Origin: Alphaproteobacteria bacterium | GTDB taxonomy: Bacteria; Pseudomonadota; Alphaproteobacteria; Bin95 | DNA length: 42,239 bases | Direction of reading: 5' to 3' | Assembly: GCA_022827685.1 (NCBI GenBank) | Contig: JAJEIH010000053.1 | Span: 64,056 to 106,294, forward strand | Part shown: positions 1 to 42,239 of the stretch, piece by piece | Position numbering within the stretch: position 1 is the first letter of the stretch | Layout of the letters: the number at the start of each line of letters is the position of its first letter | The notes under the pieces: generated by a model | What the model was told of the DNA's origin: nothing | What the model saw: only the letters and a program-made list of their open reading frames with translations | The model's database searches: none | Program-made: the position numbers and the translations under genes

Positions 1-2
1 TC

Positions 3-2762
3 GTGATCCTGATGATGGGCGTCGAGATATTCCGCCCGATGCGCGACCTGCGCGCCGTGCTCCACCAGGGCATGGTCGGCCTGTCGGCGGCCCAGGGCAT
101 CTACGGCATCCTGGACGCCGAACCGGAAGTCGCGGACGGCCCGGAGAACGGCCGGGCGGACCGGCTGGAGCCGGCCATCGCCTTCGAGAACGTGACCTTC
201 GGCTATCCCGGCGCGCGCGGCCCGGCGCATCGGGGGCTTTCCTTCTCCGTCGCGCCGGGCGAGCGCATCGGCGTGGTCGGGCAGAGCGGTTGCGGCAAGA
301 CCTCCATCGTGCGTCTGCTGCTGCGCTTCTTCGATCCCGATTCCGGGCGCGTCACGCTCGGCGGCATCGATCTGCGCGACATGAGCTTCGCGCAGATCCG
401 GCGCAACATCTCGGTGGTCAACCAGGACACCTTCCTGTTCCACGGCACCATCGGCGAGAACATCCGCATGGGCCGCCCGGACGCCGGCCGCGAGGAGGTC
501 GAGGAGGCGGCGCGGATCGCCAATATCAGGGGCTTCATCGACACGCTGCCGGACGGCTACGACACGATCATCGGCGAGAAGGGGATCAAGCTTTCGGGCG
601 GCCAGCGCCAGCGGGTCGCGATTGCCCGCGCCGTGCTTCGCGACACGCCGATCCTGGTGCTGGACGAGGCGCTCTCCGCCGTCGATGCCGACAATGAGGC
701 GGTGATCCAGGAGGCGCTCGACCGGCTGATGCAGGGCCGCACCACGCTGATCCTCGCCCACCGGCTCTCCAGCGTGATCGACTGTGACCGCATCCTCGCG
801 ATGGAGGAGGGGCGGGTCGTCGAGAGCGGCTCGCACGGCGAGCTCATGGGCCTGCCAGGCGGCGTCTATGCCTCGCTCATGCGTGAGCAGGCGCGCGAAT
901 CCGAGGAGCGGGAGGGCGACCTTCTCATCGACGCCCCGGACCGCCCGACCACCGAGACCCTGGACGCCACGCCGGGCGGAGCGAAGCAGGCGCCCACCGA
1001 AGGCGTCATCAGGGCGGAGGGCCTTTCCTGGCTCCAGGTGGTCGCCGCGCTGATGCGCGTGATCCTGCCGTGGAAGGGACGCCTCGGCCTCACCTTCCTG
1101 TTCGGCGTCGTGCGCGTCCTGGCCTTCATAGGCGTGGGCGCGGTGAGCGCGCTCATCGTTTTCAGCCTGAAGAACGGCGAGCCCTACGGCGACCTTCTTG
1201 TCTGGCTCTGGGTGCTGGCGCCCATGGCCGGCATCGTCCACTGGCTCGAATCCTGGGTCGCGCACGACATGGCCTACAGGCTGCTGGCGGAGATGCGGAT
1301 CGACGCGTTCCGCAAGCTGGACAAGCTGGCGCCCGCCTATCTCGTGCGCCGGCGGACCGGCGACCTGATGAACCTCGCCACGCACGATATCGAACTCATC
1401 GAGTATTTCTTCGCCCATACAGTAGCGCCCGCCTTCGTCGCGGTGCTGGTGCCGGCTCTCGTCATTTTTGTGCTGGGCGCGGCGAGTCCGTGGATTGCGC
1501 TCGCACTGGTTCCGTTCCTCGCGGCCGTCGGCCTCAGCCCCTTCCTGATGCGGGGCCGGGTGGACCGGCTCGGCTCCAAGGCGCGCGAGGCGGCGGGCGA
1601 GCTCGGCGCCTATGCCATCGATTCCGTCCAGGGGCTCGGCGAAATCGTCTCCTTCCAGGACGAGCGCCGGCGCGCGGACGGCTTCGACCGGCTGGCCGAC
1701 CGGCATATCGCGCTCCGCCTGCCGTTCTTCGGCGAGGTGACCCTGCAGGAAAGCCTGCTGGAGGTGTTCACCGGCCTGGGCGGCCTTGCGGTGGTGGTGA
1801 GCGGCGCGCTGCTGGTCCAGGCGGGCGCGGTCGATGCCGGGCTCCTGCCGCTGCTTGCCCTGCTCGCCATGTCCGCCTTCCTGCCGGTCTCGGAAATCGC
1901 CCAGATCGGGCGGCGGCTGGCGGACACGCTGGGCGCCACCCGGCGCTATTACGCGCTGGAGAACGAGCCGGTGCCGGTGGCGGACGGGCCGGGCGCGAAA
2001 GAGGGTGGCGACACACGGGCGGGCCTCTCGCTGGAAGGCGTGAGCTTCGCCTATCCCGGCCAGCACCGGCGCGCGCTCGGCGAGGTCACGGTGACCATCC
2101 CGGCCGGGAAGACGGTGGCGCTGGTCGGGGCGTCCGGCGCGGGCAAGACCACAACCGCGCAATTGCTGATGCGCTTCTGGGACCCGGATGCCGGACGCAT
2201 CACGCTCAACGGCGTGGACCTGCGCGACTACAGGCTCGACGAGCTGCGCAGCCGCATCGCGCTGGTGTCGCAGGACACATATCTTTTCAACGACACGCTG
2301 CGCGCCAATGTCACCATCGCCCGGCCCGGCGCAAGCGAGGAGGAGCTCGCCGCGGCCCTCGACCACGCCGCGCTCGGGCCCCTCATCCGCACGCTTCCCG
2401 AAGGGCTCGAAACCGTGGTCGGCGAGCGGGGCGCCAGCCTTTCCGGCGGCCAGCGCCAGCGGGTCGCCATCGCGCGCGCCTTCCTCAAGGACGCGCCGAT
2501 CCTGATTCTGGACGAGGCCACCAGCCATCTGGACGCGCTCAACGAACTCGCCGTGCGCCATGCGCTCGACATGCTGAAGGCCGACAGGACCACCGTGGTG
2601 ATCGCGCACCGGCTCTCTACCGTGCGCGATGCCGACAAGATCGTCGTGCTCGACGGCGGCAGGCTCGTCGAAACCGGCACGCACGGTGAATTGCTGGCGA
2701 GACGGGGCCTCTACGCGGCGCTTGTCCACCGCCAGCTCGCAAGCGCAGCCGCCGCCCAGTAG
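3..2762 (+). CDS. Fused ABC transporter (NBD-TMD-NBD visible), 5' end outside window
   Basis: This is the 3' part of a large exporter gene. The reading frame is open at the left edge, so no start codon is claimed. The visible 919 residues begin at the end of a first transmembrane domain. A first nucleotide-binding domain follows, with Walker A GQSGCGKT at residues 93-100, then an LSGGQRQR signature and a VLDEA Walker B. A second membrane domain spans about residues 345-640. A second nucleotide-binding domain has GASGAGKTT, LSGGQRQR and ILDEAT. The gene therefore encodes both halves of a type IV (MsbA/CydDC-like) ABC exporter in one chain. Such proteins use ATP to export lipids, peptides, thiols or drugs across the inner membrane. 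The substrate cannot be told from the sequence. An EamA permease gene follows 21 nt downstream on the same strand. Family assignment is firm; substrate is unknown. Confidence 0.9.
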   Translation: MILMMGVEIFRPMRDLRAVLHQGMVGLSAAQGIYGILDAEPEVADGPENGRADRLEPAIAFENVTFGYPGARGPAHRGLSFSVAPGERIGVVGQSGCGKTSIVRLLLRFFDPDSGRVTLGGIDLRDMSFAQIRRNISVVNQDTFLFHGTIGENIRMGRPDAGREEVEEAARIANIRGFIDTLPDGYDTIIGEKGIKLSGGQRQRVAIARAVLRDTPILVLDEALSAVDADNEAVIQEALDRLMQGRTTLILAHRLSSVIDCDRILAMEEGRVVESGSHGELMGLPGGVYASLMREQARESEEREGDLLIDAPDRPTTETLDATPGGAKQAPTEGVIRAEGLSWLQVVAALMRVILPWKGRLGLTFLFGVVRVLAFIGVGAVSALIVFSLKNGEPYGDLLVWLWVLAPMAGIVHWLESWVAHDMAYRLLAEMRIDAFRKLDKLAPAYLVRRRTGDLMNLATHDIELIEYFFAHTVAPAFVAVLVPALVIFVLGAASPWIALALVPFLAAVGLSPFLMRGRVDRLGSKAREAAGELGAYAIDSVQGLGEIVSFQDERRRADGFDRLADRHIALRLPFFGEVTLQESLLEVFTGLGGLAVVVSGALLVQAGAVDAGLLPLLALLAMSAFLPVSEIAQIGRRLADTLGATRRYYALENEPVPVADGPGAKEGGDTRAGLSLEGVSFAYPGQHRRALGEVTVTIPAGKTVALVGASGAGKTTTAQLLMRFWDPDAGRITLNGVDLRDYRLDELRSRIALVSQDTYLFNDTLRANVTIARPGASEEELAAALDHAALGPLIRTLPEGLETVVGERGASLSGGQRQRVAIARAFLKDAPILILDEATSHLDALNELAVRHALDMLKADRTTVVIAHRLSTVRDADKIVVLDGGRLVETGTHGELLARRGLYAALVHRQLASAAAAQ

Positions 2763-2783
2763 CCCGGCTCGCATCCGCGCCCC

Positions 2784-3683
2784 ATGAACCAGCCCCGCGA
2801 CCGCATCGGACTGGCGATCCTGCTCGTGGTCTGCGCCGTCGCGATCTTCTCCATCCTCAATGTCGAGGTGAAGATCCTGCGCGCGGATTACGGGCCCGTG
2901 CAGCTCGTCTGGGCGCGCTATACCGGGGCGCTGCTCTTCATGGTCGTGGTCTTCACGCCCATGCGCGGCCCTGGCTTCCTGCGGCTTCGCACCGCGCGAC
3001 CGGTCGCGCAGGTGGTGCGCGGCGCCTGTCTGCTTACCTCGTCGATGTGCTTCTTCCTGGCGATCAAATGGGTGCCGCTGGCCACGGCCGCGGCCATCAC
3101 CATGCTGGGGCCTGTGCTCATTACGGCGTTTTCGGGTCCGGTGCTGGGCGAGCGGGTCGGCCCGAGGCGCTGGACGGCGGTCGTCGTCGGCTTCGTCGGC
3201 GCGCTCGTCATCATCCGGCCGGGCTTCGGCGACACGCCCTGGCAGATCGTCTTCACGGTCGGCTCGGCCTTCACGAGCGCCTTCTACTCGCTGCTGACGC
3301 GCAAGCTCTCCGCGGGAGAGGACCCGGCGACCATGGCGACCATCGCGACGGTGGTCGGCACCGCGGTCGTCAGCCTTGTCGTCTGGACCGACTGGCGCGC
3401 GCCTTCGGACCCGGTCGAAATCGGCATGATCGTGTCCCTCGGCCTGCTGTCGGGTTTCGCCCACTATCTCTACACGATCGCCTTCGGGCGCGGCCCGGCC
3501 TCGGTGATTGCGCCCTTCAACTACAGCCACCTGATCTTCGCGGCGCTGCTCGGCTTCGTCGTCTTCGGCTATTTCCCGGACCTCTGGACCTGGGTCGGGG
3601 CCGGCCTGATTGTGGCGTCCGGCCTCTATATCGGCTATCGCGAAACGGTGCTGGCCAGACGCGCGGGAGAACGGAGACCTTGA
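2784..3683 (+). CDS. DMT-family (EamA) permease
   Basis: This 299-residue protein has the drug/metabolite transporter layout: about ten hydrophobic segments in two EamA repeats. The first repeat begins near residue 10 (LAILLVVCAVAIFSILNV). The second follows a loop near residues 140-150. The length matches the usual 280-310 residues. These inner-membrane carriers move small metabolites, often outward, and the substrate here is unknown. The gene lies 21 nt after the ABC exporter gene. Its stop overlaps the TTG start of the next dehydrogenase gene (TTGA), so the three probably form one transcript. Fold assignment is confident. Confidence 0.9.
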   Translation: MNQPRDRIGLAILLVVCAVAIFSILNVEVKILRADYGPVQLVWARYTGALLFMVVVFTPMRGPGFLRLRTARPVAQVVRGACLLTSSMCFFLAIKWVPLATAAAITMLGPVLITAFSGPVLGERVGPRRWTAVVVGFVGALVIIRPGFGDTPWQIVFTVGSAFTSAFYSLLTRKLSAGEDPATMATIATVVGTAVVSLVVWTDWRAPSDPVEIGMIVSLGLLSGFAHYLYTIAFGRGPASVIAPFNYSHLIFAALLGFVVFGYFPDLWTWVGAGLIVASGLYIGYRETVLARRAGERRP

Positions 3684-4672
3684 CGAGAGACGCCCTTGTC
3701 GTCGCGTTCGACGCCAGCGAGCGGGATCGCGGCTTTATCGCCGAAGCCTGGGGCGCGGCAGGCCCCCTCCTTCATCTCGCCGATGCCGCGTCGTCCGAGG
3801 ACCGCGCGCGCATGCTGCAACGCGCGGCGGCCGTGTTCGCCCAGCATACGGGCAACGACTTCCGGCCGGAGGAATGGCCGCTCCTCGCCGGAGCCCGGTT
3901 GCTGCAGATGCTGCCTGCCGGCGTGGACTTCATGCCGCTCAGGGACCTGCCGCCGGAGCTTCCCGTGGCCGGCAATGGCGGCGCCTCCGCCGAGCCGATG
4001 GCCGAGCACGGCGCCGCCCTGGCGCTAGCCGCCGCCAAGCGCCTGTTCGTCGAGCATGCCGAGCTCCGCGCCGGGCGCTTCAACCAGTTCGAGCCCAATA
4101 TCAGGCTGGCCGGGGGCGTCTGCGGCATACTGGGCTTCGGCGGCATCGGGGTGGCGGTCTCACGGCTGATGCGTGCCTTTGGCATGAAGATCCACGCCGT
4201 CAACCGGCGCGGCGCCGGCCAAGAGGCGACAGACTGGATCGGCACCCCGGACAGGCTGGACGAGTTGCTGGAGGCCGCCGACATCCTGTTCATCACCGCG
4301 CCGCTCAGCGCCGCGACCGAGAAGCTTATCGATGCGGACGCGCTCCGGCGCATGAAGGACAAGGCCATACTGGTGAACCTCGCGCGCGGCGAGATCATCG
4401 ACGAACGCGCGCTCTACGACCACCTCGCCGCCCGGCCGTCCTTTACCGCATGCCTCGATGCCTGGTGGGTGGAGCCCATTCGCCACGGCAGCTTCCGCAT
4501 CGACACGCCGCTGCTTGACCTGCCGAACGTCATCGGCTCGCCGCACAACTCGGCCTCGGTCGGCGGCAGCCGGCGCCCGGTCGTGCTCGGGCGCGCCGTC
4601 GCCAATTGCCTGCGCGCGGTTCGCGGCGAGACGCCCCTCCACCTCATCCAGCCGGAAGAGCGGATGCAGTGA
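3680..4672 (+). CDS. D-2-hydroxyacid dehydrogenase (NAD(P)-dependent)
   Basis: This is a predicted 330-residue oxidoreductase that interconverts 2-keto acids and D-2-hydroxyacids. The Rossmann motif is GILGFGGIG. The family's substrate-binding Arg lies in NLARGEIID, the Glu after DAWWVEP, and the catalytic His in SPHNSAS. I chose the TTG at 3680 as start. It overlaps the stop of the EamA gene by four bases, and the next in-frame ATG would remove about 40 residues of the substrate domain. The frame is open far upstream of 3680, but that stretch is the antisense-free shadow of the EamA gene. A second, divergent-sequence member of the same family lies just downstream on the other strand. The exact substrate (glyoxylate, hydroxypyruvate or a sugar acid) is not determinable. 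Confidence 0.85.
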   Translation: MTRDALVVAFDASERDRGFIAEAWGAAGPLLHLADAASSEDRARMLQRAAAVFAQHTGNDFRPEEWPLLAGARLLQMLPAGVDFMPLRDLPPELPVAGNGGASAEPMAEHGAALALAAAKRLFVEHAELRAGRFNQFEPNIRLAGGVCGILGFGGIGVAVSRLMRAFGMKIHAVNRRGAGQEATDWIGTPDRLDELLEAADILFITAPLSAATEKLIDADALRRMKDKAILVNLARGEIIDERALYDHLAARPSFTACLDAWWVEPIRHGSFRIDTPLLDLPNVIGSPHNSASVGGSRRPVVLGRAVANCLRAVRGETPLHLIQPEERMQ

Positions 4673-4678
4673 CGACGG

Positions 4679-5647
4679 TCAGCCCAGGACTTCCCGGTTG
4701 ATGACATTGTCGGGATTGAGCCGGCCGTCGAAGCAATCGACGACATTCTGCGCGGCGGCCGCGCCCATGCGGAACATGGACTCCTCGCTCACGCCCGCCG
4801 AATGGGGCGAGACGATGATGTTGTCGAGCTCGAACAGCGGTTCGGCGGCCGTGGCCGGCTCGATAACGAACGGGTCGATGCCCGCGCCCGCGATCACCCG
4901 GCCCTTGAGCGCATCATAGAGCGCCTTTTCCTCGACGATGTTGCCGCGCGCCGTGTTCACGACGAAGGCGGTCGGCTTCATGGCGGCGAGTTCGGCCGCG
5001 CCCACCATGCCGTCCGTCTCCTCGTTCTTCGGGCAGTTGACGGAGAGGAAGTCGATCTTCGGCAGCATGGCCCGCCAGTCCTCCACCGGCGTTGCGCCTG
5101 CGGTCGCGATCGCGTCCTGGATGACATAGGGGTCGTGGACCAGCACGTTCATGCCCATGGCGACGCAGCGCGGCACCAGCCGGCGGCCGATGCGCCCGAA
5201 CCCCAGGATCAGCACGGTCCGCCCGGCGATGTCGTAGGCCGGCGTCTCGAACCGGATATCCCAATTGCCCTTGCGCAGTTCGCGGTCGTAGAGGAGGGCG
5301 CGCTTGGCGAGCGCCATCATGAAGAACAGGGAATGCTCGGCGACGGTGATCGAATTGGCCGTGCCGACGACGGCGAGCGGCACACCCGCCTCGGTCAGCG
5401 CCGGCACATCGACTGCGTCGTAGCCGACGCCGTGGCGGGCGACGATCTTCAGCCGTTCGGCATTGCCGATGATCCGGCGGGTGAAGGGCGCCACGCCCAG
5501 GATCGCCGCATCGTAGTTGGCGATATGCTGCAGGATATTGTCCTCGGTGAGTTCGGTGAAGCGCTCGACCGCGATATCGTCGCGCCCCTCGAACACCGAT
5601 TTGAGCCCCGCCGTGTAGGGCATTTGCAGCATTACGCGATAGGCCAT
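4679..5647 (-). CDS. D-2-hydroxyacid dehydrogenase (phosphoglycerate dehydrogenase-like)
   Basis: This 322-residue NAD-dependent dehydrogenase starts at ATG 5647. Its nucleotide-binding motif is LGFGRIG. The Arg is in NTARGNIVEE, the Glu in GIDPFVIEP and the His in SPHSAG. Residues 1-95 and the C-terminal tail form the substrate domain, where MLQMPYTAG opens the protein. It faces the preceding dehydrogenase gene tail-to-tail with only six bases between them. It is read toward that gene and away from the PfkB kinase gene, with which it shares a 184-nt divergent promoter region. With the kinase and the TRAP transporter next door, it may act on an imported hydroxy- or sugar acid. That link is inference. 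Confidence 0.88.
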   Translation of the reverse strand: MAYRVMLQMPYTAGLKSVFEGRDDIAVERFTELTEDNILQHIANYDAAILGVAPFTRRIIGNAERLKIVARHGVGYDAVDVPALTEAGVPLAVVGTANSITVAEHSLFFMMALAKRALLYDRELRKGNWDIRFETPAYDIAGRTVLILGFGRIGRRLVPRCVAMGMNVLVHDPYVIQDAIATAGATPVEDWRAMLPKIDFLSVNCPKNEETDGMVGAAELAAMKPTAFVVNTARGNIVEEKALYDALKGRVIAGAGIDPFVIEPATAAEPLFELDNIIVSPHSAGVSEESMFRMGAAAAQNVVDCFDGRLNPDNVINREVLG

Positions 5648-5831
5648 GCCTCGTCTCTCCCGTGTTTCCGTCGTTTCGGTATGCGAAGGGCCGGGGCGGT
5701 TCTCGCCGGCGTCCCGAGCCGCTAGGTTGGCCGGGAATACAGCCCGGAGGCCCTCCCCATGTCAATGAGTGCAAAGCCGTCGGCGGGTGCCGCGCCGCAT
5801 CCCCTGCGGGCCGGGGCCTGAGAGTGTTTCC

Positions 5832-6755
5832 ATGACCGCGCGGATTGCGATTCTCGGCATCTTCGTCGTCGATGCGACCTTCCGGACGCCGCGCCTGCCC
5901 CGGATGGGCGAGACGGTCATCGGCGAGAGCGTGGCGCTCAGCCCCGGGGGCAAGGGCTCGAACCAGGCGGTGGCGGCTGCCCGGCTCGGCGCCGAGGTCG
6001 GGTTCATTTCCCGGATCGGGTGCGATTCCTTCGCCGATATGGGGCTTGCGGCATGGGCGGCGGCAGGCGTCGAGCCCCTGGTCGCGCGCTCCGACACGGC
6101 CGCGACCGGCGCGGCTGCGGTGCTTGTGGAAGCGGCTTCGGGCGAGAACGCCATCGTCGTCTGCACCGGCGCTGCGGCCGAGATTTCCGAGGCGGATGTC
6201 GATGCGGCGGCAGACGCAATCCGCTCCGCCGCCGTGTTTGTCACACAGTTCGAGCAGCCCCTGCCGGCGGCGGCGCGGGCGCTCGCAATCGCGCGGGAGG
6301 CGGGCGTGGCGACGGTGCTCAATCCCGCGCCGGCGGCGGATGCGCCTGACGAGATGCTCCGGCTCTCGGACTATGTGACGCCGAACGAAGCCGAGGCCGA
6401 GGCGCTCACCGGGCTGTCCGTGGAGGACGAGGAGGGCGCGCGCCGGGCGGCGGCCGCGCTCCGGGAGCGCGGCGCAGGCGCGGCCGTCATCACGCTCGGC
6501 GCGCGCGGCGCGCTGCTCGACGGTCCGGCGGGCGCGGCCCTGGTGCCCGCCTTCAAGGCGGGGCCGGTGGTGGAGACCACCGGTGCGGGCGACGCCTTCA
6601 ATGGCGCCTTCGCCGTCGCGCTGGCGGAGGGCCGGGACCCGGTCTCGGCCGTCCGCTTCGGCTGCGCGGCCGCCGGCATTTCCGTCACGCGCGCCGGCAC
6701 GGCGCACTCCATGCCCGACCGCGCCGAGGTGGAGGCGCTGCTGGCCGGATCTTGA
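5832..6755 (+). CDS. PfkB-family carbohydrate kinase (ribokinase-like)
   Basis: This 307-residue kinase phosphorylates a sugar or sugar acid with ATP. The N-terminal PfkB signature region GGKGSNQ lies at residues 39-45. The C-terminal anion-hole and catalytic-base motif TTGAGD ends with Asp254, followed by AFNGAFAVAL. An open frame extends upstream to 5769, but homologues start at the short strand IAILGIFVVD, so ATG 5832 fits. No strong Shine-Dalgarno sequence is visible; GAGAG lies about 9 nt upstream. It converges on the TRAP transporter operon and diverges from a hydroxyacid dehydrogenase gene. That setting suggests uptake and activation of a sugar-like substrate. Ribokinase, 2-keto-3-deoxygluconate kinase and related activities are all possible. 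Confidence 0.87.
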   Translation: MTARIAILGIFVVDATFRTPRLPRMGETVIGESVALSPGGKGSNQAVAAARLGAEVGFISRIGCDSFADMGLAAWAAAGVEPLVARSDTAATGAAAVLVEAASGENAIVVCTGAAAEISEADVDAAADAIRSAAVFVTQFEQPLPAAARALAIAREAGVATVLNPAPAADAPDEMLRLSDYVTPNEAEAEALTGLSVEDEEGARRAAAALRERGAGAAVITLGARGALLDGPAGAALVPAFKAGPVVETTGAGDAFNGAFAVALAEGRDPVSAVRFGCAAAGISVTRAGTAHSMPDRAEVEALLAGS

Positions 6756-6773
6756 GGGTCGCCCCGGCCCGCG

Positions 6774-6811
6774 CAAAAGAAAGCCCGCGGCCGGCAGGAC
6801 CGGCCGCGGGC
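6774..6811 (-). terminator. Rho-independent terminator of the TRAP operon
   Basis: A perfect 12-bp GC-rich stem is formed by 6783-6794 and 6800-6811, with a 5-nt loop. On the minus strand it is followed by a T-rich run, TTTCTTTT. It sits about 20 nt after the stop of the dctP gene, so it ends the dctQMP transcript. It may also slow read-through from the converging kinase gene. Confidence 0.9.
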
Positions 6812-6833
6812 AGGTCAGTGGAAGAGGGGCTGT

Positions 6834-7889
6834 CTAGTTGAGCAGCCTCGCGTCCTCTTCCTCGATCTCCTTCTCCGCCTGGGCGATGGATTCCTCAAGC
6901 AGCTTCAGCCACTTGTCGCCGAAGCGCTCTACATACCACTGCTTCAGCGGCTGGACGGACTCGACGAACTGCGCCTTCTCCTCGGGCGTCGGCACATAGA
7001 CCTGGCCGCCCTTCTCCTTGAAGGCCGCGTAGCCGGCGAGCGCCGTGAACTTCGGGTCGTCCGAGGCCATCGACGTCATGTGATGGAAGCCGGCCGCGAC
7101 GACCCGCTTCAGATCGGGCGAGAGGCCCTGCAGGAAGTCGTCGTTCATCCACCAGAACAGGAACATGTAGGCGTGGTGGTCGAGCGTCACGCGGTTCAGG
7201 AACTCGTGGAACTTCATGTTCACGATGTCCGTGATGCCGTTCTTGGTGCCGATCACGACGCCGGTGGCGAGCGAGGTGTAGAGCTCCTGCCAGGGAATCG
7301 GCGTCGGATTGCCGCCCATCAGGTTGACCATCTCGACCTGCAGCGGCGACTCGATGGTGCGCATCTTCACGCCCGCAAGGTCAGCCGGCGTCTTGATGGT
7401 GACGTCGATGGTGAAGAAGTCGCGCCAGCCGCCGGTGTTGTTGAGGCCCATGAGCCTCAGCGTGCCGGTCTTCTCGAGCACCGCCTTGCGAACCTCGTCC
7501 ATGAACGGGCTCTTCATCACCTTCTCGGCGACGCGGTCGTTCGGGAAGATGTAGGGCAGGTCGGTAACCTGGATTTCCGGGAAGATGTTGGCGATGCCGC
7601 CGACGGTCGTTCCCGTGATCTCGCAGGTGCCGAGCTGGACCGATTCGAGGCACTGGCGGAAATTGCCGCAAAGCTGTCCGGCCGGGTAGATCTCGACTTC
7701 CACCGCGCCGTTGGTCTGCGACTCGACGAAGTTCTCGAAGACGAGCGAGCCCTTGTGATCCTCGTCGTCGGTCGAGCCGATATGGCAGATCTTGATGGTC
7801 GTATCCGCCGCGCCGGCCATGCCGGCTCCGCCGAGCGCGACGGCGAGGCCGACGCCGACCGAGCCTAACAGTTCCAGATGTTTCTTCAT
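6834..7889 (-). CDS. dctP: TRAP transporter substrate-binding protein (DctP family)
   Basis: This 351-residue periplasmic binding protein captures an organic acid and hands it to the DctQM membrane subunits. A Sec signal peptide covers about residues 1-28 (a lysine pair, then a hydrophobic run ending AGMAGA). The mature part shows DctP-family features: an early strand KICHIGS, a YPAGQL segment, and a region KTPADLAGVKMRT with the conserved Arg that grips the substrate carboxylate. Length is normal. The start has a strong ribosome site (GGGAGGAGG). It is the last gene of dctQ-dctM-dctP and is followed by a strong terminator. A 92-nt gap with a hairpin separates it from dctM, which may let the binding protein be made in excess. 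The ligand is unknown. Confidence 0.92.
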   Translation of the reverse strand: MKKHLELLGSVGVGLAVALGGAGMAGAADTTIKICHIGSTDDEDHKGSLVFENFVESQTNGAVEVEIYPAGQLCGNFRQCLESVQLGTCEITGTTVGGIANIFPEIQVTDLPYIFPNDRVAEKVMKSPFMDEVRKAVLEKTGTLRLMGLNNTGGWRDFFTIDVTIKTPADLAGVKMRTIESPLQVEMVNLMGGNPTPIPWQELYTSLATGVVIGTKNGITDIVNMKFHEFLNRVTLDHHAYMFLFWWMNDDFLQGLSPDLKRVVAAGFHHMTSMASDDPKFTALAGYAAFKEKGGQVYVPTPEEKAQFVESVQPLKQWYVERFGDKWLKLLEESIAQAEKEIEEEDARLLN

Positions 7890-7939
7890 CTTCCTCCTCC
7901 CTTCGGAAGTAGTAAGAGCCGCGGGATTGCGGCAGCGTT

Positions 7940-7962
7940 CCGGCCGGCTTTATTCGGGCCGG
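7940..7962 (-). promoter_or_regulatory. Intercistronic hairpin between dctM and dctP
   Basis: A 6-bp perfect stem, 7940-7945 with 7957-7962, encloses an 11-nt loop in the 92-nt gap between dctM and dctP. It has no U-tract on the transcribed strand, so I read it as a possible mRNA-stability or processing element, not a terminator. The role is inferred. Confidence 0.4.
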
Positions 7963-7981
7963 ATGTCCTCCATTTGCCGCG

Positions 7982-9292
7982 TCACACGAAGAAACCCGGC
8001 GCGTTTCTGGTGAAGCCGAGCCAGTAGGGCAGCGACATGGAGATGACCGGGAAATAGGTCACGACGAAGATCGCAAGGATCTCGACCGCCAGCAGCGGCA
8101 GCATTTCGAGCGCGATCACCTCGACGCGCAATCGCGATATGCCGGAAGCGACGAACAGGATCAGCCCCATGGGCGGCGTCGCCAGCCCGATCGTCAGGTT
8201 GATACACATGATGACGGCGAAATGCAGCGGATCGACGCCGAGCCCCGTCATGGTCGGCGCCAGGATCGGGCCGAGGATCAGGATGGCCGGGCCGGCGTCG
8301 AGGAACATGCCGACGATCAGCAGCAGCACGTTGATGAAGAACAGCAGCAGGAGCGGGTCTTTTGTGATGCTGAAGAAGAAATTGGAGAGATGGACCGGCA
8401 CTTGCGAGAGGCTGGCGATGGCGGCGAAGGCCGTCGCGGTGCCGATGATGAGCAGGATCGCGCCTGACGTGACCGCCGCGTGGAGGAACAGGTCCGGCAG
8501 GTCGCGGAACTTCAGCGTCCGCAGCACGATCAGGCTGATGAACAGCGCGTAGAAGGCCGCCGCCGCCGCCGACTCGGTGGGCGTGAAGATTCCGCCCAGG
8601 ATGCCGCCCAGGATGATGACCGGCGTCATCAGCGGCAGCACCGCGCCCCAGGCCGCAGTGCCGACCTCCCTGACGGTCGCGCGGCTGTGCGCCTTGGGGT
8701 AGTTGCGCCGCTTGGAGATGATGCCCGTCACCGACATCAGCATGAAGCCCACCATGAGCCCCGGGATGAGCCCGGCGGCGAACAGCCCGGCCACCGAGAC
8801 ATTCATGATGAAGGCATAGACCACCATGATGAGGCTCGGCGGGATGATCGGGCCGATGACCGAGGAGGCCGCGGTGATGGCGGCGGCGAATTTGCGGCTG
8901 TAGCCGTCCTTCTCCATCGCCGGGATCAGGATCGAGCCGACCGCCGAGGTGTCGGCGACGGCGGAGCCGCTGATGCCGGCGAACAGCATGCTGGTGACGA
9001 TGTTCACATGCGCCAGGCCGCCGCGCAGGTGGCCGACCAGCGTGTTGGCGAAATTGACCAGGCTCATCGTGATGCCGGCCCGGTTCATCACCTCGCCCGT
9101 CAGGATGAAGAAGGGGATCGCGAGCAGCGGGAACTGGTGGATGCCGGCGAAGGTGCGCTGGAACAGCATTTTCAGGAAGATCGGCTTCTCCGCCAGCAGG
9201 AAGCCGACCATGGGCGCGAAGCCGAGCGCGAAGACGATCGGCATGCCGATGAACATCGCGGCGAGGAATATCCAGAAAAAGGTGACGCCCAT
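7982..9292 (-). CDS. dctM: TRAP transporter large permease (DctM family)
   Basis: This 436-residue integral membrane protein has about 12 hydrophobic segments and is the ion-coupled channel of a TRAP transporter. Typical DctM features include an N-terminal FGMPIVFALG-like stretch (here IGMPIVFALG), a central GISGSAVADTSAVGSI loop, and PPSLIMVVYA following a conserved IIPPS. Length is normal (425-440). It lies 21 nt after dctQ and is probably translated from the same message. It should work with the small permease and the DctP protein to import a carboxylate using the sodium gradient. The family is certain; the substrate is not. Confidence 0.95.
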   Translation of the reverse strand: MGVTFFWIFLAAMFIGMPIVFALGFAPMVGFLLAEKPIFLKMLFQRTFAGIHQFPLLAIPFFILTGEVMNRAGITMSLVNFANTLVGHLRGGLAHVNIVTSMLFAGISGSAVADTSAVGSILIPAMEKDGYSRKFAAAITAASSVIGPIIPPSLIMVVYAFIMNVSVAGLFAAGLIPGLMVGFMLMSVTGIISKRRNYPKAHSRATVREVGTAAWGAVLPLMTPVIILGGILGGIFTPTESAAAAAFYALFISLIVLRTLKFRDLPDLFLHAAVTSGAILLIIGTATAFAAIASLSQVPVHLSNFFFSITKDPLLLLFFINVLLLIVGMFLDAGPAILILGPILAPTMTGLGVDPLHFAVIMCINLTIGLATPPMGLILFVASGISRLRVEVIALEMLPLLAVEILAIFVVTYFPVISMSLPYWLGFTRNAPGFFV

Positions 9293-9313
9293 GGGTTCCG
9301 TCCGCTGCCTCCG

Positions 9314-9874
9314 TCAGTCCGCCCTGACCGCGTCCTGCTGCGTCAGCGTCGGCTTCGCATTGGCCGGGTCTATGACGCCCCGGAGCGCGTTGACCATGTA
9401 TTCCAGCGCCACCAAGGCGACGGCGAAACTGCCGACGGGCATGCAGATGTAGACGTAGAAGATCGAGATATCGATGGTGGAGGCGCGCTGGATGCGGGCG
9501 TTCCAGGTCATGAACGCCCCTTCCTTTATGAACACGATCATGAGCGCGATGATGCCGGCGAAGATCATCATGATGAGGAACTGGCGCAGCCTGCCGCGCA
9601 GCTGGCCGAGGATCACCTCAATGCCGACATGCGCGCCCATGCGCAAGCCGATGGGCGCCACGAAGAAGGTCAGCCACACCATGACGAACTTGGCGATCTC
9701 TTCCGACCAGGCCAGCGCGTCGTTCATCACGTAGCGCATGAAGACGGCGATATCGACGATGATGAGCATGATGGCGAGCAGGGCGATCGCAAGCCATTTC
9801 AGGCCCACCATCATGCGGTCGTTCACCCAGGCGAGCCCGGTCTCGAGCCTTTCGAGCATTGCCGGGAATGACAT
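9314..9874 (-). CDS. dctQ: TRAP transporter small permease (DctQ family)
   Basis: This 186-residue protein has four hydrophobic segments, as DctQ subunits do, and the typical WSEEIAKFVMVWLTFF region in the middle. It partners with DctM in the membrane. It is the first gene of the TRAP operon. The 138-nt region to its right also carries the start region of the oppositely oriented glutaredoxin-like selenoprotein gene, so the two are divergently transcribed. A longer N-terminal alternative is not supported. Confidence 0.93.
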   Translation of the reverse strand: MSFPAMLERLETGLAWVNDRMMVGLKWLAIALLAIMLIIVDIAVFMRYVMNDALAWSEEIAKFVMVWLTFFVAPIGLRMGAHVGIEVILGQLRGRLRQFLIMMIFAGIIALMIVFIKEGAFMTWNARIQRASTIDISIFYVYICMPVGSFAVALVALEYMVNALRGVIDPANAKPTLTQQDAVRAD

Positions 9875-10012
9875 CGCGCCGGAAACCCCCTCTCCGCTCC
9901 TCGGGCAAGGTTAGGGCACGGAGGGGCGGGCCGCAATCGGCTTGTCGAAACCGTGGCCGGTCGCGGGCGATGGGCCTATGATGAGCCGCATGACGGGAGA
10001 GGAGGCTTGCGC

Positions 10013-10765
10013 ATGAGCGAGGCGATCAGGGTTTTCTGGCGGCCCGGCTGAACCAGCTGCCTGCGAACCAAGGAGTTCCTCTCGGTCCGTGGGATCGAGT
10101 TCGACAGTATCGACGTGACGACCCATCCGACCGGCATGGACATGCTGCGCGAACTCGGCGCGAAGTCGATCCCGGTCGTCTCGCGCGGCAGCGATTTCGT
10201 GTTCGCCCAGGCGATCTCGGACGTGGTGGCGTTTCTCGGCCTCGACGAGGATGTGGGCCCGGAGCTGACCATGGCGGAGCTGGCGGCGAAGCTCGACATG
10301 GTGCTGGCGGCCGCCGCGCGCTATGTGGCCCAGGTGCCGGACGACCGGCTCGGCGACAAGCTGCCGGGACGCGACCGCGCCTACCGCGTGCTCTTCCACC
10401 ACATCTTCAACATTGCGGACGCAACGATCTCGGCGATGGAGAGCGGGGAGCCCGTCAACTACGAGGCGCTGACCGCGCCGCCGCCGGACGACATGCAGAC
10501 CGTCGCCGACATCGTGGCCTATGGCGAGGCCGTGCGCGCGCGGGTCGCCCGCTGGTGGGAGGCGGGGCCGAAACCGGACCCGGTGGACACCTATTACGGC
10601 GCGCACGCGCTGCATGAGGTGTTCGAGCGCACCGTCTGGCACCCGGCCCAGCATGTCAGGCAACTCATGCTGATCCACGAGATGCTCGACATCGAGACCG
10701 ACGGGCCGCTCGGCGACGAGGATTTCCGAGGCCTGCCGCTTCCCGAGCAGGTCTGGGACGGCTGA
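10013..10765 (+). CDS. Glutaredoxin-DinB selenoprotein (in-frame TGA = selenocysteine)
   Basis: Read straight through, this gene encodes 250 residues with a TGA at codon 13 (bases 10049-10051). The start is ATG 10013 after a strong ribosome site (GGAGAGGAGG). The context is FWRPG-U-TSCLRTKEFL, so the TGA forms a UxxC redox motif where I recall glutaredoxin-like relatives having CxxC. Residues 1-75 form a thioredoxin-fold domain with the cis-Pro region KSIPVV. Residues from about 88 to the end resemble a DinB_2 four-helix domain, with His residues in LFHH and in ERTVWHPAQHVRQL that could bind metal. A hairpin 11 nt after the TGA could serve as SECIS. Standard gene callers would start at 10115 and lose the active site. 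The likely role is thiol-disulfide or peroxide chemistry; the substrate is unknown. It is coupled to chrA downstream. Confidence 0.88.
10063..10090 (+). promoter_or_regulatory. Candidate bacterial SECIS hairpin (glutaredoxin-DinB gene)
   Basis: The RNA can fold as GCG/CGU, an A-C mismatch, ACC/GGU, an asymmetric internal loop, then AGG/CCU closing an AGUU loop (10074-10077). The loop GU lies about 24 nt after the TGA. Bacterial SECIS elements are known to lie just inside the coding sequence after the UGA, with a G/U in the apical loop, and to bind SelB. This is the weakest of the three candidate hairpins here, but it has the same loop sequence. Confidence 0.6.
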
Positions 10766-12093
10766 GCGCGGAGACGCCGCCGCCGGCCGCGCCCGTCCCG
10801 TTCCGGGAGGCGCTCGCCGCCTGGACGCGGATCGGGTTCGCCAGCTTCGGCGGGCCGGCGGCGCAGATCGCGCTCATGCACCGCGTGGCGGTGGAGGAGA
10901 AGCGCTGGCTCGACGAGCCGCGTTTCCTCCATGCGCTCAATTTCTGCATGCTGCTGCCGGGGCCGGAGGCGCAGCAGCTCGCCACCTATACCGGCTGGCT
11001 GCTGCACGGCATACGCGGGGGCCTCGCGGCGGGCCTCCTGTTCATCCTGCCCGGCGCGGTCGTGATGGCCGCGCTGGCGGCGGTCTATGCGCTCTACGGG
11101 CGGCTGCCGGCGGTCGAGGCGGCCTTCCTCGGCGTCAAGGCGGCGGTGCTGGCGCTGGTGGTGGAAGCGCTGCTCCGCATCGGCGCGCGGGCGCTCAGGG
11201 ACGGTTTTGCATGGCTGCTGGCCTGCGGGGCGTTCGCCGCGCTCTTCCTGTTCGACGTGCCCTTCCCGGCCGTCATCGCCGCGGCGGCGCTGCTCGGCGG
11301 CGCGCGGGCGCTCTTCGGCGGCGGAAGCGGGGCAGGGGAGGCGGCCGCGCCTGCCGGTCCCGTCGCCTCAGCCGGCAGGCGGTCCGGAACCGGCAGGCTG
11401 GCGCTCCTGCTGCTCGCCGTCTGGCTGCTGCCGACGGCGGTTCTGCTCGCCTGGCTCGGCGGCGGGCACGTGTTCTCCGGCATCGCCGTCTTCTTCTCGA
11501 AGATGGCGGTGCTGACCTTCGGCGGGGCCTACGCCGTGCTCTCCTGGGTGGCGCAGGAGGCCGTGGCCGCGAGGGGCTGGCTCGCGCCCGGCGAGATGCT
11601 GGATGCGCTCGGGCTCGCCGAGACGACGCCCGGGCCGCTCATCCTGGTGGTGGAATTCGTGGGCTTCCTCGCGGCGTGGCGGGAGGCGGGCGGGCTCGAC
11701 CCCCTGGTCGCGGGGCTGCTGGGCGCGGGGCTCACGCTATGGGTCACGTTCGCGCCCTGCTTCCTGTTCATCTTCGCAGGCGCCCCGCATGTCGAGCGCC
11801 TCAGGGGCCGGCCCGGACTGCAGGCCGCGCTTGCCGGCGTGACGGCGGCCGTGGTGGGCGTGATCGCCAACCTCTCGGCCTGGTTCGCCCTCAACGTGCT
11901 GTTCGCCGAGGGCGCGCGGACGGAGGCGGGCCTGATCTCCGTCTATCTGCCGGACCCGGCGAGCCTCGACCTCAAGGCGCTCGCGCTCGCGGCGCTTGCA
12001 GCCGCCGCCCTCTTCGTGCTCCGCCTCGGCGCGTTCCGAACGCTTGCCGTCGCCGCCGTCGCCGGCCTCGCGCTCTTCGCCGCGGGGGTCTGA
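10762..12093 (+). CDS. chrA: Chromate transporter ChrA, probable CTG start
   Basis: This is a membrane protein of the CHR family that exports chromate or another oxyanion. It has two homologous halves, each opening with a FGG motif (FASFGGPAAQIALMH and LTFGGAYAVLSWV). The first ATG, at 10876, would cut off the conserved FASFGG segment. No ATG, GTG or TTG is available upstream in this frame over the preceding 80 nt. The best candidate is CTG 10762, which overlaps the stop of the selenoprotein gene as CTGA. That gives 443 residues, normal for the family, and implies translational coupling. A CTG at 10753 is also possible. The pairing with a thiol-redox selenoprotein is suggestive of oxyanion stress, but this is inference. 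Confidence 0.8.
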   Translation: MSAETPPPAAPVPFREALAAWTRIGFASFGGPAAQIALMHRVAVEEKRWLDEPRFLHALNFCMLLPGPEAQQLATYTGWLLHGIRGGLAAGLLFILPGAVVMAALAAVYALYGRLPAVEAAFLGVKAAVLALVVEALLRIGARALRDGFAWLLACGAFAALFLFDVPFPAVIAAAALLGGARALFGGGSGAGEAAAPAGPVASAGRRSGTGRLALLLLAVWLLPTAVLLAWLGGGHVFSGIAVFFSKMAVLTFGGAYAVLSWVAQEAVAARGWLAPGEMLDALGLAETTPGPLILVVEFVGFLAAWREAGGLDPLVAGLLGAGLTLWVTFAPCFLFIFAGAPHVERLRGRPGLQAALAGVTAAVVGVIANLSAWFALNVLFAEGARTEAGLISVYLPDPASLDLKALALAALAAAALFVLRLGAFRTLAVAAVAGLALFAAGV

Positions 12094-12097
12094 GCCG

Positions 12098-12982
12098 TCA
12101 GCGCGCCTGCCGGGCCGCAATCGCGTCGGCGATACGGAGCACGGCCTTGGCGCGTTCGGCGACCGGCACGTCCACCATCTTTCCGTCCACGGTGATGGCG
12201 CCCTCGCCGCGCGCCAGCGCCTCGTCATAGGCCTCGACCACGCGCTTCGCCTCATCGACCTCCGCCCCGGTCGGGCCGAACTCCTCGTTGCAGACCCGCA
12301 CCTGGTTCGGGTGGATGCAGGACGCGCCGCAAAGGCCCATCTTCTTCGACCGGCGGACGATGCGCCGGAAGCCCTCGATGTCGCGGAACTCGGCGATGGA
12401 GCCGACGAAGCCCATCGGCAGGATGCCGGCCTCCCGCGCGCAGGCGACCACCTGCTGCTTCAAGCCGTAGAGCGTTTCCTCGTCGGCGGTCATGCCCATG
12501 GAGAGGCCGAAATCCTCCGAGCCCAGCGACAGCGAGACGCTGCGCGGGTCGGCATGGGCGATCTCGCGGAGGTTGAGATAGCCCTTCGCCGTCTCGACGG
12601 CGATGCAGAGCCGCACCTGCCCTGCCGGGATGCCGCGCTCGGCCTCCAGCTCGGCGACCGTCTGGCTGAGCGCGATCACATGCTCGGCGCTATCCACCAT
12701 CGGGCAGAGCAGGCCGGTCAGCTCCGGGATGACGATGGCCTCCAGGTCCCGCACCGCCAGCCGCCAGGGCCGGTTGATGCGCACCAGCGTGTCGATGCCC
12801 TGCGAGGCGAAGCCGCGCACGATGTCCGGCGCGGCGGCGCGGGCGGCCTCCTTGGCATTGGCGGCGACCGAGTCCTCGAGGTCGAGGATCAGCCCGTCGG
12901 CCCCGACGCCGGGGCCCTTCTCGATGAACTTCCGCGCCGTCGCCGGGATGAACAGCAGCGAGCGCCAGACGGGCAGGCTCAT
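12098..12982 (-). CDS. CoA-ester lyase (CitE / HpcH-HpaI family)
   Basis: This 294-residue protein is a TIM-barrel lyase of the citrate-lyase beta type, cleaving malyl-, citramalyl- or similar CoA esters. Visible features are RSLLFIPA at the start, ILDLEDSV with the acidic metal ligands, VRINRPW, and VETAKGYLN. The LSLGSEDFGLSMG stretch carries further Mg-binding acids. It overlaps by four bases (ATGA) with the upstream CoA-transferase gene, so the two are co-translated. Such pairs are known to activate and split C4-C5 dicarboxylic acids such as citramalate or itaconate. It converges on chrA with a four-base gap. Substrate is inferred only at that level. Confidence 0.9.
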   Translation of the reverse strand: MSLPVWRSLLFIPATARKFIEKGPGVGADGLILDLEDSVAANAKEAARAAAPDIVRGFASQGIDTLVRINRPWRLAVRDLEAIVIPELTGLLCPMVDSAEHVIALSQTVAELEAERGIPAGQVRLCIAVETAKGYLNLREIAHADPRSVSLSLGSEDFGLSMGMTADEETLYGLKQQVVACAREAGILPMGFVGSIAEFRDIEGFRRIVRRSKKMGLCGASCIHPNQVRVCNEEFGPTGAEVDEAKRVVEAYDEALARGEGAITVDGKMVDVPVAERAKAVLRIADAIAARQAR

Positions 12983-14178
12983 ATCGTCCCCTCCTCCTTG
13001 AGCCGGTCGAGGTCCAGGCCGAGAGCGCCTAGGATTTCCTCGTTATGGGCGCCGATCTCGGGCGCGGGCGTGCGGATGGCGCCCGGCGTGCCCGAAAGGC
13101 GCGGGACGACATTGTGCATGGGCAAGCTGCCGAGCTCACCGTCCGGCAGGTTGACGATCACGCCGCGCTCCTTCGCGTGGCGGTCTTCCTTCAGTTGCGC
13201 CGCGGAATAGATCGGCCCGGCCGTCACGCCCTCGCGCTCGAAGACCTCCATCGCTTCGGCCAGCGTGCGCTCCGCGATGAAGCCGCCGACGATGGCATCC
13301 ACCTCCTCGCGGTTTTCCGAACGCGCGGCCTGGGTGTTGTAGCGCGCGTCGTCGCACATGTCGGCGCGGCCGATGGTGCGGAAGATGCGCATCGCCATCG
13401 ACTGCATGGAGCCGCTCATGGCGATCCACTCGCCGTCCTTCGTCCGGTAGGCATTGCGCGGCGAAGTGGTGTTGGAGGCGTTGCCGAGCCGGGCCGGGGC
13501 CGTGCCCGTCGCGCTGTGGATCGCGGCGTCCGGGCCCAGGATGGACACCAGCGGCTCGAGCAGGGAAAGGTCGATCACCTGGCCTTCGCCGCCCTTCAGC
13601 TCGACCTCCCGGAGCGCCACCATGACGCCGAACGCGCCGTAGAGCCCGGCCACATTGTCGGCGAGCGCAAGCGGCGGCAGGGCCGGCGGCTTGTCGGGAA
13701 AGCCGTTCTTGTAGGCGAAGCCGGACATCGCCTCGACCAGTGTGCCGAAGCCCGGCTTGTGGGCGTAGGGACCGGTCTGGCCGTAGCCGCTGACGCGCGC
13801 GACGACCAGCTTCGGGTTGCGCGCCAGCAGGACATCGGGCCCGAGCCCCATCCGCTCCAGCGCGCCGGCCTTGAAGTTCTCGACCAGCACCTGCGCCGTC
13901 GGCAGAAGTTCCAGCAGGACTTCGCGGCCCTTCTCGCTGCGGAGGTTCAGCGAGATGCTCTTCTTGTTGCGCGCATACACCTTCCAGCTGCAGGCGACCC
14001 CGGCGGCGGTCCAGTGGCGCAGCGCGTCGCCCTCGGCCGGGTCCTCGACCTTGACGACCTCCGCGCCGTGGTCGGCGAGCACGTGGGAGATCGCGTTGCC
14101 GGCCACGAGCCGGGAGATGTCGAGAACGCGCACGCCTTCCAGCGCGCGGGGGGCGTCGGGCCGGTAGTCGAGGTCCAT
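12979..14178 (-). CDS. CaiB/BaiF family CoA transferase (family III)
   Basis: This 399-residue protein transfers CoA between carboxylic acids. The family is shown by GVRVLDISRLVAGN at the start, HGAEVVKVEDP, the NKKSISLNLRSEKG segment, VENFKAGALERMGLG, the GYGQTGPYAHKPGFGTL loop, and PRNAYRTKDGEWIAMSGS in the second half. The frame is open to 14256. I place the start at ATG 14178, just before the DLDYRPDAPRALEG stretch that leads into the family core. No clear ribosome site supports it, so the start is moderately secure. It forms a two-gene unit with the CoA-ester lyase, probably activating the acid that the lyase then cleaves. Confidence 0.9.
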   Translation of the reverse strand: MDLDYRPDAPRALEGVRVLDISRLVAGNAISHVLADHGAEVVKVEDPAEGDALRHWTAAGVACSWKVYARNKKSISLNLRSEKGREVLLELLPTAQVLVENFKAGALERMGLGPDVLLARNPKLVVARVSGYGQTGPYAHKPGFGTLVEAMSGFAYKNGFPDKPPALPPLALADNVAGLYGAFGVMVALREVELKGGEGQVIDLSLLEPLVSILGPDAAIHSATGTAPARLGNASNTTSPRNAYRTKDGEWIAMSGSMQSMAMRIFRTIGRADMCDDARYNTQAARSENREEVDAIVGGFIAERTLAEAMEVFEREGVTAGPIYSAAQLKEDRHAKERGVIVNLPDGELGSLPMHNVVPRLSGTPGAIRTPAPEIGAHNEEILGALGLDLDRLKEEGTI

Positions 14179-14280
14179 GGGAGGGCATATCCGCGTCGGG
14201 AACGCAGCCGATGGTGCGCCATCGCCCCGCCCCCGGCAAGGCCCGGCTGTCCTCACATGGAGAGTCGTTGAGACCCGGAC

Positions 14281-14505
14281 CTAATAGGTGCCGGAGTCGC
14301 CCCAGTGATGGTGGTCCATGGCTGAATGGGAGGCCGCGCCCGCGAAAAACGACTCCGAAGCGGCGCCGTGGCTCAGATGGTCGTGGGCGGCGACAAGACC
14401 GGCGGATGCCAGGACGGCGTCGCCTCTTTCCATTCTCCGGTAATCGCGGGACGCGAGGACGAACAGCAGGACGGCTATCGCGACGATGGCAATCACGTAC
14501 AACAT
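14281..14505 (-). CDS. Small His-rich membrane protein, unknown function
   Basis: This is a 74-residue predicted protein. Residues 2-19 form a hydrophobic helix (YVIAIVAIAVLLFVLA) followed by positive charges, suggesting an N-in/C-out or anchored topology. The C-terminal half is rich in His, Ala and Ser and ends with MDHHHW. A ribosome site (GGGAG) lies 8 nt before the ATG. I do not recognise a family. The His cluster could bind a metal, but this is speculation. It starts a run of less GC-rich genes on the minus strand. Confidence 0.55.
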   Translation of the reverse strand: MLYVIAIVAIAVLLFVLASRDYRRMERGDAVLASAGLVAAHDHLSHGAASESFFAGAASHSAMDHHHWGDSGTY

Positions 14506-14679
14506 GGACCGACTCCCGAGCTGCCGCCAGCCTCGAACTATGGCCTTGGACGGTCTCTTCTACAAGTGCCATGAGCCATAGGCGCGCCGAGGGTAGAGCA
14601 AATGTCACCGCGCGGGTGCTATCCGGTGGTCCCGTTGCGCGACGCATGGAGCACACACACGGTGCCGACGCTGTGAGCT

Positions 14680-15012
14680 TCACTTGGAGCGGTTGATCGA
14701 CCGTTTCCAGGTGCAAGGGCCAAACTCACAATCGGTGTAAATGTCCATCTTCCGGTCTCGGATCAGGAAGTAGTTGTCTGGATTGCCGCGCTGATCCCGA
14801 AGCGCGAGCGAAAGGCCGTCGGTGGGCATTTTTGGGTGCCGGAGTTGATCCATTTCGTCACCGTCTATGTAGTACCGGACGCCACGCTTTACGATGACCG
14901 TCGGCGCTTGCCAAAGCGGATCGTAGCCTTCGAAGATAACCACGCCATCGTCGGCGACGACGGCACCTGACAACAGGACGGTGGCAAGCGCAAGCACACG
15001 AATCACGTTCAA
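14680..15012 (-). CDS. Secreted small protein, unknown function
   Basis: This 110-residue protein has a Sec signal peptide over about residues 1-21 (ALATVLLSGAVVA). The mature domain carries a Cys pair in DCEFGPC near the C-terminus that could form a disulphide. The listed start is a TTG at 15012 with GGAG 7 nt upstream. A GTG at 15006 would keep the signal peptide too. No family is recognised. Its base composition is lower in GC than the flanking metabolic genes, in line with the DUF4145 gene next to it. Confidence 0.6.
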   Translation of the reverse strand: MNVIRVLALATVLLSGAVVADDGVVIFEGYDPLWQAPTVIVKRGVRYYIDGDEMDQLRHPKMPTDGLSLALRDQRGNPDNYFLIRDRKMDIYTDCEFGPCTWKRSINRSK

Positions 15013-15152
15013 CGCGAGTCTCCGGTGTGACAGCGAGCGAACAGCATCACGCGGAAGCCTAAGAAATTCATCCTCATAACCTGCATCCCTATCATGCCAA
15101 CGCGAAGCCCCATTATACCTCCTAATTCATCGAAGGAAACAGCTCATTTTTG

Positions 15153-15932
15153 TCATGAGTCTCGTTTCTGAATTTGATCTAGACTTGACTTAGGTAGAGA
15201 CGAGTAAAGTTCTTCTACGCGTTTGGGGATGCTAATCATTCTTTCCGCAATAAGATTAACAATATTGAACAAATTCTCCACCGTTTCTTTGTTGTCGCGA
15301 AGATCGATTTGACCTGGATGAACCGCATTGTTGCCAACTACGCGTACCGCATCAAGTGACTTTTGTATTAGTGGATCAAGGCCTGCGTCGACCAAGGCTC
15401 CGATGTCTTGGTTCAGATCTTTCCCAGATTGACCAAGTTCCTTACATAGTTTCTGAATAGCGAGGCGGAGCAGTGCAGCGGCTCCTCTTGGCGACAAGTC
15501 GAGGATGGTACTAGCTTCCCAATAGTCCGTAAGTATATCAGGTGAAAGATCAGGATTCGGTATTGGTGCCTCCCCACGTTGAGGATAGACTTGTTTGTCG
15601 TGAATCCAAATGGAAATTCTTTTGCAGTTAAAGCATTCCGAAATTGAAAGATTAAATACGGAGAACGAATAGGAATTCTCTTCATTATCGCTTAGAAATG
15701 GATGTCCCTCTACCATACGATCAATCCAACTTTTCAATCTTTCCTTTGTTTCATTGTCAATTGACGTGTTGTTGTAATAATTCTCTCGCTTATCTGCATC
15801 AATAAGGGTTGGAAGCGGGCTATTCTTTGAATTACTGTTTGCTTTTGTTGAATACCAGAATTGCTTTGCTAAGGCACCGCAATGCGGACAATTGAACGCT
15901 GTTTTGGTGAGTGAGGGGGAAACGCGATCCAT
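15153..15932 (-). CDS. DUF4145-like protein with N-terminal zinc ribbon, AT-rich gene
   Basis: This 259-residue protein starts at ATG 15932, which has GGAAGG six nt upstream. A longer frame from TTG 16007 is possible. A zinc-ribbon pair is CPHC at about residue 15 and CFNC near residue 110. The C-terminal half has the DUF4145-type helical core around SPRGAAALLRLAIQKLC and VRVVGNNAVHPGQIDL. DUF4145 domains are of unknown biochemical function. They often occur next to restriction or defence genes, but none is seen here. The gene is strikingly AT-rich with AAT, TTA and AGA-type codons, unlike everything around it, so it is probably a recent acquisition. Confidence 0.75.
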   Translation of the reverse strand: MDRVSPSLTKTAFNCPHCGALAKQFWYSTKANSNSKNSPLPTLIDADKRENYYNNTSIDNETKERLKSWIDRMVEGHPFLSDNEENSYSFSVFNLSISECFNCKRISIWIHDKQVYPQRGEAPIPNPDLSPDILTDYWEASTILDLSPRGAAALLRLAIQKLCKELGQSGKDLNQDIGALVDAGLDPLIQKSLDAVRVVGNNAVHPGQIDLRDNKETVENLFNIVNLIAERMISIPKRVEELYSSLPKSSLDQIQKRDS

Positions 15933-16069
15933 ATACACCTTCCGTGTTGCTCGACTGGGAGAGGCTTCATCTAACTCAATGGTCGCTGATTTTAGCCCTT
16001 CATACAATAGGAAAACGTAACGCGTCAGCTAGTCGCGCATGAAGTGTCGGCGTTCAGGCATCGTCGCAT

Positions 16070-17323
16070 CTACCGACCCGGCTCCAGCGCGGCGCGGACG
16101 GTGCGCAGGCGGCGGAGCAGCAGGACGATGGCGAGCAGGCAGAGGCAGGCGCCGCCGAGCACGGGCCAGGAGAGGCCGATGCGGTCCGCGAGCGCGCCCA
16201 TGGCGAGCGCGCCGAGCGCCGGGCCGGCGCGGAAGGTGAGGCCGTAAACGCTCAGCACCCGGCCCAGCATGTCCGACGGCGTGGCCATCTGGATGAGGCT
16301 CTGCGCGCCGACGCCCATGACCAGCATGGCGAAGCCCGCCGTCGCCAGCGCGGCGAGCGCAAGGTGGAAATCGCCGATGACGGAAAACAGCGCCACCATC
16401 GCCGCATGGACCGCCGCCCCGGAGAAGACGATGACGGGCAGGCCCCGCCGGCTGCCCCGTTGCGCCAGCCAGAGGCCGCCGGCGAGCGCGCCCAGCCCGT
16501 TGGCCGCAACCAGCATGGAGAAGCCTTCCGCGCCGCGCTCGAACACGACATCGGCGAAGGCGGGCAGCAGTTCGACATAGGGCCGCACCAGCAGCGCCCC
16601 GGCCAGCAGCAGCAGGATCAGCGGACCGACGCCGGCATGGCGGCCGATATGGCGGAAGCCCTCGCCGATCTCCGCGAAGAGGCCCCGGCGTTCGCGGCCG
16701 GCCTGCAGGCCCGGGGCGAGCCGCAGCATCGGCAGCACGGCGAGGAAGGCGGCGAAGGTCGCCGTGTTGCACAGGAAGGCCCAGCCCGCGCCGGACACCG
16801 GCCCCAGATGCAGCAGCAGCGGCCCGGCCAGCGTCGGCCCGATGAAGCGCGCGCTGTTCCATCCGACCGAATTGACCGCGACTGCCGAGGGAATGTCCTC
16901 GCGGCCGACCAGCGACGGCACCAGCGACAGGCGCGCAGGCTGGGCCACCGCCGTCGCCGCGCCCAGCAGGAGCGTGAGCAGGAAAAGCGACTCGGGCGTT
17001 ATCAGGCCCGTGACCGTCAACAGGCCGAGCGCGAGCGCCTGCACGCAAAGCAGGCTGTGCATCGCGGCGATAATGCCGAGCCGGCTGAGGCGGTCGGCCA
17101 CCGCCCCGGCGAAAGGACCCAGAAGGATGGACGGCAGGAATTCGGCCGTGGCGACCAGGCCGAGAAAGAGCGCGGATTCGGTCAGCTCCCAGGCAAGCGC
17201 GCCGACGCCGGTGCGCTGCATCCAGGTGCCGACCAGCGAGACGACATTGCCGGTGAAGTAGAGGCGGTAGTTGCGGTTGGCGAAGACGCGCCTGATACCG
17301 CTCCCCGCAGGGCGGGCGGCCAT
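16070..17323 (-). CDS. MFS transporter (EntS/MFS_3-like)
   Basis: This 417-residue major facilitator has about 12 hydrophobic segments. The opening FANRNYRLYFTGNVVSLVGTW and the GPFAGAVADRLSR loop are typical of the EntS/MFS_3 branch, whose members export siderophores, drugs or metabolites. Its ATG overlaps the stop of the nitroreductase gene (ATGA), so the two are co-translated. The substrate is unknown. The pair could detoxify nitro- or quinone-type compounds, but this rests only on the pairing. Confidence 0.9.
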   Translation of the reverse strand: MAARPAGSGIRRVFANRNYRLYFTGNVVSLVGTWMQRTGVGALAWELTESALFLGLVATAEFLPSILLGPFAGAVADRLSRLGIIAAMHSLLCVQALALGLLTVTGLITPESLFLLTLLLGAATAVAQPARLSLVPSLVGREDIPSAVAVNSVGWNSARFIGPTLAGPLLLHLGPVSGAGWAFLCNTATFAAFLAVLPMLRLAPGLQAGRERRGLFAEIGEGFRHIGRHAGVGPLILLLLAGALLVRPYVELLPAFADVVFERGAEGFSMLVAANGLGALAGGLWLAQRGSRRGLPVIVFSGAAVHAAMVALFSVIGDFHLALAALATAGFAMLVMGVGAQSLIQMATPSDMLGRVLSVYGLTFRAGPALGALAMGALADRIGLSWPVLGGACLCLLAIVLLLRRLRTVRAALEPGR

Positions 17324-18159
17324 CAGTCCAGCCGGTAGCCCTGCCGGCGCAGGAAGGCGCCGAAATCCTCGCGCTCGGTGTGCGAGACCTGCCGCGCCTT
17401 GTCCTCGGACCAGCCGTAGAAGGCGGCCTCGCCGTAGCGGTCCAGGTCGCGCTGCTTGTCCGCCGGAATGCTGTAAACCGCGTCGCGGCGCCGGTCATAG
17501 GCGTCGATGCCGGCGGCCAGCTTGTCGTCGTCATAGCGGTCGGTATGGACCGTGACCGAGGGCGGCACCCGCATGGAGATGTAGCCCTGGGCCGCCGGCC
17601 AGCCGACGCAGAGCCCGGCGACCGGGAACACCCATTCGGGCAGGCCCAGCAGTTCGCCGATCCGGAAGGAATGGTTGCGCACGACGCTGATCGGGCAGCA
17701 GCCGAGCCCCATCGCCTCCGCCGAGAGGATGAAGGTCTGCATGGCGAGCGCGGTATCGACAGCGGGGTTGAAGGCGGCGTCCAGATGGTCGTTGGCGAAG
17801 GGCTTGCCGCGCAACTCGCAGATGCGCCTGATCCGCCGCCCGTCGCCGCACCACACCATGAACACCGGCGCCGTGCCGATCCACGGCATGCCCGGGATGA
17901 GCGCCGCAACCTCCGCCCGGAGCGCCGGGTCGGCAACGCGCACGACCGACGCCTGCTGGAGGTCGGACTTGGCGCTTGCGGAGAAGGCGCAGGCGAACAG
18001 CAGGTCCAGCATGTCCTCCGGGACCGGCCGGTCGGCGTAGCGGCGGTGGGTGCGTCGGTCGAGGATCGCCGCGAGCGGGCCTTCGGCCGGCAGGCCGGCG
18101 CCGCCGGGCGTCTCGGGGCCGTAACGCTTCGTTACCAGGTCGGCCAGGGTATCGGGCAT
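17323..18159 (-). CDS. Nitroreductase family protein
   Basis: This 278-residue protein belongs to the FMN-dependent nitroreductase superfamily. The FMN-binding RRTHRRYADRPVPEDML region is at about residues 31-48. A SASAKSDLQ stretch follows, and the GLGCCPISVVRNH motif lies at about residues 152-164. It reduces nitro groups, quinones or related acceptors with NAD(P)H. It is longer than the 200-220 residue norm, with a C-terminal extension to TEREDFGAFLRRQGYRLD. It is the first gene of a two-gene unit with the MFS transporter. An AT-rich stretch at 18225-18260 with a TAATAT box on the minus strand may hold its promoter, though I see no good -35 match. Confidence 0.88.
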   Translation of the reverse strand: MPDTLADLVTKRYGPETPGGAGLPAEGPLAAILDRRTHRRYADRPVPEDMLDLLFACAFSASAKSDLQQASVVRVADPALRAEVAALIPGMPWIGTAPVFMVWCGDGRRIRRICELRGKPFANDHLDAAFNPAVDTALAMQTFILSAEAMGLGCCPISVVRNHSFRIGELLGLPEWVFPVAGLCVGWPAAQGYISMRVPPSVTVHTDRYDDDKLAAGIDAYDRRRDAVYSIPADKQRDLDRYGEAAFYGWSEDKARQVSHTEREDFGAFLRRQGYRLD

Positions 18160-18316
18160 CGGTTTCCTCTCCGAATCGCGCCGGGACCGAGCCTACGCCT
18201 CCCCGACTCCCGGCGGAAGGCGCGGGGAAATATTACCTTTTGTTCATAATTGCAGAATTAATTCCAGATCGAAGCCCGATCCGGGGAAACCTGTGTTAGT
18301 ATAGGGCGAGAGGAAG

Positions 18317-18340
18317 GAAGCGGCGTCCGGAGGCCGCTTC
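18317..18340 (+). promoter_or_regulatory. Perfect 8-bp hairpin in the structured leader
   Basis: Bases 18317-18324 (GAAGCGGC) pair with 18333-18340, enclosing an 8-nt loop. No T-run follows on either side, so it is unlikely to be a terminator. It is the first of three stems in this intergenic stretch. Confidence 0.5.
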
Positions 18341-18384
18341 GTTTCGCGCCGGTGTGGAAAAGTCCCTGAGAAGCTGACGGGAGA

Positions 18385-18422
18385 CGTGCGCCCTCTGCCT
18401 CGCGCGCGCAATCAGGCGCACG
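18385..18422 (+). promoter_or_regulatory. Perfect 8-bp stem with 22-nt loop in the leader
   Basis: Bases 18385-18392 (CGTGCGCC) pair with 18415-18422. The segment just before it has some likeness to the box of cobalamin riboswitches but lacks the other conserved parts. I see it as a structured element of unknown role. Confidence 0.45.
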
Positions 18423-18492
18423 AGCCGCGCCGCCGCGATACGCGCGCCGGCACGCGCGCAGGCGCCCGCGCAGGATACGCGCGAATCAGGGT

Positions 18493-18520
18493 CCCGCCGC
18501 TCCGGTAGCCGGTCGGCGGG
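18493..18520 (+). promoter_or_regulatory. Two-tier hairpin in the leader
   Basis: An outer 7-bp stem (CCCGCCG with CGGCGGG) encloses an inner 4-bp stem CCGG-TAG-CCGG. It lies 37 nt before the small open frame at 18557. No U-tract follows. The nested pairing is stronger than expected for random GC-rich sequence, but a comparative test is needed. Confidence 0.5.
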
Positions 18521-18556
18521 GAGAACGGAACGAAGAGGGTTCGAAAGGAGAGACTT

Positions 18557-18682
18557 ATGCCGAAGACGCACAGCCGGGGAAACGGAACGGAATACCGGGA
18601 GCACCGGCCCGAAACGACAACTCCATGCCCGAAACGATCACAGGATATGCGCTGCACACATGCAAATCATGACACCGCATGA
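18557..18682 (+). CDS. Possible 41-residue ORF with a strong ribosome site
   Basis: An ATG with AAGGAG six bases upstream opens 41 codons, ending inside the CATGAC repeat. The product is hydrophilic, basic and Thr/His-rich, and resembles nothing I know. Codon use is not clearly that of a protein gene. It could be a leader peptide of the structured region or chance. Confidence is low. Confidence 0.25.
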   Translation: MPKTHSRGNGTEYREHRPETTTPCPKRSQDMRCTHANHDTA

Positions 18683-18703
18683 CGGAACATGACATTCCAT
18701 GAC
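18668..18703 (+). repeat. Four CATGAC units at exact 10-bp spacing
   Basis: CATGAC occurs at 18668, 18678, 18688 and 18698, one helical turn apart, each followed by a four-base variable spacer. It lies 136 nt upstream of the glutathione transferase start. A three-unit copy, sharing a 20-bp identical core, lies at 41986-42011 on the other strand. This looks like a cooperative operator or iteron-like binding site. The binding protein is unknown. Confidence 0.75.
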
Positions 18704-18838
18704 ACATCGCGAGGGGGCGCGGAGCGCGGCGTGGGCGGCGGCGGGCGAACGCGGGCGCATGCAATCCGCGTCCGGGGGTGGTAAACCGTCCGTCTCCGGT
18801 TTTCCCGCACACCCGATGCCCGTTTGAAGGACAACGAC

Positions 18839-19714
18839 ATGACCGACGCCTCCGCCTACGAACCGCCGAAAGTCTGGACCTGGGAGCAGGAAAGCGGCGG
18901 CCGCTTCGCCTCGATCAACCGCCCCGTCGCCGGAGCCACGCATGACCAGGAGCTGCCGCGCGGCAAACACCCGCTGCAGCTCTACTCCCTGGCCACGCCC
19001 AACGGCGTGAAAGTGACGGTGATGCTGGAGGAGTTGCTGGCGGCCGGACACAGCGGTGCGGAATACGACGCCTATGTCATCAGGATCGGCGACGGCGAGC
19101 AGTTCGGCTCCGGCTTCGTTGCCATCAACCCGAACTCGAAAATCCCGGCGCTGGTGGACCACTCCACGCCCGAGCCGACGCGCGTGTTCGAATCGGGCGC
19201 GATCCTGCTTTATCTCGCGGAGAAGTTCGGCGCCTTCCTTCCCGAAGACCCCTCGGAACGGGCGGAGTGCTTCTCCTGGCTGTTCTGGCAGATGGGCTCC
19301 GCGCCTTATCTCGGCGGCGGCTTCGGCCATTTCTACGCCTATGCGCCGAGCAAGCAGCAATACCCGATCGACCGCTACACCATGGAGGTGAAGCGCCAGC
19401 TCGACGTGCTCGACAGGCAGCTCGCCGAAACGCGCTATGTGGCGGGCGGCGACTACACCATCGCCGACATGGCGATCTGGCCCTGGTACGGCGTGCTGAC
19501 GACGGACGCGCTTTACGGCGCCGCCGAATTCCTCGCCGTGCAGGACTACAGGAATGTCGTGCGCTGGTACGACGAGATCGCGGCCCGGGACGCCGTCATC
19601 CGGGGGCGGAAGGTCAACCGGATCAGGGGCCCTCTCGAGGACCAGCTGCATGAGCGCCACGACGCCGCCGACTTCGAACTGCGCACCCAGGACAAGCTGG
19701 AGGCGGCGGAATAG
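18839..19714 (+). CDS. yghU: Glutathione-dependent disulfide-bond oxidoreductase, YghU type
   Basis: This 291-residue protein belongs to the Nu-class glutathione transferases. The N-terminal extension (residues 1-40) precedes a thioredoxin-fold domain with LYSLATPNGVKVTVMLEEL, where YghU proteins use a Thr-Pro-Asn element to bind glutathione. INPNSKIPALVD with the cis-Pro and FESGAILLYLAEKFG complete the glutathione site. A helical C-terminal domain follows (YVAGGDYTIADMAIWPW). Length is close to E. coli YghU (288). It probably reduces disulphides or organic hydroperoxides with glutathione in the cytoplasm. ATG 18839 has AAGGA about 8 nt upstream; TTG 18824 is less likely. The CATGAC repeat upstream may regulate it. 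Confidence 0.93.
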   Translation: MTDASAYEPPKVWTWEQESGGRFASINRPVAGATHDQELPRGKHPLQLYSLATPNGVKVTVMLEELLAAGHSGAEYDAYVIRIGDGEQFGSGFVAINPNSKIPALVDHSTPEPTRVFESGAILLYLAEKFGAFLPEDPSERAECFSWLFWQMGSAPYLGGGFGHFYAYAPSKQQYPIDRYTMEVKRQLDVLDRQLAETRYVAGGDYTIADMAIWPWYGVLTTDALYGAAEFLAVQDYRNVVRWYDEIAARDAVIRGRKVNRIRGPLEDQLHERHDAADFELRTQDKLEAAE

Positions 19715-19831
19715 GCGTGGGGCCTTCCGCTCCGTCCGGCGCGGGCGGCGGTTGCGCGGCCCGTCGTTTCGGGGCACGGTTCCGGGGTCCGTGGGGCGCC
19801 CCGCGCACCCCCGCCGCAATGGGTCCTGGCC

Positions 19832-21031
19832 ATGCCTGAAGCCGCTCCGCCGCTTGCCGGCGTCAAGGTCGTCGATATCTCCAACTTCCTCGCCGGCCCC
19901 GTTTCCACGATGTTCCTGGCCGATTTCGGCGCCGAGGTCGTCAAGATCGAACGCCCGGACACCGGCGACGAGTTGCGCTTCTGGGGCAACGACAAGGACG
20001 GCGTCGGGCTGATGTTCAAGCTGGTGAACCGCAACAAGCGCTCGGTCACCGCGGACCTGCGCACGCCGCTCGGCGTCGAGATCGTCAAGCGCCTGGTCGC
20101 GGACGCCGACATCGTGGTCGAGAACTACCGCAAGGGCACGCTGGAGCGCTGGGGCCTCGGCTACGACGTGCTGAGCGAAATCAATCCGGGCCTCATCATG
20201 GTGCGGCTGACCGGCTTCGGCCAGACCGGCCCCAACAGCCACCGGCCGGGCTTCGGCACGCTGGCCGAGGGCTATTCCGGATATGCCTACATCACCGGCT
20301 ATGCCGACCGGCCGCCGCTGCTGCCCGGCTTCGGCCTCGCCGACGAGAGCTCGGGCCTGATGGGCGCCTTCCTCGCCATGGTGGCGCTCCAGGAGAAGCG
20401 CCGGTCGGGCAAGGGGCAGGTCGTGGACTTCGCGATCTACGAACCGCTCTTCACCCTGCTCGGCCCGCAGGTGGTGGACTTCGACCAGCTCGGCATCGTG
20501 CAGGAGCGCAATGGCAGCCGCCTGCCCTTCACCGCGCCGCGCAACACCTACCGGACGAAGGACGACAAGTGGGTCTCGATCTCGGGCAGCGCGCAATCCA
20601 CCTTCGAGCGCATGTGCGAGGCGCTGGAGGTGCCGGAGCTTGTCCATGACGAGCGGTTCCTCGACAACCGGCTCCGCATCCAGAACGCGCCGGCGCTCGA
20701 CGAGGCGCTCCAGGCGGCGATGCTGCGCTTCGACCGCGACGACCTGCTCGCGCTCTTCGACCGGTTCGATGCGGCCGCCGCGCCCTGCAACAGCATTGCG
20801 GAGATTTTCGAGGACCCGCACTACAAGGCGCGGGAGAACATCGTCGCGGTCGAGGACGGGGAACTTGGCGGGCCGATCCGGATGCAGAACGTGGTCGGCA
20901 AGTTTTCGCGCACGCCGGGCGGGATCCGCCATGCCGGGCCGAAGCTCGGGGCCGACAATCGGGCTGTCCTCGTGGAACGGCTCGGCTTCGACGAGGTGGA
21001 GTTGCGCGCGGCCGGCCTGCCGCTGGACTGA
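19832..21031 (+). CDS. CaiB/BaiF family CoA transferase
   Basis: This 399-residue family III CoA transferase is a distant paralogue of the gene at 12979-14178. Shared features are GVKVVDISNFLAGP, FGAEVVKIERP, the NRNKRSVTADLRTPLG segment, VENYRKGTLERWGLG, GFGQTGPNSHRPGFGTL and PRNTYRTKDDKWVSISGS. It is followed 36 nt later by an HMG-CoA lyase-like gene on the same strand. The order resembles acid activation followed by carbon-carbon cleavage. The acid is not known. Confidence 0.92.
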   Translation: MPEAAPPLAGVKVVDISNFLAGPVSTMFLADFGAEVVKIERPDTGDELRFWGNDKDGVGLMFKLVNRNKRSVTADLRTPLGVEIVKRLVADADIVVENYRKGTLERWGLGYDVLSEINPGLIMVRLTGFGQTGPNSHRPGFGTLAEGYSGYAYITGYADRPPLLPGFGLADESSGLMGAFLAMVALQEKRRSGKGQVVDFAIYEPLFTLLGPQVVDFDQLGIVQERNGSRLPFTAPRNTYRTKDDKWVSISGSAQSTFERMCEALEVPELVHDERFLDNRLRIQNAPALDEALQAAMLRFDRDDLLALFDRFDAAAAPCNSIAEIFEDPHYKARENIVAVEDGELGGPIRMQNVVGKFSRTPGGIRHAGPKLGADNRAVLVERLGFDEVELRAAGLPLD

Positions 21032-21067
21032 GCCGGCGGCCGGAAGAGGGGCTGAGGGAGGAAGGAC

Positions 21068-21979
21068 ATGCTGGCGCTGCCCGAACGGGTGACCGTGGTC
21101 GAGGTGGGCCCGCGCGACGGCCTGCAGTCGCTCGGCCGCTGGATCGAGACCGACGTCAAGGTCCGGATGATCGACCGGCTGACCGATGCCGGCTTTCCCG
21201 TCATCGAGATCACCAGCTTCGCCAGCCCCCGCTATGTGCCGATGCTGACGGACGCCGAGGAGGTCGTCTCGCGGGTGAAGCGGCGCGAGGGCACCGTCTA
21301 TCGCGCGCTCGTGCCGAACAAGCGCGGCGCGCTCCGCGCCGTCGAGACCGATATCGACGAGATACTCGGCCTCATGACGGTGAGCGGCACCTACATGGCG
21401 AAGAACCAGAACATGACGGTGGACGAGGCGATCCGGGCGGGCGGGGACTGCTTCCGCGTCGCCGACGAGGCCGGCCGGGCCTTCATCATGGCTCTCGGCA
21501 TGTCGCTCTACTGCCCCTATGAGGGCGTCATCGCGCCGGAGCGCACGCTCGATTGCGTGGACCGGCTGCGCAACCTGGGCGTGCGGCGCTTCTATCTCGC
21601 CGGCAGCACCGGCATGGAGGAGCCGCGACAGGTGGGCACGCTCTTCCGCATGGCGCTCGACCGCTTCCCGGACTGCGAGTTCGGCTTCCATGTCCACGAG
21701 AAGCGGGGCTGGGCGCAGGCGAATGTGATGGCGGCGCTGGATGCGGGCGTCGCGATGGTCGAGGGGTCGATCTGCGGCATCGGCGGCGGCATCGCCTTTC
21801 CCGGCGACTACGGGTCGGTCGGCAACCTGCCGACGGAGGATATCGTGAGTTTCCTGAACGCCTTGGGCGTCGATTGCGGCGTCGGCACGGGCGAGGCGGT
21901 GGAAGCCGCGCGGGACGTTGCGGGAATGACCGAAATTCCCCTCGCCAGCCGCGCGGGCAACATGCCGGAGCTGTCCTGA
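21068..21979 (+). CDS. HMG-CoA lyase-like protein lacking the signature Cys
   Basis: This 303-residue protein belongs to the HMGL-like TIM-barrel family. It has VEVGPRDGLQ with the catalytic Arg-Asp near the start, ITSFASPRYVPMLTDA, and the metal-binding GFHVHEKRGWAQAN. In true hydroxymethylglutaryl-CoA lyases the catalytic-loop motif is GLGGCPYA. Here residues 237-245 read GIGGGIAFP, so the Cys position (241) is Gly. A Cys at 236 just before may or may not replace it. The protein may therefore be a related aldol-type lyase acting on a different CoA ester. It sits between a CoA-transferase gene and an FAD oxidoreductase gene, all co-directional. Confidence 0.85.
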   Translation: MLALPERVTVVEVGPRDGLQSLGRWIETDVKVRMIDRLTDAGFPVIEITSFASPRYVPMLTDAEEVVSRVKRREGTVYRALVPNKRGALRAVETDIDEILGLMTVSGTYMAKNQNMTVDEAIRAGGDCFRVADEAGRAFIMALGMSLYCPYEGVIAPERTLDCVDRLRNLGVRRFYLAGSTGMEEPRQVGTLFRMALDRFPDCEFGFHVHEKRGWAQANVMAALDAGVAMVEGSICGIGGGIAFPGDYGSVGNLPTEDIVSFLNALGVDCGVGTGEAVEAARDVAGMTEIPLASRAGNMPELS

Positions 21980-22001
21980 ACGCCGGCCCCGCCGGGCGGT
22001 C

Positions 22002-23114
22002 ATGGCGGGCGGTATGAGGGTGCTGATCTGCGGCGGCGGCGTTATCGGGACGTCGCTTGCCTATTTCCTGAGCCTTCGCGGCGTGGAGGCGCTCGTCGTC
22101 GAGCGGGCGGGCGTCGCCAACGCCGCTTCCGGCAAGTCGGGCGGGTTCCTCGCGCGCGACTGGTGCGACGGCTCCCCCCTGGAAGCGCTGGCGCGCCGGG
22201 GCTTCGACCTGCATGCGGAACTGGCGGGGAGCCTCGGCCGCGACTGGGGGTATCGACGGGTCGAGACGCTCGGCGTCGTCGCGAGCGCCCGGCGGGATGT
22301 CGGCCGGTTCAGGCGCCTGCCCTCTCCCGACTGGCTGGCCGGCGGCAGCGCCGTGCATGGAAAGCTCGGGAGCCCCGACACGACGGCGCAGATCCATCCG
22401 GCGGCCTTCACCGAGGCGATGATGGCGAGCGCCGCCGAGCGCGGCGCGCGGCTGATCGAGGGATGCGTCCGGGATATCGCGCTCGCGCCGGACGGCGTGC
22501 GCGCGGCGGGCGCGGTCATCAACGGGACGGAAGTGTCCGCCGACGCCGTCGTCGTCGCCATGGGCCCGTGGTCGCTGCTGGCCTGCCGCTGGCTTCCGCT
22601 GCCCGCCGTTTACGGCATCAAGGGGCACAGTCTCGTCTTCGACTACGAGCCCTCTCCGGTCTCGCTGTTCGTCGAACTGGAAACCCGGGACGGAGAGACG
22701 GCCACTCCCGAGATCAATCCGCGGCCGGACGGCACCACCTATGTCTGCGGCCTGTCGGGCGAACACGCCCTGCCGGTCGATCCGGCCGACGTGCTGCCCG
22801 AGGCCGGCGCCTGCGCGCGGCTGCGGCGGATGACGGCGGGCGTCGCGCCCGCTCTGGCGGCCTCCAGGGTCCTGGCGGAGCAGGCCTGCTTCCGGCCGGT
22901 CACCGCGGACGGCCTGCCCCTGATCGGGCCGGTCCCGGGCATCGCCGGCGCCTATGTGGCGACCGGCCACAGCGTCTGGGGCATGCTCAACGCCCCGTCG
23001 ACGGGCGAGGCGCTGGCGGCGCTGATCGCCGGCGATGCGAATGGCGGGGTGGACCTGCGGCCATACGATCCGGCCAGGCTGGAACGGCTCGATCCCGAAG
23101 CCCTGGTTTCATGA
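22002..23114 (+). CDS. FAD-dependent amine/amino-acid oxidoreductase (DAO family)
   Basis: This 370-residue flavoenzyme is of the D-amino-acid/glycine oxidase fold. The FAD-binding LICGGGVIGTSLAYFLSLRG motif is near the N-terminus, followed by a KSGGFLARDW segment. Near the C-terminus, FRPVTADGLPLIGPVPGIAGAYVATGHSVWGM closes the flavin site. It would oxidise an amino acid or imine-like substrate and pass electrons to oxygen or quinone. ATG 22002 and ATG 22014 are both possible starts; the second begins exactly at the flavin strand. It is in a co-directional run with a CoA lyase and a mandelate racemase-like gene. Confidence 0.88.
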   Translation: MAGGMRVLICGGGVIGTSLAYFLSLRGVEALVVERAGVANAASGKSGGFLARDWCDGSPLEALARRGFDLHAELAGSLGRDWGYRRVETLGVVASARRDVGRFRRLPSPDWLAGGSAVHGKLGSPDTTAQIHPAAFTEAMMASAAERGARLIEGCVRDIALAPDGVRAAGAVINGTEVSADAVVVAMGPWSLLACRWLPLPAVYGIKGHSLVFDYEPSPVSLFVELETRDGETATPEINPRPDGTTYVCGLSGEHALPVDPADVLPEAGACARLRRMTAGVAPALAASRVLAEQACFRPVTADGLPLIGPVPGIAGAYVATGHSVWGMLNAPSTGEALAALIAGDANGGVDLRPYDPARLERLDPEALVS

Positions 23115-23208
23115 CCCCCGTGGCGCGAGAGTTGCCGTCGAATGCCCGTGTAAACCGTGCCATAGTCGCCCAGGAGGGCCGCAGAGGGAAAAGAAGGGGG
23201 CAAGGCCG

Positions 23209-24384
23209 ATGAAGATCCGGGGATTCGAGAACCTGCATGTGGACGCCGGCTGGCGGAACATCTCCTTCCTGAAGATCACGACCGACGAAGGCCTGGTCGG
23301 CTGGTCGGAATACAATGAGAGCTATGGCAGCCGGGGCCTGAGCGCCGTCATCGCCGCGCTCGGCGAGACGCTCGTCGGGGCCGACCCGCGCCCGGTCGAG
23401 CGGATCGGCGCCATGCTCTACGCCCAGACCCGCCAGGCGCCGGGCGGCATGAACGCCCAGGCCATCGCCGCCATCGAGAACGCGCTGCTGGACATCAAGG
23501 CGAAGGCGCTCGGCGTGCCGGTCTATGAGCTGTTCGGCGGGCCGGTGCGCGACCGCTTCCGGCTCTACTGGTCGCATTGCGGCACCTACCTGGTGAACCA
23601 TGCGGAGGTGATCGGCGAGCAGCCGCTGCGGAGCCTCGACGATGTGGAGGCGCTTGGCGCGCGGGTGCGTGAGCGCGGCTTCACCGCGCTCAAGTGCAAC
23701 ATGTACCGCTTCGACGGCTCCGAGCCCTATGTCTACATGCCGGGCTTCGCCCGCTCGGTCGGCGACCGGCCGGAGCTCAACCTTTCCCGCGAAACGGTGC
23801 GAGCGCTCCGCAACCAGATCTCGGCCTTCCAGGAGGGCAGCGGCGGGCGGGTCGACATCCTGGTGGACCTCAATTTCAACTTCCGCACCGACAGCTACAT
23901 GGCGCTCGCCCGCGCGCTCGACGATCTCGGCCTCTACTGGATCGAGATCGACAATTACGACCCGGAGGGACTGGCCATGATCCGCCGGTCGGTTGAAACG
24001 CCCATCGCGTCCTGCGAGTCGCTGTACGGGCGGCGCCAGTTCCGGCCCTTCCTGGAACGCTATTCCATGGATGCGGCCATCATCGACGTGCCCTGGAACG
24101 GCTTCAGCGAAAGCCTCAAGATCGCCGCCATGTGCGACGCCTGGGAGGTCAATATCGCGCCGCACAACTTCTACGGCCATCTCTCGACGCTGATGAGCGC
24201 GCATCTCTGCGCGACCGTGCCGAACTTCCGCATCATGGAAATCGACATCGACGACGTGCCGTGGAAGGACGACCTTGTGACGGTGCCGCCCCGGATCGAG
24301 AACGGCGAGCTCATTCTGCCGACGGGCCCCGGCTGGGGCGCGGAGGTCAACGAAGACGCCGTCCGCGCTCACCCGCCGAAATAA
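23209..24384 (+). CDS. Mandelate racemase/muconate lactonizing enzyme family (enolase superfamily)
   Basis: This 391-residue enzyme has an N-terminal capping domain and a C-terminal barrel. Catalytic and metal-binding elements are visible: a Lys-containing ALKCNMY strand, the metal-ligand strands VDLNFNFRTD, YWIEIDNYDP and ASCESLYG, and IAPHNFYGHL with a His at the general-base position of mandelate-racemase members. Acid-sugar dehydratases and racemases share this set. Many related proteins act on sugar acids, which would fit the neighbouring acid-metabolism genes, but the substrate is not deducible. ATG 23209 was chosen because the frame upstream is the tail of another gene. It ends 15 nt from the convergent GMC oxidoreductase gene. 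Confidence 0.9.
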   Translation: MKIRGFENLHVDAGWRNISFLKITTDEGLVGWSEYNESYGSRGLSAVIAALGETLVGADPRPVERIGAMLYAQTRQAPGGMNAQAIAAIENALLDIKAKALGVPVYELFGGPVRDRFRLYWSHCGTYLVNHAEVIGEQPLRSLDDVEALGARVRERGFTALKCNMYRFDGSEPYVYMPGFARSVGDRPELNLSRETVRALRNQISAFQEGSGGRVDILVDLNFNFRTDSYMALARALDDLGLYWIEIDNYDPEGLAMIRRSVETPIASCESLYGRRQFRPFLERYSMDAAIIDVPWNGFSESLKIAAMCDAWEVNIAPHNFYGHLSTLMSAHLCATVPNFRIMEIDIDDVPWKDDLVTVPPRIENGELILPTGPGWGAEVNEDAVRAHPPK

Positions 24385-24399
24385 GGCGGCCCGGGGGGC

Positions 24400-26001
24400 C
24401 TATTCGCGGCCGCGCAGGAAGTCGGCGCAGCGTTCGCCGATCATGATCGAGGGCGCATTGGTGTTGCCGGACGGCATGGTCGGGAAGATCGAGGCGTCCG
24501 CGACCCGCAGGCCCTCCAGCCCGTGGACCCTGAGCCGGTCGTCCACCACGGCCTCCGGCCCCGGCCCCATGCGGCAGGTGCCGATGGGGTGGTAGGCGGT
24601 CTGCGAGTTGCTGCGGATCCAGTCCAGGATCTCGTCGTCGCTCGCCACCTGCTCGCCGGGGTCGAACTCCGCGCCCCGCAGCGGCGCCATGGCCTCGGCC
24701 GCCATGAGTTCGCGCATCATGCGGAAGCCGCCGGTCATCGCTCTCTGGTCGATCTCGTCGGCGAGGAAGTTGAACCGGATCGCCGGCTGCGCGTCCGGGT
24801 CGGCGGAGCGGATGTGGATCGAGCCCAGGCTCTCGGGCCTGAGCTGGTAGCAGGCAATGGTCATGCTGGGGAAGGGCTGCAGCAACCGGCGCTTGGGGTC
24901 CTTTACCGCATAGGGCACCAGGTGCATCTGCACATCCGGCGTCTCCAGCTCGGGCCGGGTGCGCAGGAAGGCGAGCAGCGGCGCGGACGGCAGGCTCATG
25001 AAGCCGCCGCGCGTGAACGCGTAGCGCAGCACCTGCCCGGCCTTGCCGAACAGCGTGCCCATGCGCTCGTTGTAGGAAACGCCCCTCGCCGTCACCCGCC
25101 ACTGGATGCGGGCGTTGATATGGTCGCGGAAGTTCTCGCCGACGCCGGCCAGTTCGTGCTGCACCTCGATGCCGTGCGCCCCCAGCACCTCCGGGCGGCC
25201 GATGCCGGAGAGCTCCAGGATCTGCGGGGAGCAGACCGCGCCCGCGGCCAGCACTGTCTCGCGCCCGGCCCGCGCCTCGACGGTCTGCCCGCCCTTTTCG
25301 TAGGCGACGCCCACGCAGCGCCTGCCCTCCAGCAGCACCCGGCGGGTATGCGCCTCCGTCACGATCCGGAGGTTCGGCCGGTTCCCGGCGGGCTTCAGGT
25401 AGCAGTGGGCGGTGGACATGCGCCGCCCGTCCTTGATCGTCACCTGCGTCTTGACCACGCCTTCCTGGTCGGGGCTGTTGTAGTCCGGGTTGATCTTGTG
25501 GCCGACTTCGGCGGCGGCGGCGAAGAGCGCGTCGTAGAGCGGGTTCCGGTCCGGCACCTCGGTGACCTGGAGCGGCCCGTCCTCGCCCCTGATGCCGTCG
25601 CCGGCCTTTTCGTAGCTTTCCATGCGCTTGAAGACGGGCGCCACGTCCTCCCAGGTCCAGCCGCGATTGCCCATCTGCGCCCAGGTGTTGTAGTCGAGCG
25701 GCTGGCCGCGCACATAGACGAGGCCGTTGATGCTGCTGGACCCGCCGAGCAGCTTGCCGCGCGGCACCGGAATCTCGCGGTTCGCGGTGGTCGGCTCCGG
25801 GTCGGACATGAAGCACCAGTTGGCGGCCGGGTTGTCGATCAGCAGGCCGAAGCTGATCGGGAAGCGCGAATAAGGGTGGCTCGCCTTGCCGGCCTCCAGC
25901 AGCAGCACCTTGCAGTCCGGGTCCTCGGTCAGCCGGCTGGCGAGTGCGGCGCCTGCGGACCCCGCGCCCACGACGATGTAGTCGAACTCGGCTTCCGCCA
26001 T
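24400..26001 (-). CDS. GMC-family oxidoreductase (choline dehydrogenase-like)
   Basis: This 533-residue FAD alcohol dehydrogenase shows the ADP-binding motif VVGAGSAGAALASRL at about residues 10-24. The PRGKLLGGSSSINGLVYVRGQ signature is at about 77-97, and LAAGAVCSPQILELSGIG is the second GMC signature. The C-terminal catalytic region AYHPIGTCRMGP contains the active His. The length is right for the family. It oxidises an alcohol, possibly a choline- or polyol-type substrate, passing electrons to a quinone. It converges on the mandelate racemase-like gene with a 15-nt gap. Confidence 0.92.
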   Translation of the reverse strand: MAEAEFDYIVVGAGSAGAALASRLTEDPDCKVLLLEAGKASHPYSRFPISFGLLIDNPAANWCFMSDPEPTTANREIPVPRGKLLGGSSSINGLVYVRGQPLDYNTWAQMGNRGWTWEDVAPVFKRMESYEKAGDGIRGEDGPLQVTEVPDRNPLYDALFAAAAEVGHKINPDYNSPDQEGVVKTQVTIKDGRRMSTAHCYLKPAGNRPNLRIVTEAHTRRVLLEGRRCVGVAYEKGGQTVEARAGRETVLAAGAVCSPQILELSGIGRPEVLGAHGIEVQHELAGVGENFRDHINARIQWRVTARGVSYNERMGTLFGKAGQVLRYAFTRGGFMSLPSAPLLAFLRTRPELETPDVQMHLVPYAVKDPKRRLLQPFPSMTIACYQLRPESLGSIHIRSADPDAQPAIRFNFLADEIDQRAMTGGFRMMRELMAAEAMAPLRGAEFDPGEQVASDDEILDWIRSNSQTAYHPIGTCRMGPGPEAVVDDRLRVHGLEGLRVADASIFPTMPSGNTNAPSIMIGERCADFLRGRE

Positions 26002-26087
26002 CGCGCAGCTTCCTTCCGTCCCTGCAGTATTCCGGAAGCGGGAGCGTAAGCGGTTTCGGGCGGCAGGGAAATGTGCGGGCGGGCGCC

Positions 26088-26333
26088 CTATTCGGCCGGG
26101 GCGGGGGGCGGCTCGTTCTGCCGGGTGATGTAGTGCTCGAGGAATTCGAGCTTCCCTTCGACCCGCGCCACGCGCTCACCCAGATGCGCTACACGTTCGC
26201 CCAGATCGGCCACCTTCATGTCGAGCGTCTTGATATCGGAACGCAGCCAGGGGAAGAGGCTCACAATCAGCCCACCCAGCGCAACGATGACGCCTGCGGC
26301 CGCGACCAATGTTGTGATGACCTCCGGGGTCAT
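26088..26333 (-). CDS. Small membrane-anchored coiled-coil protein
   Basis: This 81-residue protein has one hydrophobic helix at residues 5-26 (VITTLVAAAGVIVALGGLIV). A heptad-like stretch follows at about 30-66 with repeated LGERVA units, so it should form a coiled coil. The C-terminal tail is Pro-rich. An open frame runs to 26375, but ATG 26333 gives a more sensible membrane anchor. No family is recognised. It lies between the GMC gene and dnaE2 and is likely independent of both. Confidence 0.65.
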   Translation of the reverse strand: MTPEVITTLVAAAGVIVALGGLIVSLFPWLRSDIKTLDMKVADLGERVAHLGERVARVEGKLEFLEHYITRQNEPPPAPAE

Positions 26334-26402
26334 GGCAGTGCTTTCCCGGCCCTTTCGACTACAACAGTCTCGCACAATGGCGAAGCTTCTGCCACGGCCG
26401 CC

Positions 26403-29400
26403 TCAACGGAAGTCGCGCGACTTGGGGATCGTGCGGAGGTTGCGCGGGTGGCGCGAGGGGAAGGCGACGGGGCCGGGCGACGGCTTGCCGGCATCGCCGT
26501 CGGGCGTCAGCAGGTCGAGCCAGCCGGTCAGGTCTTCCAGCCGGTCGGCGACAAGATGGACGATGTCGGCGGTGCGCTGGACGCGGCCCCGGACCATCGC
26601 GACCCGCGCGCCGAGCACCGCCTTGCGGAAACTCTCCAGCACGCGCGGCCAGACCACGATGTTCACGACGCCGGTTTCATCCTCCAGCGTCATGAAGATG
26701 ACGCCGCTGGCGCTGCCGGGGCGCTGGCGGACCAGCACGAGGCCGGCGGCGGCGGCGCGCTCTCCGTCGCGGGAGCGGGCGATGGCCTCGGCCGCAAGCG
26801 CGCCCCGCTTTGCCAGGCGCGCCCGCAGGAAGGAGAGCGGATGCGCCCGGAGCGAGAGCCTGAGCGTCCTGTAATCCTCGACGACCTCCTCGCCCGGCAT
26901 CATGGCAGGCAGCAAGGCCGGCGGTTCCGTACCCTCGGCGGGTCTGCCCGCCGCCTCGAAAAGAGGCAGTGGCGGCGCCTTCGGCAAGGCGCGGGCCTGC
27001 CAGAGCGCCCCGCGCCGGTCGATTCCCATGGAGCCGAAGGCGTCGGCGGCGGCCAGCGTCTCCATGGCGGCGGCTCCGAGCCCGGTCCCGCGCTGCATGG
27101 CGGCAATATCCGTCCAGGGCCGCTCGCCGCGCACGGCGAGAATGCACTCGGCGTCCTCTTTGCGCAGGCCGCCGATCTGGCGCAGGCCGAGCCGGAGCGC
27201 GTGGCGTCCGTCCGCCCTGCGTTCCAGGCTGTTGTCCCAGCCGCTCGCATGGACATCCGCCGGGCGCACCTCCACCCCGTGCTCGCGGGCGTCCCGCACG
27301 ATCTGGGCGGGGGCGTAGAAGCCCATCGCCTGCGCGTTCAGGAGCGCGCAGGCGAAGACCTCCGGATGGTGGCATTTGAGCCATGAGGAGACATAGGCCA
27401 GGAGTGCGAAGCTCGCGGCATGCGACTCCGGAAAGCCGTAGTCCCCGAAGCCCTCGATCTGGCGGAAGCAGCGCGCCGCCAGTTCCGGGTCGTAGCCGCG
27501 CGCGGTCATGCGGCCCACCATCCGGTCCCGGAGCAGGCCGAGCGTGCCGCGCTTGCGGAACGTCGCCATGGCGTGGCGCAGCGCATTGGCCTCGTCCGGC
27601 GTAAACCGGGCCGCCTCCATGGCGACGCGCATCGCCTGTTCCTGGAAGAGCGGCACGCCGAGCGTCTTCTCCAGCACCTTGCGCAACTCGTCCGGGGGCC
27701 CGTGCTCCGGCGCCGGGGCCGGATAGACCACCTCCTCCAGCCCGTCCCGCCGGCGCAGATAGGGATGCACCATGTCGCCTTGGATCGGGCCCGGGCGCAC
27801 GATCGCCACCTCGATCACCAGGTCGTAGAAGCTGCGCGGCTTCAGGCGCGGCAGCATGTTCATCTGCGCCCGGCTCTCGATCTGGAAGACGCCCACCGTG
27901 TCGGCCCGGCAGATCATGTCCCAGACTTGCCCGTCTTCCGCCGGCACGGTGGCGAGCGTGAGGTCCAGGCCCTTGTGCGCCGCCAGCAGTTCGAAGGCCT
28001 TGCGGATGCAGGTCAGCATGCCGAGGCCCAGCACATCGACCTTCATCAGGCCGAGCGCCTCCAGGTCGTCCTTGTCCCACTCGATGAAGGTGCGCTCCTC
28101 CATCGCCGCATTGCCGATGGGCACGCTCTCGTCGAGCGGGCCGCGGGTCAGCACGAAACCGCCCACATGCTGGGAGAGGTGGCGGGGGAAGCCCTGCAGC
28201 TCGGTTGCGAGCGCAACGGTCCGGCGCAGCAGCGCGTCGGCAGGGTCGAGCCCGGCTTCGCGGAGCCGCTTTTCAGGGACCCCCTCGCGGCGCATGTCGC
28301 GGACGGCCGCGGCGAGCGCGGCAGCGGTGTCCTCGGACAGTCCCATCGCCTTGCCGACATCGCGCACCGCGCTGCGGGCGCGGTAGGAGATGACGGTGGC
28401 GGCGATCCCGGCGCGCTGGCGGCCGTAGCGCCCGTAGATGTACTGGATTACCTCCTCGCGCCGCTCATGCTCGAAATCGACATCGATGTCGGGCGGCTCG
28501 CTGCGCTCGCGGGAAACGAAGCGCTCGAACAGCAGGTCGATCCGGGCCGGATCGACGGCGGTGATGCCGAGGCAGTAGCAGACCGCCGAGTTCGCCGCGG
28601 AGCCCCGCCCCTGGCAGAGGATACCCTTGCTGTCGGCGAAGCACACGATGTCGTGGACGGTGAGGAAATAGGGCGCGTAGTCCAGCTCGCCGATCAGCCC
28701 GAGCTCGTGCCGGAGCGCAGCGGCGACCTTCTCCGGGACGCCGTCCGGATAGCGCCAGGCCGCGCCCTTCCAGGCGAGCGCCTCCAGATGCTGCTGCGGG
28801 GTGCTGCCGGCCGGAACCGGCTCGTCGGGATATTCATAGGCGAGTTCGTCGAGGCTGAAGCTGCAGAACGAGACCGCTTCGAGACTCCGCGCAACCGCCT
28901 CCTCGTGGCCCCGGAAGAGCCGTGCGATCTCGGCTCCGTCCTTGAGGTGACGCTCGGCATTGGCGGCGAGGCGCCAGCCCGCTTCCGCCACGGTCACATG
29001 CTCGCGGACGGCCGTCAGCACATCCTGGAGGGGGCGGCGTTCGGGGCGGTGGTAGTGGACGTCGTTGGTGGCGAGGAGCGGCGCGCCGGCGCGCTCCGCC
29101 AGCGCCGCCAGGCGGGCAAGGCGGGCGCGGTCGCCGCCCCGGTAGAGCATGTGCGCGGCGAGATAGAGCGGGCCGTCATGCGCATGGCTGAGGCCGGCGA
29201 GCTCCGCCTCGAAATCCTCGCGCCAGGGCTCCGGCGGCAGCGCGATCAGAAGCTGCCCCCCGGCATGGGCAAGCAGGTCCTCCCGGTGCAGCACGCATTC
29301 GCCCTTGCCCGCGCGCCGCTGGCCGAGAGTAAGCAGCTGGCAGAGGCGGCCGTAAGCGGCGCGGTCGCGGGGGTAGCAGAGGAAAGAGGCGCCGTCCGCG

Positions 29401-29615
29401 AGGTCGAGCCTCGCCCCGGTCAGCAGGCGGATGCCGGCCCGCTTCGCCGCCACATGGGCGCGCACCGCGCCGGCAAGCGTGTTGCGGTCGGCGATGCCGA
29501 TGGCCGCGAGCCCGAGCCGCGCGGCTTCCTCCACCAGTTCCTCCGCATGGGAGGCGCCGCGCAGGAAGCTGAAATTGCTGACCGCCTGCAATTCCGCGTA
29601 AGGGATCCCGCTCAT
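26403..29615 (-). CDS. dnaE2: Error-prone DNA polymerase DnaE2
   Basis: This 1070-residue C-family polymerase is the catalytic member of the ImuABC mutasome used in damage tolerance and SOS mutagenesis. The N-terminal PHP domain opens with LQAVSNFSFLRGASH, which is typical of DnaE2. The palm contains a RSEPPDIDVDFEHERR segment with catalytic Asp residues near residue 374. A beta-binding and OB-fold region follows, with GVIFMTLEDETGVVNIVVWP near residue 970. The length fits DnaE2 (about 1050-1100), shorter than replicative DnaE. Its ATG overlaps the imuB stop (ATGA), so it is translated as the third gene of imuA-imuB-dnaE2 and shares the LexA-controlled promoter. Confidence 0.97.
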   Translation of the reverse strand: MSGIPYAELQAVSNFSFLRGASHAEELVEEAARLGLAAIGIADRNTLAGAVRAHVAAKRAGIRLLTGARLDLADGASFLCYPRDRAAYGRLCQLLTLGQRRAGKGECVLHREDLLAHAGGQLLIALPPEPWREDFEAELAGLSHAHDGPLYLAAHMLYRGGDRARLARLAALAERAGAPLLATNDVHYHRPERRPLQDVLTAVREHVTVAEAGWRLAANAERHLKDGAEIARLFRGHEEAVARSLEAVSFCSFSLDELAYEYPDEPVPAGSTPQQHLEALAWKGAAWRYPDGVPEKVAAALRHELGLIGELDYAPYFLTVHDIVCFADSKGILCQGRGSAANSAVCYCLGITAVDPARIDLLFERFVSRERSEPPDIDVDFEHERREEVIQYIYGRYGRQRAGIAATVISYRARSAVRDVGKAMGLSEDTAAALAAAVRDMRREGVPEKRLREAGLDPADALLRRTVALATELQGFPRHLSQHVGGFVLTRGPLDESVPIGNAAMEERTFIEWDKDDLEALGLMKVDVLGLGMLTCIRKAFELLAAHKGLDLTLATVPAEDGQVWDMICRADTVGVFQIESRAQMNMLPRLKPRSFYDLVIEVAIVRPGPIQGDMVHPYLRRRDGLEEVVYPAPAPEHGPPDELRKVLEKTLGVPLFQEQAMRVAMEAARFTPDEANALRHAMATFRKRGTLGLLRDRMVGRMTARGYDPELAARCFRQIEGFGDYGFPESHAASFALLAYVSSWLKCHHPEVFACALLNAQAMGFYAPAQIVRDAREHGVEVRPADVHASGWDNSLERRADGRHALRLGLRQIGGLRKEDAECILAVRGERPWTDIAAMQRGTGLGAAAMETLAAADAFGSMGIDRRGALWQARALPKAPPLPLFEAAGRPAEGTEPPALLPAMMPGEEVVEDYRTLRLSLRAHPLSFLRARLAKRGALAAEAIARSRDGERAAAAGLVLVRQRPGSASGVIFMTLEDETGVVNIVVWPRVLESFRKAVLGARVAMVRGRVQRTADIVHLVADRLEDLTGWLDLLTPDGDAGKPSPGPVAFPSRHPRNLRTIPKSRDFR

Positions 29616-31168
29616 CCGTAGAGTCCGTGGATATACCAGCGGGGCGGCCCCTTGCCGCCGGCGTTCCGGTAGAGCCCGGCGCGGTAGAGCCAGTAGCGCC
29701 GGCCTTCCACATCCTCGACGCGGTAATAGTCGCGCGGGTCGCTACCGGAGCCGCCGGTCCACCATTCCGGCTCGATGCGCTCGGGCCCCTCGGCGCGGGC
29801 GATGCGGCGGCGCAGCCGGCGCCAGGTGAACAGCGCCGGCGGTCCGTCCGGCAGTTCGGCGATGACTTCCACCGGCTCGGGCCGGTCGAACAGGCGGAAG
29901 GGGCGCTGCGGCAGGCCCGGCCGCACGGGCCAGGCCTCGCCTTCCCGGCCGGGCGCCGCCCACCGCTCGGCGCGTTCCGGCAGGTGGCTTGCGACCGGCG
30001 CGAGGCGAGAGACCGACCCTTCGCCGAGACGGGCCTGCAAGCGGTCGATCAGGGGGCCGGGTTCGTTGCTGCCGCGCCCGCCTTCCGCCAGCCGGAATTG
30101 CTCATGCGCAAGCGGCTCGGCGCGGACGGCATGGAGCGCCATCGCGTCGATCCCGAAGCCGGGGTCCACGGTCTCGATCTTGCCCTCGAAGAGGCGTCGG
30201 AGATGCGCGCCGTCGCGTGTGGCGCGCGCGGTCGAGACGCCGCGCTCCGCCGCGCCGCCATCCACCCGGCAGAACAGCAGCGCGAGTTCCCGCGCGCCGA
30301 GCCCGTCCCGCTCCAGCGACGCGGAGAGGTCTTCCACAAGCCGGGCAAGCGCCGCCTCCAGCCCGGCAAGGTCGATCAGCGGTTCCGGGAAGGCGAGGCG
30401 CGCGAGGCAGGCGGGCGGCGGCGGCAGGGATGCGACCGGGTCGGGGCGGCGGCCGAGCGCGCGGTCGAGGCGTTCCAGAACGGTGTCGCTCCATTCCCCG
30501 CAGTTGAACCGGCGTGCAAGCGACGGACGGGGCAGGGCGTCCACCGCGCCGATTGTCGCCAGGCCGAGGCGGCGCAGCAGGCGGGCGTCCTCGGGCGCGA
30601 TCCGGAGCGCTTCGACCGGCAGGGGGCCAAGTGCCGCCGCAGTATCTCCGGGCGCGGCGATGCGGTTGCCTTCCCGGCCGAAGCGGGCGAGCGCCCAGGC
30701 GGCGCCCGGCGTGTCGGCAAGGCCGGTCCGCGCCTCGAAGCCGAGGCCCGCGATGCGCGCCTCCACCTCCGCCGCCATCGCCGCCTCGCCGCCGAAGAGA
30801 TGATCGGCGCCGGCAATGTCGAGCAGCAGGCCGTCCGCGCCGTCCACCGCGCAGCAGGGTGTGAAGCGGTTGCACCAGAGCGCCAGGCGTTCGAGCCCGC
30901 GCCGGTCCTCCGCCGGCCGGGCTTCGGCGGCGGCGAGGCGGGGCAGCAGGGCGCGGGCATCGGCCAGGCGCATGCCGGGCGCGAGCCCTTCCGCTTCGGC
31001 CTGCCGGTTGACCGCCGCCAGCACCGCGCCATGGCGGCCCGGCGCAGTGAGCGCGAACGGCACCCGCTCAGCCGGCGGCGTGCGCAAGGGCAGGGCGGCG
31101 GGCCGCCGCGCGCGGCGCAGCCGGTGGATCGGCCAGCGCGGCAGCCATACCGAAATCAGCCGTCTCAC
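29612..31168 (-). CDS. imuB: ImuB, inactive Y-family polymerase of the mutasome
   Basis: This 518-residue protein resembles Y-family polymerases but lacks the usual catalytic acids. Its N-terminus reads RRLISVWLPRWPIHRL where active members have a DxD-type strand. ImuB is known to link DnaE2 to the beta clamp. The RPFRLFDRPEPVEVI stretch near residue 420 is typical of the family's C-terminal part. I choose GTG 31168, with GGAG eight nt upstream. An in-frame ATG at 31183 adds five residues. It overlaps imuA by about 101 nt in a different frame and dnaE2 by four, so the three genes are tightly coupled. Confidence 0.94.
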   Translation of the reverse strand: MRRLISVWLPRWPIHRLRRARRPAALPLRTPPAERVPFALTAPGRHGAVLAAVNRQAEAEGLAPGMRLADARALLPRLAAAEARPAEDRRGLERLALWCNRFTPCCAVDGADGLLLDIAGADHLFGGEAAMAAEVEARIAGLGFEARTGLADTPGAAWALARFGREGNRIAAPGDTAAALGPLPVEALRIAPEDARLLRRLGLATIGAVDALPRPSLARRFNCGEWSDTVLERLDRALGRRPDPVASLPPPPACLARLAFPEPLIDLAGLEAALARLVEDLSASLERDGLGARELALLFCRVDGGAAERGVSTARATRDGAHLRRLFEGKIETVDPGFGIDAMALHAVRAEPLAHEQFRLAEGGRGSNEPGPLIDRLQARLGEGSVSRLAPVASHLPERAERWAAPGREGEAWPVRPGLPQRPFRLFDRPEPVEVIAELPDGPPALFTWRRLRRRIARAEGPERIEPEWWTGGSGSDPRDYYRVEDVEGRRYWLYRAGLYRNAGGKGPPRWYIHGLYG

Positions 31169-31880
31169 GGTTCCACTCCACATCGCATGTTGCAGGCCGC
31201 CCGCCCCGGCAGCGCAGCAGTTCCAGATGCCAGCACGGCAGGCCGGGTGCGGCATCGTCGAACGGGGCGGCGCGGCCTGCCGCCGCTGCGACCCGCCAGC
31301 GAGAGAAGGCGGCGCTTGCGGGTCCGAGGCCGTCCCGGCGCAGCAGCAGGGCGGGGGTCAGGCTCTCGCGGGCGGCGAGCGCGAGCCGGCGGCTCAGGGT
31401 GAAATCGAGGCTTTCGACCTCGCCCAGCACCGCCGCCAGCGAAGCGCTGCGCAATCCCTCCTCCATCGCCCAGGCGACATCCCGGTCGCGGCGGGCGGAG
31501 AGCAGCAGCAGGTCTGCTGGCTCGAAACCGAGGTCCCGCCAGCCCGGCCCGTAGAGCCGGCCGAAGGGGCTTGTCCGGCTCTGGCAGACCAGCACGGCGA
31601 GCCGTTCGTCCCGGCGCCGGAGCCGGGCGAGGAGGGCTGCGAGGAAGGCGCCGGCCGCCGGTCCGTCCCCCGACGCCGCGCCGGCCGCCTCGTGCAGCCC
31701 GCCCGGCGCCAGCCCGCCTTCCGGCAGGGCGGCGTCCAGGGCGTCGAGACCGAGCCGCCAGGCTTCCACCGCCCCGCCTCCCGCCGGGTCCGCAACCGCC
31801 GTGCGGCGCTCCAGCAGCGCGATCCGCCGGCGCAGCGCGGCGAGGCCGGCAGGGTCCTTCCTGGGGCATAAAGGCAACAT
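31068..31880 (-). CDS. imuA: ImuA, RecA/SulA-like mutasome protein
   Basis: This 270-residue protein is the RecA-like accessory of ImuB-DnaE2. The N-terminal basic/coil segment is followed by ALDAALPEGGLAPGGLHEAAG, a degenerate Walker region, and a VLVCQSRTSPFGRLYGPGWRDLG stretch typical of ImuA. The C-terminus carries DVEWNRETADFGMAAALAD, also family-typical, inside the overlap with imuB. ATG 31880 begins two bases after a LexA operator. The promoter predicted there would start transcription at this ATG, giving a leaderless message. A TTG at 31922 would place the operator inside the coding sequence and is less likely. Confidence 0.92.
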   Translation of the reverse strand: MLPLCPRKDPAGLAALRRRIALLERRTAVADPAGGGAVEAWRLGLDALDAALPEGGLAPGGLHEAAGAASGDGPAAGAFLAALLARLRRRDERLAVLVCQSRTSPFGRLYGPGWRDLGFEPADLLLLSARRDRDVAWAMEEGLRSASLAAVLGEVESLDFTLSRRLALAARESLTPALLLRRDGLGPASAAFSRWRVAAAAGRAAPFDDAAPGLPCWHLELLRCRGGRPATCDVEWNRETADFGMAAALADPPAAPRAAARRPALAHAAG

Positions 31881-31882
31881 TG

Positions 31883-31897
31883 GTTCAATATTTGTTC
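31883..31897 (-). promoter_or_regulatory. LexA operator (GTTC-N7-GTTC) of imuA-imuB-dnaE2
   Basis: GTTC at 31883-31886 and GTTC at 31894-31897 are separated by exactly seven bases. This is the direct-repeat operator described for alphaproteobacterial LexA. It overlaps the predicted -10 element and lies two bases from the imuA ATG. LexA binding there would block transcription until DNA damage. Confidence 0.92.
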
Positions 31898-31915
31898 TAT
31901 TCACGGCCGAGTCAA
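31887..31915 (-). promoter_or_regulatory. Predicted sigma-70-type promoter of imuA, leaderless
   Basis: On the minus strand a -35 TTGACT (31915-31910) and a -10 AATATT (31892-31887) are separated by 17 bp. Six bases follow the -10 before the ATG at 31880. A start site seven bases after the -10 would be the A of the ATG itself. No ribosome site lies upstream, which agrees with a leaderless transcript. Confidence 0.65.
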
Positions 31916-32002
31916 GCCCCAATACAGCCTCTTGACCGGCCGGGCCGGCGGGCGCACAGAATTACCGGCAATGCCGCCGCAGGAACCGACCGAGCCCGAC
32001 CG

Positions 32003-32533
32003 ATGATCGCCATCGACGCGATGCGGGACAGCGACTGGCCCGAGGTCCGCGCCATCTACCGCGCGGGTCTCCGCACGGGCATCGCCGCCTTCATGAAGAA
32101 CCCGCCGAGCTGGAAGGCATGGAACAAGGGCCATCTGGCTGTCGGGCGGCTGGTCGTGCGCGGCGGCGACGGCCGCGCCGTCGGCTGGGCGGCGCTGACG
32201 CCGGCGCCGGATACGTGAGGCGCTGCCGGTGTCGCTGAGGTCAGCGTCTATGTCGGCGAAAGCGCGAAAGGATCGGGAGCCGGGACGGCCCTGCTGGAAG
32301 GCCTGATCGCGGCCTCCGAGGCGGAGGGTTACTGGACGCTCCAGGCGCAGATCATGGCGGCCAACGGGCCCAGCATCGCGCTCCACCGGAAATGCGGCTT
32401 CCGCGAGGTCGGCCGCCGGGAGCGCTACGGGCATCTCGACGGCGTCTGGCACGATGTCTTCCTGTTCGAGCGCCGCAGCGTCCGCACCGGCGGACCCGGC
32501 CTGCCGACACGGACCTGCGACGCGGCAGGATAG
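32003..32533 (+). CDS. GNAT N-acetyltransferase selenoprotein (in-frame TGA)
   Basis: Read through a TGA at codon 72 (32216-32218), this gene encodes 176 residues of a complete GNAT acetyltransferase of the phosphinothricin/methionine-sulfoximine type. Before the TGA it has AIDAMRDSDWPEVRAIYRAG and GWAALTPAPDT. After it come GVAEVSVYV (beta-4), the acetyl-CoA loop ESAKGSGAGTALLEGLI, LHRKCGFREVG and GVWHDVFLFERRS. Neither half alone is a viable enzyme. From memory, relatives have an RCVYAGVAEVSVY sequence, and the Sec aligns with that Cys. A strong hairpin lies 21 nt after the TGA. I do not recall Sec-containing members of this branch. The start ATG 32003 lacks a good ribosome site. It is divergent from imuA and followed by another Sec gene. 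Confidence 0.8.
32231..32248 (+). promoter_or_regulatory. Candidate SECIS hairpin (GNAT gene)
   Basis: A perfect 5-bp stem (CGCUG, 32233-32237, with CAGCG, 32242-32246) closes an AGGU loop. One more G-C pair lies beyond a U-U mismatch. The loop GG is 21 nt after the TGA. Size, position and G/U-containing loop agree with bacterial SECIS elements recognised by SelB. Confidence 0.75.
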
Positions 32534-32599
32534 CGGCGATTGTCCCGCTGCCGCGCGCGTGTCAGGATAGCCCGCATTCGGATGGAGAGGGATATCGCC

Positions 32600-33082
32600 A
32601 TGGGCGAGAAGCTGGGTATCGGCGCCGCGTTTCCGGCCCTTTCGCTGAACCTGCTGGACCGGGGGCCGGCGGAGGTGCCCGCCGACATGCCGGGCGCCTG
32701 GAAGGTGGTGCTGTTCTACCGCGGCCACTGGTGACCCTATTGCCGCCGTCAGTTGGACGGCTTCCAGGAATTATGGCCGGAGTTCGAGGCGCGCGGCGTC
32801 TCCATCCTCGCCGGCAGCGTGGATGATGAGGACAATGCCCGCAAGCTGGCGGACGGGAAGAGCTTTCCCTTCGCCTGGGGCATGACGCGCGCGGACGGAG
32901 ACCGGGTCGGGGCCTGGTGGGAGGAGCGCCGCCAGATCGTGCAGCCCTCCGAGTTCATCCTCGACGGCAATGGCACGGTCGAGGTGTCCAGCTACAGCGA
33001 CGGCCCCCTCGGCCGCATGGACGCCGCCGACGCGCTCAAGCTGATCGACCTCTATGAGTCGCGGAGAAAGGCCGAGGGCTGA
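32600..33082 (+). CDS. Peroxiredoxin-like (AhpC/TSA-redoxin) selenoprotein, UxxC
   Basis: This gene encodes 160 residues with a TGA at codon 45 (32732-32734). Around it the protein reads FYRGHW-U-PYCRRQL, where I recall relatives having FYRGHWCPYCRRQL. Sec therefore replaces the first Cys of a CxxC active site. The thioredoxin fold continues with FQELWPEFEARGVSILAGS, a FPFAWGMTRADGD segment and PSEFILDGNGTVE. The start ATG 32600 follows GGAGAGGG; an in-frame ATG at 32582 is a less likely alternative. The protein probably reduces peroxides or disulphides in the cytoplasm. It follows the Sec-GNAT gene by 66 nt on the same strand. Conventional callers would begin at 32753 and lose the active site. 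Confidence 0.9.
32745..32761 (+). promoter_or_regulatory. Candidate SECIS hairpin (peroxiredoxin-like gene)
   Basis: A perfect 6-bp stem (GCCGUC, 32745-32750, with GACGGC, 32756-32761) closes an AGUUG loop. The loop GU is about 18 nt after the TGA. The stem is GC-rich and the loop starts like that of the other two candidates. It is the strongest of the three. Confidence 0.8.
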
Positions 33083-33164
33083 GGGAGACTTGCTCCGATT
33101 GCCCTGACATTCGACTGGAGTGGCCCGGCAGTCGGCCCACATGGCAGGCCAGCGCGGCGCGGCT

Positions 33165-33689
33165 TTACCCGCGCTCCGCCTGCCTCCGCCGCCAGTCTCG
33201 CGGGTCGAAAGCTACATCATGGCCCCAGAGGCCGCGCCTTTCCCGGCGGGCTTCGTTCTCGACGTCCTTGTAGCGGTCTCCATAGGCGGCGATGGCGTGG
33301 CCGTTGCGGACGAGCCAGGCGCCCACATCCTTGCCGCCACAGGTTACGCGGCCCAGCACGCGGCCATGCCGGTCGGTCCCTTCCACGGATACCTCGACCT
33401 GCCGGCCGCCGACCGTGCGGATGAGCGCACGCTTGACCCGTTTGCCGTGTTTGAACCAGGTGCCGTCGCGGTGTTTGGCCCACTGGTCCAGCTCCGGGGC
33501 GTCGAGACCGGAGAAGCGGATCCTGTGGCCGGAGACCCGGAGGCTGTCGCCATCCGTCACCCATGCCTTGCCGGCGATGACGCTGCCGGCTTCCGGTGCT
33601 GGCGGGCGCCGCCTGCGGCCGGGCGGGCGCCGGCGCCGCTGCCTGAGGAGCCGGAAGGCGGCGCGGACAAGGACGGCAAGAAGTTCCAT
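33165..33689 (-). CDS. Thermonuclease family (SNase-like) protein, N-terminally anchored
   Basis: This 174-residue protein has a basic, hydrophobic N-terminus (residues 1-35, Arg-rich after a short LLAVLV run), possibly a signal anchor or export signal. An SNase domain follows. The catalytic set is visible: [24 protein letters not shown] with Arg and Asp, KRALI, and [11 protein letters not shown] with the second Arg. Staphylococcal-type nucleases are calcium-dependent and cleave DNA and RNA, usually outside the cell or in the periplasm. A GLWGHD near the C-terminus matches the family. It converges on the peroxiredoxin-like selenoprotein gene. Confidence 0.88.
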
Positions 33690-33809
33690 GATCCGGCCCG
33701 CTTAGCATGTTTCCCGCCCGCCGACACCTGCCCCTCCGCTTGCACGGCGCGGCGAAGGGGCTATACCTCCCGGCGGACGGAAATCGTCCCGAAAGCGGAT
33801 TTGGAGGCT

Positions 33810-34862
33810 ATGACGGAAGTAGGCGGAGCGGCGCTGGAAGCGGCCGCGGCGGAGCGGATCCTCGTGCTCGACGGCGCGATGGGCACCATGATCCAGCAGC
33901 TCGGTCTGGAGGAGGCCGACTTCCGCGGCGCGCGTTTCGCCGACTGGCCGCAGGATGTGAAGGGCAACAACGACCTGTTGAGCCTGACGCTGCCGGACGC
34001 CATCGCCGACATCCACAACGTCTTCCTCGACGCCGGCGCGGACATCGTCGAGACCAACAGCTTCAACGCCAACCGGATAAGCCTCGCCGATTACGGCATG
34101 GAAGACCTCGCCCGCGAGGTCGCCGAGGCGTCGGCCCGGATTGCGCGCACGGTCGTGGACGGACGCCGCGACGGCAGGCCGCGCTGGGTTGCGGGTGCCA
34201 TCGGGCCGACCAACCGCACGGCCTCCATTTCCCCCGATGTCGAGGACCCGGCGGCGCGCAACGCCGATTTCGACATGCTCCGCATCGCCTATCGGGAGAA
34301 CGCCGAGGGCCTGATCGACGGCGGGGCGGACCTCATCGTCATCGAGACGGTGTTCGACACGCTGAACGCCAAGGCCGCGCTCTATGCCGTCGAGGAGGTG
34401 TTCGAGGCGCGCGGCCGCCGCCTGCCGGTCATCGTCTCCGGCACGGTGGTGGACCTGTCGGGCCGCACGCTCTCAGGGCAGACGCCGGAGGCTTTCTGGT
34501 ATTCCGTGCGCCATGCCCGGCCCTTCGCCGCCGGCCTCAACTGCGCGCTCGGCGCGGAGCAGATGCGCGGCTTCCTCGCCGACATGGCGCGCGTGGCCGA
34601 CACGCTGATCTCCGCCTATCCCAATGCCGGCCTGCCCAACGCCTTCGGCGGTTATGACGAGACGCCGGAGACGACCGCGGCCCATCTGGGCGCCTGGGCG
34701 CGGGACGGGCTGGTGAACCTGGTCGGCGGCTGCTGCGGCACCACGCCCGCGCATATCGAAGCCGTGGCGGAGGCGGTCGCGGGCGTGACGCCGCGCAAGC
34801 CGCCCCGGATGGAGCGGCGCATGCGCCTTGCCGGGCTCGAACCCTTCGTCCTTGCGGCATGA
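33810..34862 (+). CDS. metH: Split methionine synthase, homocysteine S-methyltransferase part
   Basis: This 350-residue protein is the N-terminal module of cobalamin-dependent methionine synthase, which binds homocysteine through zinc. [16 protein letters not shown] opens the fold. Zinc ligands are Cys245 (in GLNCALG) and Cys308/Cys309 (in [11 protein letters not shown]). In many bacteria this is fused to the rest of MetH. Here the gene ends at 34862 and overlaps the next gene (ATGA), so the two chains are coupled and should associate. GGAGG lies only two bases before ATG 33810, so the start has an unusually short spacing; TTG 33801 is an alternative. Confidence 0.93.
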
Positions 34863-37513
34863 GCGAACGCGACGCGCGCGCCAGCGCCCGCTTCGTCAAT
34901 ATCGGGGAGCGCACCAATGTCACCGGCTCGGCGGTTTTCCGCCGCCTGATCGAGGCGGAGGACTACGAGGCCGCGCTGGACGTCGCCCGCCGGCAGGTGG
35001 AAAGCGGCGCGCAGGTCATCGACGTCAACATGGACGAGGGCATGCTCGACAGCGAGCGCGCCATGACCGTCTTCCTCAACATGATCGCCGGCGAGCCGGA
35101 CATCGCCCGCGTGCCGATCATGATCGATTCCTCCAAATGGTCGGTGATCGAGGCGGGGCTGAAATGCGTCCAGGGCAAGGCCATCGTGAACTCGATCAGC
35201 CTGAAGGAGGGCGAGGAGCCGTTCCTCGACCAGGCGCGGCGCATCCGGCGCTACGGCGCCGCAACCGTCGTAATGGCCTTCGACGAGGAGGGGCAGGCGG
35301 AGACGGCCGAGCAGAAGTTCGCGATCTGCGCGCGCAGCTACCGCCTGCTGGTGGACGAAGCCGGCTTTCCGCCCGAGGACATCGTCTTCGACCCCAACAT
35401 CTTCGCCGTGGCGACCGGCATCGAGGAGCATGACGACTACGCCGTCGCCTTCATCGAGGCGACCCGGCGGATCAAGGCGAACCTGCCCCACGCCAAGGTC
35501 TCGGGCGGGCTCTCCAACGTCTCCTTCGCCTTCCGCGGCAACGACACCGTGCGCGAGGCCATGCACGCGGCCTTTCTCTACCACGCTATTCCCGCCGGGC
35601 TGGACATGGCGATCGTCAATGCCGGGCGGCTGCCGGTCTATGAGGACATTCCCGAGCCGTTGCGCGAGGCGGTCGAGGACGTGCTGCTGAACCGCCGGGC
35701 GGACGCGACCGAACGCCTTGTCGAACTCGCCGAGAGCTACCGGGGCCGGTCGAAGGAAATCGCCGCCGACCTCTCCTGGCGCAGCCTCACGGTGGACGAG
35801 CGCCTCTCCCATGCGCTGACCCAGGGCGTCGCGGACTGGATCGAGGAGGATGTCGAGGAGGCCCGGCTGGCGCTGGGCCGGCCGCTGTCCGTCATCGAGG
35901 GGCCGCTGATGGCGGGCATGAACCATGTCGGCGACCTGTTCGCCGAGGGCAAGATGTTCCTCCCGCAGGTGGTCAAGAGCGCGCGCGTGATGAAACGCGC
36001 CGTCGCCTGGCTCACCCCCTTCCTGGAAGCCGAGAAGGAGGACGCGGACTCCTCCTCGGCCGGCAAGGTGCTGCTCGCTACCGTCAAGGGCGATGTCCAC
36101 GATATCGGCAAGAACATCGTGGGCGTCGTGCTCCAGTGCAACAATTACGAGATTGTCGATCTGGGCGTGATGACGCCCTCCGCCCGCATCCTCGAGACGG
36201 CGAAACGCGAGCAGGTGGACATTATCGGGCTCTCCGGCCTGATTACGCCGAGCCTGGACGAGATGTGCTTCGTCGCCGCCGAGATGGCGCGCGAGGGCTT
36301 CGAGCTGCCGCTGCTGATCGGCGGGGCGACGACCAGCAAGGCGCACACGGCCGTGCGCATCGCGCCCAATTACGACGGCCCGCTGGTGCATGTGACCGAC
36401 GCATCCCGCGCCGTCAGCGTGGTCGGCACGCTGATGTCGCCGGAGCGCCGCGCCGCCTTCGCCGGCGAGGTAAGCGCGGAATACGGAAAACTCCGCGAGG
36501 CCCACGGCCGGTCCGGCGGGCGGCGCCCGCGCGCAAAGCTGGAGGAGGCCCGCGCCAACCGCATGGAGACCGACTGGACGGCCTGTGCGCCGCCGGTCCC
36601 CCCGGCCCTCGGCCTGCGGGTGTTCGACGGCTGGGACCTGGCGGAGCTCGTGCGCTATATCGACTGGCAGCCCTTCTTCGCCGCCTGGGAGCTGGCGGGA
36701 CGCTTCCCCGACATTCTCGAGGATGCGGAGGTCGGGGAGGCCGCGCGCAGCCTCCATGCCGACGCGCTGGCGATGCTGGACCGGCTGGTCGCCGAAGGCT
36801 GGACCCGGCCGCGCGGCGTTGCGGGTTTCTGGCCGGCGAACCGCGACGGCGAGGACGATATCGCCCTCTTCGCCGACGAGGCTCGCTCGGAACGGCTTGC
36901 CACCCTGCATACGCTTCGCCAGCAGATGCGGCGGGGCCGCCGGGGCCGCCCCAACCTGGCGCTCGCGGATTTCGTGGCCCCGCCCGGGACGCCGGACTAT
37001 ATCGGCGCCTTTGCGGTGACGGCCGGCGCCGGCATCGAGGAACGCGCCCGCGCCTTCGAGGCCGAACGCGACGACTACAGCGCCATCATGGCGAAGGCGC
37101 TCGGCGACCGGCTGGCGGAGGCGTTCGCCGAGTGCCTGCACGAGCGCGTGCGCCGCGAGCTGTGGGGCTATGCGCCGGGGGAGCGGCTGACCAACGAGGA
37201 ACTGGTCGCGGAGGCCTATCGCGGCATCCGTCCCGCGCCGGGCTATCCCGCCTGCCCGGACCACACGGAGAAGCGGGCGATCTTCCGCCTCCTGGACGCG
37301 GAAGGAAACGCCGGCATGGGCCTGACCGAGAGTTGCGCCATGACGCCTGCAGCATCGGTCGCCGGGCTTTACTTCGCCCACCCCGAGGCGCGCTATTTCG
37401 GCGTCGGCCGGATCGACCGCGACCAGGTGGAGGACTATGCCCGCCGCAAGGGCATGGCCTTGGCCGAAGCCGAACGCTGGCTCGCTCCCAACCTCGCCTA
37501 TGAGCCGTCCTGA
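34859..37513 (+). CDS. metH: Split methionine synthase, pterin/cobalamin/activation part
   Basis: This 884-residue protein holds the remaining MetH modules. The methyltetrahydrofolate-binding barrel is at residues 10-280, with [13 protein letters not shown] and [12 protein letters not shown]. The cap and B12 domains follow, with the cobalamin-ligand [10 protein letters not shown] (His near 413) and [18 protein letters not shown]. The C-terminal S-adenosylmethionine-dependent reactivation domain shows [11 protein letters not shown] near 800 and [24 protein letters not shown] near 835. The enzyme makes methionine from homocysteine using methyl-THF. It overlaps the first gene by four bases. No cobalamin or SAM riboswitch was recognised upstream of the pair. 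Confidence 0.96.
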
Positions 37514-37525
37514 AGGGCCGGGCTG

Positions 37526-37561
37526 CGGGCGGGCGCTGCAATCCGCACCGGAGCCCGCCCG
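37526..37561. terminator. Possible bidirectional terminator between metH and soxD
   Basis: A 9-bp perfect stem is formed by 37526-37534 and 37553-37561 with an 18-nt loop, in the 48-nt gap between two convergent genes. No clear T-run follows on either strand, so termination strength is uncertain. Confidence 0.5.
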
Positions 37562-38257
37562 TCAGCGCGGGAAGTTTGGGCGGTCGGGGCCGTAATGCTC
37601 CGCCAGATAATCGATGATGACCGTGAGGACGCTTTCCTCTATCGGCTCCATCTCCTGCTCTTCGACCATCCACACCATAAGCTCGTCCCATTGCTCGCGC
37701 GTCAGGCCCTGCTGCACGACGATCCGCTCCGAGTGGCAGGGCGTGCAGGCGTAGAAGGTCTCGGAGGCGCCGGGCGCCCTGACCATGAGGCCGAAATCCT
37801 CTGCCTCCGGAGTCTGCGAAACCGCCGGCGCCGCAGACGCCCTCCCGAAATCGGCCGGGCTGTCGCTCATCCCGTTCAGGAAGGCGATCACATCGGCGCG
37901 GTCGCGGTCTCGTTTCAGGCCGACAAAGCTCATGGAGCCGCCCTTCACGAGCGCTCGCGGTTTCGTCAGATAGGCGTCGAGACGCTCCGGCGTCCAGCTG
38001 CCGCCGAACGCCGTCATCGCCTTCGAATAGCGGAACCCTTCCCTCGCCCCTACCGGCGCACCGACAATGCCCCAGAGATTGGGCCCGATCTTTTTGCGTC
38101 CGCCCTTCTCGGCCGTGTGGCAGGCGGTGCACTTGCGAAACACCTTCTTGCCGCGCGCGGAATCGGCCGCGGCGAGGCGCGCCTCCAGGTCGGCCGCGCC
38201 GGCGGGCGCTGCCGCTGCGCAGGCAAGCAGCAGCGCCGCCGCGATGACGTTGCGCAT
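37562..38257 (-). CDS. soxD: SoxD-like dihaem c-type cytochrome
   Basis: This 231-residue periplasmic cytochrome has a signal peptide ending near residue 21 (PAGAAD). The first haem site is CTACH at 43-47 with Met109 (KGGSMSF) a likely axial ligand. The second haem site is CTPCH at 171-175. SoxD accepts electrons from the molybdenum subunit SoxC during oxidation of the sulfane sulphur bound to SoxY. It lies 10 nt after soxC and is the last gene of the unit. It is shorter than the roughly 380-residue Paracoccus SoxD, but retains two haems. Confidence 0.85.
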   Translation of the reverse strand: MRNVIAAALLLACAAAAPAGAADLEARLAAADSARGKKVFRKCTACHTAEKGGRKKIGPNLWGIVGAPVGAREGFRYSKAMTAFGGSWTPERLDAYLTKPRALVKGGSMSFVGLKRDRDRADVIAFLNGMSDSPADFGRASAAPAVSQTPEAEDFGLMVRAPGASETFYACTPCHSERIVVQQGLTREQWDELMVWMVEEQEMEPIEESVLTVIIDYLAEHYGPDRPNFPR

Positions 38258-38267
38258 GGGCGTGCGG

Positions 38268-39563
38268 TCAGGCTACGCGCAGCGCCACGCGGTGCATGGT
38301 GTTGTTGAGATAGCCTTTCGGGTTCCAGTCGATGGCGAAGGGCTGCATCTCGCCGGCGCTGTCGGTCGCCCGCGCCCAGACCTCGTAATAGCCGGCCTCG
38401 GGGAAGGCGATGCTGCGGCGCCAGTTCTGCCAGGCGCCGGGATTGACCGGCCCGTCCAGCTCGGCCGCCATCCAGCTCTTGCCGAAGTCGATGGAGAGAT
38501 CGACGGCGGAAACCGTGCGGTCGCCCGACCAGGCATGGCCGCGCACCTCGACCTCCCGGGCCGCGCCGGCGCCGTTCTCCGGCGATGTCACCAGGGACTT
38601 CACCGGCATGCGCTCGATGATCTCGAAATCCTCCGTCGGCACCTTGTCGCCCGGAGCAACGGAATAGCGCGGCACCCGGTAGGACTTGCCGGTCATCTTC
38701 GGCCCGTCATGCACGATGTCGCGGAGCTGGATGCGCCTCAGCCATTTCTGCGAGCATGACCCCGGCCAGCCCGGCACCACCAGGCGGAGCGGCGCGCCGT
38801 TCTGCCGGTGCAGCGGCCCGCCGTTCATCGCAAACGCGATGAGCACATTGTCGGTCATGGCCTTGGCGACCGGCACGCCGCGCGAGATCGGCAGCTTGCC
38901 CTCCTTGCCGGAAAGATGGGTGTCGGCGCCGTAATGCGCGGTATAGACCGCGCCCGGTTTGACGCCGGCCTTCTTCAGCACGTCGGCGAGGCGCACGCCG
39001 GTCCATTCCGAGCAGCCGACCGCGCCCACGGTCCACTGGTTGCCCTTGGCCGGCGGATCGAAAAAGGCCCGGCCGTTGCCGCCGCATTCGATGGTGAGCG
39101 CCATGGTCACCACCTCGAACCCGGCCTTCAGGTCCTCGATGGACAGGTCCATCGGGTTGTCCACCAGCCCGTCCACGGCGAGGGTCCAGCCTGCGGCGTC
39201 GGCGTCTTCCGGCGGCAGGCCGTTATTGCGGATGAAGTGACGGGCGGTGGGCGTGATCGCATCGTCGAGCAGGTGCGCCGGCGTCTCGGCGTTGATCGGC
39301 CGGTCGTTCAGCAGCGTCAGCCCGTCCTTGCCGACCAGCACGTCCTCCGAGGCAAAGGCGGCCGGCACCAGCCCGCGCGGCATGTTGGCGTAGAAGGGGA
39401 TCGTCATGCCGAGCAGGCCGCCCGCGGCCGCCAGCCCGGCGCCGGCGAAGAAGCCCCGCCGGCTCAATCCCGGCGCAGGCTCGAAAAACTGCCGACGCGC
39501 TTCTTCCGGGTTTTCCGCGAAGTATGTGTAAAGCCCTTTGGTATCTTGCGAATCTTTCGGCAT
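38268..39563 (-). CDS. soxC: SoxC, sulfane dehydrogenase molybdenum subunit
   Basis: This 431-residue periplasmic molybdopterin protein of the sulfite-oxidase family starts at ATG 39563, with GGGGAG seven nt upstream. A twin-arginine signal, SRRGFFAGAG, is at residues 34-43. The molybdenum ligand is Cys160 in IECGGNGR. The dimerisation domain follows, with RGHAWSGDRTVSAVDLSIDFGKSW. With SoxD it forms SoxCD, which removes six electrons from thiosulphate-derived sulfane sulphur. A frame extends upstream to 39629, but it lacks a ribosome site. No soxXYZAB genes are visible in the window. Confidence 0.93.
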   Translation of the reverse strand: MPKDSQDTKGLYTYFAENPEEARRQFFEPAPGLSRRGFFAGAGLAAAGGLLGMTIPFYANMPRGLVPAAFASEDVLVGKDGLTLLNDRPINAETPAHLLDDAITPTARHFIRNNGLPPEDADAAGWTLAVDGLVDNPMDLSIEDLKAGFEVVTMALTIECGGNGRAFFDPPAKGNQWTVGAVGCSEWTGVRLADVLKKAGVKPGAVYTAHYGADTHLSGKEGKLPISRGVPVAKAMTDNVLIAFAMNGGPLHRQNGAPLRLVVPGWPGSCSQKWLRRIQLRDIVHDGPKMTGKSYRVPRYSVAPGDKVPTEDFEIIERMPVKSLVTSPENGAGAAREVEVRGHAWSGDRTVSAVDLSIDFGKSWMAAELDGPVNPGAWQNWRRSIAFPEAGYYEVWARATDSAGEMQPFAIDWNPKGYLNNTMHRVALRVA

Positions 39564-39818
39564 GTCATTCTCCCCTGTTGTCAGCGCGCAGGTTCCAGCT
39601 GCGAAGCAATTATGCCTCTCCCAACGCAAACCTTACCCCCCCCGGATTACCGTCAACACAACGGTTTTCAGGAACCAGCCGTCCGTAACCGTCACGGCCT
39701 GTCCGTGGCAGCTAAAGTCGCCTAGATGCCTCCGCCATGCCCGCGGTCCCGACGCAGGGGATGAGGCGCCCGCCCGGCGCCTCGTTCTCCCGTTGCGCCG
39801 CGCCGCGCCGCCGCGACG

Positions 39819-41081
39819 TCAGCCGAAGATGTCGGCCGTGATGCCGGAATACCAGCCCTCCGACTCTTCGTAGGTGGCCTTGCGCAACTCCGCCGTTTCG
39901 CCGGTCTTGGAGATGAAGCCGTCGGTCTTGGCGATCTTCTCGTCCGTCGCTTCGTAGGACGCGCCGACCTTGACGCCGTTCTCCGTCGAGATGAGCGACC
40001 AGCAGGTGTTGGAGTATCTGGCCGGGAACACCTTCGACCCGGTGAGCGCGCCGCGCACGGCGTTGGCGCAGACCTTCGCCTGGCTGTTGGCCGAGAAGCC
40101 CGATTTCGGCATGTCGCCCTGCTGGGCGGCATCGCCGAGCACATGGACGTCCGGGTCCGCCTTCGAGGACATGTCGTAGGCGCTGACAGGGGCCCAGTTG
40201 CCGTCGGTGACGCCGGCAAGCTCGGCAATGCGCCCGGCCTTCATGGCCGGAATGACATTGCAGACATCCACCCCGGTCTCCTCGCCGTCGATGGTGACGG
40301 TCATGCCGGCGGGATCGACCGACACCTTGTCGCCGCCGAACTCCGGCCCGATCCAGTCGATCATGCCGGCATAGTGGTCTGCCCAGCCTTCCTGGAAGAG
40401 CCCCATCTTGGAAAACTTCGGCTTGGGGTCGGCGATGATGATCTTCGCCGTCGGATTGTGGGCCTTGAGGTGGTGCGCCACCATGCAGATGCGCTCATAG
40501 GGGCCGGGCGGGCATCTGAACGGGTTGGGCGGAGCGACCATGGCGTAAACGCCGCCCTCCGGCATGGCGCGGACCTGCGCCCTCAGCAGCTCGCTCTGCG
40601 AACCGGCCTTGTAGGCGTGCGGCATCGCGTTCTGCGCCCCGACGTCCCAGCCTTCCACGGCCCCTTCGACGAAGTCGATGCCGGGGGAGAGGATGAGCCT
40701 GTCATAGGAGAGCGTGGCGCCCCCCGCGAGGCTCACGGTCTTGGCGGCGCGGTCAACGCCGACGGCCCAGTCATGCACGACATTGACGCCGTGGGCGCTG
40801 GCGAGCCGGCCGTAGGTGTGCCCGATATCCGCGACTTCCTTGAAGCCGCCGATGTAGAGGTTCGAGAAGAAGCAGGTGTAGTAGGTGCGGGTCGGCTCCA
40901 CCAGCGTGACGTCGATGGCGCCCTTGCTGTCCCTGGCAATGTAGCGCGCCGCCGTGGCGCCGCCGGCGCCGCCGCCGATGACGACCACGCGCGGGCGGCC
41001 CTGGCCGATGGCTGCCGGCGCTGCCAGCAAGGCCGCGGTTGCGGCCGTCGAGCCGACGAATGATCTCCTGTCGAGTTTCAT
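39819..41081 (-). CDS. soxF: Flavocytochrome c sulfide dehydrogenase flavoprotein (SoxF/FccB)
   Basis: This 420-residue flavoprotein oxidises sulphide and works with a dihaem cytochrome. It has a twin-arginine-like signal (DRRSFVGSTAATAALLAAPAAIG). The FAD motif GGGAGGATAARYI is at about residues 36-48. YYTCFFSN, PFRCPPGPYER (one of the redox-active Cys) and a second Cys in YSNTCWSLIS near the C-terminus follow. The last two probably form the disulphide that attacks the sulphide. A GDAAQQGDMPKSGFSANSQAK segment closes the fold. An AAGGAGG ribosome site precedes ATG 41081. It follows the dihaem cytochrome gene, as in soxE-soxF and fccAB. Confidence 0.94.
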   Translation of the reverse strand: MKLDRRSFVGSTAATAALLAAPAAIGQGRPRVVVIGGGAGGATAARYIARDSKGAIDVTLVEPTRTYYTCFFSNLYIGGFKEVADIGHTYGRLASAHGVNVVHDWAVGVDRAAKTVSLAGGATLSYDRLILSPGIDFVEGAVEGWDVGAQNAMPHAYKAGSQSELLRAQVRAMPEGGVYAMVAPPNPFRCPPGPYERICMVAHHLKAHNPTAKIIIADPKPKFSKMGLFQEGWADHYAGMIDWIGPEFGGDKVSVDPAGMTVTIDGEETGVDVCNVIPAMKAGRIAELAGVTDGNWAPVSAYDMSSKADPDVHVLGDAAQQGDMPKSGFSANSQAKVCANAVRGALTGSKVFPARYSNTCWSLISTENGVKVGASYEATDEKIAKTDGFISKTGETAELRKATYEESEGWYSGITADIFG

Positions 41082-41129
41082 GGCGGGTTCCTCCTTATGC
41101 GTTGTCGTCGTGACGGGCGGGTTGGGTCC

Positions 41130-41828
41130 TCATTCTGCGGGATTGGCGAAGTAGGCGGCAAGCGCGGCGATTTCCTCGTTGCCCAGCCGCGCCGCGATCA
41201 TCTGCATGACCGGGTGCTCGCGGCGCTTGTTCCTGTAGTCGTGCATCGCGATGACGAAGCGTTCCACCGGCCAGCGCAGGATGGAGGGTATGCCCTTGTC
41301 GCCTCCGTCCGCCCGGTGGCAGGTCGTGCATTCCCCGCTGAGCCAGGCGCCGTATTCGGGGTCGCCCTCGATGGCCAGGACGGCCGGGTCGATGCCGTGG
41401 TCCTCAGCACTGCCGGAAAGCAGCGCCATGCCGGTCCCGTCCCCGATGCTTTGGAGGAAGGCGATCAGGTCCGCCCGCGCGCCTGCATCCGCAATCCCGT
41501 CGAAGGTCATCCGGGAGTCGGGGGCGACGGCGTCCGGATTCCCGAGAAAGGCGTCGAGCGTTTCGGCGCTCCAGACATGCCCGTCGTCCCTGAGGCGCAG
41601 GAAGCTCCCGGAATAGATGAAGTCCGCGTGGCTTGCCGCGGCCCGGCCGAAGAGGCCGTTCAGATGCGGGCCGATCCCGTGCCGGGCCCCGGCGCCGGCC
41701 TCATGACAGGCCTTGCATTGGTCGAACGCCTGACGGCCCGCGTCCGCATCGCCGGACTCCGCCGGACGCGGCCCCGCATGGACAGCGATTGCCGCCGCGA
41801 GGACCAGAACCAGTCGGAACCGAACCAT
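41130..41828 (-). CDS. soxE: Dihaem c-type cytochrome, partner of SoxF (SoxE/FccA-like)
   Basis: This 232-residue periplasmic cytochrome has a Sec signal over residues 1-19 (LVLVLAAAIAVHAG). Haem sites are CKACH at 38-42 and CTTCH at 167-171. The second half resembles the second FccA domain (AMHDYRNKRREHPVMQMIAARL), and the first resembles class I cytochromes. A longer frame reaches TTG 41924 or ATG 41888, but the extra residues are Arg-rich and would spoil the signal peptide. ATG 41828 is preferred, though its ribosome site is distant. It accepts electrons from the flavoprotein encoded next to it. A TTGACA at 41919-41924 could be part of its promoter. Confidence 0.8.
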   Translation of the reverse strand: MVRFRLVLVLAAAIAVHAGPRPAESGDADAGRQAFDQCKACHEAGAGARHGIGPHLNGLFGRAAASHADFIYSGSFLRLRDDGHVWSAETLDAFLGNPDAVAPDSRMTFDGIADAGARADLIAFLQSIGDGTGMALLSGSAEDHGIDPAVLAIEGDPEYGAWLSGECTTCHRADGGDKGIPSILRWPVERFVIAMHDYRNKRREHPVMQMIAARLGNEEIAALAAYFANPAE

Positions 41829-41970
41829 CCGAACGCGATCTCCGAATCTCTCCGGGCCGGCGCTGCCGCGCCCGCGCCGCTTCCTCATGGGCGTCCATCC
41901 TTCCCGTACCCGCGCCCCTGTCAATTGTTCTGAGCCCGACTGTCCGAACCCGGGGGCCTACTCCAGGGCC

Positions 41971-41986
41971 CACTCCAACGGGAGTG
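41971..41986 (-). terminator. Small hairpin after the partial gene, possible terminator
   Basis: CACTCC (41971-41976) pairs with GGAGTG (41981-41986) around an AACG loop, just downstream of the stop of the partial gene on the minus strand. It lacks a T-run, so termination is only a guess. Confidence 0.35.
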
Positions 41987-42011
41987 TCATGGAATGTCAT
42001 GTTTTGTCATG
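41986..42011 (-). repeat. Three CATGAC units at 10-bp spacing (second copy)
   Basis: On the minus strand CATGAC starts at 42011, 42001 and 41991. A 20-bp core is identical to that of the repeat at 18668-18703. It overlaps the last codons of the partial gene and lies about 60-160 nt upstream of the possible cytochrome starts, in the same orientation relative to that gene as the other copy has to yghU. It is a candidate operator for a shared regulator. Confidence 0.75.
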
Positions 42012-42239
42012 GTCGGGGGCGAACTCCTCATCTCCGGGCGGGTTGAAGGGGGCGGCCCTTTCCAGCCAGTCGAGGCTGTCCCGGCGGCGCTGCTCGATAT
42101 TCTCCGGGGCCCAGGGGTCGTAGATGTCGCCGTAGCCGTTGCGGCGCTGGTAGAGCCAGTCGTGTTCGGCGCCGTCGGCCCGGTCGTCGTCGATCCCGTC
42201 CTCATCGCCGCCACCGCCGCCGGCCCAGGGGCAGTCCTC
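41997..42239 (-). CDS. C-terminus of an unrecognised acidic protein, runs off window
   Basis: On the minus strand the frame is open from the right edge for 80 codons to a TGA at 41997-41999. It has no start in the window. The visible part is acidic and rich in Trp, Tyr and Arg, with ADGAEHDWLYQRRNGYGD and IYDPWAPENIEQRRRDSLDW. This looks like real protein sequence rather than a shadow frame. No family is recognised. Its last codons lie inside the CATGAC repeat. It may precede the cytochrome gene in the same direction. Confidence 0.7.
   Translation of the reverse strand, partial: EDCPWAGGGGGDEDGIDDDRADGAEHDWLYQRRNGYGDIYDPWAPENIEQRRRDSLDWLERAAPFNPPGDEEFAPDHDKT

Follow-up and report, generated by a model that had tools for sequence, protein, structure and literature searches.

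The native selenoprotein (PMC7642778) glutaredoxin cGrx1 of Clostridium oremlandii, which uses residue 13 for catalysis, combines a thioredoxin fold with a U/C-x-x-C motif and carries selenocysteine (Sec) in the attacking position. Sec is also found in the active site of the glutaredoxin-like UXX-star and HUGP/GUXX-star families (NF041114, NF041211, NF041212, NF047338, NF045501), and the NrdH and YruB-type redoxins are single domains using cysteine. An inventory of 2026 lists 119 prokaryotic selenoprotein families, which include glutaredoxin and several glutaredoxin-like proteins and no DinB protein (PMC13188914). Sec-containing glutaredoxins from sea water had been counted in early surveys, the text of which describes no fusions (PMC1088965). 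The DinB/YfiT proteins of the STL superfamily (BstA-H, mycothiol S-transferase, mycothiol-dependent maleylpyruvate isomerase) share a four-helix bundle and three conserved histidines, and these residues (H67, H160 and H164 of BstA) are thought to bind a metal that is needed for thiol transfer (PMC5815605).

Here, we describe a gene that joins a glutaredoxin (Grx) domain to a DinB domain and, as judged from sequence comparison, almost certainly encodes a selenoprotein. It is located in a stretch of alphaproteobacterial DNA of 42,239 nucleotides, which is called the window below. In our view, the architecture makes Grx-DinB a new selenoprotein family, although its core chemistry is known, and it would add a new domain architecture to the 119 families listed in 2026. 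Among solved structures cGrx1 (7c10, 7c12) was the best profile match (E 7e-14), but this enzyme is a single 84-residue domain with a UPxC motif, whereas Grx-DinB has U-[TS]-S-C as its motif, set in W-x-P-x-U, and continues into a DinB domain. All matches to the UXX-star and HUGP/GUXX-star families were far below the curated NCBIfam cut-offs (29.6, 21.6 and 19.9 bits versus 66, 100 and 97 for UXX-star), which places the protein outside the UXX-star families, and none of the UXX-star and HUGP/GUXX-star proteins has been described with a DinB domain. The closest NCBIfam sub-groups of the Grx domain were those of NrdH (GlrX_NrdH, E 3e-11) and YruB (GlrX_YruB, E 4e-9), but these matches were also below cut-off. 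For members of the STL superfamily neither a Grx partner nor Sec has been described in the literature examined. The same two-domain protein is present in Caballeronia (WP_244817409) and Roseomonas (WP_207446294), where it is 41-46% identical and annotated just as 'glutaredoxin domain-containing' or 'DinB family' protein, but these forms have no stop in frame and presumably carry Cys for Sec, as do the 14 Cys forms that we read. A Grx-DinB selenoprotein was not found in the 119-family list, in a 2022 review (no mention of DinB), in NCBIfam (no fitting model) or in the openly searchable literature; single sequences may have been filed among the early sea-water glutaredoxin counts.

Reading frame and codon 13

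The gene and its start region comprise the following features:

10013-10765, + strand: predicted Grx-DinB selenoprotein gene, 250 residues plus stop, ATG to TGA (translation with TGA as Sec, Pfam, homologues)
10000-10005, + strand: ribosome binding site AGGAGG, 7 nt 5' of the ATG at 10013 (read directly)
10049-10051, + strand: putative Sec-encoding TGA, codon 13, first position of U-T-S-C (71 distinct homologous genes compared)

The initial annotation had described a frame that is intact from a strong ribosome site to the stop, with the TGA at 10049 in an RPG-U-TSC context. Direct reading of the sequence bore this out: the AGGAGG, which itself or as a like site is found upstream of most Grx-DinB homologues, precedes the ATG, and after the in-frame TGA the frame stays open up to the TGA at 10763-10765. 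It had also been stated correctly that the standard ORF starts at 10115; under the standard code, GTG 10115-10765 (216 amino acids) is the only ORF listed for this gene. Standard annotation would cut the active site and label the remainder 'DinB'.

A stop at codon 13, after which a standard gene caller finds an ORF only from 10115, is what one would see in a pseudogene or after a sequencing or assembly error, with a nonsense mutation that truncated the Grx domain and a downstream ORF in decay. However, the same in-frame TGA is present in 92 sampled alphaproteobacterial genomes (independent assemblies, each counted once) with protein identities down to about 42%, and it was kept in 7/7 close relatives (85-96% identical) from separate alphaproteobacterial MAGs. 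Moreover, dN/dS ratios of about 0.10-0.25 for close homologue pairs indicate purifying selection 3' of the TGA, the active-site and metal residues are invariant and the SECIS hairpin is conserved. We consider a decayed or misread gene refuted by the cross-species conservation of TGA and frame, and the probability left to it is minute. Translation from GTG 10115 or another internal start would yield a shorter protein, the DinB domain of which is intact in the 216-residue ORF, and the TGA would then end a short leader without any read-through. Against this, conservation extends over the residues that precede the TGA codon and over this codon itself (FWxPxU), all of which belong to the Grx fold, and the protein is continuous in the Cys forms. 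According to the structural model, a start at 10115 would deprive the Grx domain of strand 1, helix 1 and the active site. An internal start therefore appears very improbable.

Codon 13 was compared in 71 distinct homologous genes, which were examined without demanding any residue in the TGA column. Here, we found TGA in 57, TGC in 10 and TGT in 4 genes, and no other codon. All 14 distinct non-TGA homologues carry Cys, and Cys or TGA was seen in every homologue examined, which supports the proposal that Sec takes the first Cys position of a CxxC site to give a UxxC motif. An even sample of the class (385 genomes) contained 33 full-length homologues in 32 genomes, with a TGA copy in 19 genomes and Cys in 14 copies. 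Grx-DinB is kept through whole orders of Alphaproteobacteria: within the order to which the window belongs, each of the 14 genomes sampled had the TGA, and in a second order a TGA copy was found in 68 of 76 genomes. A wider sample of the phylum added only one genome (G066), which was already known.

The genome that carries the window encodes selA (538 bits), selB (435 bits) directly after it and selD (275 bits), as well as a tRNA-Sec with UCA anticodon that both Rfam and ARAGORN detected. Thus, the two observations on which the initial annotation had made its reading depend, Cys in the TGA column of homologues and a selenocysteine machinery in the genome, were both made. In the class sample, selA was found in 18/19 TGA genomes versus 3/12 Cys-only genomes (Fisher p ~1e-4, kinship ignored), and over all TGA genomes the proportion was 84/92. 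The remaining eight without a selA match are mostly fragmented MAGs, some of them nearly complete (G779, G803), and in four genomes that are not among these eight (G386, G783, G807, G818) selA is incomplete or split across contigs. UGA read-through as Trp or Cys occurs in some bacteria, and a suppressor tRNA or a reassigned code might insert another residue at codon 13. However, the column carries only Cys in homologues and never Trp, a genuine tRNA-Sec is present together with selA and selB, and the gene itself terminates in TGA, so that we regard this explanation as extremely unlikely. The four formate-dehydrogenase-like (FdhA-like) matches in the window's genome have no in-frame TGA though the Sec machinery is complete; therefore, the machinery is apparently not maintained for formate dehydrogenase, an explanation that we discarded. 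In L001, the selD match lies within an open frame of 748 residues with an NADH-dehydrogenase-like N-terminal part, and SelD is apparently fused there to a pyridine-nucleotide oxidoreductase.

RNA structure downstream of codon 13

10081-10099, + strand: predicted bacterial SECIS hairpin, stem 10082-10088 / 10092-10098, loop GUG 10089-10091, 37 nt after UGA

Published bacterial SECIS elements are defined by a loop of 3-9 nt with a G in the first two positions, a stem of 4-16 bp, a distance of 16-37 nt from the UGA and an energy of -7.5 kcal/mol or lower (PMC13188914). The hairpin at 10081-10099 falls within all these ranges (its loop is GUG, its stem has 7-8 bp and the isolated hairpin reaches -10.1 kcal/mol), and its 37-nt spacing is the upper limit of the published model. 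Folded as a single sequence, the 60-nt region gained no stability over shuffled versions (z -0.15), and a structure other than the conserved hairpin had the lowest energy. In 43 distinct Sec sequences, 96% of the stem cells were paired and two stem pairs keep pairing via changes on both sides; four sequences from two distinct lineages (f68; L137 of f67) have C-G in place of U-A, and a third lineage (L036) has G-C. In the Cys homologues, the same stem positions were paired in 42% and the GUG loop is lost.

The codons of this region provided additional information. Arg at U+13 is encoded by CGT in 57/57 Sec genes versus 7.7% of their other Arg codons, and in the hairpin region TCG was used in 55/55 Sec genes (32% elsewhere in the same genes) and GGG in 47/47 (14% elsewhere). 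Such fixed synonymous positions point to a constraint at the RNA level. Only one of 14 Cys forms has Arg at +13; Sec forms would thus keep RNA-imposed residues that are lost in Cys forms.

For this region the initial annotation had suggested a hairpin at 10063-10090, which overlaps the conserved SECIS and is not identical to it. We rejected this candidate: a helix in this region had just 75% of cells paired, no two-sided change was seen and RNAalifold did not predict it. A second hairpin (10063-10079) lies just upstream of the SECIS and occurs at the same place in L044, L047 and L110-L138. It is perfect in the f67 clade (GAGACTC-AAA-GAGTTTC) and not conserved elsewhere, and it may help in this clade only.

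Domain structure and conserved residues

10028-10183, + strand: glutaredoxin (thioredoxin-fold) domain, PF00462, residues 6-57, E 5e-9; fold match 2-78
10058-10060, + strand: Cys16, presumed resolving residue of UxxC, invariant in alignment A3 (46 sequences)
10394-10666, + strand: DinB/YfiT four-helix domain, PF12867 DinB_2, residues 128-218, E 3e-6; fold match about 84-234
10400-10402, + strand: His130, first presumed metal ligand, invariant in A3
10640-10642, + strand: His210, second presumed metal ligand, invariant in A3
10652-10654, + strand: His214, third presumed metal ligand (HxxxH), invariant in A3

Both Pfam scores exceeded the cut-offs (36.6 versus 22.9 bits for PF00462, 28.3 versus 24.8 bits for PF12867). 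An AlphaFold2 model, for which 46 own and locus sequences served as input, reached a mean pLDDT of 95.4 and a pTM of 0.90. Its N-terminal part matched BC3987 (3zit, Z 13.0), cGrx1 (7c12, Z 11.8; 7c10, Z 11.6) and NrdH (Z 11.0). The C-terminal part matched DinB/YfiT proteins such as DR0053 (6iz2, Z 14.8, rmsd 2.3, 140 aligned) and also mycothiol-dependent enzymes; further matches in the STL superfamily were 2nsg (Z 12.8) and 8f5v (Z 11.7). A GST-like fold of the whole protein was rejected (TM about 0.29, rmsd 13-16). Taken together, Pfam, the model and the structural matches agree on a thioredoxin fold joined to a DinB-like four-helix domain, as had been proposed.

In alignment A3, residues W9, S15, C16, K20, P54, H130, H210 and H214 are invariant and position 13 is either U or C. 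The last two histidines show the HxxxH spacing of BstA H160/H164 (PMC5815605). The invariance of the three presumed ligands argues for the metal-binding DinB part of the initial annotation, with the binding itself predicted from sequence. Where glutaredoxins usually have the glutathione-binding Gly-Gly, the sequences that we read seem to have F[AG]Q-type residues instead.

Evolution and gene neighbourhood

When the tree was calculated with the Sec/Cys residue masked, the Sec/Cys label needed three changes, versus a mean of 12 for shuffled labels. This tree, some key branches of which are weak, may tentatively be read as starting from a Cys form, with Sec gained once and Cys regained twice. Four Cys rows are located inside the Sec part of the tree (G295, G157, G336 and the 63% complete G255), and no selA match was obtained in any of the four genomes. 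L053, L054 and L055 form a Cys subgroup (C-S-S-C-A-F-V-K-Q) inside the Sec part, no selA was found in their genomes, and Sec seems to have been replaced by Cys again in this subgroup. In G093 (L052, family f93), the Sec form nests within the f67 clade, whereas a second f93 genome, G295, contains a Cys form and gave no selA match, which suggests horizontal transfer. The Grx-DinB gene of G093 lies about 8 kb from selA.

Both forms may occur in one genome: G306 carries a Sec and a Cys form on different contigs (L037, L058), and G809 and G814 each have a TGA copy and a stop-free copy. Such genomes offer a natural pair for the comparison of Sec with Cys. Since Sec and Cys forms exist in nature, sometimes within one genome, and since the Sec forms seem to keep RNA-imposed residues, cost and benefit of selenocysteine become directly testable.

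The gene next to Grx-DinB is the following:

10762-12093, + strand: chromate transporter gene, PF02417, E 1e-70, overlaps the Grx-DinB stop, linkage in the same genus only

ORF clustering around 33 homologues and the window gave no conserved neighbourhood, only lineage-specific blocks, and a promoter/terminator scan gave no match. The chromate transporter adjoins the gene in the nine same-genus loci compared and in no other lineage. An operon with this gene was rejected because the linkage is confined to the genus, and the transporter is probably not part of Grx-DinB function. A role in defence (no PADLOC match) and a phage origin (phage matches cover the Grx part only) were also discarded.

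Possible function

The selenoprotein reading combined with a Grx/DinB mechanism is, as a whole, the best explanation of our data, and we assign to it a probability of roughly 0.93. Under the direction of the hairpin at 10081-10099, SelB with Sec-tRNA(UCA) would decode UGA at codon 13, and the product would be a redox domain of the glutaredoxin/NrdH type with the active site U13-x-x-C16, fused to a DinB/YfiT-type domain. Sec13 would attack a disulfide or mixed disulfide, Cys16 would resolve the intermediate, and the thiol or thioredoxin system of the cell would re-reduce the protein. By analogy with the S-transferases of the STL superfamily, we expect the DinB domain to hold a divalent metal and to work on a low-molecular-weight thiol, thereby presenting or releasing the substrate. 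The motif, the fold matches, the invariant His triad and the STL precedent make it most likely that the protein is a thiol-disulfide oxidoreductase working with Sec, to which a domain for metal-dependent handling of thiols is attached. The dithiol redox role follows from the UxxC motif and is probable, indeed fairly secure, and coupling of the redox domain to thiol transfer is a tentative idea that we would put below even odds. Fast thiol or oxyanion chemistry had been offered as the use of Sec; the thiol-disulfide part agrees with the motif, and the oxyanion part found no support, with the chromate transporter adjacent in the window's own genus only.

The selenoprotein might also consist of independent domains, with Grx as general disulfide reductase and DinB for metal binding or stability only. 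This is in line with the variable neighbourhood and with other Grx fusions (hybrid Prx5; Grx/ferredoxin disulfide reductase fusion), but in A3 the three His and further DinB residues (W181, Y194, G196, R206, Q213, R216, Q217) are no less invariant than the Grx motif, and the two domains stay fused throughout the class as well as on beta-proteobacterial plasmids. We consider independent domains rather unlikely. Still less probable, and at best speculative, is a bifunctional selenoenzyme, the DinB metal of which would activate a thiol or substrate while Sec13 cleaves or forms an Se-S or C-S bond; to our knowledge, such a reaction of a selenol with a DinB metal is not known for either domain alone. 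The combination of NrdH-like and DinB features is a lead to a thiol reaction so far undescribed.

On a plasmid of Roseomonas marmotae (L140), a stop-free Grx-DinB gene is located between an isochorismatase gene and AtzG/amidase genes, and peptide ABC transporter genes precede this catabolic-looking set. These neighbours possibly hint at a catabolic substrate.

Follow-up and report, generated by a model that had tools for sequence, protein, structure and literature searches.

Predicted selenocysteine in a peroxiredoxin-like UxxC protein and in a neighbouring GNAT acetyltransferase-like protein of an alphaproteobacterium

The window, by which we mean the whole 42,239-nucleotide stretch of DNA analysed here, corresponds to G000:C89:64056-106294 of a 4.3 Mb alphaproteobacterial draft genome in 167 contigs. 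Two neighbouring genes on its forward strand each carry an in-frame TGA. The downstream gene, at 32600-33082, encodes a peroxiredoxin (Prx)-like protein of the AhpC/TSA family (PF00578) which is 160 residues long if the TGA at codon 45 (32732-32734) is read as selenocysteine (Sec), and the codon is followed by a candidate SECIS hairpin at 32745-32761 (GCCGUC-AGUUG-GACGGC, with its loop at 32751-32755). The upstream gene, at 32003-32533, encodes a GNAT N-acetyltransferase of the ArsN1/phosphinothricin-acetyltransferase-like kind, with 176 residues, a TGA at codon 72 (32216-32218; PDTUGA when translated with Sec), a SECIS-like hairpin at 32233-32246 (CGCUG-AGGU-CAGCG) and a Cys at codon 172 (32516-32518) within the C-terminal tail GGPxLPTxxC. 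It ends 66 bp upstream of the Prx-like gene. On the far side of the pair, by reading of the translations, are a small staphylococcal-nuclease-type ORF on the reverse strand (33165-33689) and a methionine synthase-like gene on the forward strand from 33811 onward.

The TGA at codon 45 is the sole internal stop of the Prx-like frame, which terminates at another TGA (33080-33082). Its context, FYRGHW-U-PYCRRQL, makes the predicted Sec the first residue of a CxxC-like motif (UPYC) in an AhpC/TSA-like protein, just as a sequence-only reading of this DNA had proposed. A lone TGA in an otherwise open frame does resemble a point error, and the codon might be a true stop in a pseudogene or a misread sequence. 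Against this, the same TGA is kept in 28/28 other homologues that range from 96% down to 40% identity, and in all of them coding continues past it, with protein conservation beyond codon 45 running to residues 132-139. The GTDB collection gave the same picture, as each of the 21 relatives whose match covers codon 45 keeps the TGA (21/21), and a search of 289 genomes of the class returned 13 genes, the window gene included, with one TGA each. Because both the TGA and the frame beyond it are conserved, the true-stop explanation is already refuted, and we assign it a negligible probability. More distant relatives found by profile search have Cys at the Sec position (FHRGSWCPYC in L081, and CPxC in many), so that the two marks by which bacterial selenoproteins are recognised, a UGA conserved with coding conservation on both sides and Cys homologues aligned at the UGA, are both found here.

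The hairpin requires a more careful argument. It has the perfect 6-bp stem and AGUUG loop that had been described for it, although the earlier distance of about 18 nt from the TGA was slightly off: the stem begins 10 nt and the loop 16 nt past the TGA. It had also been called a strong SECIS hairpin, and as far as strength in the single sequence goes this did not hold. Folding of 51 nt gave z = -0.54, with 63/200 shuffles equally stable, and a hairpin of like quality follows 169/833 TGA trinucleotides in the window (~20%). With shuffles performing as well and like hairpins after about a fifth of all TGAs, we rejected hairpin strength in the window sequence as evidence for Sec; taken by itself, the window hairpin is not above chance, which is the other point that could be made for a true stop. 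What rises above chance, as judged from the aligned relatives, is conservation rather than the window hairpin by itself.

That conservation takes several forms. In the alignment of 28 homologues besides the window gene (extra copies in this set are probably the same genes reached through two collections), 97.9% of stem cells are paired, as compared with 11-56% in slid controls. The stem also changes on both sides at once, with G-C replaced by A-U at columns 17/27 and U-A replaced by A-U or G-U at columns 18/26, and the exceptions are few, namely one mismatch in two homologues and an A-G at pair 15/29 in one. RNAalifold run on the homologues recovers the identical stem unaided. At the codon level, codons 48-55 hold the lowest synonymous variation among all 7-codon windows of the gene: Arg49 is CGC in 26/26, Gln51 is CAG in 26/26 and Leu52 is TTG or TTA in 26/26, while Leu elsewhere in the gene is mostly CTN. 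A conserved hairpin, a loop 16 nt past the UGA and a G within the first two loop bases together agree with the bSECIS description, and it is in this sense, by conservation, that the element qualifies as a bacterial-type SECIS. Rfam at its gathering threshold gave no match at the hairpin, as would be expected if the Rfam models omit this element. The two outcomes that the sequence-only reading had named as fatal to itself, a TGA that is a stop or absent in close relatives and a hairpin that is not conserved, were looked for and did not materialise.

The genome is equipped to decode such a codon, and this too speaks against a true stop. It contains a tRNA-Sec (72.6 bits, with ARAGORN concurring: SeC, anticodon TCA), adjoining selA (537.7 bits) and selB (435 bits) genes on contig C112, and selD (275 bits), so that SelA, SelB, SelD and tRNA-Sec are all present. 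The selD match (L069, G000:C140:44569-45453) lies within a 748-codon open frame with no internal stop, and it is therefore probable that this SelD is fused to another domain; Ndh-SelD fusions have been described (PMC2398784). We considered whether FdhA could be the reason for Sec retention in this genome and rejected it, as the formate dehydrogenase alpha subunit matches have no internal stop. Across genomes, the form of the Prx-like gene follows the presence of tRNA-Sec, which was found in 13/13 genomes with the Sec form and in 0/19 tested with the Cys form, a split that again is at odds with a true stop. In three genomes a tRNA-Sec gene lies ~0.1-1.5 kb from the Prx-like gene (L023, 3582-3676; L066, 2034-2128; L067, 11-106).

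UGA is the leakiest of the stop codons, and one might therefore suppose that codon 45 is read as another amino acid such as Trp, by ordinary read-through or through a changed genetic code. However, TGA is also the codon at which the window gene and several of its homologues terminate, the relatives carry Cys rather than Trp at position 45, and insertion of another residue would leave both the hairpin and the association with tRNA-Sec unexplained; we regard it as highly improbable. Sec decoding at codon 45 is strongly supported by the conservation of codon, frame and hairpin.

What the protein does with its Sec is a question of fold and motif. The read-through protein matches Pfam AhpC-TSA (PF00578) with 68.1 bits, and an AF2 model computed from an input alignment of 18 Sec-form sequences has a pLDDT of 90.4 and a peroxiredoxin fold, for which 604 PDB matches were returned at E<=0.001, the closest folds being peroxiredoxins. 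In the model, a helix spanning residues 46-57 starts directly after Sec45. When aligned to solved peroxiredoxins, Cys48 corresponds to the peroxidatic Cys and Sec45 to the Thr/Ser of (S/T)xxC, three residues earlier, and the active-site Pro, Thr/Ser and Arg of peroxiredoxins correspond to Arg41, Sec45 and Pro116. The PxxxTxxC motif and Arg of a true peroxiredoxin are thus not found, as Arg41, Sec45 and Pro116 stand at the catalytic positions, whereas the combination that defines the Prx-like UxxC family, a PF00578 domain with UxxC in place of TxxU, is. On the predicted model, the protein combines a Prx fold with a UxxC site of thioredoxin-like type.

A redox role follows most likely from the fold and the motif together. 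Since the catalytic Thr and Arg of peroxiredoxins have been replaced by Sec and Pro, the protein is most likely a thioredoxin-like oxidoreductase or a peroxide reductase, and its conserved residues fit a thiol oxidoreductase and a peroxidase alike. It could instead be a true peroxiredoxin that happens to be decoded with Sec, in which catalysis falls to Cys48 as the nucleophile, with Sec45 merely modulating it, as the alignment of Cys48 with the peroxidatic Cys and the peroxiredoxins among the closest PDB folds would suggest. This we consider unlikely, as the Pro, Thr/Ser and Arg of the peroxiredoxin site are all replaced and a UxxC placed where a helix begins resembles thioredoxin. Under the reading that we prefer, the hairpin 10 nt downstream would direct the SelA/SelB/SelC/SelD system to insert Sec at UGA codon 45; Sec45, in the UPYC motif before the active-site helix, would act as the attacking selenolate on a disulfide or peroxide substrate; Cys48 would resolve the intermediate by forming an Se-S bond with it; and re-reduction of the Sec45/Cys48 pair would then fall to a thioredoxin or glutathione system. 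The substrate and the reductant in this scheme are putative. Taken as a whole, a Prx-fold selenoprotein in which UGA45 is decoded as Sec through SelA/SelB/SelC/SelD and the hairpin, and which uses Sec45 and Cys48 for redox chemistry, appears to us very probable indeed.

The GNAT gene makes a comparable case by a somewhat different route. Its product matches Acetyltransf_1 (48 bits) and the NCBIfam model for ArsN1 family A (112.9 bits), the latter falling below the model's curated cut-off of 170. Six species of the same genus have the TGA, the window genome counted, and searches of the class genomes brought the total to 14 genomes in five families, with 64-99% identity and the TGA in 14/14 (the window gene at 32003-32533 and the alphaproteobacterial loci L041-L045, L071, L072 and L116-L121). 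Codons 77-82 (GTC GCT GAG GTC AGC GTC), which span most of the hairpin, show zero synonymous change in 14/14 and are the minimum of 166 six-codon windows in a gene whose mean is 0.34; the stem itself is invariant in 14/14, and hence no covariation signal is possible. The tail GGPxLPTxxC is present in every Sec-GNAT, with Cys172 in 14/14, and absent from non-Sec relatives and paralogues. At the Sec72 position non-Sec relatives have Pro, Arg, Glu, Lys or Gln, and in one case Cys: L123, of genome G278, reads SGRCVYQGVAE there and is without the Sec-GNAT tail. A tRNA-Sec is present in the Sec-GNAT genomes G107, G197 and G290, and none was found at E 1e-10 in G001 (L042; 75% complete) and G004 (L045), where draft gaps may be the cause. 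Reading of codon 72 as Sec is strongly supported by the conserved TGA and its surroundings, and the earlier proposal of a Sec-GNAT beside the Prx-like gene is supported by TGA and hairpin in 14 genomes.

It is natural to ask if the two genes work together. They had been described as a two-gene selenoprotein locus, which fits the window and one close relative, L018/L041, the only places among the loci read where the genes adjoin, but adjacency is not conserved and gives no evidence of an operon or a shared function. One could imagine a single functional operon in which, for example, the Prx-like protein reduces an oxidised Sec-GNAT: the spacing of 66 bp on one strand and the recurrence of the pair in L018/L041 are compatible with it, and the invariant extra Cys172 of the Sec-GNATs could form an Se-S bond. 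Yet the flanks retrieved for four other Sec-GNATs of the same genus (L042-L045) contain no Prx-like gene, the two genes are on different contigs in G197 and G290, and in L017, L019 and L020 no GNAT lies near the Prx-like gene. Because adjacency is not kept across genomes, we rejected a general Prx-like/GNAT operon; joint function is unsupported, and we think it improbable that the two form one functional unit.

Of the two genes it is the Sec-GNAT that matters more, and it is the one that would be unexpected to a specialist. Predicted selenoproteins mostly have thiol-redox folds or carry redox motifs. The Sec-GNAT seems to represent an unlisted family of selenoproteins, spread over five alphaproteobacterial families, which we put forward as probably the first of its kind on the grounds that no acetyltransferase appears in a 2026 review table of 119 selenoprotein families (PMC13188914), that a 2022 selenoprotein review does not mention one, that no matching model in NCBIfam release 20 names an acetyltransferase selenoprotein, and that full-text literature searches found none. 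Its closest known counterparts are the ArsN1/phosphinothricin N-acetyltransferases, with which it shares the GNAT fold (ArsN1 family A being the best match), and a VAEVSVYV stretch whose Glu aligns near the general base. It differs in a score below the ArsN1 cut-off, in lacking five residues in a later loop and in having the C-terminal tail with Cys172. In PpArsN1, Arg75-Arg77 are gate residues that reach the site of the partner subunit (PMC6465285), and the alignment would place Sec72 in the loop just after the corresponding positions. An AF2 model of the GNAT, built from two sequences, had a pLDDT of 44 and was left unused. It is possible that Cys172 is the partner of Sec72, and the chemistry may be that of a redox-switched acetyltransferase or, alternatively, that of a GNAT turned to selenium redox or metalloid chemistry. 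We think it reasonably probable that this is the first recognised acetyltransferase-fold selenoprotein family, with Sec72 in a gate loop, where it could form a selenenylsulfide with Cys172, in a redox-switched GNAT or one engaged in selenium redox or metalloid chemistry. A conserved Sec with a matching Cys tail in an acetyltransferase raises the question of what role selenium might have in acyl transfer or its regulation.

The Prx-like protein, by comparison, belongs with a known kind of selenoprotein, and the original identification of it as such was right. As early as 2005 a Prx-like family with UXXC in place of TXXU was described from the Sargasso Sea (PMC1088965), the GOS 'Prx-like 1' family (PF00578, UxxC) comprised 225 selenoprotein sequences (PMC2398784), and the 2026 review has an entry for a 'Prx-like thiol:disulfide oxidoreductase' with PF00578 and UxxC (PMC13188914). 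The window gene fits this published definition, being matched by definition and not by alignment to representatives: it shares the PF00578 fold, UxxC for TxxU, Sec at the first position and the existence of Cys homologues, and several of its relatives come from marine metagenomes. Its subfamily carries the blocks FYRGHWUPYC, WWEERRQ and SYSDGPLGR, which a comparison with the published families by description ties to no named one, and no NCBIfam model scored above its own cut-off for the protein. With PrxU (TxxU) it shares the fold superfamily and a Sec in the active site, but its Sec takes the place of the catalytic Thr and not the peroxidatic position, the peroxiredoxin Pro and Arg are replaced, and its score against the PrxU model is 17.6 bits for a cut-off of 270. 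A gene caller that reads UGA only as a stop would truncate such a gene. What the Prx-like gene adds to a known kind of selenoprotein is a well-supported and apparently Sec-only clade, in which the split between Sec and Cys forms follows tRNA-Sec.
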